Of a DNA stretch of 28,832 bases, positions 1-28,832 are shown piece by piece (positions within the stretch are counted from its first letter, which is position 1; the number at the start of each line of letters is the position of its first letter). The notes under the pieces were generated by a model. It was not told the origin of the DNA and did not search any database. It saw only the letters and a list, made by a program, of their open reading frames with translations. Source of the DNA: a virus; the IMG/VR virus record IMGVR_UViG_3300028920_000217, positions 1 through 28,832 of that record; one strand, 5' to 3'. A program made the translations under genes and the position numbers.

Positions 1-57
1 CCGGAAACCATAACCGGAAGTGATGATCTGCGTTTCTCGTTTAACCGGCCCAACCAT
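1..57 (-). CDS. Probable M23-family endopeptidase (endolysin), N-terminus only, cut by window edge
   Basis: A short open frame starts at an ATG at 57 and runs off the left edge. It reads MVGPVKRETQIITSGYGFR. A good ribosome site (AGAGGG, five bases before the ATG) precedes it, and it overlaps the end of the preceding membrane-protein gene by 17 bases, like other junctions in this operon. The block ITSGYGFR matches the opening of M23 (lysostaphin-type) zinc endopeptidase domains, where ITSxFGxR precedes the first zinc histidine. M23 enzymes cut peptide crossbridges of peptidoglycan. Its place after a small membrane protein at the end of the late operon suits a lysis enzyme. An M15-type peptidase is an alternative, since only 19 residues are visible and no zinc ligand is in the window. 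Confidence 0.6.
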   Translation of the reverse strand, partial: MVGPVKRETQIITSGYGFR

Positions 58-319
58 GCTTTCCCTCTACGATCATTTTGACGGTCGCTTCAAGCCCCGC
101 TACCGCTACCGCAAGGTTCTCTGTTGCCTTTGTCTGTTCCCGTGCGACATATCTCAGGTCTGAAAGCTCATTACCGTGATGAACCTTTATGTTTGCCACA
201 TTGGTTGAGAGTATTCCCACACTCTTATCTGTTTTGATAATTTTGCGTAATCCCCAACCCCCGGCAGCAGAAATAATCCCGCAAAAAAACAGGGATAGTG
301 CCGTGATTATCTCAGTCAT
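41..319 (-). CDS. Small membrane protein with N-terminal TM segment and coiled coil, possible lysis protein
   Basis: About 92 residues. I place the start at 319 (MTEIIT) rather than at the upstream in-frame ATG at 391, because GAGAGG lies six bases before it and it overlaps the preceding stop by only eight bases. Residues about 4-23 form one hydrophobic segment (ITALSLFFCGIISAAGGWGL), followed by basic residues RKIIK. The rest is predicted helical with heptad-like spacing (LSDLRYVAREQTKATENLAV). This shape is common among phage holin-like or spanin-like proteins. The neighbour downstream looks like a cell-wall peptidase, which supports a lysis cassette. No family-specific motif is visible, so holin, spanin component or antiholin cannot be told apart. 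Confidence 0.65.
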   Translation of the reverse strand: MTEIITALSLFFCGIISAAGGWGLRKIIKTDKSVGILSTNVANIKVHHGNELSDLRYVAREQTKATENLAVAVAGLEATVKMIVEGKHGWAG

Positions 320-3300
320 TTTGTGCCTCTCTCGCTTTTGCCTCTGCAATTTTTTGTCTTTTAATTTGCATAATATAGTAATATACTTCACCTGACACTA
401 CGCCGGTACGCGCTCCCGTAGAAATAAAGGCTTCTCGTTTTTCGTATGGCATACGGGCCAAGCGATAGTATAAAACAGTTGCTTTTGCTTTTGTGGGAAG
501 TCTGCGTAATCGAGTCCAATATCCGAGGTCTTTAATATCGTCTGTTGCAAGTATCTGTCCGTAACGCTCTCCCATTCGCTGTGCGTCAGGGCCGTCTAAA
601 CCCAGGAAAAATTTTGTGATCTCCCTTTCGTCAACCTTCCGGTTTTTAACTCCTTCGTGCAAGTCTTTCAGTTTGCGTTCAAGGTTTATCCTGCGGGAAG
701 CCTCTTTTTCCTGTGCATATTCCATTTCCTGCCTTTCCCGCTTATAGGGGGATGTACTACGGATATACTTTCTAACCAGGGGGGTTTCTGACCATATCCT
801 TTTTGTTTCTTCAGATTTTTCTTCTTCGGACATTTTACCTGATATTACTTTATAAAGATGTCCGCTGGCAGCAGTATAAACATTCCCGCGTGTAAAAAAC
901 TGTGAAAGGGCATAGTCCAGCCGGTCGGGTGAAAGACCCCAGGTTTTCTTTCCTTTAAGGTCGATGTGTGTGGCTGCACCAATATCTTTGAAAAAAGGGT
1001 GAGTGTGTTTTGTCCATTCATCTTTAGCCTGAACTGAACCGCCATGCCATATATCATCGTCAAGCCAGAAGTCATGGTTTGCTAAAGCCCCATACAGAGC
1101 AGAAACAGCCGGGGCGCGGGGGATAGGGAGAAAGTCTTTAGCAGCAGAAACGGCCTGGTCAACATCAAAGGCTTGCCCGGTTGCCCTACAATATAAACCG
1201 TCCAGCATTGTTAAATAGGGACGTAAAAATTCAGGTTTCGGTACTCCTACATAATAATGTCGAGTCCTGCCGTTTTTATCAATATACGTTCTGCCGGTAG
1301 TTACAATAAAAAGCCGGTTCTTTTCCTGCGGGGTGAGATCATTCCATGCTTCAGGGTTTATCCTTCGGCTTGCCTCATTAAAGCCGAGTTCCATTCCCCC
1401 AAGCCAGAGAGCTTTCGCCATCCACCCTTGCGGGTCGTCTTTCATAGACCGGAACATTGTACGGGAAGCCTGTATAGCAGCATTAAAATATGGACATACA
1501 ACATCAATTCCCTTTGCCCATGAACCGCCCTGTGAAAAGTCCAAAACATTTCGAGCAATCCACGCTGCTTCGCGGGCTGTTTTCCCATTTCTCATAGCAC
1601 GGCGCATTACAGCCAGCCGGGTCATTAACTCTGAAGTCTCCCCTATATAACCAAGAGCTTCCTGCGTTTTATGTAAAGAATGATGTGCAAAACTTAATCG
1701 CCCCTGGTGGGTAAGAAGCGGAAGGCCCCCGCCGTTCTCAACATACTGACGATATAAACCCTTGCGTAGTGCAGCGTCTTTAGAAACATGAATGTAATCC
1801 CAGGCTAATTCGCCCATAAATTTTAGAGGCATAGAAGAATATTGCCCTGACACAAACCATGCGTGTACGATGTCTCGCGGAAGGTTGGTTAATACAAAAG
1901 CCGGGTTCCAACCTGTTGCCATAGGTCGTAAAATATTACCACCCAACGCCCATGATAAACCAGTCCGCATATTTGCGCTTATCTGTGGGTCGCTCAATAT
2001 CCATGCTGAAGCCATATCATTCGGCATTTTCATGGTGTGAGTTTTGCCTTTTATGACACAGTGTATTGCTGTTTCATTCGGGTCAACGGAAAGGGGAACG
2101 GGTTTTTCAATAATCCCCCCCGGCTTAAAGGTTGGTAAAGAATCTTCTGCTGCGTCTTCCCATATTTTTACAATTTTGTTTTTCGGGTACGCCTGTGCTA
2201 AATCATACAACCGCTTATTCGCTTCGTTTCGTGCGATTAAGCCATAAGTCCGGGTATACATGGTTGACAATAACCGGCGGGAATCGAGTTCGAGGGCTTT
2301 GAGCGTTCCTTCTTCAAGGGGTTCCAGCCCATTGCTATTCACCGATATTGTTTTACTACCTCTGGCAAGTTTGTACACGTGGCTGTCGGCATATTCCAGT
2401 ATTTCACGGGGGGCATACACAGCTTTATTTAATAGCCTTGTATGTTCTTCTTGAGATATTATTTCTTTTTTCAGCATGTCGTCTATTGGTTTTCGGGTCA
2501 ACTCTTTCCATTTATCCAATAGTTGAGCCATGCGGGGAGTTGTGTGTGTCTGTAGGTATACCTCTGCTTCTTCAGCAGCCTTTACGCCACCAGGGTGAAG
2601 AAATTTTGTTTCAACGAGGGTTCCATTTTTAGAAATTATTTTTTTATCCCCAAGAGCTTTTACGCGGGCATAAAACAGATAGGAATTAAAATTTTTATAC
2701 TCCTGGGTGGGCATTGTTTTAAAAAATATTTTGTCCGCATCTTTCATATACATATCCGACAAAGAGCTTGAACCTAAACAGGCATCCCTGTCTATAATAG
2801 CCTCTCTGCCAAGAGGCGTTTTTTTCAGCTCTTTGCGAACATGATGGTCAACGGCAACCCACTGTCTCATTAGCACGTCAGAAAGGCTTTCCCCTTTAAT
2901 CTTATAATCACGTTGCCAATCCAAGACCCTTTCTGCGTTCTGAAGGGTTCGGTCAAAATCATCGAAATGTTTGAGTGAATCTGCAACATCATCATAAAAA
3001 GGAATATTTTCAAAGTCTTTGTAATACTGGAAAAACCCGGTGTCGGCTTCATCAATGGCCTTTGCCTCCGGGTGCTTCATTTTAATCTGTTGTTTATATG
3101 TTAAGCGCGGACCCTGAAGACCCTTTGCAATTTCGTTGGATAATTCACTTATCTGTTTTCCTGTTTCCCCCACTTTTCTCAGGTGTCGGCCCATATAACT
3201 TCTGGCTGCCTTATATATTCCCCGGCGAGCTGCATTAACGGCAAGGCGACCTCCAACGGACGCACCGACACTGCCAACCATAATTGCCACATCACCAACG

Positions 3301-3650
3301 GAAAACGGGGCTATTTCGACCCCTTTTTCAAATATAACATTCCCATCGGGAGAATGTATCATCAGGGTTTCTCCCGTTTCGCCGTCAAGGGTGTGCTTGT
3401 ATTTACCCCATTGTGTGTCTGTATACTCAACTATGTCGGGTTTTCTGGTAAGGGTTTTTTGAAAGGTTTTAAAGGCCGGTTCGTCACTTTCCCGCATAAC
3501 ACGGCCCAACTCGTTCATTGGTCCTTTCGGGATAGAACTGAAAAAATCCGATTTTTTAACAGACTCTTTTTCGGGAAGTGGGTCGCGCTCTCGTAGAACA
3601 CGACCCATTTCATCCATCGGTCCTTTTGTGAATGTGTCAAATATTCCCAT
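312..3650 (-). CDS. Large virion protein with LPD38-like domain, probable internal or ejected protein
   Basis: 1112 residues; the start at 3650 forms a TAATG overlap with the preceding gene. A central region resembles the large polyvalent protein-associated domain LPD38: GWNPAFVLTNLPRDIVHAW near residue 580 and the stretch from NVLDFSQGG through PYFNAAIQ to TMFRSM near residues 700-735. LPD38 occurs in very large phage and mobile-element polyproteins, often predicted to enter the host with the DNA. A weakly hydrophobic glycine-rich patch lies near residues 117-140 (VGDVAIMVGSVGASVGG). The N-terminus carries a 15-residue motif twice, KGPM(D/N)E(M/L)GRV(L/M)RE(R/S)D at residues 9-23 and 42-56. 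The C-terminal 200 residues are charged and helical. In a short-tailed phage such a protein at the end of the structural operon is most likely packed in the head and ejected. No enzymatic active site is recognised. Confidence 0.75.
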   Translation of the reverse strand: MGIFDTFTKGPMDEMGRVLRERDPLPEKESVKKSDFFSSIPKGPMNELGRVMRESDEPAFKTFQKTLTRKPDIVEYTDTQWGKYKHTLDGETGETLMIHSPDGNVIFEKGVEIAPFSVGDVAIMVGSVGASVGGRLAVNAARRGIYKAARSYMGRHLRKVGETGKQISELSNEIAKGLQGPRLTYKQQIKMKHPEAKAIDEADTGFFQYYKDFENIPFYDDVADSLKHFDDFDRTLQNAERVLDWQRDYKIKGESLSDVLMRQWVAVDHHVRKELKKTPLGREAIIDRDACLGSSSLSDMYMKDADKIFFKTMPTQEYKNFNSYLFYARVKALGDKKIISKNGTLVETKFLHPGGVKAAEEAEVYLQTHTTPRMAQLLDKWKELTRKPIDDMLKKEIISQEEHTRLLNKAVYAPREILEYADSHVYKLARGSKTISVNSNGLEPLEEGTLKALELDSRRLLSTMYTRTYGLIARNEANKRLYDLAQAYPKNKIVKIWEDAAEDSLPTFKPGGIIEKPVPLSVDPNETAIHCVIKGKTHTMKMPNDMASAWILSDPQISANMRTGLSWALGGNILRPMATGWNPAFVLTNLPRDIVHAWFVSGQYSSMPLKFMGELAWDYIHVSKDAALRKGLYRQYVENGGGLPLLTHQGRLSFAHHSLHKTQEALGYIGETSELMTRLAVMRRAMRNGKTAREAAWIARNVLDFSQGGSWAKGIDVVCPYFNAAIQASRTMFRSMKDDPQGWMAKALWLGGMELGFNEASRRINPEAWNDLTPQEKNRLFIVTTGRTYIDKNGRTRHYYVGVPKPEFLRPYLTMLDGLYCRATGQAFDVDQAVSAAKDFLPIPRAPAVSALYGALANHDFWLDDDIWHGGSVQAKDEWTKHTHPFFKDIGAATHIDLKGKKTWGLSPDRLDYALSQFFTRGNVYTAASGHLYKVISGKMSEEEKSEETKRIWSETPLVRKYIRSTSPYKRERQEMEYAQEKEASRRINLERKLKDLHEGVKNRKVDEREITKFFLGLDGPDAQRMGERYGQILATDDIKDLGYWTRLRRLPTKAKATVLYYRLARMPYEKREAFISTGARTGVVSGEVYYYIMQIKRQKIAEAKAREAQND

Positions 3651-4705
3651 TATTCGGGTATATCCTTCAGGTCGTCTTTACCGACCTGTGGTCTTTTCCA
3701 ATCGGGCTGGTCAAAAGTTTTAACCTGTACCCATTCTTTAGGGTTACCCGGCAGATTGTTGTCACCGGGATAAAGCCACTTGACCTTTCCTGATTTTAGG
3801 TTACGGAAAAGCATCGGTTTAAAGGTTCTTCCTGTAGACCTTCTCATAAACTGCCCCATAAACTGATCTCTAAATTCATCACCTTTATGGTATACGCTCC
3901 CAATAACATAAGCTGCGTTAGCTGCATCTTTCATTATTTGGTCCTGTGCTTTAGGCGAAGATTTATCCAGAAGTCTGCTGGCATTATCGTAGAAGGTCAC
4001 ATAGTTATCCTGTATGCTTTTATTTTTAAAGTCCAGCCCTTCCATAAAGAGTCTTTTTAATCCGGGTACGATTTCTTTTTCGGGTCCGGCTGAAGCAACA
4101 CCTTTCTTTTCCCCCCGGACGTAGGCAACCAGATCAGGAGTTACCAGATCAGGATTGAGTCTTGCTTTTCTGGCAATATCCCTTGCGCCCCGAACACGGG
4201 TTTCCACGCTGGCCTTGTCTGCCCAGGGAAGGGTCAGGTTCTTTTTAATAACATCAGCAACCTTTAATTGCTCTGCGGAAAGTGTTGCGGTTTTATCGTA
4301 ATTTTTGTCTTCCTGTAAAGACCCAAAAGTAACAGGTGTTTTTATCATGTTCGGGTCTTCTTCTTTTTTAACAGCGGGCTTGACGGACAGCCTGTTCGCT
4401 GCTTCTGCTTCATCCAGTTTCTTTTCAACTTTCCCACGCTTACGGGCGTATCTTTTATCAGCGTTAAGGTCGGGGGCAGAAAGGTCTTTTCCGAAAAAGC
4501 CGAGACCTAATGGGCTGGTTACTTTACGGTACAGCTTATTAGCTGTTTCATAATCACCCAATTTCAGGTGAGCCATTACTTCACCTAACACGTCCTGTTT
4601 GACTGAACTTTTGGCAGCTTGCGCCTGTTTAAGCATAACTATGGCGCGCATAAGGTCTGTTAAACCACTATTCTGATTCTGCGGATAAATGTACTGAAGT
4701 CCCAT
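3650..4705 (-). CDS. Hypothetical structural protein, possible internal virion protein
   Basis: 351 residues with a very strong ribosome site (GGAGG, then TTAAT, then ATG at 4705). The stop overlaps the next start as TAATG at 3650. The N-terminal half is helical with a lysine- and alanine-rich linker near residues 75-115; the C-terminal part contains YVIGSVYHKGDEFRDQF and a basic tail that ends in acidic residues. No transmembrane segment or catalytic motif is visible. Its position between the gp10-like tail gene block and the large LPD38-like protein matches where short-tailed phages encode ejection proteins, which are often soluble, helical and poorly conserved. The ejection role is inferred only from order. 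Confidence 0.6.
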   Translation of the reverse strand: MGLQYIYPQNQNSGLTDLMRAIVMLKQAQAAKSSVKQDVLGEVMAHLKLGDYETANKLYRKVTSPLGLGFFGKDLSAPDLNADKRYARKRGKVEKKLDEAEAANRLSVKPAVKKEEDPNMIKTPVTFGSLQEDKNYDKTATLSAEQLKVADVIKKNLTLPWADKASVETRVRGARDIARKARLNPDLVTPDLVAYVRGEKKGVASAGPEKEIVPGLKRLFMEGLDFKNKSIQDNYVTFYDNASRLLDKSSPKAQDQIMKDAANAAYVIGSVYHKGDEFRDQFMGQFMRRSTGRTFKPMLFRNLKSGKVKWLYPGDNNLPGNPKEWVQVKTFDQPDWKRPQVGKDDLKDIPE

Positions 4706-4706
4706 A

Positions 4707-4982
4707 TTAACCTCCTATCGCCATTCTGGAAATGCCCTGTAGGGGTGAAGCTGCATTGGCGTTCGGGTCAATTCCTGTCGGCTGCTGACCGCCTTTAAAT
4801 AGGGCCAGCATTTTCATAATGTTTATCAACGGAGAAATGCCAGAGTCCGAGGGCTGGCTCTGTATAATACTGTGTCCAAAACCAGGGGATATACTTCGCA
4901 CCTGATTGTGGGCGTTCGCTCCATTGATGTTCTGAAAAATGCTCTGCATCCCAAGCAGTTTTGTAAGTGTGCTGTTTTCCAT
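4707..4982 (-). CDS. Small hypothetical structural-operon protein
   Basis: 91 residues, with the start at 4982 coupled as TAATG to the preceding stop. It is rich in Asn, Gln, Gly and Ser (NINGANAHNQ, QSQPSDSG) with a short hydrophobic stretch SPLINIMKMLALFKGG near residues 50-65. There are no cysteines and no recognisable domain. It lies in the block of likely internal virion proteins and could be a small ejected or assembly protein. I do not recognise a family. Confidence 0.5.
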   Translation of the reverse strand: MENSTLTKLLGMQSIFQNINGANAHNQVRSISPGFGHSIIQSQPSDSGISPLINIMKMLALFKGGQQPTGIDPNANAASPLQGISRMAIGG

Positions 4983-5548
4983 TAGAAAAGCATCCCGCCC
5001 ATTAACCCAATCTGTAATAGTGGAGAAATATAAGTCTGAAAGTCACTTCCCCCGCCATACGCCAGTGTGTCAAAAGCTGAGTTTCCAAGAAGCTGACCGG
5101 GAAGCTGTGCTGCGCCCATTAAACGCTGTAGTGCGGATTCTTCGAGCTGCCTCCGCATCTGTTCATCCTGATAAAGCAGATTGCCGTGTTGCTGTCTGAG
5201 GCCGGAGTGAAGATCACCTTCAGCGTCCGTTATTGCCTTGCTTCTTGCGGAAGACCAGTAATTCTTCCCCATCTTTTCCTGCATGGAAGGAAGTATTTCC
5301 TGTTCCCAATTTTTCATTGCAGGGTCATAGATGGATTCTTTATAAAACTGTTCGGTTACTTCCGGGTTTATTTCTGTTGAGGGTTTACCAGAAAACAGCC
5401 GAGCCAGTGCGCTCTGAGCGTCCTCTGACCCCATCATATCACCGTAGAAACCAGTGAGCTGTTTCATAAGCTCATTCTGTTCTTCGGTATACTTCGGAAC
5501 CTGTTTTATTTCCGGTGCTTTCGGTTTGAAAAAATCAAAAACTCCCAT
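4982..5548 (-). CDS. Hypothetical internal virion or tail-associated protein
   Basis: 188 residues from the start I choose at 5548 (MGVFDFFKP). AGGAG lies six bases before that ATG, and the preceding stop TAA ends two bases before it. An upstream in-frame ATG at 5569 lies inside the previous gene and has no better site. The protein is helical and Gln/Met-rich in the middle (QEKMGKNYW, LRQQHGNLLYQDEQMRRQLEE) and ends with the hydrophobic, glycine-rich stretch SPLLQIGLMGGMLF, which could insert in a membrane. Its opening MGVFDFF resembles the MGIFDTF start of the LPD38-like protein two genes on. A role as an ejected protein is plausible but inferred from position. Confidence 0.6.
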   Translation of the reverse strand: MGVFDFFKPKAPEIKQVPKYTEEQNELMKQLTGFYGDMMGSEDAQSALARLFSGKPSTEINPEVTEQFYKESIYDPAMKNWEQEILPSMQEKMGKNYWSSARSKAITDAEGDLHSGLRQQHGNLLYQDEQMRRQLEESALQRLMGAAQLPGQLLGNSAFDTLAYGGGSDFQTYISPLLQIGLMGGMLF

Positions 5549-5549
5549 A

Positions 5550-7307
5550 TTATTCTCCTGCATCCGCATACTGCACGTTAGTCCATGCTATACGGTTTTT
5601 CCCTGTTGTGCGGAACTTGAACCGAACCCGTTTTGCACGAATAAGAAATGAGGCAATATATTCGTAAAACGCATCTTCGGTCGTTTCAATCTGTACTTCA
5701 TCTGTCCATGTGTCTCCGTAGTCTGTGGACAGGCTCACATACAGGGAGCTTCCCGCCTCCACATAGCTTACTCCTATTGTCAGCCGTGAAAGCAGAAAGG
5801 CTTGATGTACCTCATTAATTGAATAGTCTTTAGTTATGAGGGTTGCTTCAATGCTTGTGCCGTTATCATCGTTTGCGCTTGAGTCATAATAATAAACCTT
5901 TCCCGATGTTCCGGCCAGCACAAGACTTTCCTGTTTCCCCTCTGTTCTGTAGCTGCCGATTGTTCCAGTCAGATCACCGATTGTTCCGGTTAAATCACCA
6001 ATTTTAAATACAGTGTCAAGGTACGCCGGACATCCAGCCGTCAATCCTGAAAATTCCCATATCTGCCACGCTTTTGTTTTCCAGTTGTACGCATAACACC
6101 TGTTACAAGTTGTGTTCGTGCCGGTCGGAATAAACAGGCAGTAAAGGCTTTCTTCGGGAATAACCCCGGCAAAAGCCCGGTTAATCTTCGTTTTATTTAA
6201 TTCACGGAACAGGGACGAGGCAACAATCTTGTCTGCGAGTTTGTGGACGTTGCTGCCGTCAAACATATACACATCATCATTGCCGAGAAAAAACTGAACT
6301 CCACTTACGTCACATATCGTTTTTGGTGCGAGTGTTCCAATCGGGTGCATATTTTCGTCAATTGAGATAGGGTCTTCATCATCCCCCGTTGCCCGTGCTA
6401 CCGCAATAGATTTCTCTTTGTATATAATTAGTGACCCCCGGAAAGACTTCAGTGCCATGATCTTATCGTCAGTATCAACCAGATTATACAAAATTGCAGA
6501 CCATGTTTCGGGGTCTCCTATATCTGCAAGTTCAACCGTCTGTGGGTATTCGGTTCCGGTATCTGTAATATCCCCCAATATTAAATGATTATAGAAATAT
6601 CCAATGTGTCGTGCAAGGTTCGGGCTTCCCCCAAGCAAGGTACACGTTCCGCTTCCACCGTCCCACTTCTGAATTGCATCTTTCCCGTTGGTTATAACTG
6701 CCAGCTTGTCCCAGGTTCCTTCGTCAACCGGATATACAATTTCGTGCTGATCGTCTTCATCCCCTGACCAGCATAACCGTATAACATACGCTGCGCCAGA
6801 AACGGCTTCAGTACACAGGGTTGCCAGGGTGAGTTGAGTGGTGCTGTCCCATGTGTCTATAGGAAACCAGGTGTCCGGTGTGCCGGTCCCATTCATATCG
6901 GTCGTGCCGAACTTTATCTGACAAATAGACCCTTCGGGGTAATCATCCCAATCGGGCCACGTTGTACCGGCAAGGGTTACGGTTTTATCATCACCGCCGA
7001 CCGTTACTGTTCCCGTGTTCAGGTTGCGGGTTATAAATTTCCAGCTACCATCATATTTGAACGTGTCTCTGGTGGTAGTACACAATAAAAAACGTGAAGA
7101 AGACATTATTAAATCATAAAACGAAACGCATGTGATAGGGTCAGTAGTTGGCAGGGTTCCCCGTAGCCCCAGGCCACCCCTGCGAAAGAAGGTGTTGCGG
7201 AGAAAGATAAAATTGGACACACTTATTGCAGCTTCGTCTGGAAGGTCTTCAGAGGGGGTGTCTTTAATCACGCCCAATATTGCTGGTATTCTAAATTGCT
7301 TTAACAT
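5550..7307 (-). CDS. Tail-machine protein similar to P22 gp10 stabilisation/tail-hub protein
   Basis: 585 residues. It opens with MLKQFRIPAILGVIKDTP and NFIFLRNTFFRRGGLGLRG, typical of the group that binds the portal/gp4 assembly and stabilises packaged DNA. The body is beta-rich with repeated Trp/Asp/Gly strands (KYDGSWKFI, AIQKWDGGSG, FFLGNDDVYMFDGSNVHKL), consistent with a beta-propeller. A tandem repeat encodes IGDLTGTIGDLTGTIGS: two 21-bp units at 5956-5976 and 5977-5997. The C-terminal third (STDYGDTWTDEVQIETTE, VRFKFRTTGKNRIAWTNV) is a beta-sandwich-like region usual in this family. It follows the tailspike and a small helper gene and precedes the internal proteins. The family call rests on pattern and order. 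Confidence 0.7.
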   Translation of the reverse strand: MLKQFRIPAILGVIKDTPSEDLPDEAAISVSNFIFLRNTFFRRGGLGLRGTLPTTDPITCVSFYDLIMSSSRFLLCTTTRDTFKYDGSWKFITRNLNTGTVTVGGDDKTVTLAGTTWPDWDDYPEGSICQIKFGTTDMNGTGTPDTWFPIDTWDSTTQLTLATLCTEAVSGAAYVIRLCWSGDEDDQHEIVYPVDEGTWDKLAVITNGKDAIQKWDGGSGTCTLLGGSPNLARHIGYFYNHLILGDITDTGTEYPQTVELADIGDPETWSAILYNLVDTDDKIMALKSFRGSLIIYKEKSIAVARATGDDEDPISIDENMHPIGTLAPKTICDVSGVQFFLGNDDVYMFDGSNVHKLADKIVASSLFRELNKTKINRAFAGVIPEESLYCLFIPTGTNTTCNRCYAYNWKTKAWQIWEFSGLTAGCPAYLDTVFKIGDLTGTIGDLTGTIGSYRTEGKQESLVLAGTSGKVYYYDSSANDDNGTSIEATLITKDYSINEVHQAFLLSRLTIGVSYVEAGSSLYVSLSTDYGDTWTDEVQIETTEDAFYEYIASFLIRAKRVRFKFRTTGKNRIAWTNVQYADAGE

Positions 7308-7623
7308 CTTCCTTCTCTATAATGTTTTCGTTTTCGTCAAGCACTCCTTTTGCCTGAAGACTTACTACTGCTACTTTTCTCATTTCTTCACATATTAAAT
7401 CTTCTTTTTCTTTTTCTTTTATCAGGGTAAGTTGTTTTTTAGTAAGTTGAAGTTCTGAATATTTCCGGGGCACGGTGCAAAGTTTTTCTTCGTCAAGTGA
7501 AACCCATGAAGCGTCAACACTATCGGGAACCCACTTAACCTCTGCGTTCGGGTATATTCCTTCTACTTCCTGGTAGTCCTCATGGAAACAAATTATTTCA
7601 TCATTTTGTACTATTAGTTTCAT
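7291..7623 (-). CDS. Small hypothetical protein next to the tailspike, possible fibre assembly protein
   Basis: 110 residues. The start at 7623 is one base after the tailspike stop, and the end overlaps the next gene by 17 bases. The N-terminal part is beta-like (MKLIVQNDEIICFHEDYQEVEGIYPNAEVKWVP) and residues about 55-85 form a charged helix (YSELQLTKKQLTLIKEKEKEDLICEEMRK). Small proteins of this kind directly after a tailspike or fibre gene are often chaperones for trimer assembly or connector proteins. No diagnostic motif confirms this. Confidence 0.6.
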   Translation of the reverse strand: MKLIVQNDEIICFHEDYQEVEGIYPNAEVKWVPDSVDASWVSLDEEKLCTVPRKYSELQLTKKQLTLIKEKEKEDLICEEMRKVAVVSLQAKGVLDENENIIEKEDVKAI

Positions 7624-7624
7624 T

Positions 7625-8689
7625 TTATTGTATGTTAATTGAATTGCCGTTTCCTATCGTGTTTGCGTTTGGACAATGAGTATCTGTAACTGAAGAAAAA
7701 ACCATATTGTTGCCAAAAGAAAGACCCATGTTAGCTGCATAAAAACCGTAATAACAATTATAAAAAGTAGAGGATGGGGCTTCAACGTATGCTTGAGTCT
7801 GAGTCGTAGCTGCTATATAAAATGTATTCATATAAGAGCCTTGTGCGTAAATAAAAGAATTATGTCTTACATAAAGACCCGCATAAGTGTAGGTGGTAGA
7901 AGTTTTGCTTCTCCCAAAACATTTAATATATGGACAGCTTACAACAGATTGGTACTGACAAAGAACCCCCTGGCGACAATAATATACTTTTTTGGTGGGG
8001 TCATAGGCGTCCAATGCCGAAAACGATATACTGCTGTCAAACCTTGCAAGAATACCATTCCCGAACTCCCCGCCATCTTTGCCTATATATATATAGGAAT
8101 TATCGTCTGCCGATATGTGGGAATTAAACTCTGCGAATACTCCGCTTCCTTTATATCTATAATTACTATAAATACGTGATACATACTCCGTTGAACTGTT
8201 ATAAACCCTGAGTCTGCCACCATACTTTGCGACAAGCATGTTCACTGCATCTGCCCCGTTCCCTGCGGAAATATCATAACTGTTCATGTCTAAAACAACA
8301 TAGCCGTCAGACTGCTGAACAAGCAATGCTGCGTATGTTGTAAATCGAGGGTCTATATCGTATGTCCATGTATAGTCAGCCTGTGTTGTTATGTTTACAT
8401 CCGAACATAGCTGAAATATAACTTGCGCCCCTTCGGGAAAATGATACTGTCTTTTCCATGCAATCGCTTGTTTGAAGTTCGCAAAATCACCCCCGCTTCC
8501 AATGGTTTTGGTAACAGCAGAAGAAAGGTATTTCCCTTCGAGGGTCGTTACGCGATCATCAACTGAATCCATATTAGAATTAAGCCCGGATAAATCCTGA
8601 TAATTCCGGTACGCCTGGTCCCGAAGATGTCTCTGTACCGCAGGGTCGGAAGGTGGGATTATGGGGGATTTCTTGCTTAACAGGTCCAT
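7625..8689 (-). CDS. Tailspike / receptor-binding protein with right-handed beta-helix
   Basis: 354 residues, coupled to the preceding gene by TAATG at 8689. Residues 1-55 form a helical attachment region (HLRDQAYRNYQDLSG, SVDDRVTTLEGKY). From about residue 60 the motif TKTIGSGGDFANFKQAI begins, the classic entry to phage beta-helix spikes, followed by PEGAQVIFQL. The rest is rich in Ser, Tyr, Asn and short strand repeats (VYNSSTEYVSRIYSNYRYKGSG, NSYIYIGKDGG, FYNCYYGFYAANMG), typical of stacked coils. Such proteins bind and sometimes cut cell-surface polysaccharide. No catalytic residues can be assigned. Trimeric assembly is expected from the family. Confidence 0.75.
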   Translation of the reverse strand: MDLLSKKSPIIPPSDPAVQRHLRDQAYRNYQDLSGLNSNMDSVDDRVTTLEGKYLSSAVTKTIGSGGDFANFKQAIAWKRQYHFPEGAQVIFQLCSDVNITTQADYTWTYDIDPRFTTYAALLVQQSDGYVVLDMNSYDISAGNGADAVNMLVAKYGGRLRVYNSSTEYVSRIYSNYRYKGSGVFAEFNSHISADDNSYIYIGKDGGEFGNGILARFDSSISFSALDAYDPTKKVYYCRQGVLCQYQSVVSCPYIKCFGRSKTSTTYTYAGLYVRHNSFIYAQGSYMNTFYIAATTQTQAYVEAPSSTFYNCYYGFYAANMGLSFGNNMVFSSVTDTHCPNANTIGNGNSINIQ

Positions 8690-9444
8690 TATAGTATTCG
8701 CCTAACAAGTATATGTTTGTTTTTGCAGTATGCGGTTCCCCCGGAATCCAGGGTTCTAAAGTTTAACTCAACTTCATAAGGTCGCCCATCCCCCACAACA
8801 AACACCTCAAAAGATACTTTTATATATTCGTCTGCGGGTAGGCCACTGGTTCGGTATTCTACCTGGAAATCTGTTGCGCCAACCTGATAATACGCAGCCA
8901 TCAAGGAAGACTTTCCGGCTTTTGTTGTAACGGCGGGTGCTTCATAAGGGGTGGGGCTTACCTCTACTGTATAGGCAGCGTGTTGAACGTTTCGTTTTAT
9001 TTCCATTAAAACCAGAATTTCATACAATGCCCCGCTTATTGAATTAAAGCTGACTGTTTCATAGCTTGCTGCGCCAAAAGAAGTATAGGTTCTGGTCCTT
9101 TCGGTTTCTTCTTCTGCATGATAAGGATATATTTTTGTTAATTCAATGGCGTTGCCGTCTTCGTCTGTTATGTGAAGCCTGGCTTTACTGTCTACGTCTT
9201 TTGCATGAAGAATCACCGCGTTGGAAAGCCCAGAGCTTACTGACTCAGAATTGGAGAAAATAAATTTCCTGAAGTTGCCGTCAGAGTTATGCTGATCTTT
9301 AGTGATATTTTCATCAAAAAATATATTCGGCTGAAGTCGTTCCTTAATGGCTTCACGGCAAGATCGAATTTCATCATCAATCTTATCAACGTCCGTGTCG
9401 CCAGTGGGGATATGTTCATTCCATGTTTCAAGAAAATCAGCCAT
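8689..9444 (-). CDS. Fibre-like virion protein, paralogue of the preceding gene
   Basis: 251 residues. The first ~105 residues are clearly homologous to the protein encoded at 9444-10175: MADFLETWNEHIP, KIDDEIRSCREAIKERLQ, FFDENITKDQHNSDGNF and NAVILHAKDVDSKARLHI. This N-terminal block resembles attachment segments of phage fibre proteins that carry an IDDEIRxxxxxIKERL helix. The C-terminal ~140 residues are beta-rich and differ strongly from the paralogue, yet both end alike (LVRRIL here, LVERII there). The layout suggests a shared virion-anchoring domain with exchangeable binding domains. Start and stop both overlap neighbours as TAATG, so it is translated in step with them. Confidence 0.7.
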   Translation of the reverse strand: MADFLETWNEHIPTGDTDVDKIDDEIRSCREAIKERLQPNIFFDENITKDQHNSDGNFRKFIFSNSESVSSGLSNAVILHAKDVDSKARLHITDEDGNAIELTKIYPYHAEEETERTRTYTSFGAASYETVSFNSISGALYEILVLMEIKRNVQHAAYTVEVSPTPYEAPAVTTKAGKSSLMAAYYQVGATDFQVEYRTSGLPADEYIKVSFEVFVVGDGRPYEVELNFRTLDSGGTAYCKNKHILVRRIL

Positions 9445-10175
9445 TATATTATACGCTCAACCAGGAAATATCTGTCTTTAATGGTGTAGGTATAATCACC
9501 ATACGCCTGAAGTTTTAAGGTTAAAGTGCCCGTGCCTGTTATATGAAAAAACTGTTCAATATATCCATTGTAGCTATACTGGTTTACCAAAAATCCGTCT
9601 TCACCTGTAACGGTGAGACTAAAATATCCTGACGGCCCCCATCCAATTGACGCTGCCCCGGTTCCGGCTGTTTTGTATATTCGTATTCGCCCGGTTGTAT
9701 CGGAGCTTTGACAAGACAGGGCCATTCGCGCTCTCCATACCTGTCCGCTTACTGCGTTAATTTCTATAGAAAGGTTGTTTTCAGAAGCCCACACTGAACC
9801 CCCCGGCTGAAGATTTCTCTGTGTGGTGTCTATTGCTTCTTCTCCACAATAATGATGTCCCTTGCGGGTAAGCTGCACATCGTTGTCGTCTTCATCCATC
9901 ACAAACAGTTCGGCTTTACTGTCCGCGTCCTTTGCGTGAAGAATCACCGCATCGGTAATCCCGGAATTTACTGCTTCAGAGTTGGAAAGGGGGAGTTTTT
10001 TAAAATTGCCGTCAGAGTCATGTTCGCCCTTCGTGATGTTTTCATCAAAGAACATGTTCTCTTGAAGCCGTTCTTTAATACCCGCACGGCAAGATTGAAT
10101 TTCATCGTCAATCTGGTTTGCAGGAGTATCATTATCCGGTTTGGTTTCATCCCATGTTTCAACAAAGTCAGCCAT
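9444..10175 (-). CDS. Fibre-like virion protein, paralogue of the next gene
   Basis: 243 residues with start at 10175; AAGGTG lies four bases before the ATG. The N-terminal segment (MADFVETWDETKPD, QIDDEIQSCRAGIKERLQ, FFDENITKGEHDSDGNF, DAVILHAKDADSKAELFV) matches that of the following gene almost position by position. From about residue 110 the sequences part; here the C-terminal domain is Gly/Thr/Ser-rich and beta-like (RIRIYKTAGTGAASIGWG, HITGTGTLTLKLQAYGDYTYTIKDRY). It lies between the gp4-like adaptor and the second fibre-like protein, so it is probably a tail-hub or receptor-binding component. The exact role is unknown. Confidence 0.7.
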   Translation of the reverse strand: MADFVETWDETKPDNDTPANQIDDEIQSCRAGIKERLQENMFFDENITKGEHDSDGNFKKLPLSNSEAVNSGITDAVILHAKDADSKAELFVMDEDDNDVQLTRKGHHYCGEEAIDTTQRNLQPGGSVWASENNLSIEINAVSGQVWRARMALSCQSSDTTGRIRIYKTAGTGAASIGWGPSGYFSLTVTGEDGFLVNQYSYNGYIEQFFHITGTGTLTLKLQAYGDYTYTIKDRYFLVERII

Positions 10176-10183
10176 AACACACC

Positions 10184-10846
10184 TTATATATCAGAATACT
10201 CCACTACAAAGGGAGTTCGTTTTTTACGCTGAAAATCAACCTTCTTCAGCTCTGCCAGGTAATAGTTCGCCTGACTTATCCAGAAACCAACTGACTGAAA
10301 ATCGTGCAACATCGAGGTAAGCCTGACGGTCACAGTCGTTATAATCACATCACTGGCGTTATCCGTTAGATCATTACTGGTAGCGTCCCACGTTGCTTCT
10401 ACGTCAGAGGGGTCTTCAAAGTATTGGTAAAATAGTACATACAGCGTTGAGTTGACTGCCGGTTTTGCGGAAAGCCTGATCTTATCACCCCGTATTTCAA
10501 AGTAAGGGGGATAATCGGTTTCGGCATCGGGGTCAAACACGTTCACATATTCGCCCCCGGAATCCATGTCTATGAGCTTCTCCGTGTAATTGCCGTCCGA
10601 TTTCAGATAGCGCAGGGCTATGTAGTTTTTAAATCGAGCCGGAAGATCATACTCAACAGTTCCGGCCACAATGGAAATTGTGTCTTCCTGGACCATAAAC
10701 CACCAGGGGTGATTTCCCTGAATAGTTTTCATTGCCTGTGCAATTACCCCTGTAGACCCCTTTAGCCGGGATTTTACACCGGCTGTGGGGGTTGCTTCGC
10801 CATATACATTACCAATTATTTGATCGTATATCTGAAGAAGGGTCAT
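10184..10846 (-). CDS. Head-tail adaptor, similar to P22 gp4-type tail accessory factor
   Basis: 220 residues, starting with TAATG overlap at 10846. The helical N-terminus (MTLLQIYDQIIGNVYGE, VIAQAMKTIQGNHPWWFM) followed by beta strands VEYDLPARFKNYIALRY and a helical C-terminus (NYYLAELKKVDFQRKKRTP) fits the gp4-like family that rings the base of the portal. The NHPWWFM block followed by TISIVAGTVEYDLP is usual for this group. Its place between capsid/connector genes and tail proteins agrees. The family assignment is by pattern. Confidence 0.7.
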   Translation of the reverse strand: MTLLQIYDQIIGNVYGEATPTAGVKSRLKGSTGVIAQAMKTIQGNHPWWFMVQEDTISIVAGTVEYDLPARFKNYIALRYLKSDGNYTEKLIDMDSGGEYVNVFDPDAETDYPPYFEIRGDKIRLSAKPAVNSTLYVLFYQYFEDPSDVEATWDATSNDLTDNASDVIITTVTVRLTSMLHDFQSVGFWISQANYYLAELKKVDFQRKKRTPFVVEYSDI

Positions 10847-11238
10847 TATTCACCTTCGTCTTCGTTAAATGCTTCGTCAAAGGCTTCGTCAAATTCATCT
10901 GTGATAGACTCCTTTGGGTTGCCCTTTTTGATTTCCTTTTCCATAGCCTTTTTGCGGGCAATGTCTTCTTTGCGCGGTCTGCCAACCTTCGGGTCGTCAG
11001 GGTGTTCAATCACGGTAACATTGTACCGCTTCACCATGCGTTCTTTAATCTTCCCGCCGTCTTCAATGTCGCGGTAGGTTTCCGGGTACTGTGCAGACAG
11101 AAGGTTGTTCATTACTTCCACTGGACGTGTAATCTTCTCGTTTTCAGGAAGAACAAAATTTCTTCCGAGCGCGCCAACTTCAATAATAGTACCAGCTTCG
11201 TTTTCCCGGTTGGACACAACAAAAGTTGCCATTCTCAT
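10846..11238 (-). CDS. Small head-completion or connector-region protein, function unknown
   Basis: 130 residues. GGAG lies nine bases before the ATG at 11238; a second ATG two codons later is also possible. It starts beta-like (MATFVVSNRENEAGTIIEVGALGRNFVLPENEKITRPVEV), continues with a charged region containing VGRPRKEDIARKK, and ends with a very acidic tail (DEFDEAFDEAFNEDEGE). It directly follows the capsid gene and its terminator. Small proteins there are often capsid-decorating or portal-adaptor factors. I do not recognise the family. Confidence 0.6.
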   Translation of the reverse strand: MRMATFVVSNRENEAGTIIEVGALGRNFVLPENEKITRPVEVMNNLLSAQYPETYRDIEDGGKIKERMVKRYNVTVIEHPDDPKVGRPRKEDIARKKAMEKEIKKGNPKESITDEFDEAFDEAFNEDEGE

Positions 11239-11254
11239 TTTAAATTACTCCAAG

Positions 11255-11282
11255 AAAAAATATTAGGGGGCATTGCGCCCCC
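11255..11282 (-). terminator. Intrinsic terminator after the major capsid gene
   Basis: On the minus strand, GGGGGC pairs with GCCCCC across a five-base loop (stem arms 11266-11271 and 11277-11282). TAATA and then six Ts follow. It sits just after the capsid stop codon and before the next gene. A partial terminator here would keep capsid transcripts in excess over the downstream tail genes. Confidence 0.75.
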
Positions 11283-11286
11283 CATT

Positions 11287-12285
11287 TTATTCAGAAACCG
11301 CAGTTTCTATTCGGACCATTCGAGTCTCACGTAAAATCTTTGCAGCGAAAATCGCTTTCCAAGCAACAGAGCTGTACATGTCGGCTTTGGAACCGGCACG
11401 GCTCTTGTCCTTGATTATGTGCTGCATGGAATGTTTATCCAGTGCAACAGTAGCGTAAGCGTTCTTTGCCACGATCAGACAGGAGTATACGTCAGCCTTA
11501 GAACCAGTGGTTGACAGGATACCCGAACCCTTGTTACCACCCGCATCAGCTACGCTGAAAGCAGTGGTGGTCATGAGGTAACGAATACCGCACTTGTCAG
11601 CACCGATCTCGTTCTGGTATACTTGCTGCTGTTTAGGGTATTCCTCAACAGGAATAAAGGAGTCGTAACCCCTTACATCATGTGCAAGGTTAGGTGCAAT
11701 GTACGCAAAAAAGCTCGCCCCAAGAGGGGTTGAACCTATACCAGTGGTGGGAAGGATAGGTTTAGAAAACTTCTCTGCGTTCTGGTTTTCCAGATAACGG
11801 ACAGCCAGTTTCAGGTCGTCCTTGTCCATCTTCGCAACAATCTCGTTACGGGCAGCAGCAGTACCGGAATACTGTACAGTGGTTCCCGCGTTCATGACAT
11901 TACGGCAGAGGATTTCCAGGGTAAGTCCACCCTGACGACCGGCACGTTCAACGGCAACAGTCAGTATAGGGTCTTCAATAGTGAACTCAACGGTGTCCTC
12001 TATGATTATAATACCGACATATTTGGCCAGCGTAACGCTCTGGTCGTTTTTGGTCATTGCAACTGCATTGGGGTCGTCAACACCCGCAACAGGAGTTGTC
12101 TGAGCTGCGAGATCAGGCATATCCCTGAACACCAGCTTGTGACCACTTCTCAGTCGCACACTCTTTTTCATGCCGAGCCAGTGGTGGCACAGCACTGCTC
12201 TCGCCTCGTCTAACAGCGCGCCAACGTAAAACTCGTCAACCGCTGCCGGGACATTGGAAAGAACGGTAGGATTAGCAATAGCCAT
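11287..12285 (-). CDS. Major capsid protein, N4-gp56 family
   Basis: 332 residues, start at 12285 with AAGGT before it. The family signature is clear at both ends: LRSGHKLVFRDMPDLA followed by alternating strands near residues 45-90, and the C-terminal ending AWKAIFAAKILRETRMVRIETAV, the hallmark close of N4-gp56-type capsid proteins. Length is normal for the family, which adopts the HK97 fold and forms the icosahedral shell. It follows a scaffold gene and is followed by an intrinsic terminator. Stop codon TAA. Confidence 0.9.
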   Translation of the reverse strand: MAIANPTVLSNVPAAVDEFYVGALLDEARAVLCHHWLGMKKSVRLRSGHKLVFRDMPDLAAQTTPVAGVDDPNAVAMTKNDQSVTLAKYVGIIIIEDTVEFTIEDPILTVAVERAGRQGGLTLEILCRNVMNAGTTVQYSGTAAARNEIVAKMDKDDLKLAVRYLENQNAEKFSKPILPTTGIGSTPLGASFFAYIAPNLAHDVRGYDSFIPVEEYPKQQQVYQNEIGADKCGIRYLMTTTAFSVADAGGNKGSGILSTTGSKADVYSCLIVAKNAYATVALDKHSMQHIIKDKSRAGSKADMYSSVAWKAIFAAKILRETRMVRIETAVSE

Positions 12286-12310
12286 AACTTACCTTCAGAC
12301 TTCAGGCAGC

Positions 12311-13258
12311 TTATTCCTCTCCTTTAACTCGTCTTCGGTGGGCAGCTCTTTCTTCGGGAGTCATATTGCGAATTTTCATAGCCTTTATCCGGTCGGCATT
12401 TGCGCTGTCACCAGCTTTGCCGAGCGTGGGGCTTTTCTTTGTCGCTTTCTTTATGTTCTCCGTCACCTGTTTGCGCCCTCGCTGTTCTGAAGCCTTTTGA
12501 AGTTTGTCCAGGTACGCATCGTGGGAACATCCAATTTTGTAGGCTGTTTCGGCTTTGTCATAAGACTTTTCCAGCATACCAATATACATGGGGTTGGCAG
12601 GGATACCCAGGGCGGGATTGCCAAAAATTATGTCTCTGGTGTATTTGTTTACAACTTCGTCATAATCGGAATGGCGTTCTCTCGCTTTGGTTTCCATTTC
12701 AAGAATATCTTCCTTACTTGCTCCGAGCAGAGTTCCCGGAACGGGGGTCTCTTTAGCGGGTTCTTCCACTTCGGTTTTCCCGCCCTCAAGACTTGCAAGA
12801 TACCTTTTAAGGTCTTCTCCTGTTACCAGCCCTTCAGGGTCGATGTCGGGCATTTCTGCCTTTTTAATCAGCCCTTTGAGTTTATTGATTTCTTTCGTCA
12901 GGTTGTTAACCTGAGTCTCAGCCAACTGCCGTCTGGTACGTTCTCCAAGTGCAGCGTTCTGGAACCCCCGTACCTGAGTCTGTAAAGTCTCTATATCGAG
13001 GGTTGGCTCGTCTTCCTGGTTGGCGACACCATCATTTTCGCCCTTTTTGTCTGAGCCGTTCTGACCGGCGACATCAGCATCTTCGCCCGTAATATCATCA
13101 AGCTCCTGACCGGCGACATCAGGTTCTTCAACGCCCGTAATATCATCAAGCTCCTGACCGGCGACATCAGATAAGTCTTCGCCCGGAATATCAAAACTGT
13201 CTAAATCTACTTCCTGGTCGGCGACACCAGGGGAAACTACGCCCGTTTCTCCATTCAC
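12311..13258 (-). CDS. Capsid scaffolding protein
   Basis: 315 residues starting at a GTG codon at 13258; AAGGAG lies nine bases before it. The N-terminal ~75 residues are acidic and repetitive: DVAGQELDDITG occurs twice, with degenerate relatives VADQEVD, DVAGQNG and GVANQED. A coiled coil follows (LGERTRRQLAETQVNNLTKEI), then helical segments and a strongly basic C-terminus (MTPEERAAHRRRVKGEE), as in scaffold proteins whose basic tail binds the capsid protein. It lies between portal and capsid genes, the normal place. The repeat region is encoded by 48-bp near-identical units. Confidence 0.8.
   Translation of the reverse strand: MNGETGVVSPGVADQEVDLDSFDIPGEDLSDVAGQELDDITGVEEPDVAGQELDDITGEDADVAGQNGSDKKGENDGVANQEDEPTLDIETLQTQVRGFQNAALGERTRRQLAETQVNNLTKEINKLKGLIKKAEMPDIDPEGLVTGEDLKRYLASLEGGKTEVEEPAKETPVPGTLLGASKEDILEMETKARERHSDYDEVVNKYTRDIIFGNPALGIPANPMYIGMLEKSYDKAETAYKIGCSHDAYLDKLQKASEQRGRKQVTENIKKATKKSPTLGKAGDSANADRIKAMKIRNMTPEERAAHRRRVKGEE
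13084..13170 (-). repeat. 48-bp-period direct repeat inside the scaffold gene
   Basis: Two identical 39-base blocks lie at 13084-13122 and 13132-13170, a period of 48 bases or 16 codons. A diverged third unit starts near 13179. They encode the repeated DVAGQELDDITG motif. Identity at the DNA level suggests recent expansion by slippage or recombination. Confidence 0.85.
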
Positions 13259-13273
13259 TTTTAAGTTCTCCTT

Positions 13274-14989
13274 TTATTGTGGTTGTGGAGTCATTTGACT
13301 CAAAAATTTTAAGTACATTTCTTTCGTTTCTCGCGGAAGCTCACTGGCTTCAATTATCGCGTGGGGCAGCGGTGGGAGAAGCCCCGCTTTTGTAAGCTCT
13401 GCAAGAATCTGGAAGTTTGCCATCCTGAAGGTTGGCGAATTGGCTCTTTCATCCACGATAAAGTCATATCGTGCCGTATCTCTGCGGTGTTCAAAATCAG
13501 GTGGCAGCTCTTTCCCTGTTATACGGGAAATTTTTTCGACAGTCCAATTTTCGTTTACCAGGTCTATAATATATTTGGAAATATTCTGCTTTGCTATCGC
13601 CAGGTGTGTATAAAAGTTCTGGACAGCCATTATGCCCTGTCTCTGTCTCTGGTGGGCAAGAAGCCCGGACACATCAGAGCCGGAAGGGTTTCCCATCATT
13701 TCAGCGTTGAAACCGAACTCATATTTTTCATTCTGGCTTAACTGTTCAAGCTGAACAAGCCCCGGAGAAATTACTGCGGGGTCAATTGGTCTTACCGCGT
13801 CCATTTTGCCGGGGGCAACCTCAATGTTTTTCCCGGAACCTGACTGCTGAAGATCGGCAGGATTGACAACCGCCCCGGTTTCAAACTTCCAGCCGGAAAA
13901 GATTGTACGCATAACCGTTCCAAGAATCTGAGACTTTCTCTTGTTCGTTTCTTTCTGCCGGTCTTTGTTCGGTCGGACAATGCCCATGAACTTCCATACA
14001 AGGTCGTCAAAGTCGGGCAGGAAATATCCGGGAATAGGAAAGATCGGGAAACGGTTCAGGCCATGAGGGTGGGGGCCATCATACACTATAAGCTGGTCTT
14101 CAATAAGGGTCGTAAGCTCTACTTCGTTAACATAACGCTCAATAAACTCAAGGTTGCGGTATGCGTCCAGCTCACTGTTTGTTTCAACGTTGTTCGCCAG
14201 CTTAATTAACCTTTCGATTTCCTTCTTCTCTTTGCGTGTTCCCTCAAACTCTTGTACGGACCCATCCATAGTATCTACCAGGAAGGTCTTTTTGACGCTG
14301 GTTTTATACCACTTCTCAATTACCAGAAGCCTTTCGTCTTCTTCAGGTCGGGGGCTTTGCTCTCTGGAAACAAAATCATCACGGTTTCCTGGACGTACTT
14401 CATCAATCGCGTTGGCGTATTTCGGGTAAAAGGTTTTCAGGCGAGCAGGGGTAAAGTAGCCGTAGGTGTATACATACGCACAGTCAGACAGATCAAGCTG
14501 AGTGAAATCCATATCGGGTAAAACCCTGAACGGGTTTTTGGAGTACAGTCTGATGTCACCTTCCACAAAATCGTTTTCGTAGTCAAGGTCCACATACACC
14601 CATCCGAGGCCAGTTATAACCGTATTTTGGAAAGCTGCGGAAACGTTATAGTCGCTGTTATTCGTGGCAAAAATGTATTTAAGCAGCGCGCTGTGAATTT
14701 CTGCTGCGTCCTGGTCTGACTTTTCAACTGGACGTGCAACCGCATCGGTGCGGTTCTGCTGTTCATAACCTGTCATAATAGACACGTATTTGAGCAGGAA
14801 GTTCATGCTCAGTACGGGGCGTTTCTGTTTTCTCAGCCGATTGGCATTTTCGGGTTCCCACTGATCTCCTGCGGTCATACGCATATCTTCTTCAGCTACC
14901 GCTTGCCGAGCTTGCCAGTAGTCGTAAACCTCACTGAAGTGTGAGTACAATTTTGCTTCAGGGGTATCAATGTCTGTTCTGTTTTTCAT
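13274..14989 (-). CDS. Portal protein, P22-like family
   Basis: 571 residues, start coupled to the terminase stop (TAATG at 14989). The N-terminal region has YDYWQARQAVAEEDMRMTAGDQWEPENANRL, then KRPVLSMNFLLKYVSIMTGYEQQNRTDA, a pattern typical of P22-type portals. Later blocks include GLGWVYVDLDYE, NPFRVLPDMDFTQLDLSDCAYVY and PYFxxPDFDDLVWKFMGIVRPNKDRQKETNKRKSQ-type sequence near residues 325-360. The C-terminal part holds the usual MGNPSGSDVSGLLAHQRQRQG segment. Twelve copies would form the DNA entry channel at one capsid vertex. It is shorter than P22 gp1, lacking most of a long C-terminal barrel. Confidence 0.85.
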   Translation of the reverse strand: MKNRTDIDTPEAKLYSHFSEVYDYWQARQAVAEEDMRMTAGDQWEPENANRLRKQKRPVLSMNFLLKYVSIMTGYEQQNRTDAVARPVEKSDQDAAEIHSALLKYIFATNNSDYNVSAAFQNTVITGLGWVYVDLDYENDFVEGDIRLYSKNPFRVLPDMDFTQLDLSDCAYVYTYGYFTPARLKTFYPKYANAIDEVRPGNRDDFVSREQSPRPEEDERLLVIEKWYKTSVKKTFLVDTMDGSVQEFEGTRKEKKEIERLIKLANNVETNSELDAYRNLEFIERYVNEVELTTLIEDQLIVYDGPHPHGLNRFPIFPIPGYFLPDFDDLVWKFMGIVRPNKDRQKETNKRKSQILGTVMRTIFSGWKFETGAVVNPADLQQSGSGKNIEVAPGKMDAVRPIDPAVISPGLVQLEQLSQNEKYEFGFNAEMMGNPSGSDVSGLLAHQRQRQGIMAVQNFYTHLAIAKQNISKYIIDLVNENWTVEKISRITGKELPPDFEHRRDTARYDFIVDERANSPTFRMANFQILAELTKAGLLPPLPHAIIEASELPRETKEMYLKFLSQMTPQPQ

Positions 14990-16575
14990 TATGCTCCCAT
15001 AAAGTCGTAAGCATCTTCACCAAAATCATCATCATCGATTATTGACTCCCTTACTGTCATTGTGACCTTTGAAGGGGTGATTGGTGTGATCTCCATTATT
15101 TGCGGGTCTGCCAGCCGTGATATACAGTCAAGAAGGTCGTCTGTAATCGGGACCGGGAACCGGGCAACTTCATCTTCAAAAAAGATTTTTCGTATGTCGT
15201 AAACTGTACCGTCTGCGCTGTAGTAAATCAGTTCTTCAGGGAAGTAGAATCGGTGTTCTTTAAACAGCGGGCGCAGTGCGTTCGCAATACGCTCCATTTT
15301 TGGTGTTTTACCGCCAAGAGGAATGAAGTTAAAATATATTCCCCTTCGCATCATCATAAGGTGGAAAAACCTTTCATCGTCCTGCTGTCCGTATGTCTCA
15401 TATCCGACATCCTGACAGGACCATTTTAAAACCATTGACAGGGTACGTTCCCATCGTTCTTCAAGATAAAGCCTGTCTCGTATAATATCCAACACGTAAT
15501 AGTTGCCGAAAATGTCTAAACCTATAACTGCTATAACGGTCCAGTCTGAGGTTTTCTTTTTGGTCTTTGCGGGGTCTACCAGGATAAACTTCTTAACAAT
15601 TACTGGTATCTTCCGATACGGCATGATGTCTGTGACATTCAATACCCGTTTGGAATCCGGTATCGGGTTAAGCTCCATCTGTGCGGAGAAGACATCTTCC
15701 TTCATGTCTTCGAGCTTTTGTTCAAGCTGCTCCTGTGTCATGAAGACCGGGTTCTCGCGGTTTTCATCCCAACAGGGGTATCGCCTTACGTGCCAGTTGT
15801 CTGTCCGTTTCGCTTCTTCAACGAGTTCACTATGTATGTCAAGATAGTGATAGGTTGTGCCTACCACCATCATTTCCCCAGGGGTAGTTCCGAGGTTGTG
15901 GGACTGCCTGAAGCCTCTCTGCGTTTTGCGTAGATTGGCGGGGTTAATTGTCTCGTCTGTTACAAGGTCGTCATAGAACCGTTTGGTATAATGCCGGGAG
16001 GTCGGCAGCCTGGTAATCCCCCATGCTTCAATCGTGGCAGAGTTGTATGTTCCCCTGCGCCGGATTGTGATACCTTCGGTTGTCCACTGCGGTGATTCAT
16101 TTTCGGGGTTTTCAAACAACACATCGTCAAAGGCCAGTTTAAGAAGCTCATTCATGTTGAGTTCTTCTTTTATCCTTTTCAGGAAGCCCTTTGCGATCTC
16201 GCGGGAGAAGGAGAATATGGCAATTCTTTCTTCAGGGTTTTTCAGTATACACTGAATGATGTACGCGAATGTAATAATAGATGATTTATAATGCTCACGG
16301 GGCCATAAATCTAAGGTTCGGTTGTGCTTACGTTCGACCCCGCGTATGCGTTCAACGAGCCAGGGGTGGTTGATACCGTTACCGGAATCCTGCCCCTCAC
16401 CGTTCAGCCGTAATATGAAGTAAGCCAGAAAAAATAAATCTTTTTTACAGAGTTTTCTTATGAGAGCCTTATACTTTTTGTGATCTCCTTTTTCCTGAAG
16501 CTGGTTGAGCGTTCCGCAAACCTTCACATAATCGTGCTTATATTTTGCTCCTTCGACCGGGGTAAAAGCCCACAT
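14989..16575 (-). CDS. terL: Terminase large subunit (packaging ATPase and nuclease)
   Basis: 528 residues, start coupled as TAATG at 16575. A P-loop variant PREHYKSS lies at residues 92-99, and a Walker B-like RFYDDLVTDE at about 199-208. The nuclease half starts near 329 with FILVDPAKTKKKTSDWTVIAVIG (first acidic residue D333), followed by YETYGQQD and a final acidic motif DDLLDCISRLAD, as in RNase H-like terminase nucleases. The enzyme cuts concatemeric DNA and pumps it through the portal. Neighbours are the TerS-like protein and portal. The relaxed P-loop without GxGKS is usual in this terminase group. Confidence 0.9.
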   Translation of the reverse strand: MWAFTPVEGAKYKHDYVKVCGTLNQLQEKGDHKKYKALIRKLCKKDLFFLAYFILRLNGEGQDSGNGINHPWLVERIRGVERKHNRTLDLWPREHYKSSIITFAYIIQCILKNPEERIAIFSFSREIAKGFLKRIKEELNMNELLKLAFDDVLFENPENESPQWTTEGITIRRRGTYNSATIEAWGITRLPTSRHYTKRFYDDLVTDETINPANLRKTQRGFRQSHNLGTTPGEMMVVGTTYHYLDIHSELVEEAKRTDNWHVRRYPCWDENRENPVFMTQEQLEQKLEDMKEDVFSAQMELNPIPDSKRVLNVTDIMPYRKIPVIVKKFILVDPAKTKKKTSDWTVIAVIGLDIFGNYYVLDIIRDRLYLEERWERTLSMVLKWSCQDVGYETYGQQDDERFFHLMMMRRGIYFNFIPLGGKTPKMERIANALRPLFKEHRFYFPEELIYYSADGTVYDIRKIFFEDEVARFPVPITDDLLDCISRLADPQIMEITPITPSKVTMTVRESIIDDDDFGEDAYDFMGA

Positions 16576-16982
16576 TATTCATCCTCAATTTCAATAACTT
16601 CATCATGCTTGAGTATATCTATGGTTTTCAGTGGGTCAAAATCTTGTTCTGGAATAACTTGCGGTTCTTCATCTTCCGAGAAATCTTCGTCAGTTAAAAA
16701 GCTCTCAAATTCTTCAAGGTTGTAGTCGTCTTCCCCGAAATTAAGGTCGGTGATCTTTTTTCCTGAGTCGGTTTTTTGATTTTTTGGTTTTCCGCATATC
16801 CGGTCGAAAATCCACATGCCTATCCGGGTGTCGCCCTCTCGCGCCCTTTTTACGAGTTCCTTTACGATCAGTTGAGCGTTCGGTGTACCCTGGTTTGGAA
16901 CCTGAAGCTCCTTTGACAAAAGGGTGATTAAGTAATCGTTTCCGTCTTTTGAGTATTTTTTCTTTCGTTTTGGGTCTGGCAT
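16575..16982 (-). CDS. Terminase small subunit-like protein
   Basis: 135 residues from the start I choose at 16982 (MPDPKRKKKYSKDGNDY). GGAAG lies about four bases before the ATG. The frame stays open up to a GTG at 17042 but without a credible site. The segment AQLIVKELVKRAREGDTRIGMWIFDRICGKPKN matches the helical core seen in DUF5681/TerS-like proteins (LIxxAxxGDxxAxxxIxDRxxGKPxx). The C-terminal half is very acidic (EDDYNLEEFESFLTDEDFSEDEEP). It directly precedes TerL. A zinc-ribbon ORF in another frame overlaps most of it, so the true N-terminus may come from that frame by a frameshift. Confidence 0.7.
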   Translation of the reverse strand: MPDPKRKKKYSKDGNDYLITLLSKELQVPNQGTPNAQLIVKELVKRAREGDTRIGMWIFDRICGKPKNQKTDSGKKITDLNFGEDDYNLEEFESFLTDEDFSEDEEPQVIPEQDFDPLKTIDILKHDEVIEIEDE

Positions 16983-17085
16983 TTTTCTTCCGGTCATGGG
17001 AGTAGAAACAGACCGTGCAGAACAGGTCTGAAGAATCCCCACTGAATTTTTGAAATTTTTTACAGTTGTTGCAGTAGAGTCTCAT
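16741..17085 (-). CDS. Zinc-ribbon ORF overlapping the TerS-like gene (possibly one protein joined by a +1 shift)
   Basis: The start at 17085 forms a TAATG junction with the preceding gene, the same coupling used across this operon, so initiation here is credible. The first 30 residues carry a zinc ribbon: C5-x2-C8 (YCNNCKKF) and C23-x2-C26 (LFCTVCFY). From about residue 38 on, the sequence is basic and low-complexity (RKGTRKKGARGRHPDRHVD) and looks like an out-of-frame shadow of the TerS-like coding sequence, which runs in the +1 frame from 16982. Either a short zinc-ribbon protein has a long unselected tail, or zinc ribbon and TerS are one protein joined by programmed shifting or a sequence error in an A-run. 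Confidence 0.45.
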   Translation of the reverse strand: MRLYCNNCKKFQKFSGDSSDLFCTVCFYSHDRKKNARPKTKEKILKRRKRLLNHPFVKGASGSKPGYTERSTDRKGTRKKGARGRHPDRHVDFRPDMRKTKKSKNRLRKKDHRP

Positions 17086-17357
17086 TACCCGATTTTAATG
17101 GCTCCCTTGTAGGAAAGGAAACAGAGTACAAAAAAGAGGGTTGAAAGTGCTACAATCTTGTACAGTATAATCATCACCGGGAACATCTGGCCGAACGCCA
17201 TAAGCATAAGGACCATTATGAATGTTCCAAAATACATCAGCCCGAAAAACAGGAAAACGGGGCTGGACAGAAAGAGTATGATCTTCACTGCCTTTTTTAT
17301 TTTTTTGATCTTATCAGCTATCACGAACGGGATAACGTAAGGGTTAAACTTTCTCAT
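17085..17357 (-). CDS. Small integral membrane protein
   Basis: 90 residues; starts at 17357, overlapping the preceding gene by 14 bases. A basic amphipathic N-terminus (DKIKKIKKAVK) is followed by two or three hydrophobic segments: about residues 25-40 (IILFLSSPVFLFFGLM), 43-62 and 65-82. It could be a holin-like or host-membrane-modifying protein, but it is far from the lysis end of the operon. No motif gives a function. Confidence 0.6.
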   Translation of the reverse strand: MRKFNPYVIPFVIADKIKKIKKAVKIILFLSSPVFLFFGLMYFGTFIMVLMLMAFGQMFPVMIILYKIVALSTLFFVLCFLSYKGAIKIG

Positions 17358-17892
17358 TATCTAATATCCTTTTTCTTATTCTTTTAAGAGGCTGCTCTCC
17401 TTCCGGATGTGGGTCAGGAAAGGGGCGGGTGTATTTTTCAAAAACTTCTCTGGAATAATCGTCATAAACCCTTTCTACTGCTTGCGGTATCGAAGGGTCT
17501 GGTTTTTCAAAGGGGTTAATCTCCGGCATGACCGCCCTATACTTCGGGGGTTCGCTTGCCCAGGCGCGGTGAAAAAACGAACGTGGCAACAACGGCCTTA
17601 TTTCTGCCCTGACTATTATGCCGTGGATGGTGTTCCTGTGTTCAAATACGATAAGGTCATTATCCAGCAGATAAGTTCCAATCTTCATGGCCAGCTCTGT
17701 TTTGGCATATCTCCCTGCGTCTTCAAGCCGGTCTACAATCTCACGGTCAATCCTGTATTCTCCACCAACCAGGATGGAGTTATTTTCGAGGTAATCATCT
17801 ATAATGCTTTTTCGGGCTTCTTCTATCTCCCTGGTATATTTTTTCAAAATTTTTTTTTCGATTTTTTCTCTGAGCCTTCCGAACAGTTTCAT
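17344..17892 (-). CDS. Hypothetical protein, paralogous core shared with the upstream gene
   Basis: 182 residues. A basic helical N-terminus (LREKIEKKILKKYTREIEEARKS) precedes a core AKTELAMKIGTYLLDNDLIVFEH, then IIVRAEIRPLLP, that aligns with AKRRVAHDIAEHLLNNGYIEFER and IRVFGTIKVLHP in the protein encoded just upstream at 17889-18209. The C-terminal 70 residues are proline-rich and basic (PFPDPHPEGEQPLKRIRKRI). The two genes overlap by four bases. Proteins of similar size and place sit before terminase genes in some short-tailed phages, but I do not recognise the family. No catalytic or metal motif is visible. Confidence 0.6.
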   Translation of the reverse strand: MKLFGRLREKIEKKILKKYTREIEEARKSIIDDYLENNSILVGGEYRIDREIVDRLEDAGRYAKTELAMKIGTYLLDNDLIVFEHRNTIHGIIVRAEIRPLLPRSFFHRAWASEPPKYRAVMPEINPFEKPDPSIPQAVERVYDDYSREVFEKYTRPFPDPHPEGEQPLKRIRKRILDNEKV

Positions 17893-18209
17893 TTGATTTT
17901 CCTGCTTGTAGGATTAGGATGTAAGACCTTGATTGTACCAAAAACTCTTATTGTGTCCGGGCGGGGAGAGAAGGAGTTCCGTTCAAATTCAATGTACCCG
18001 TTATTTAACAGGTGTTCAGCAATGTCGTGGGCAACACGGCGTTTCGCTACATAGAGGTAATCGGGAACGTCAGTAAGAACCACCGTGGAAGCATGAACAG
18101 ATTGTATGGAAGGGTCCGTTCTCATTAAATTTTTTTTAGAAATTTTTTTCACGAACCTGTTCAATTTATAACGATTTATCATTACCCGCAGCTTTCCTGT
18201 GAGGGCCAT
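17889..18209 (-). CDS. First gene of the late operon, hypothetical, paralogous to the next gene
   Basis: 106 residues. An optimal ribosome site (AGGAG, six bases, ATG at 18209) precedes it. A basic N-terminus (LRVMINRYKLNRFVKKISKKN) is followed by DVPDYLYVAKRRVAHDIAEHLLNNGYIEFER and a beta-like end IRVFGTIKVLHPNP. The core aligns with the following gene product. It is the first coding sequence downstream of the leftward promoter at 18687-18715, with about 470 bases of leader. Function unknown. Confidence 0.6.
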   Translation of the reverse strand: MALTGKLRVMINRYKLNRFVKKISKKNLMRTDPSIQSVHASTVVLTDVPDYLYVAKRRVAHDIAEHLLNNGYIEFERNSFSPRPDTIRVFGTIKVLHPNPTSRKIK

Positions 18210-18277
18210 AAATTACTCCTGGACTGGATTTTTTATGATGCTGTCTGTGTGGACTAAATATAGAGACCCGCGCGCGC

Positions 18278-18295
18278 AAAAAGGGGAGCACCCCT
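18278..18295 (-). terminator. Short hairpin with T-run in the leftward leader (attenuator candidate)
   Basis: Reading the minus strand, AGGGG, loop TGCT, CCCCT, then TTTTT. It lies between the leftward promoter and the first late gene. The stem is only five base pairs, so it may be a partial terminator that an antiterminator overrides. A run of alternating CG (18269-18277) follows directly. Confidence 0.35.
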
Positions 18296-18326
18296 CTCAA
18301 AATTTCTGACCTATCCCCCATCAATT

Positions 18327-18354
18327 CAAATTTGCACACTACACAAATGACTGG
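18327..18354. repeat. 28-bp direct repeat, copy 1 (iteron-like)
   Basis: CAAATTTGCACACTA followed by cACAAATgAcTGG. It matches the sequence at 18611-18638 with three mismatches in 28. A shorter relative (CACTAAACAAATAAACAG) starts near 18660. Spaced repeats in an AT-rich control region suggest binding sites for an initiator or regulator. Confidence 0.6.
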
Positions 18355-18556
18355 CAGTTATATGGTGGGTGTGGGTACAGGGTGATGCTTGCCCCAGGGT
18401 AACACATGTATAGTATTCAAATTGCACTACCGATAAGAATAGTTATGTCTCTTTGTGGGTAACAGTGGTGAGTGTGATCGGAAAGTTTGGCTTGTCTAAG
18501 TCTGTTAGACTGCACTGTTTACACTGGGCTGTTCCCGACCGAGCAGTCAGTAATAA

Positions 18557-18570
18557 TGAACGATCGTTCA
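18557..18570. repeat. 14-bp perfect palindrome
   Basis: TGAACGATCGTTCA is fully self-complementary. It lies downstream of the leftward promoter in the untranslated leader and could be an operator for a dimeric repressor. No cognate protein can be named. Confidence 0.45.
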
Positions 18571-18610
18571 GTGTTTCAGGCTCGTATGGAATTAATCAAC
18601 CTTCTAACTA

Positions 18611-18638
18611 CAAATTTGCACACTAAACAAATAATTGG
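18611..18638. repeat. 28-bp direct repeat, copy 2 (iteron-like)
   Basis: CAAATTTGCACACTA followed by aACAAATaAtTGG, the second copy of the unit at 18327. It lies about 50 bases downstream of the -10 element of the leftward promoter, where bound protein could affect transcription. Confidence 0.6.
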
Positions 18639-18686
18639 TATGTCGTATGCAATAATAAACACTAAACAAATAAACAGTACAAGTAA

Positions 18687-18715
18687 ATAATAACATAAGT
18701 AGTGATTAATGTCAA
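18687..18715 (-). promoter_or_regulatory. Near-consensus sigma70 promoter reading left into the late operon
   Basis: On the minus strand TTGACA (18715-18710), a 17-base spacer, then TATTAT (18692-18687), with TG one base upstream of the -10 (extended -10). This is the best promoter match in the region and points at the gene starting at 18209. A start near 18680 would give a leader of about 470 bases. Confidence 0.75.
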
Positions 18716-18935
18716 GTGTTATAAGAGTATACAGGACAGGCAGACACTTTCCCCCGATTATTCCAGATAAAACAGTCAAAATTAACCACTATACAGACAA
18801 ATAGTATATTAATGTTCATCTAAATAACTGAACACTATAAATAAAATAAAGAAATAACAAACTAATATTAATAGTATAATTGTGTATGGTATAGTCATTG
18901 ATTTAATCACCCTGAACACTTGCCACCGGAAACTA

Positions 18936-18947
18936 TACAAATTTGTA
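18936..18947. repeat. 12-bp perfect palindrome
   Basis: TACAAATTTGTA. It shares the CAAATTTG core with the 28-bp repeats, so it may belong to the same set of binding sites. Confidence 0.35.
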
Positions 18948-18963
18948 CTAAAAACTGGAATAC

Positions 18964-18998
18964 TTAACGTATATAATGTATACATTATTATACGTTAA
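18964..18998. repeat. 35-bp inverted repeat
   Basis: TTAACGTATA-TAATGTA is followed by its reverse complement TACATTA-TTATACGTTAA with a single inserted base. It lies about 100 bases upstream of the rightward promoter and could be an operator, an origin element or a cruciform. Confidence 0.6.
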
Positions 18999-19100
18999 AA
19001 AGTGAAATATTATGGTAAAAAATATCATTTATCTATAAAAATGTACAAATAAGAAAATATCGTAAAAATGCATATTTTTATAAAAAAACGTAAAATAAAT

Positions 19101-19128
19101 TTGACTTTTCAATCAGGGGTATTATATT
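19101..19128 (+). promoter_or_regulatory. Candidate sigma70 promoter for the early rightward operon
   Basis: TTGACT (19101-19106), a 16-base spacer, then TATATT (19123-19128). It faces the ArdC-like gene at 19279 and would give a leader of about 145 bases containing a short reading frame and the first copy of the repeated hairpin. Confidence 0.55.
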
Positions 19129-19185
19129 TAAAGTAGTTCTTTTAAAACTCGTTCGTTTCCGGCTGGTGCGGGAGCGACATATCAC

Positions 19186-19215
19186 ATGAAAACCTCACAA
19201 ATTAACTTATATTAA
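19186..19215 (+). CDS. Possible 9-residue leader peptide upstream of the ArdC-like gene
   Basis: ATG at 19186 opens a nine-codon frame (MKTSQINLY) ending at TAA 19213-19215. GGGAG lies 11 bases before it. The frame runs through the left outer arm of the hairpin element at 19199-19270, so a translating ribosome would keep that arm from pairing. In the other copies the upstream gene ends in or next to the same arm. Chance cannot be excluded for so short a frame. Confidence 0.25.
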   Translation: MKTSQINLY

Positions 19216-19270
19216 TTTGAGTGCTTTATTTAAGGTACTCAAATTTTTACAAGTTAATTTAAAAAGGGGG
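19199..19270 (+). promoter_or_regulatory. Two-helix leader element, copy 1, ending in a strong ribosome site
   Basis: Outer helix: AAATTAACTT (19199-19208) with AAGTTAATTT (19251-19260), ten pairs. Inner helix: AATTTGAGTGC (19214-19224) with GTACTCAAATT (19235-19245), including one G.U pair. The right outer arm is followed by AAAAAGGGGG, the ribosome site of the ArdC-like gene. The same plan recurs at 20151, 20594 and 21642. Confidence 0.75.
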
Positions 19271-19278
19271 TAAAGATC

Positions 19279-20154
19279 ATGGGTAAATCAGTTAGAGAAA
19301 TTGTCGTTTCTGAATTACTGGAATCCATGAAGGACGGGGTTGTCCCGTGGCACAAACCGTGGTTTCACTTAACAAAATTAAATGTTCGTGGAACTTGTTA
19401 CAGGGGTGTAAATCGTATGTTACTTTCCCGTTATGATGATGTGCTTTACATGACTTTCAAACAGTGTGGGGAGCTGGGCGGGAAAGTCAAAAAGGATGAA
19501 AAGGGAAAAATGGTCGTTTTCTGGAAAATCAACAAAATTGAAACGCGAAACGAAAAAGGGGAAACAGAAATAAAAACTGTTCCAATCCTGCGCTACTATA
19601 AAGTATGGGGATTGTCTCAAGTAGAGTTACCCGAAAAGGTTACAGACAAGCTGAAAGCAAAATATGAAACAGAGCGAAAAAAAGCGGAAACTTTACCGGA
19701 TAGCACAATTGAAGAATTTCTAAAAATGACTGGAGTCAAGGTCAACCGGATTGAATCAGACAGCGCACATTATACACCGTCAAGTGATAGTATCACAATG
19801 CCGTTAATTACTCAATTTAAAACACCTGATGCGTATTACAAGACTCACTTTCACGAACTCACTCACTGGACAGGTCACGAATCCCGATGTAATAGGGATT
19901 TGTCCGGTCGGTTCGGTTCGGAAAAATACGCAAAAGAAGAACTCACAGCGGAAATCGCAAGCTCAATGCTGTGCTATCATTTTAATTTAGATACTCAAAT
20001 TGAAATGACTGCAAGCTACTGCGATGACTGGATGCAGGCAATCAGGGACCATAATAACATTATTTTTTCAGCGTCAAGGCAGTCTGAGGAAGCGATAAAA
20101 TGGTTATCAGAAAAAGTCTTGACTGATGAACAGACAGAGAAAAAGGCAAGTTAG
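19279..20154 (+). CDS. ArdC-like antirestriction protein with zincin metallopeptidase domain
   Basis: 291 residues. The N-terminal half matches ArdC (DUF1738, ssDNA-binding): VPWHKPWFHLTKLNVRGTCYRGVNRMLLS, then DDVLYMTFKQCGELGGKVKKDEKGKMVVFWK at about residues 53-83. The C-terminal half is a zincin: SITMPLITQFKTPDAYYKTHFHELTHWTGH, with HELTH at residues 192-196, and EELTAEIAS (about 220-228) supplying the expected downstream glutamate. ArdC proteins protect incoming DNA from restriction, and some phage relatives are delivered early. It is the first gene after the rightward promoter, fitting immediate-early defence evasion. The stop TAG at 20152-20154 lies inside the left arm of the next hairpin element. 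Confidence 0.85.
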   Translation: MGKSVREIVVSELLESMKDGVVPWHKPWFHLTKLNVRGTCYRGVNRMLLSRYDDVLYMTFKQCGELGGKVKKDEKGKMVVFWKINKIETRNEKGETEIKTVPILRYYKVWGLSQVELPEKVTDKLKAKYETERKKAETLPDSTIEEFLKMTGVKVNRIESDSAHYTPSSDSITMPLITQFKTPDAYYKTHFHELTHWTGHESRCNRDLSGRFGSEKYAKEELTAEIASSMLCYHFNLDTQIEMTASYCDDWMQAIRDHNNIIFSASRQSEEAIKWLSEKVLTDEQTEKKAS

Positions 20155-20220
20155 CTTATAATATTTTGAGTGCTTAAATTTGAGCACTCAAACCTTTACA
20201 AGCTAATTTAAAAAGGGGGT
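20151..20220 (+). promoter_or_regulatory. Two-helix leader element, copy 2, with compensatory change
   Basis: Outer arms TTAGCTT (20151-20157) and AAGCTAA (20200-20206): relative to the other copies an A-T pair has become G-C on both sides. Inner arms TTTGAGTGCT (20165-20174) and AGCACTCAAA (20183-20192). It ends in AAAAAGGGGGT before the ATG at 20226. The stop codon of the ArdC-like gene is part of the left outer arm. Confidence 0.75.
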
Positions 20221-20225
20221 TTGTT

Positions 20226-20381
20226 ATGAGTAGAGAAAGTCAGATTAAAGAGATTCAGCATTATATTATACCCCAGCTTAAAAAAGCTAATGGGTATAAA
20301 AAATTGAGCATGAAAATTGGACGTGATAGGGTTTATGTCTATTGTGGTTCAATTTTAATTTCAGCGTACAAATTAAAATAA
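20226..20381 (+). CDS. Small hypothetical early protein (51 residues)
   Basis: Reads MSRESQIKEIQHYIIPQLKK at the N-terminus and ends in VYVYCGSILISAYKLK. GGGGG stands six bases before the ATG as part of the leader element. The protein is basic, helical first and beta-like at the end, with one cysteine. The next gene starts 12 bases after its stop. No family recognised, but spacing, ribosome site and composition support a real gene. Confidence 0.6.
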   Translation: MSRESQIKEIQHYIIPQLKKANGYKKLSMKIGRDRVYVYCGSILISAYKLK

Positions 20382-20393
20382 AGGGGTAATATT

Positions 20394-20591
20394 ATGTTAA
20401 ACTTGAAACAAGCGCAAACAGCTAAAAATCTTTTTTCCCTGCTGGTCGATCTCGGCGATCAGCTAAATGGAATTAGCGCGGGATATTATAACGGTACTTT
20501 TCAAGTATCTGTTAGTTTCAAAAAGCGCGATTCAAGTCAAGATCATTTTTTATTTGTCATTCATGATTCAGGGGAAATCTCAACAAATTAA
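20394..20591 (+). CDS. Small hypothetical early protein
   Basis: 65 residues; AGGGG lies seven to eight bases before the ATG. The N-terminal helix (LKQAQTAKNLFSLLVDLGDQLNG) is followed by beta strands (NGTFQVSVSFKKRD, HFLFVIHDSGEI). The stop codon lies directly before the third copy of the hairpin element. Function unknown. Confidence 0.6.
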   Translation: MLNLKQAQTAKNLFSLLVDLGDQLNGISAGYYNGTFQVSVSFKKRDSSQDHFLFVIHDSGEISTN

Positions 20592-20593
20592 AG

Positions 20594-20651
20594 TTAATTT
20601 ATACAAATTTGAGTGTTGATGGTTGGCACTCAAACTTTTATAAGTTAATTT
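20594..20651 (+). promoter_or_regulatory. Two-helix element, copy 3, with G.U pairs
   Basis: Outer arms TTAATTT (20594-20600) and AAGTTAA (20642-20648) pair with one U.G. Inner arms TTTGAGTGTT (20608-20617) and GGCACTCAAA (20625-20634) pair with two U.G at the loop end. Unlike the other copies no G-rich ribosome site follows directly; about 85 bases separate it from the next gene. Confidence 0.7.
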
Positions 20652-20682
20652 AATTTGTTTCTGTTCTTTAAAAGGTTTTATT

Positions 20683-20720
20683 CCATTCAATATTGAATGG
20701 ATAAAATAATTTACTAAAAT
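20683..20720 (+). promoter_or_regulatory. 18-bp palindrome overlapping a candidate promoter
   Basis: CCATTCAATATTGAATGG (20683-20700) is a perfect palindrome. TTGAAT inside it (20693-20698) is 16 bases from TAAAAT (20715-20720), a possible sigma70 promoter for the gene at 20738. A dimeric repressor bound to the palindrome would block the -35 element. The promoter match is modest. Confidence 0.4.
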
Positions 20721-20737
20721 AATAGTGGGGTAATGTT

Positions 20738-21043
20738 ATGTTGTTTAATTACGATCATGAAAAAGGAAGTGTTACAGAAGCATGCGGATTGACTGAGGAA
20801 ATGGCAGAAAGGCATAACGCGTACATGGGAAAAATTCTTGAACGTATACAGGAACACGCAAACGCTAACGGGGGCCTTTCACCGAGTCAAGTAGTAGAAG
20901 CACTTGACACAATAATATGCAAAGAAATTGAGGAAGGCCGGGAGCCAATCGCGCTTAAATGTTTCGTGTTCAAGGAAGCTATGGAGCTGGCAGCATGGAG
21001 TAAAATGCGCGCTGATTCTGAACATGAAAGGGTGTTACAATGA
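20738..21043 (+). CDS. Hypothetical early protein
   Basis: 101 residues, mostly helical and acidic (LTEEMAERHNAYMGKILERIQEHANANGG, SQVVEALDTIICKEIEEG). GGGG lies about eight bases before the ATG. The end overlaps the next gene as ATGA (21040-21043), so translation is coupled. No motif identifies a function. Confidence 0.6.
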   Translation: MLFNYDHEKGSVTEACGLTEEMAERHNAYMGKILERIQEHANANGGLSPSQVVEALDTIICKEIEEGREPIALKCFVFKEAMELAAWSKMRADSEHERVLQ

Positions 21044-21282
21044 ATATACAAACTTATTCATTCAATTCTGAATATCAAACCTATATGACAAGACAAGCGC
21101 GACATTTAAACCCTATTCAAATCAGAAAGGCTATAACAATTGCCGAAACATTAGCGCGGGATTTCAAAAATCATTTTTACTGTATTGACGCAGAGTTCGG
21201 AAATCCTGTAATAGCGTTTCACGGAAACGGGACCGGATTAAAAGAAAAACGTATAAAAATTAAAACAGTCAAATCCGCATAA
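21040..21282 (+). CDS. Hypothetical early protein
   Basis: 80 residues, start in the ATGA overlap with the preceding gene; AAGGG lies upstream inside that gene. It begins MNIQTYSFNSEYQTYMTRQA, has a helical middle (IQIRKAITIAETLARDF) and a basic beta-like end (GLKEKRIKIKTVKSA). An intrinsic terminator follows its stop within about ten bases. Function unknown. Confidence 0.6.
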   Translation: MNIQTYSFNSEYQTYMTRQARHLNPIQIRKAITIAETLARDFKNHFYCIDAEFGNPVIAFHGNGTGLKEKRIKIKTVKSA

Positions 21283-21290
21283 CATTAAAA

Positions 21291-21327
21291 GGCGGGTCTA
21301 ACAAGGTTAGACTTGCCTATCTTTTTT
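21291..21327 (+). terminator. Intrinsic terminator inside the early operon
   Basis: GGCGGGTCTAAC (21291-21302) pairs with GTTAGACTTGCC (21306-21317), twelve pairs including two G.U, three-base loop. TATC and six Ts follow. It would end or reduce transcription from the upstream early genes. Confidence 0.8.
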
Positions 21328-21350
21328 CTCTCTATTATTTTTGAGCCACT

Positions 21351-21405
21351 CAGAAGAACAACACCAGAAAAACAACACCAGAAGAACAACACCAGAAGAA
21401 CAATA
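21351..21405 (+). repeat. 14-bp tandem repeat, nearly four copies, in a 5' untranslated region
   Basis: Unit CAGAAGAACAACAC at 21351, 21365 (one change), 21379 and a partial copy at 21393. The period is not a multiple of three and it lies between a terminator and a ribosome site, so it is not coding. C- and A-rich unstructured leaders can aid ribosome loading. Confidence 0.8.
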
Positions 21406-21417
21406 AGGGGGAAAATT

Positions 21418-21648
21418 ATGGCACAATTTAGAGCAACAATAAAAGGCAATCGGGGTGAAGCCTCAAGGCTGGGAACAAAAAAATCTGGCCTTGTAGCTCG
21501 CATAAATGGCTGGGATATTGGAGTAGCCATATACGCAAGGCATGAAAAAGGTCATGACTACCTTGACGTATATCAGACATCAGGAAGTAACGGGGGTTAC
21601 AGTGATTTACTTATTGCTTCAATTTCTGAATACAAACCGACAAATTAA
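21418..21648 (+). CDS. Small conserved-type hypothetical protein (MAQFRATIKG family)
   Basis: 76 residues from the start at 21418, where GGGGG lies six bases upstream. In-frame codons further upstream run through the tandem repeat and terminator and are not coding. The sequence (MAQFRATIKGNRGEASRLG, then GLVARINGWDIGVAIYA and YLDVYQTSGSNGG) follows a pattern I associate with small hypothetical proteins of phages and plasmids: a compact all-beta protein with conserved GxRGEASRLG. Function is not known. The stop codon lies in the left arm of the fourth hairpin element. Confidence 0.7.
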   Translation: MAQFRATIKGNRGEASRLGTKKSGLVARINGWDIGVAIYARHEKGHDYLDVYQTSGSNGGYSDLLIASISEYKPTN

Positions 21649-21714
21649 CTTATAATATTTTGAGTGCTAAAAATTTAGCACTCAAACTTTTACAAGTTAA
21701 TTTAAAAAGGGGGT
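21642..21714 (+). promoter_or_regulatory. Two-helix leader element, copy 4
   Basis: Outer arms AAATTAACTT (21642-21651) and AAGTTAATTT (21694-21703), ten pairs. Inner arms TTTGAGTGCTAAA (21659-21671) and TTTAGCACTCAAA (21674-21686). AAAAAGGGGGT follows before the ATG at 21720. The upstream stop TAA (21646-21648) is within the left outer arm. Confidence 0.75.
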
Positions 21715-21719
21715 AAGTC

Positions 21720-22046
21720 ATGGAAAACAAAATAAAATCAGTGCAGTCTGTTTTTAATGTTAATCAAGAAATTGCTATTGCCATTACCATATTAATGTCA
21801 AAAACGGCACTTCATGACCCTGCTGAAAAAATCATGCAAGAAATTGACAACCTGATAACAGACTCTAACGGCTTAGAAGCCCTAACCGTTGAGGGTGAGT
21901 ATGTTGACAACTATTATTATAATATTGTAGCGACATACATTAACCGGGGAGACCCGTACAGGACAACAATCCTGCATGACTCTAAAACGGGCGAATTTTT
22001 ATTAATGTCATGGGGAGACTTTCTTGAAAAAAAATATGCTGCCTAA
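21720..22046 (+). CDS. Hypothetical early protein
   Basis: 108 residues, ribosome site GGGGG from the leader element. Helical first half (VNQEIAIAITILMSKTALHDPAEKIMQEIDNLI) and beta-like second half (VDNYYYNIVATYINRGDPYRTTILHDSKTGEFLLMSW). Near the stop a different stem-loop takes the place of the repeated element. No recognised domain. Confidence 0.6.
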   Translation: MENKIKSVQSVFNVNQEIAIAITILMSKTALHDPAEKIMQEIDNLITDSNGLEALTVEGEYVDNYYYNIVATYINRGDPYRTTILHDSKTGEFLLMSWGDFLEKKYAA

Positions 22047-22053
22047 ATTTAGT

Positions 22054-22113
22054 TATACAAAGTTACATGATTTAATATTGTGTAATTTTGTATAGCGTAT
22101 CCCCGGAAACGGG
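22054..22113 (+). promoter_or_regulatory. Leader structure: 14-bp stem plus GAAA-capped hairpin
   Basis: TATACAAAGTTACA (22054-22067) pairs with TGTAATTTTGTATA (22081-22094), fourteen pairs with one G.U, loop of 13. Eight bases on, CCCG-GAAA-CGGG (22102-22113) forms a GNRA tetraloop hairpin. A strong ribosome site (AGGAG) for the gene at 22138 follows. It replaces the two-helix element at this junction. Confidence 0.6.
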
Positions 22114-22137
22114 AGAGAAAAACAAAGGAGACAAACA

Positions 22138-22368
22138 ATGATAAAATTAACAGATCATTTTAGCCGTGAAATTAAAGGGGTAGAGAGAAACAAAGATGTT
22201 CAGTGCTTCACTATCCATGTAAACGATGAAGACCGCCTACACTTATTGTATGTCCCGCCTGATCTGGTTGTTGGAATTGACAGCGACAAACTGGTATACG
22301 ATGATACGGACGAGCTTCATGCGCTGCTAAATCTTTTAATGACAATAGAGGAAGGGGGTATAACATGA
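22138..22368 (+). CDS. Hypothetical early protein
   Basis: 76 residues; AGGAG lies eight bases before the ATG. Mostly beta-like and acidic (VQCFTIHVNDEDRLHLLYVPPDLVVGIDSDKLVYDDTDELHALL). It ends in an ATGA overlap with the next gene. No motif suggests a function. Confidence 0.6.
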   Translation: MIKLTDHFSREIKGVERNKDVQCFTIHVNDEDRLHLLYVPPDLVVGIDSDKLVYDDTDELHALLNLLMTIEEGGIT

Positions 22369-22580
22369 AAAAACAATATATGGCAATCGATCAATATGGT
22401 CAAACTTATCATGGGCTTGAACACCCGCGTAAAGACCTGATGAACAAACTGTGCTGCCAACATGCGGACAGGGTGTATGTTGACTCTGCCGATGGGAAAA
22501 CATACCATGTCGGTTATGTTATAGCCGGTCGGTGGCTGAATGTGTATGAGGTTATACCGTTAAGAAAACCAATAAGGTAG
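22365..22580 (+). CDS. Hypothetical early protein
   Basis: 71 residues, start in the ATGA overlap at 22365 with GGGGG upstream. It reads as a small beta-rich protein (MAIDQYGQTYHGLEHPRKDLMNKL, VYVDSADGKTYHVGYVIAGRWLNVYEVIPL), with one CC pair (LCCQH). The gene ends with TAG, one of few in the window. Function unknown. Confidence 0.6.
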   Translation: MKKQYMAIDQYGQTYHGLEHPRKDLMNKLCCQHADRVYVDSADGKTYHVGYVIAGRWLNVYEVIPLRKPIR

Positions 22581-22593
22581 GGAGGCAAAAATC

Positions 22594-22797
22594 ATGAATG
22601 ATACATGTGCAAATTGTGGTTACTGGAAAGGGCTACACCACTGGAAAACTATGCAGTGCCCCGCCGGGGGTGAGGCCCCGGTGGGAGTAAAACAAGAATG
22701 GTTGCAGACTGTTTTTTGCCCGGACACATCAGAACTGGAAGATGAAATTGCCGAGCTTAAAAAACAGGTTGCATTATTACAGACGCTATTAGCATAA
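22594..22797 (+). CDS. Small zinc-binding protein with C-terminal leucine zipper
   Basis: 67 residues; GGAGG stands eight to nine bases before the ATG. The N-terminal half has four cysteines and histidines in a zinc-like pattern (C5ANC8 GYWKGLHHWKTMQC, later FCPD). The last 20 residues have leucine/isoleucine heptads (ELEDEIAELKKQVALLQTLL), suggesting a dimer. This shape fits a small regulator or adaptor, but no family is recognised. It is the last gene before the convergent terminator. Confidence 0.6.
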   Translation: MNDTCANCGYWKGLHHWKTMQCPAGGEAPVGVKQEWLQTVFCPDTSELEDEIAELKKQVALLQTLLA

Positions 22798-22806
22798 TTA
22801 ACAACA

Positions 22807-22824
22807 GCCCGGAGCAATCCGGGC
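22807..22824 (+). terminator. GC-rich hairpin with GCAA tetraloop preceding the main terminator
   Basis: GCCCGGA and TCCGGGC pair perfectly around the GNRA loop GCAA. No T-run follows. It lies ten bases after the last early stop codon, 20 bases before the strong terminator, and may stabilise the mRNA end. Confidence 0.45.
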
Positions 22825-22844
22825 AGGGAGGTAGCGAGATTGTT

Positions 22845-22874
22845 GCCCCCTCATTCAACAGGGGGCTTTTTTTT
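22845..22874 (+). terminator. Strong intrinsic terminator of the early rightward operon
   Basis: GCCCCCT (22845-22851) pairs with AGGGGGC (22860-22866), loop of eight, followed by eight Ts. It lies between convergent units; the stop codon of the leftward gene at 22851 falls inside this structure. Confidence 0.9.
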
Positions 22875-23090
22875 GCGCCGGTCCCAATTGTAATTTACCA
22901 GCAACCCCATGAACCCGGAACCGAGACCAACGAGCAGCCCATCGGACAGGTCAACAACGTTGCCCCGGAGAAGCTCAACAAGAACAACAAATATCTTGAG
23001 AATAACAAAAATTATGATAAAGAAGAACAGCACTGAAGCATAGAAATACACCGGCTGGAAATCACCCTGAGAATAGAAAAACTTTTTCAT
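22851..23090 (-). CDS. Small integral membrane protein
   Basis: 79 residues; AGAGG precedes the ATG at 23090, which overlaps the previous stop as ATGA. Residues about 14-39 form a long hydrophobic helix (VYFYASVLFFFIIIFVILKIFVVLVEL) and about 50-66 a second, glycine-rich one (DGLLVGLGSGFMGLLVNY). The C-terminus is basic (DRRKKKPP). Topology resembles small phage membrane proteins such as holins, but it is far from the peptidase end of the late operon and I would not assign that role. It is the last gene of the right leftward unit. Confidence 0.6.
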   Translation of the reverse strand: MKKFFYSQGDFQPVYFYASVLFFFIIIFVILKIFVVLVELLRGNVVDLSDGLLVGLGSGFMGLLVNYNWDRRKKKPPVE

Positions 23091-23293
23091 GTGCCTCTCC
23101 CAAAAAGCGTCTTAATTTTAGCCCATGTCCACCACCACTTTCTGATCTTAACCCCGCAGAAAGGACAGGTCATGCCCTTGACTTTTTCTTCGTTGTATTG
23201 GTTCCAATCAAGTTTATTGTAGGCTTCGGGACAGGCATAAAAATATGAATACTTACCATGAAAAATATATTGGCATTTCTCTAAATCTTTCAT
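23087..23293 (-). CDS. Small cysteine-containing protein, possible zinc binder
   Basis: 68 residues; AAGG(T)AGAGT precedes the ATG at 23293. It holds C8, C21 and a CPFCG knuckle near residues 43-47, followed by a basic Trp-rich helix (KIRKWWWTWAKIKTLFGRG). The single CxxC plus earlier cysteines could bind one zinc. The Trp/Lys-rich tail could touch membrane or nucleic acid. No family recognised. Confidence 0.55.
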   Translation of the reverse strand: MKDLEKCQYIFHGKYSYFYACPEAYNKLDWNQYNEEKVKGMTCPFCGVKIRKWWWTWAKIKTLFGRGT

Positions 23294-23333
23294 ACTCTAC
23301 CTTCATGCCACCCCTTTAAATATTTATAATTGC

Positions 23334-23430
23334 GTCCGGGGCATTGCACCCCGGTAGGAAGGAGGGAGGCCGGTTCTTTCAGAACATTCGTTCTCTACAG
23401 TACCCCGGCATGAAGCCGGGGCGACCGGAC
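23334..23430. other. Structured GC-rich intergenic segment, candidate ncRNA or processing site
   Basis: The 169-base gap between two leftward genes holds nested inverted repeats: CCGGGG/CCCCGG (23336-23354), GTTCT/AGAAC (23373-23385) with an overlapping alternative AGAAC/GTTCT (23381-23394), CCCCGGC/GCCGGGG (23403-23421), and an outer pair GTCCGG (23334-23339) with CCGGAC (23425-23430). A 12-base inverted repeat ACGCT-AA-AGCGT (23450-23461) lies at its right end beside the stop of the next gene. No coding frame or T-run explains it. Strand of action is uncertain. Confidence 0.5.
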
Positions 23431-23462
23431 CCTGTACTCTATATATTATACGCTAAAGCGTG

Positions 23463-24008
23463 TTATTTTATGGTACTTTTTTCTTGAACAGCAGCTTTCG
23501 CTTTCTGAAACAGTATGGCAAGCCTTACTCCCTGTATCTCTTTTTCTGCTTTTTCTATCTGGCTTAAAAGCCTGTCGCAAAAATTTATATCGAGATCATG
23601 TTTTGTACTCAGGTGCTTAACAACTTCCGGTCGCAGCTTGCACTGTAAAAAGGTGATAAAATCTCGAACCTTTGTTCGCCACTCTCCCCAGTCTGAGCTG
23701 TGTGCAATCCAATGCCAATATGAAAAGGGGTTCGCACACCCGTGCCCTGCCAATACCAAAATACATTTTGAACAAGCTAAACGATTTTCGCTATTACGTC
23801 CTACATGCTGGCACAAGGGACAATGTTCACCATACCAGTTTTCCCCGCACATATTGTACATTTTTGCCCTTGAGGCGGGGTCGGTGGAAGGTTCGTCTTC
23901 TATGGCATCAAGCATCCGAGTGTAATGACTGATCGTCTGATCTATTGCTTTCAGTATGTCCGGTCCTTCTTCCTGAATTATTTTAATCGCCCTTTCATTA
24001 AACTTCAT
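23463..24008 (-). CDS. Cysteine-rich hypothetical protein with zinc-knuckle region
   Basis: 181 residues, GGGGAG four to five bases before the ATG at 24008. Residues about 54-90 contain a cysteine cluster (MCGENWYGEHCPLCQ, LACSKCILVLAGHGC) with two CxxC knuckles, likely binding zinc. Flanks are helical (EEGPDILKAIDQTISHYTRMLDAI; LLSQIEKAEKEIQGVRLAILFQKAKAAV). It could be a structural zinc domain for RNA or protein binding. I do not recognise the family. Confidence 0.6.
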   Translation of the reverse strand: MKFNERAIKIIQEEGPDILKAIDQTISHYTRMLDAIEDEPSTDPASRAKMYNMCGENWYGEHCPLCQHVGRNSENRLACSKCILVLAGHGCANPFSYWHWIAHSSDWGEWRTKVRDFITFLQCKLRPEVVKHLSTKHDLDINFCDRLLSQIEKAEKEIQGVRLAILFQKAKAAVQEKSTIK

Positions 24009-24023
24009 TTTTCTCCCCCGCGC

Positions 24024-24296
24024 TTATATGATTAAATCAGCTCTAATTCTCTCCAGTCGCCTTGCCATACTGCCAACTTCCCTTCGTATTTGTTCCAGCT
24101 TTTCTGAAACGGGTGTAGGTTCCGGCTCTCTGGCGTTTGTATGAACTTCTTCTGGTGGGGGTTCTTTCGTCACCGGCTTCAAACTCTCCTCTAATGCGCT
24201 AATGCTTGTATACAAAACCGAAAGCTCTCCCATAATTTCCGCAGCTTGTCCTAAGAGGACACTGCTTTTTTTTGTTTCACCTGTATTTACACTCAT
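24024..24296 (-). CDS. Coiled-coil hypothetical protein
   Basis: 90 residues; AGGAG lies eight bases before the ATG at 24296, which overlaps the stop of the ribbon-helix-helix gene as ATGA. Two helical segments (AAEIMGELSVLYTSISALEESLK; EKLEQIRREVGSMARRLERIRADL) flank a Pro/Glu-rich linker (TKEPPPEEVHTNAREPEPTP). No catalytic or metal residues. The coupling suggests a working relation with the upstream DNA-binding protein. Confidence 0.55.
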   Translation of the reverse strand: MSVNTGETKKSSVLLGQAAEIMGELSVLYTSISALEESLKPVTKEPPPEEVHTNAREPEPTPVSEKLEQIRREVGSMARRLERIRADLII

Positions 24297-24451
24297 TTTT
24301 TTTCTCTCCTTCCCGAATAACGGGCTAAATAATTTACCAAAGCCACCCGTGCCAGAGCTGCCGTGTTCCCGAACCCTTTTGCGCGGGCGTATTCTTCAGC
24401 TTCTTCCTTCAGGTCTTCATCGACCTTAAATTTAATTATTGTTCCCTTCAT
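24293..24451 (-). CDS. Ribbon-helix-helix (CopG/Arc-like) DNA-binding protein, 52 residues
   Basis: Start at 24451 with AGAGG seven bases before it; the stop overlaps the next ATG as ATGA. The sequence begins MKGTIIKFKVDEDLKEEAEE and continues YARAKGFGNTAALARVALVNYL. One short beta strand followed by two helices with the turn GFGNTAAL is the pattern of RHH proteins such as CopG, Arc and MetJ, whose paired strands insert in the DNA major groove as a dimer. It is a likely transcriptional regulator; the palindromes in the control region are candidate targets, but no direct link is shown. Confidence 0.65.
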   Translation of the reverse strand: MKGTIIKFKVDEDLKEEAEEYARAKGFGNTAALARVALVNYLARYSGRREKK

Positions 24452-24480
24452 CTTTTTTCCTCTCATGATGCTTGCAGTCT

Positions 24481-24708
24481 TTACATGGCATGGTGTTCTC
24501 TCTTGTGTGCAGTGTATTTTTTGCGGGGCTGCGGGTCGTTTTTTTTCAACTCAATATCCAGGTAATCCTTAATCGCTTCAATCTTTTGACTGAGATCATT
24601 AATCAGAAGAACTGTGTCGCAGTTAGCCTGGTTAATACTGTTCTGTAAATCTGATATTCTGCTTCTCACATAATCCCCAATGCCCGGTGTTATTTTATCC
24701 TTTTTCAT
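24481..24708 (-). CDS. Coiled-coil hypothetical protein, paralogue of the upstream gene
   Basis: 75 residues; start overlaps the preceding stop as ATGA. Helical throughout (DYVRSRISDLQNSINQANCDTVLLINDLSQKIEAIKDYLDIELKK). Its end (IEAIKDYLDIELKK followed by KKYTAHKRE) aligns with VDALVDHLKVDLRK and EKYIVYKRK of the next protein upstream, so the two look like a duplicated pair. Function unknown. Confidence 0.55.
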   Translation of the reverse strand: MKKDKITPGIGDYVRSRISDLQNSINQANCDTVLLINDLSQKIEAIKDYLDIELKKNDPQPRKKYTAHKREHHAM

Positions 24709-25052
24709 TTCTTCTTCCTCTTGTACACAATGTATTTTTCGGGAGTATATCTCGCTGCTCTTTTCCTTAAATCCACCTTCAGGTGGTCAACAAGGGCGTC
24801 AACCTTCCGTCTGATCTCCCATAGATCGTCCCTTAATTCTTTCAGGTTTAGTTCTTCCAGGGTCTTCAGCCGTTTTTCGTGGTCCATCCCCCGGTGGTTA
24901 GAACAGGTGTCTTGTTCAATGCTTCTTCGTAAATCATTTATGTCCTGGACCACCCCTTCTAATATTTCAAAACAGGCTGCTTCCTGAGTGGGTGCTTCTT
25001 CGGGTTTCGCTTTTCTCCTTTGAAAATAATCTTTTATATGCCTTATTCTCAT
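24705..25052 (-). CDS. Coiled-coil hypothetical protein
   Basis: 115 residues from the start I choose at 25052 (MRIRHIKDYFQRRKAK): AGAGG lies eight bases before it. The frame is open further upstream, but only through the tRNA-Met gene, which is not coding. It is helical with heptads (FEILEGVVQDINDLRRSIEQ; LKTLEELNLKELRDDLWEIRRKVDALVDHL) and a basic tail (KRAARYTPEKYIVYKRKKK). It is paralogous at its C-terminus to the following gene. Confidence 0.6.
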   Translation of the reverse strand: MRIRHIKDYFQRRKAKPEEAPTQEAACFEILEGVVQDINDLRRSIEQDTCSNHRGMDHEKRLKTLEELNLKELRDDLWEIRRKVDALVDHLKVDLRKRAARYTPEKYIVYKRKKK

Positions 25053-25076
25053 TTCTTTTTCCTCTTGTGGTTTTCT

Positions 25077-25153
25077 TCGCGGGACCGGGAATCGAACCCG
25101 GACCGATTTACAGGATATGAGCCTGTCACAGCACCAATACTGTCTGCCCCGCA
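25077..25153 (-). tRNA. tRNA with CAT anticodon (Met, or Ile2 if modified)
   Basis: 77 bases on the minus strand. Acceptor TGCGGGG pairs with TCCCGCG (T1.G72 and G7.T66 wobbles), then A73; CCA is not encoded. D stem ACAG/CTGT; anticodon stem ACAGG/CCTGT with loop CTCATAT, anticodon CAT; T arm CCGGG-TTCGATT-CCCGG. Odd points are three bases between acceptor and D stem and an eight-base variable loop. The anticodon stem lacks the three G-C pairs of initiator tRNA, so elongator Met or a lysidine-modified Ile tRNA is more likely. Confidence 0.8.
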
Positions 25154-25198
25154 TACACGGCTGCCAATCTTTCAAGGGGTTTCCTCTACGGAAACATG

Positions 25199-25271
25199 GG
25201 CGGGGAAGGGGAATCGAACCCCCGCTTCAGGTGTCACAAACCTGGGTGCTTCCAACTACACCACCCTCGCC
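25199..25271 (-). tRNA. tRNA-His (GTG)
   Basis: 73 bases including G-1. Anticodon stem CAGGT/ACCTG with loop TTGTGAC, anticodon GTG. The extra 5' G opposite C73, the histidine identity pair, is present. T arm GGGGG-TTCGATT-CCCCT; D arm closes with GTG/CAC. The acceptor has an A4 x C69 mismatch. CCA is not encoded. Confidence 0.88.
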
Positions 25272-25297
25272 ATAACCCCCGCCATAAAATATAAGTC

Positions 25298-25333
25298 AAA
25301 AATGGGGCAGGGGTAGTGCCAGTACCCCCGCCC
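25298..25333 (-). terminator. Hairpin terminator between the tmRNA-like RNA and tRNA-His
   Basis: Minus strand: GGGC, a mismatch, GGGGTA, loop of seven, TACCCC, mismatch, GCCC, then CATTTTTGA with five Ts. It could end transcription after the tmRNA-like RNA or serve as a processing stem in the tRNA cluster. Confidence 0.55.
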
Positions 25334-25363
25334 GAATAAAGGAGGTGTCAATGAAATAACATC

Positions 25364-25439
25364 TGGACATGGCGGGAATCGAACCCGCGTCCAGGGACAG
25401 CACTTCGGCTTTAATCCCTGTCTACACCTGTTCATGCCC
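25364..25439 (-). ncRNA. tmRNA-like RNA: tRNA-like domain with G3.U70 and no tag-encoding region
   Basis: 76 bases on the minus strand. Acceptor GGGCATG pairs with CATGTCC, followed by A73; the third pair is G3.U70, the alanine identity element used by tmRNA. The 3' end GGACGCGGGTTCGATTCCCG reproduces the tmRNA T-arm region, and GGTGTAGACAGGG near the 5' end matches the tmRNA D-analogue consensus GGnTTCGACnGGG at all but two fixed positions. There is no D stem. CAGGGA/TCCCTG forms the P2-like helix, closed by only 17 bases with a small AGC/GCT helix, so no seven-base anticodon loop, no pseudoknots and no tag reading frame exist. CCA is not encoded. It starts one base after the stop of the preceding gene, implying release by RNase P. 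Confidence 0.7.
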
Positions 25440-25440
25440 C

Positions 25441-25770
25441 TTATGCTGACTTCAACGCTTTTCTTACATGCTTCACCTGAAAATAGTGTGTTGCACCGGC
25501 AACCTGTTTGTCCGTTCGTCTTTTAGCCGTCCGTCTTCTGGTTTCAATTTTCCGGCAAAACTTATCCAGTGCCTTGTCCAATGCAATTGTTTCGCCAGTG
25601 CTCCGGTCAAACTGATCTCCGGCAGCAAAATTACATTTAGCAATTCCAACTGTTTTTATCTCCCCAATACCATAGCTGCTGACCAGTGTGCATTTTACAA
25701 CCTTTTGATTAAACTCCTGGAACTCTGCCCGAAATTTAATATTGTTAAACTTACCCCTTAATACTCTCAT
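25441..25770 (-). CDS. Hypothetical basic protein directly upstream of the tmRNA-like RNA
   Basis: 109 residues; AAGGGG precedes the ATG at 25770. Begins MRVLRGKFNNIKFRAEFQEF, then beta-like VVKCTLVSSYGIGEIKTVGIAKCNF, and a basic helical end (LDKFCRKIETRRRTAKRRTDKQ, HYFQVKHVRKALKS). The basic character suggests nucleic-acid binding. Its stop codon lies one base before the tmRNA-like RNA, so both are probably on one transcript. No family recognised. Confidence 0.6.
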   Translation of the reverse strand: MRVLRGKFNNIKFRAEFQEFNQKVVKCTLVSSYGIGEIKTVGIAKCNFAAGDQFDRSTGETIALDKALDKFCRKIETRRRTAKRRTDKQVAGATHYFQVKHVRKALKSA

Positions 25771-25793
25771 TTTCCCCTTCCCCTTGTTTGTTG

Positions 25794-25973
25794 TTAATGA
25801 AACAGTTTCCCCTGACTCCTCTCTGCCAGGTCTTTTTTCATCCGCATAATTTTGCGATTAAGTTTTCCCTTCTTCTTTTCCAATGCCTCAATCTGATTAT
25901 TTAATTCATATACTTCGTCTTGTAGTATGGTTATTTCCAGCTCCGGGTCTGTGTTAGGTCTTATAAATGGCAT
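25794..25973 (-). CDS. Small coiled-coil protein (59 residues)
   Basis: Starts in a TGATG overlap with the RNA ligase stop at 25973. It begins MPFIRPNTDPELEITILQDE and continues as a lysine-rich heptad helix (VYELNNQIEALEKKKGKLNRKIMRM), ending in LAERSQGKLFH. It is probably a dimeric or trimeric helical protein. The tight coupling to the ligase gene suggests shared expression. Function unknown. Confidence 0.6.
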   Translation of the reverse strand: MPFIRPNTDPELEITILQDEVYELNNQIEALEKKKGKLNRKIMRMKKDLAERSQGKLFH

Positions 25974-26470
25974 CAGAACACCCCCGGCATAAGCTCTTTT
26001 ACCCTGTTAAAAACAAAAAACCGCAGGGTCTTAAAGTTTATGGTGGGGTCTTTGAACTTCTTCAGGATATTCCATGTTTCTTCTCTCACGATGTCATAAA
26101 ACACGGTATTCAATAAGCGTGGAATATCTTTGCTCCCGAACCCTTCAATCTTTGCCTTAACCTTCTCGCATAACGCCTGAGTAACGTACATCTGTGCAAT
26201 CGCATCTTCTACCTGTGCTTTCCCTTTCTGCTCCGGTGCGCCCATAACTTTGCAGTGCTTCTCTTTGAACTCTGCTCTGACAATCTTCGCCCAGGTCTGT
26301 CTTCCGTATGCGTTCCTGTAACCGTAGTTCTTAATAACTATTCCCTCACCAGCCCCCTTTCCGTCCTGAATCAAATAGTCATTCTTCTCAAGCAGGGCTA
26401 CAAGCTGTTCATAGGTCGGATTCTGAATAATCGCCAATGGTGGAATGTATTCAATGCCGTGTTCTTCCAA
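25973..26470 (-). CDS. RNA ligase, C-terminal half after an in-frame TAG
   Basis: The same reading frame as the upstream ligase half continues past a TAG (26483-26485) as YQPILEEHGIEYIPPLAII and so on; the coordinates here begin at the only near-start codon, a TTG at 26470, which has no ribosome site. It carries nucleotidyltransferase motif IV (GEGIVIKNYGYRN) and motif V (TWAKIVRAEFKEK), followed by a helical C-terminal domain (QVEDAIAQMYVTQALCEKVKAKIEGF; ETWNILKKFKDPTINFKTLRFFVFNRV). Without the N-terminal lysine this half cannot be adenylated. It is made only if the TAG is read through, if internal initiation occurs, or not at all. Confidence 0.7.
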   Translation of the reverse strand: MEEHGIEYIPPLAIIQNPTYEQLVALLEKNDYLIQDGKGAGEGIVIKNYGYRNAYGRQTWAKIVRAEFKEKHCKVMGAPEQKGKAQVEDAIAQMYVTQALCEKVKAKIEGFGSKDIPRLLNTVFYDIVREETWNILKKFKDPTINFKTLRFFVFNRVKELMPGVF

Positions 26471-26482
26471 TATTGGCTGGTA

Positions 26483-26866
26483 CTAAGGGTAGGGCAGATA
26501 CGCCACTCCCGCATCCTGAAAGGGGTTGTCCACTGCAACGTCAAACACATAGAATCTGCGCCATGCTTCGTCCCTGTATGTTCTCAAAGTATGCGGAACC
26601 AACCACTCGCCAAACAAACGTAAATCAGAGTGCGCCTTAAAAAACTCAATCAGTTCCGGTCGCTCCTTTGCATACTCACAAAATCCTGCATTGTCTGAAC
26701 TTAAAGACAGGTGCTTTCTCCGGCTTCCGGTTTCGACCGCCCCATCGTACCAAACACTTGCGTTCGTGCCGTCAATTTTCGGGAACACGTGCACTCTGCC
26801 TACGTCAATACCCCGAACTTCATCCGTGCCGTAACGCTCTATATGTTGATATTTTTCAAACTTCAT
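26483..26866 (-). CDS. RNA ligase, N-terminal catalytic half ending at an in-frame TAG
   Basis: Start chosen at 26866 (MKFEKYQHIERYG), five bases after the preceding TAG stop; the in-frame ATGs further up lie inside that gene. Motif I KIDGTN has the nucleophile lysine at residue 30 (FPKIDGTNASVW), followed by LFGEWLVPHTLRTY and RRFYVFDVAV (motif III region), as in the PF09414-type RNA ligases. Codon 128 is TAG. Reading on in frame gives a full 297-codon ligase with motifs IV and V in order and no other break, so this is a single-base nonsense change or a recoded codon. CAG to TAG is one transition away. Neighbouring HAD phosphatase and tRNAs support an RNA-repair role. Confidence 0.75.
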   Translation of the reverse strand: MKFEKYQHIERYGTDEVRGIDVGRVHVFPKIDGTNASVWYDGAVETGSRRKHLSLSSDNAGFCEYAKERPELIEFFKAHSDLRLFGEWLVPHTLRTYRDEAWRRFYVFDVAVDNPFQDAGVAYLPYP

Positions 26867-26870
26867 TGTT

Positions 26871-27071
26871 CTACCACGTGTCGTACCCCGGTATAGCTTC
26901 ATCAATCGTCTTCTCAGTAAAGCCCATCCCTCTTAGTAAAGCCCTGAAAAGCTCTGTCATGTCAGAAACGTGCTCACACTTTTTCAGTCTGTCTTCAACC
27001 GTTATTGACGCGCTTTCTGCTGGATAACCATACTGGTGTTCTTTTTCAATCTGCACTGTAATTCGTATCAT
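26871..27071 (-). CDS. Small hypothetical protein
   Basis: 66 residues from 27071 (MIRITVQIEKEHQYGYP). GGGGG lies six bases before this ATG, whereas the ATG two codons earlier has no spacing to it. It is beta-strand first (ITVQIEKEHQYGYPAESASITVEDRL), then helical (HVSDMTELFRALLRGMGFTEKTIDEAI). The gene overlaps the HAD phosphatase end by 26 bases and stops with TAG just before the ligase. Function unknown. Confidence 0.6.
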   Translation of the reverse strand: MIRITVQIEKEHQYGYPAESASITVEDRLKKCEHVSDMTELFRALLRGMGFTEKTIDEAIPGYDTW

Positions 27072-27459
27072 TTTCATCCCCCACCAAGTCTTTGAATAAA
27101 TTCGGGTTAAACTCCGGCTGTTCCATCGTTGATATTATCTCGTATGTTTTTTCCCATCCCGGAAACCCGCCCAGGTTTTTATCATCGATATATATATCCG
27201 CATAAATCTTCGGTGCTGGTTTAAAGCCTATAATCTCATAATTTACATTCTCATTTACACGGTCAAAGGGTACGCCGTTCTTGTGCAAATACTCAATCGC
27301 ACAAACAAGCTCCTGACCGCCCCGGCACGTCCAAATTATTATCCGGTGTCCATCTGCGTATAACTGACTTATGGTTTCAAAAGCTCCCGGCAGTGGCTTA
27401 CCGATATGCGGGTACTTATGTTCAACGATTGTACCGTCAAAATCTATTGCAATAATCAT
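27046..27459 (-). CDS. HAD-superfamily phosphatase, candidate nucleic-acid end-processing enzyme
   Basis: 137 residues from 27459 (MIIAIDFDGTIVEHKYP), where GGAGG stands five bases before the ATG in a TAATG overlap. Motif I IDFDGT supplies the two catalytic aspartates at residues 5 and 7. Motif II is IIIWTCRGG, the lysine motif is GFKPAPKIYADI, and motif IV is YIDDKN. Length and motif spacing fit small HAD phosphatases without a large cap, related to those in phage 5'-kinase/3'-phosphatase enzymes. No kinase domain is attached. Next to an RNA ligase it could clear 3' or cyclic phosphates before sealing, but substrate is inferred from context. Confidence 0.8.
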   Translation of the reverse strand: MIIAIDFDGTIVEHKYPHIGKPLPGAFETISQLYADGHRIIIWTCRGGQELVCAIEYLHKNGVPFDRVNENVNYEIIGFKPAPKIYADIYIDDKNLGGFPGWEKTYEIISTMEQPEFNPNLFKDLVGDENDTNYSAD

Positions 27460-27857
27460 TAATGCCTCCGGTGAAACCGTGATCTGATTGGACATATAAG
27501 AACGTGTTTCATTTCCATTTCGTAATGCCGGTGGTCCATATCTCTGAGAATCCTTCCGTAATCGTTTTCGCCATAATGTTCACACATTCCGTGCCTGTTG
27601 CCATATTCACAAAAAATACAGCCTTTATGTTTTACGCAAAAAGGACAGGCAAACGAGCCAAAATCGAATCTGTTTTTACCTTCCTGTGTAAACATTCGCG
27701 CCAATACTTTAGCTGCATCACGGTAGGACCAGCTCAAAATCGCCTGTGCGTCTTCTTCGTCAAAATAGGGAAGGTCTGTAAATCTTGCTATCTCCCCCGC
27801 CTTGCGCTTCATATAATCCACAAGGGTTTTTCGTGGAAAAATATATTGACTCACCAT
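27459..27857 (-). CDS. Cysteine-rich hypothetical protein, probable zinc binder
   Basis: 132 residues; GAGG lies seven bases before the ATG at 27857, which overlaps the preceding stop by seven bases. The middle holds CPFCVKHKGCIFCEYGNRHGMCEHYG, with five to six cysteines and histidines, likely binding one or two zinc ions. The N-terminal half is helical (TLVDYMKRKAGEIARF; AQAILSWSYRDAAKVLARMF), the C-terminus is basic (CPIRSRFHRRH). It is translated in step with the HAD phosphatase. I do not recognise the family. Confidence 0.6.
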   Translation of the reverse strand: MVSQYIFPRKTLVDYMKRKAGEIARFTDLPYFDEEDAQAILSWSYRDAAKVLARMFTQEGKNRFDFGSFACPFCVKHKGCIFCEYGNRHGMCEHYGENDYGRILRDMDHRHYEMEMKHVLICPIRSRFHRRH

Positions 27858-28195
27858 GTTATTACCTCACCTTCAAATGGTATACCGTATTGGTGTAAAA
27901 TAAAATCATACATTTCGGCAAAGCTGTTAAATCCGTCTTCAGTTGCCAGCCGTTCCCTTTCGCGGGGTGCGATCTCCCTGTCTTCTATGTACACCCGATA
28001 TGTCCCAATATAGACCGGCTTTACATCTTTACAAACAACAGTCGTTATGTGTTGAGCGATTTTTTCATCACCGCCGGAGTACAGCTTTATTTCATCCCCC
28101 GGCGCAATTCCCTTTCTTCTCCTGATTGTCTGTCTCTTTCTGCCAACCAAAAGAATAGGGTAAAACCGCTTCTTAAAACTCAGTGCGTGTGTCAT
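27851..28195 (-). CDS. ASCH-like domain protein
   Basis: 114 residues, start overlapping the preceding stop as ATGA. The opening MTHALSFKKRFYPILLVGRKRQTIRRRKGIAPGDEIKLYSG matches ASCH domains, which are PUA-like beta-barrels with a conserved (G)xKxxTxR stretch and GD turn. Later strands CKDVKPVYIGTYRVYIEDREI and a helix FNSFAEMYDFILHQYG fit the fold. ASCH proteins bind RNA or modified nucleotides and some cut RNA. Its place beside an RNA ligase, a phosphatase and tRNA genes points to RNA metabolism. Whether it is enzymatic cannot be told. Confidence 0.7.
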   Translation of the reverse strand: MTHALSFKKRFYPILLVGRKRQTIRRRKGIAPGDEIKLYSGGDEKIAQHITTVVCKDVKPVYIGTYRVYIEDREIAPRERERLATEDGFNSFAEMYDFILHQYGIPFEGEVITW

Positions 28196-28386
28196 AACCT
28201 TTTGAAAAACTTACACTTAAATTCTTCCTTCGTGTAAAGCTCTCTCTCCTTCATCCACTGTAAAAATAAAAAGCTCTCACAGGCTCCCCACTGTCCGTCC
28301 CGCATGAACCCATCGTCAGGATTCCAGAAATAACAATTTAAACACTGCCTAATAATATTTTTTCGTGGGCTTTTCTTTGATTCCAT
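28192..28386 (-). CDS. Small cysteine-containing protein
   Basis: 64 residues; GGAGAG precedes the ATG at 28386. Basic N-terminus (MESKKSPRKNIIRQ), then CLNCYFWNPDDGFMRDGQWGACESF and a late cysteine (FKCKFF). Four cysteines spaced C-x2-C-x17-C-x21-C could bind a metal or an iron-sulfur cluster. It ends in an ATGA overlap with the ASCH-like gene and overlaps the previous gene by 38 bases. Function unknown. Confidence 0.6.
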   Translation of the reverse strand: MESKKSPRKNIIRQCLNCYFWNPDDGFMRDGQWGACESFLFLQWMKERELYTKEEFKCKFFKRL

Positions 28387-28633
28387 TTATGTCTCTCCAC
28401 AGCTTCCGTAACCTTTCTCTGTGTGCCTTGTAAAATAGTACGACCGCCTTCTGTCCCTCTGAATGATATATACCCCCCAACTTCCAGCCTAACGGGGGAA
28501 GATACTGCACCAGCTCAACGTCCTCGATGATCTTAAAGTGTACCGGGAATTTTCCAATCACGGGCCGGTAACTATACAGCCCCATTTCAGGTACAGAGTT
28601 CCCTGCATCTATTACACAGTCTTTGTATATCAT
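28349..28633 (-). CDS. Hypothetical protein
   Basis: 94 residues from 28633 (MIYKDCVIDAGNSVPEMG): GAGGG lies eight bases before this ATG, which overlaps the sigma-like stop as ATGA. Beta-like middle (RPVIGKFPVHFKIIEDVELVQYLPPLGWKLGGIYHSEGQKAVVLFYKA) and basic helical end (HRERLRKLWRDI). Ends with TAG. No recognised motif. Confidence 0.6.
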   Translation of the reverse strand: MIYKDCVIDAGNSVPEMGLYSYRPVIGKFPVHFKIIEDVELVQYLPPLGWKLGGIYHSEGQKAVVLFYKAHRERLRKLWRDINGIKEKPTKKYY

Positions 28634-28832
28634 TTCAAAATCCCTCGTAGTTTCTTCAGTGCAACATCCTTGCGCCAAAACACAGTTGCCAGTGGCTCGC
28701 CCAGGTCTTTTGCTACCCCTTTCATTGCCAGCCCATACATATAATAGTGATCTATTATATACTGCTCCTTGTCGTCAAGCTGGCGTATTGCACTGTTCAG
28801 CTTGTCAACCTCGATTGTCCGCACCAGTTCGT
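28630..28832 (-). CDS. Sigma70 region-4-like protein, partial at the right edge
   Basis: The frame is open to the window end, so the true start lies outside; a GTG at 28824 is possible but has no visible site. The sequence (KLNSAIRQLDDKEQYIIDHYYMYG, then LAMKGVAKDLGEPLATVFWRKDVALKKLRGIL) matches the helix-turn-helix of sigma70 region 4: xxAIxxLxxxxxxIIxxxYxxGxxxxxIAxxLGxxxxxVxxRxxxALxxLR. Region 4 binds -35 elements. A full sigma factor would need region 2, which may lie beyond the edge; small phage proteins with only region 4 also occur. It leads the right leftward unit and may control middle or late transcription. Confidence 0.7.
   Translation of the reverse strand, partial: ELVRTIEVDKLNSAIRQLDDKEQYIIDHYYMYGLAMKGVAKDLGEPLATVFWRKDVALKKLRGILK

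Follow-up and report, generated by a model that had tools for sequence, protein, structure and literature searches.

The DNA between positions 25364 and 25439 of this stretch raises the question whether a 76-nt RNA can be a tmRNA without its message, and what such a molecule would do for the virus that carries it. The initial annotation had described the tRNA-like domain (TLD) of a tmRNA with intact alanine identity and without a tag region, and had suggested a decoy or inhibitor of trans-translation. The window, i.e. the whole analysed stretch of 28,832 nt, is an IMG/VR virus record, and its terminase, portal and major head protein genes indicate a phage origin.

A tmRNA reduced to its tRNA-like domain

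Read from 25439 to 25364 on the minus strand, the RNA has the sequence GGGCATG AACAGGTGTAGA CAGGGAT TAAAGCCGAAGTGCT GTCCCTG GAC GCGGG TTCGATT CCCGC CATGTCC A. It folded into a 7-bp acceptor, a 7-bp P2 helix with a small apical hairpin and a T arm, without a D stem (MFE -31.2 kcal/mol, z -2.3). Its parts, with the evidence for each, are:

25364-25439, minus strand: TLD-only tmRNA (mini-tmRNA), 76 nt to A73; RF00023 50.7 bits with the match reaching 25361, held-out model 58.3 bits
25433-25439, minus strand: P1 5' strand GGGCATG (G1, G2, G3); sequence, fold, homologues
25421-25432, minus strand: D-analogue AACAGGTGTAGA, no D stem, with the equivalents of E. coli U17 and G19; sequence, homologues, PMC8363625
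25414-25420, minus strand: P2 5' strand CAGGGAT; fold, covariation
25399-25413, minus strand: apical element TAAAGCCGAAGTGCT replacing the message domain (subtype II: AAAGC-CGAAGT-GC); homologues
25392-25398, minus strand: P2 3' strand GTCCCTG; fold, covariation
25372-25388, minus strand: T arm GCGGG-TTCGATT-CCCGC, preceded by GAC; sequence, RF00023 alignment
25365-25371, minus strand: P1 3' strand CATGTCC (U70), then A73 at 25364, CCA not encoded; sequence

The TLD set is thus complete: the 7-bp P1 with G3.U70, A73, the stemless D-analogue, the T arm with its GGAC flank and P2 were all present as originally described. The gap in place of the message domain also held up, with its length corrected from 17 to 15 nt between the P2 strands. 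The tmRNA model RF00023 (Rfam release 15) matched with 50.7 bits (E 2e-17, cut-off 47) in an alignment running from model position 1 to 374, both ends being present and 308 positions deleted between them. Full-length tmRNAs of about 270-400 nt share with this RNA the P1 with G3.U70, A73, the D-analogue, P2 and the T arm, but carry in addition a message domain with a tag reading frame and pseudoknots. Neither a tag reading frame nor a message domain was found in the 76 nt, and pseudoknots PK1-PK4 fall within the missing model positions. The permuted tmRNA model RF04321 reached 17.7 bits, its cut-off being 47; permuted tmRNAs also contain a TLD, but in them the 3' piece comes first, whereas the window RNA begins with the 5' acceptor strand and has no coding part. 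The RNA has the TLD and P2 without a message domain by which DS6A-type tmRNAs are defined (PMC4131195). Taken together, the sequence makes it nearly certain that this is a natural, phage-borne tmRNA reduced to its TLD.

The RNA is adjoined by the following features:

25973-26905, minus strand: RNA ligase gene with an in-frame TAG at 26483-26485; both halves match phrog_548; PF09414
25441-25770, minus strand: 109-aa ORF, function not assigned (phrog_22171), ending directly before the RNA
25305-25333, minus strand: terminator-like hairpin after the RNA; weak support from a pattern scan (4 hits vs 2.9 expected)
25198-25270, minus strand: tRNA-His (gtg); ARAGORN, Rfam
25077-25153, minus strand: tRNA-Met (cat); ARAGORN, Rfam

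Adjoining tRNA genes might suggest that the RNA is itself an ordinary or odd tRNA. This reading is extremely improbable, as the tRNA model RF00005 gave 28.3 bits, below its cut-off of 29, whereas the tmRNA model scored above its own; ARAGORN made no call at the RNA, finding nearby only tRNA-Met and tRNA-His, and the RNA has neither a D arm nor an anticodon arm.

The 109-aa ORF and the RNA are probably on one transcript; a search for relatives of the encoded protein found none. The described position in a tRNA cluster beside RNA repair genes was borne out by tRNA-His, tRNA-Met, the RNA ligase gene and a weak HAD-phosphatase match, with the reservation that the ligase gene may be broken. Genome-wide TAG recoding was considered as a cause of the split ligase and rejected, since TAG appears to be the normal stop codon of three other ORFs; the gene may be broken, suppressed or misread and is no sign of a recoded genome. 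Elsewhere the window encodes an ArdC-type antirestriction protein (ArdcN and zincin-like metallopeptidase domains; 19279-20154, plus strand).

A conserved RNA family in phages

A BLAST search against isolated phages yielded a first relative in BRock (L002:2993-3070), an unannotated TLD-only RNA of 64.5 bits, and then pointed to further Streptomyces phages. An exact pattern built from the window alone had no match; patterns built from the shared apical letters found 35 contigs of the viral collection, then 90 and 4, and structure scans retained 57 distinct sequences. In the first of these searches all 35 contigs had a complete acceptor with G3.U70. The motifs AAAGCC, GA and GGAC were search criteria and their conservation is partly by design, while G3.U70, A73, C74, an encoded CCA and U17 stood outside the criteria. 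The family thus comprises at least 57 distinct sequences, mostly from metagenomic viral contigs, and includes nine isolated Streptomyces phages (BRock, GiJojo, LuckySocke, Alone3, pSt2308, Tomas, Naboo, Riptide and Shaeky). In GiJojo a hypothetical protein, gene 44 (L016:1524-1766), is annotated over the mini-tmRNA and is probably spurious. Among cellular genomes, one prophage-like copy was found in the 399 genomes of the Nocardia order and none in the 395 of the Streptomyces family; in a pattern scan of genome contigs nothing fetched scored as a mini-tmRNA, the highest score among the full tmRNAs and tRNAs obtained being 38 bits. A terminase search recovered three remote contigs and a near-identical one; judged by its position, the latter stops short of the RNA, and no tmRNA match was obtained in it.

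Covariation supported the proposed fold. In an alignment of 21 homologues without the window sequence, 13 of 23 pairs had changed on both sides, no shuffled alignment equalled the covariation score, and RNAalifold arrived unaided at the same structure. The model built from these 21 sequences (R1) recognised the window RNA with 58.3 bits (E 4e-13), whereas tRNA-His and tRNA-Met of the window scored 17.1 and 14.9. A larger alignment of 60 sequences, which was fitted to the model and hence is biased towards it, had 97.0% of its cells paired and a covariation of 0.651, against 0.133 when shuffled and at most 0.099 when slid. Eight pairs were compared in P2 and seven of them showed double changes across homologues. 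In the acceptor, G1-C72, G2-C71 and G3.U70 were present in 60/60 sequences and pairs 4-7 were free to vary; the rest of the acceptor, P2 and the T stem covaried strongly.

The mini-tmRNA model also separated the family from other RNAs, with mini-tmRNAs elsewhere at 44.7-103.6 bits, full-length tmRNAs at no more than 38, tRNAs at no more than about 35 and attP copies of tmRNA 3' ends at 19-22. The match of the window RNA to the tmRNA and family models is not due to chance. The attP scores bear on whether the RNA is a copy of the 3' end of a host tmRNA used for integration. Such fragments do exist in some phages, but the true copies in the Gordonia phages Yeezy and Ohgeesy comprise no more than the T arm and 3' acceptor, lie directly beside a tyrosine integrase and account for the 19-22 bits given above. 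The window RNA, by contrast, retains its entire 5' half and is adjoined by the 109-aa ORF and the RNA ligase gene, with no integrase adjoining. We therefore hold this origin to be highly improbable.

A decayed full-length tmRNA or pseudogene would likewise show TLD features as in a full tmRNA. This is nevertheless very unlikely, as it is contradicted by the covariation in 60 divergent sequences and by the invariant identity bases, and also by phages that possess an intact full tmRNA and the mini-tmRNA elsewhere in the genome. Tomas (L017, L242), Naboo and Riptide (L020, L243) each encode both RNAs 9-12 kb apart, so that the full tmRNA occupies a separate locus. The annotated tags of the full tmRNAs are DNSNVAFALAA in Tomas and ANSKFAFALAA in Riptide. 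From these sequence comparisons we conclude that the mini-tmRNAs form a phage RNA family that is widespread, strongly conserved and, for the most part, not annotated.

Where a full tmRNA carries its message domain, P2 of the window RNA is closed by about 15 nt holding a 3-bp mini-hairpin. Two subtypes of this apical element were distinguished. Subtype I, found in actinophages and others, consists of AAAGCC and a hairpin with compensatory changes, e.g. CCG-CACG-CGG, CCA-CAAG-TGG or CCG-TATA-CGG. Subtype II is the type of the window, AAAGC-CGAAGT-GC, and AAAGCCGAAGTGC is identical in two further loci (L185 and L191). AAAGCC occurs in all pattern-found homologues by search design. A very short tag encoded in the apical loop (GCC GCA) was rejected for want of a conserved stop codon: only 8/57 homologues have one, in whichever frame, on the stretch from AAAGCC to GGAC.

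Mini-tmRNAs often adjoin the upstream gene, about a dozen of them at a distance of 0 to 14 nt. In five loci (L181, L183, L206, L220 and L231) the RNA starts at the last stop-codon base of a conserved gene, which in L220 encodes a phage exonuclease (phrog_284). A common partner gene was rejected, since the neighbours vary between exonuclease, DnaB-like helicase, endonuclease VII and tRNA genes.

Alanine identity and possible functions

In a scan that chose the acceptor by pairing alone, A73 and G3.U70 were found in 57/57 valid sequences. Because both were invariant without being imposed while acceptor pairs 4-7 varied, selection for alanine identity is indicated. C74 is encoded in 56/57 homologues, the window being the sole exception, and CCA in 12/57. 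The bases that contact SmpB are retained as well. In E. coli tmRNA, Trp122 of SmpB lies in a pocket of A15, U17 and A334, mutation of G19 abolishes SmpB binding, and a truncated tmRNA has been crystallised with SmpB and EF-Tu on the ribosome (PMC8363625). By our own assignment of the E. coli numbering, the equivalents of U17 were present in 55/57 homologues, and those of G19 and A334 (the A of GGAC) in 57/57, all of them also in the window; the D-analogue contains GA(C/T) in 57/57. G3.U70 and the kept contact bases would thus be features for alanylation and for the binding of EF-Tu and SmpB.

There is precedent for such a molecule. The tmRNA of mycobacteriophage DS6A has been described as little more than a TLD ("TLD only") (PMC4131195; repeated in PMC11915505); its likeness to the window RNA is taken from this description, and the hosts may differ. 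As reported in PMC4131195, which cites Mao et al. 2009, a DS6A-like molecule strongly inhibits tmRNA in E. coli whether it can be charged or not, perhaps by titration of SmpB. This precedent, which the initial annotation had missed, makes the idea of a decoy or inhibitor more likely and less novel. The literature searched, which lacked most subscription journals, made no mention of further phage TLD-only members, and the breadth of the family, its apical element and its invariant alanine identity appear to be unreported.

Almost all bacteria have a means of ribosome rescue, and there is a search for antibiotics that act on it. We regard interference of the window RNA with host trans-translation as the best explanation of its features, though one that could equally well prove wrong. 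The RNA would be cut from a phage transcript and given CCA; the AlaRS of the host would charge it with alanine, and SmpB and EF-Tu would bind it. It could then enter ribosomes stalled at mRNA ends, or merely occupy SmpB, and in this way compete with the host tmRNA. Having no resume codon, it should be unable to add a tag to the growing peptide or to bring translation to its normal end, and we propose that trans-translation of the host would thereby be blocked or diverted during infection. SmpB titration or competition at the ribosome would fit the conserved SmpB-contact bases. The invariant G3.U70, which a pure SmpB sponge would not need, suggests that alanylation matters and that the role may be more than sponging. 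The presence of a full tmRNA in the same phage would also be odd if the mini-tmRNA only inhibited trans-translation. Alanine identity and coexistence together make a pure SmpB sponge a poor fit and leave other readings open. Two further roles that had been put forward, sequestration of AlaRS and untemplated addition of alanine, found no specific support.

Tag-free rescue is one of these readings: on a stalled ribosome, alanyl-mini-tmRNA with SmpB would take over the nascent chain, and the resulting peptidyl-mini-tmRNA would leave through a release factor, peptidyl-tRNA hydrolase or drop-off. Ribosomes would in this way be recovered with no tag for degradation added, a route that has been proposed for mitochondrial tmRNAs lacking a tag frame. 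Invariant alanine identity and the full tmRNA that accompanies the mini-tmRNA in three phages point in this direction, as does the persistence of such mitochondrial tmRNAs together with SmpB (PMC11915505). The release route is putative, however, and PMC4131195 reports that a similar molecule inhibits even when it cannot be charged, which leaves this reading rather doubtful. The organellar comparison has its limits too. Jakobid mitochondrial tmRNAs and the 65-bp plastid tmRNAs of Mallomonadaceae have, like the mini-tmRNAs, lost the tag-coding region and kept the TLD (PMC11915505), but the phage RNAs close P2 with a conserved apical hairpin. In a broader form, the mini-tmRNAs might be a widespread dedicated class in which the apical hairpin is itself functional and the alanylated RNA serves either tag-free rescue or a selective shut-off of host tmRNA that spares the phage's own full tmRNA where one is present; we put this forward tentatively.

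The apical element could alternatively be bait for another host factor, for instance a defence nuclease or toxin acting on tmRNA, tRNA or AlaRS. AAAGCC, partly a search criterion, is far more conserved than the surrounding P2, and in several phages the mini-tmRNA has tRNA and RNA ligase genes around it. Such a target is putative, however; contigs of 44, 53 and 60 kb, perhaps incomplete records, carry the mini-tmRNA while Rfam at the chosen threshold shows no tRNA gene in them, and the invariant features for alanine and SmpB speak for the translation machinery instead. A decoy of this kind therefore seems unlikely.

If interference with host trans-translation is the role, the mini-tmRNA would be a natural 76-nt probe or inhibitor of ribosome rescue, and if it mimics only the tRNA half of tmRNA, manipulation of ribosome rescue would be common among phages. 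From the single published example, DS6A, the type grows here into a family whose members, at least 57 sequences, share a conserved apical element and have strict alanine identity, so that the question becomes testable in laboratory Streptomyces phages such as BRock and Tomas.

Other tmRNAs in phage genomes

Permuted tmRNAs were encountered in Stenotrophomonas, Xanthomonas and Pseudomonas phages (L003, L004, L005, L006, L009 and L246; RF04321 76-137 bits), and none of the loci examined carried a tmRNA feature in the deposited annotation. The cyanophages S-CAM1 and S-CRM01 (L247 and L249) encode cyanobacterial-type tmRNAs (RF01851, 128 and 74 bits) that lack an annotation there. Xanthomonas phage XacN1 showed a partial match to GOLLD RNA (L005:2809-3029, 105 bits, cut by the end of the stretch), located about 1 kb past its permuted tmRNA.
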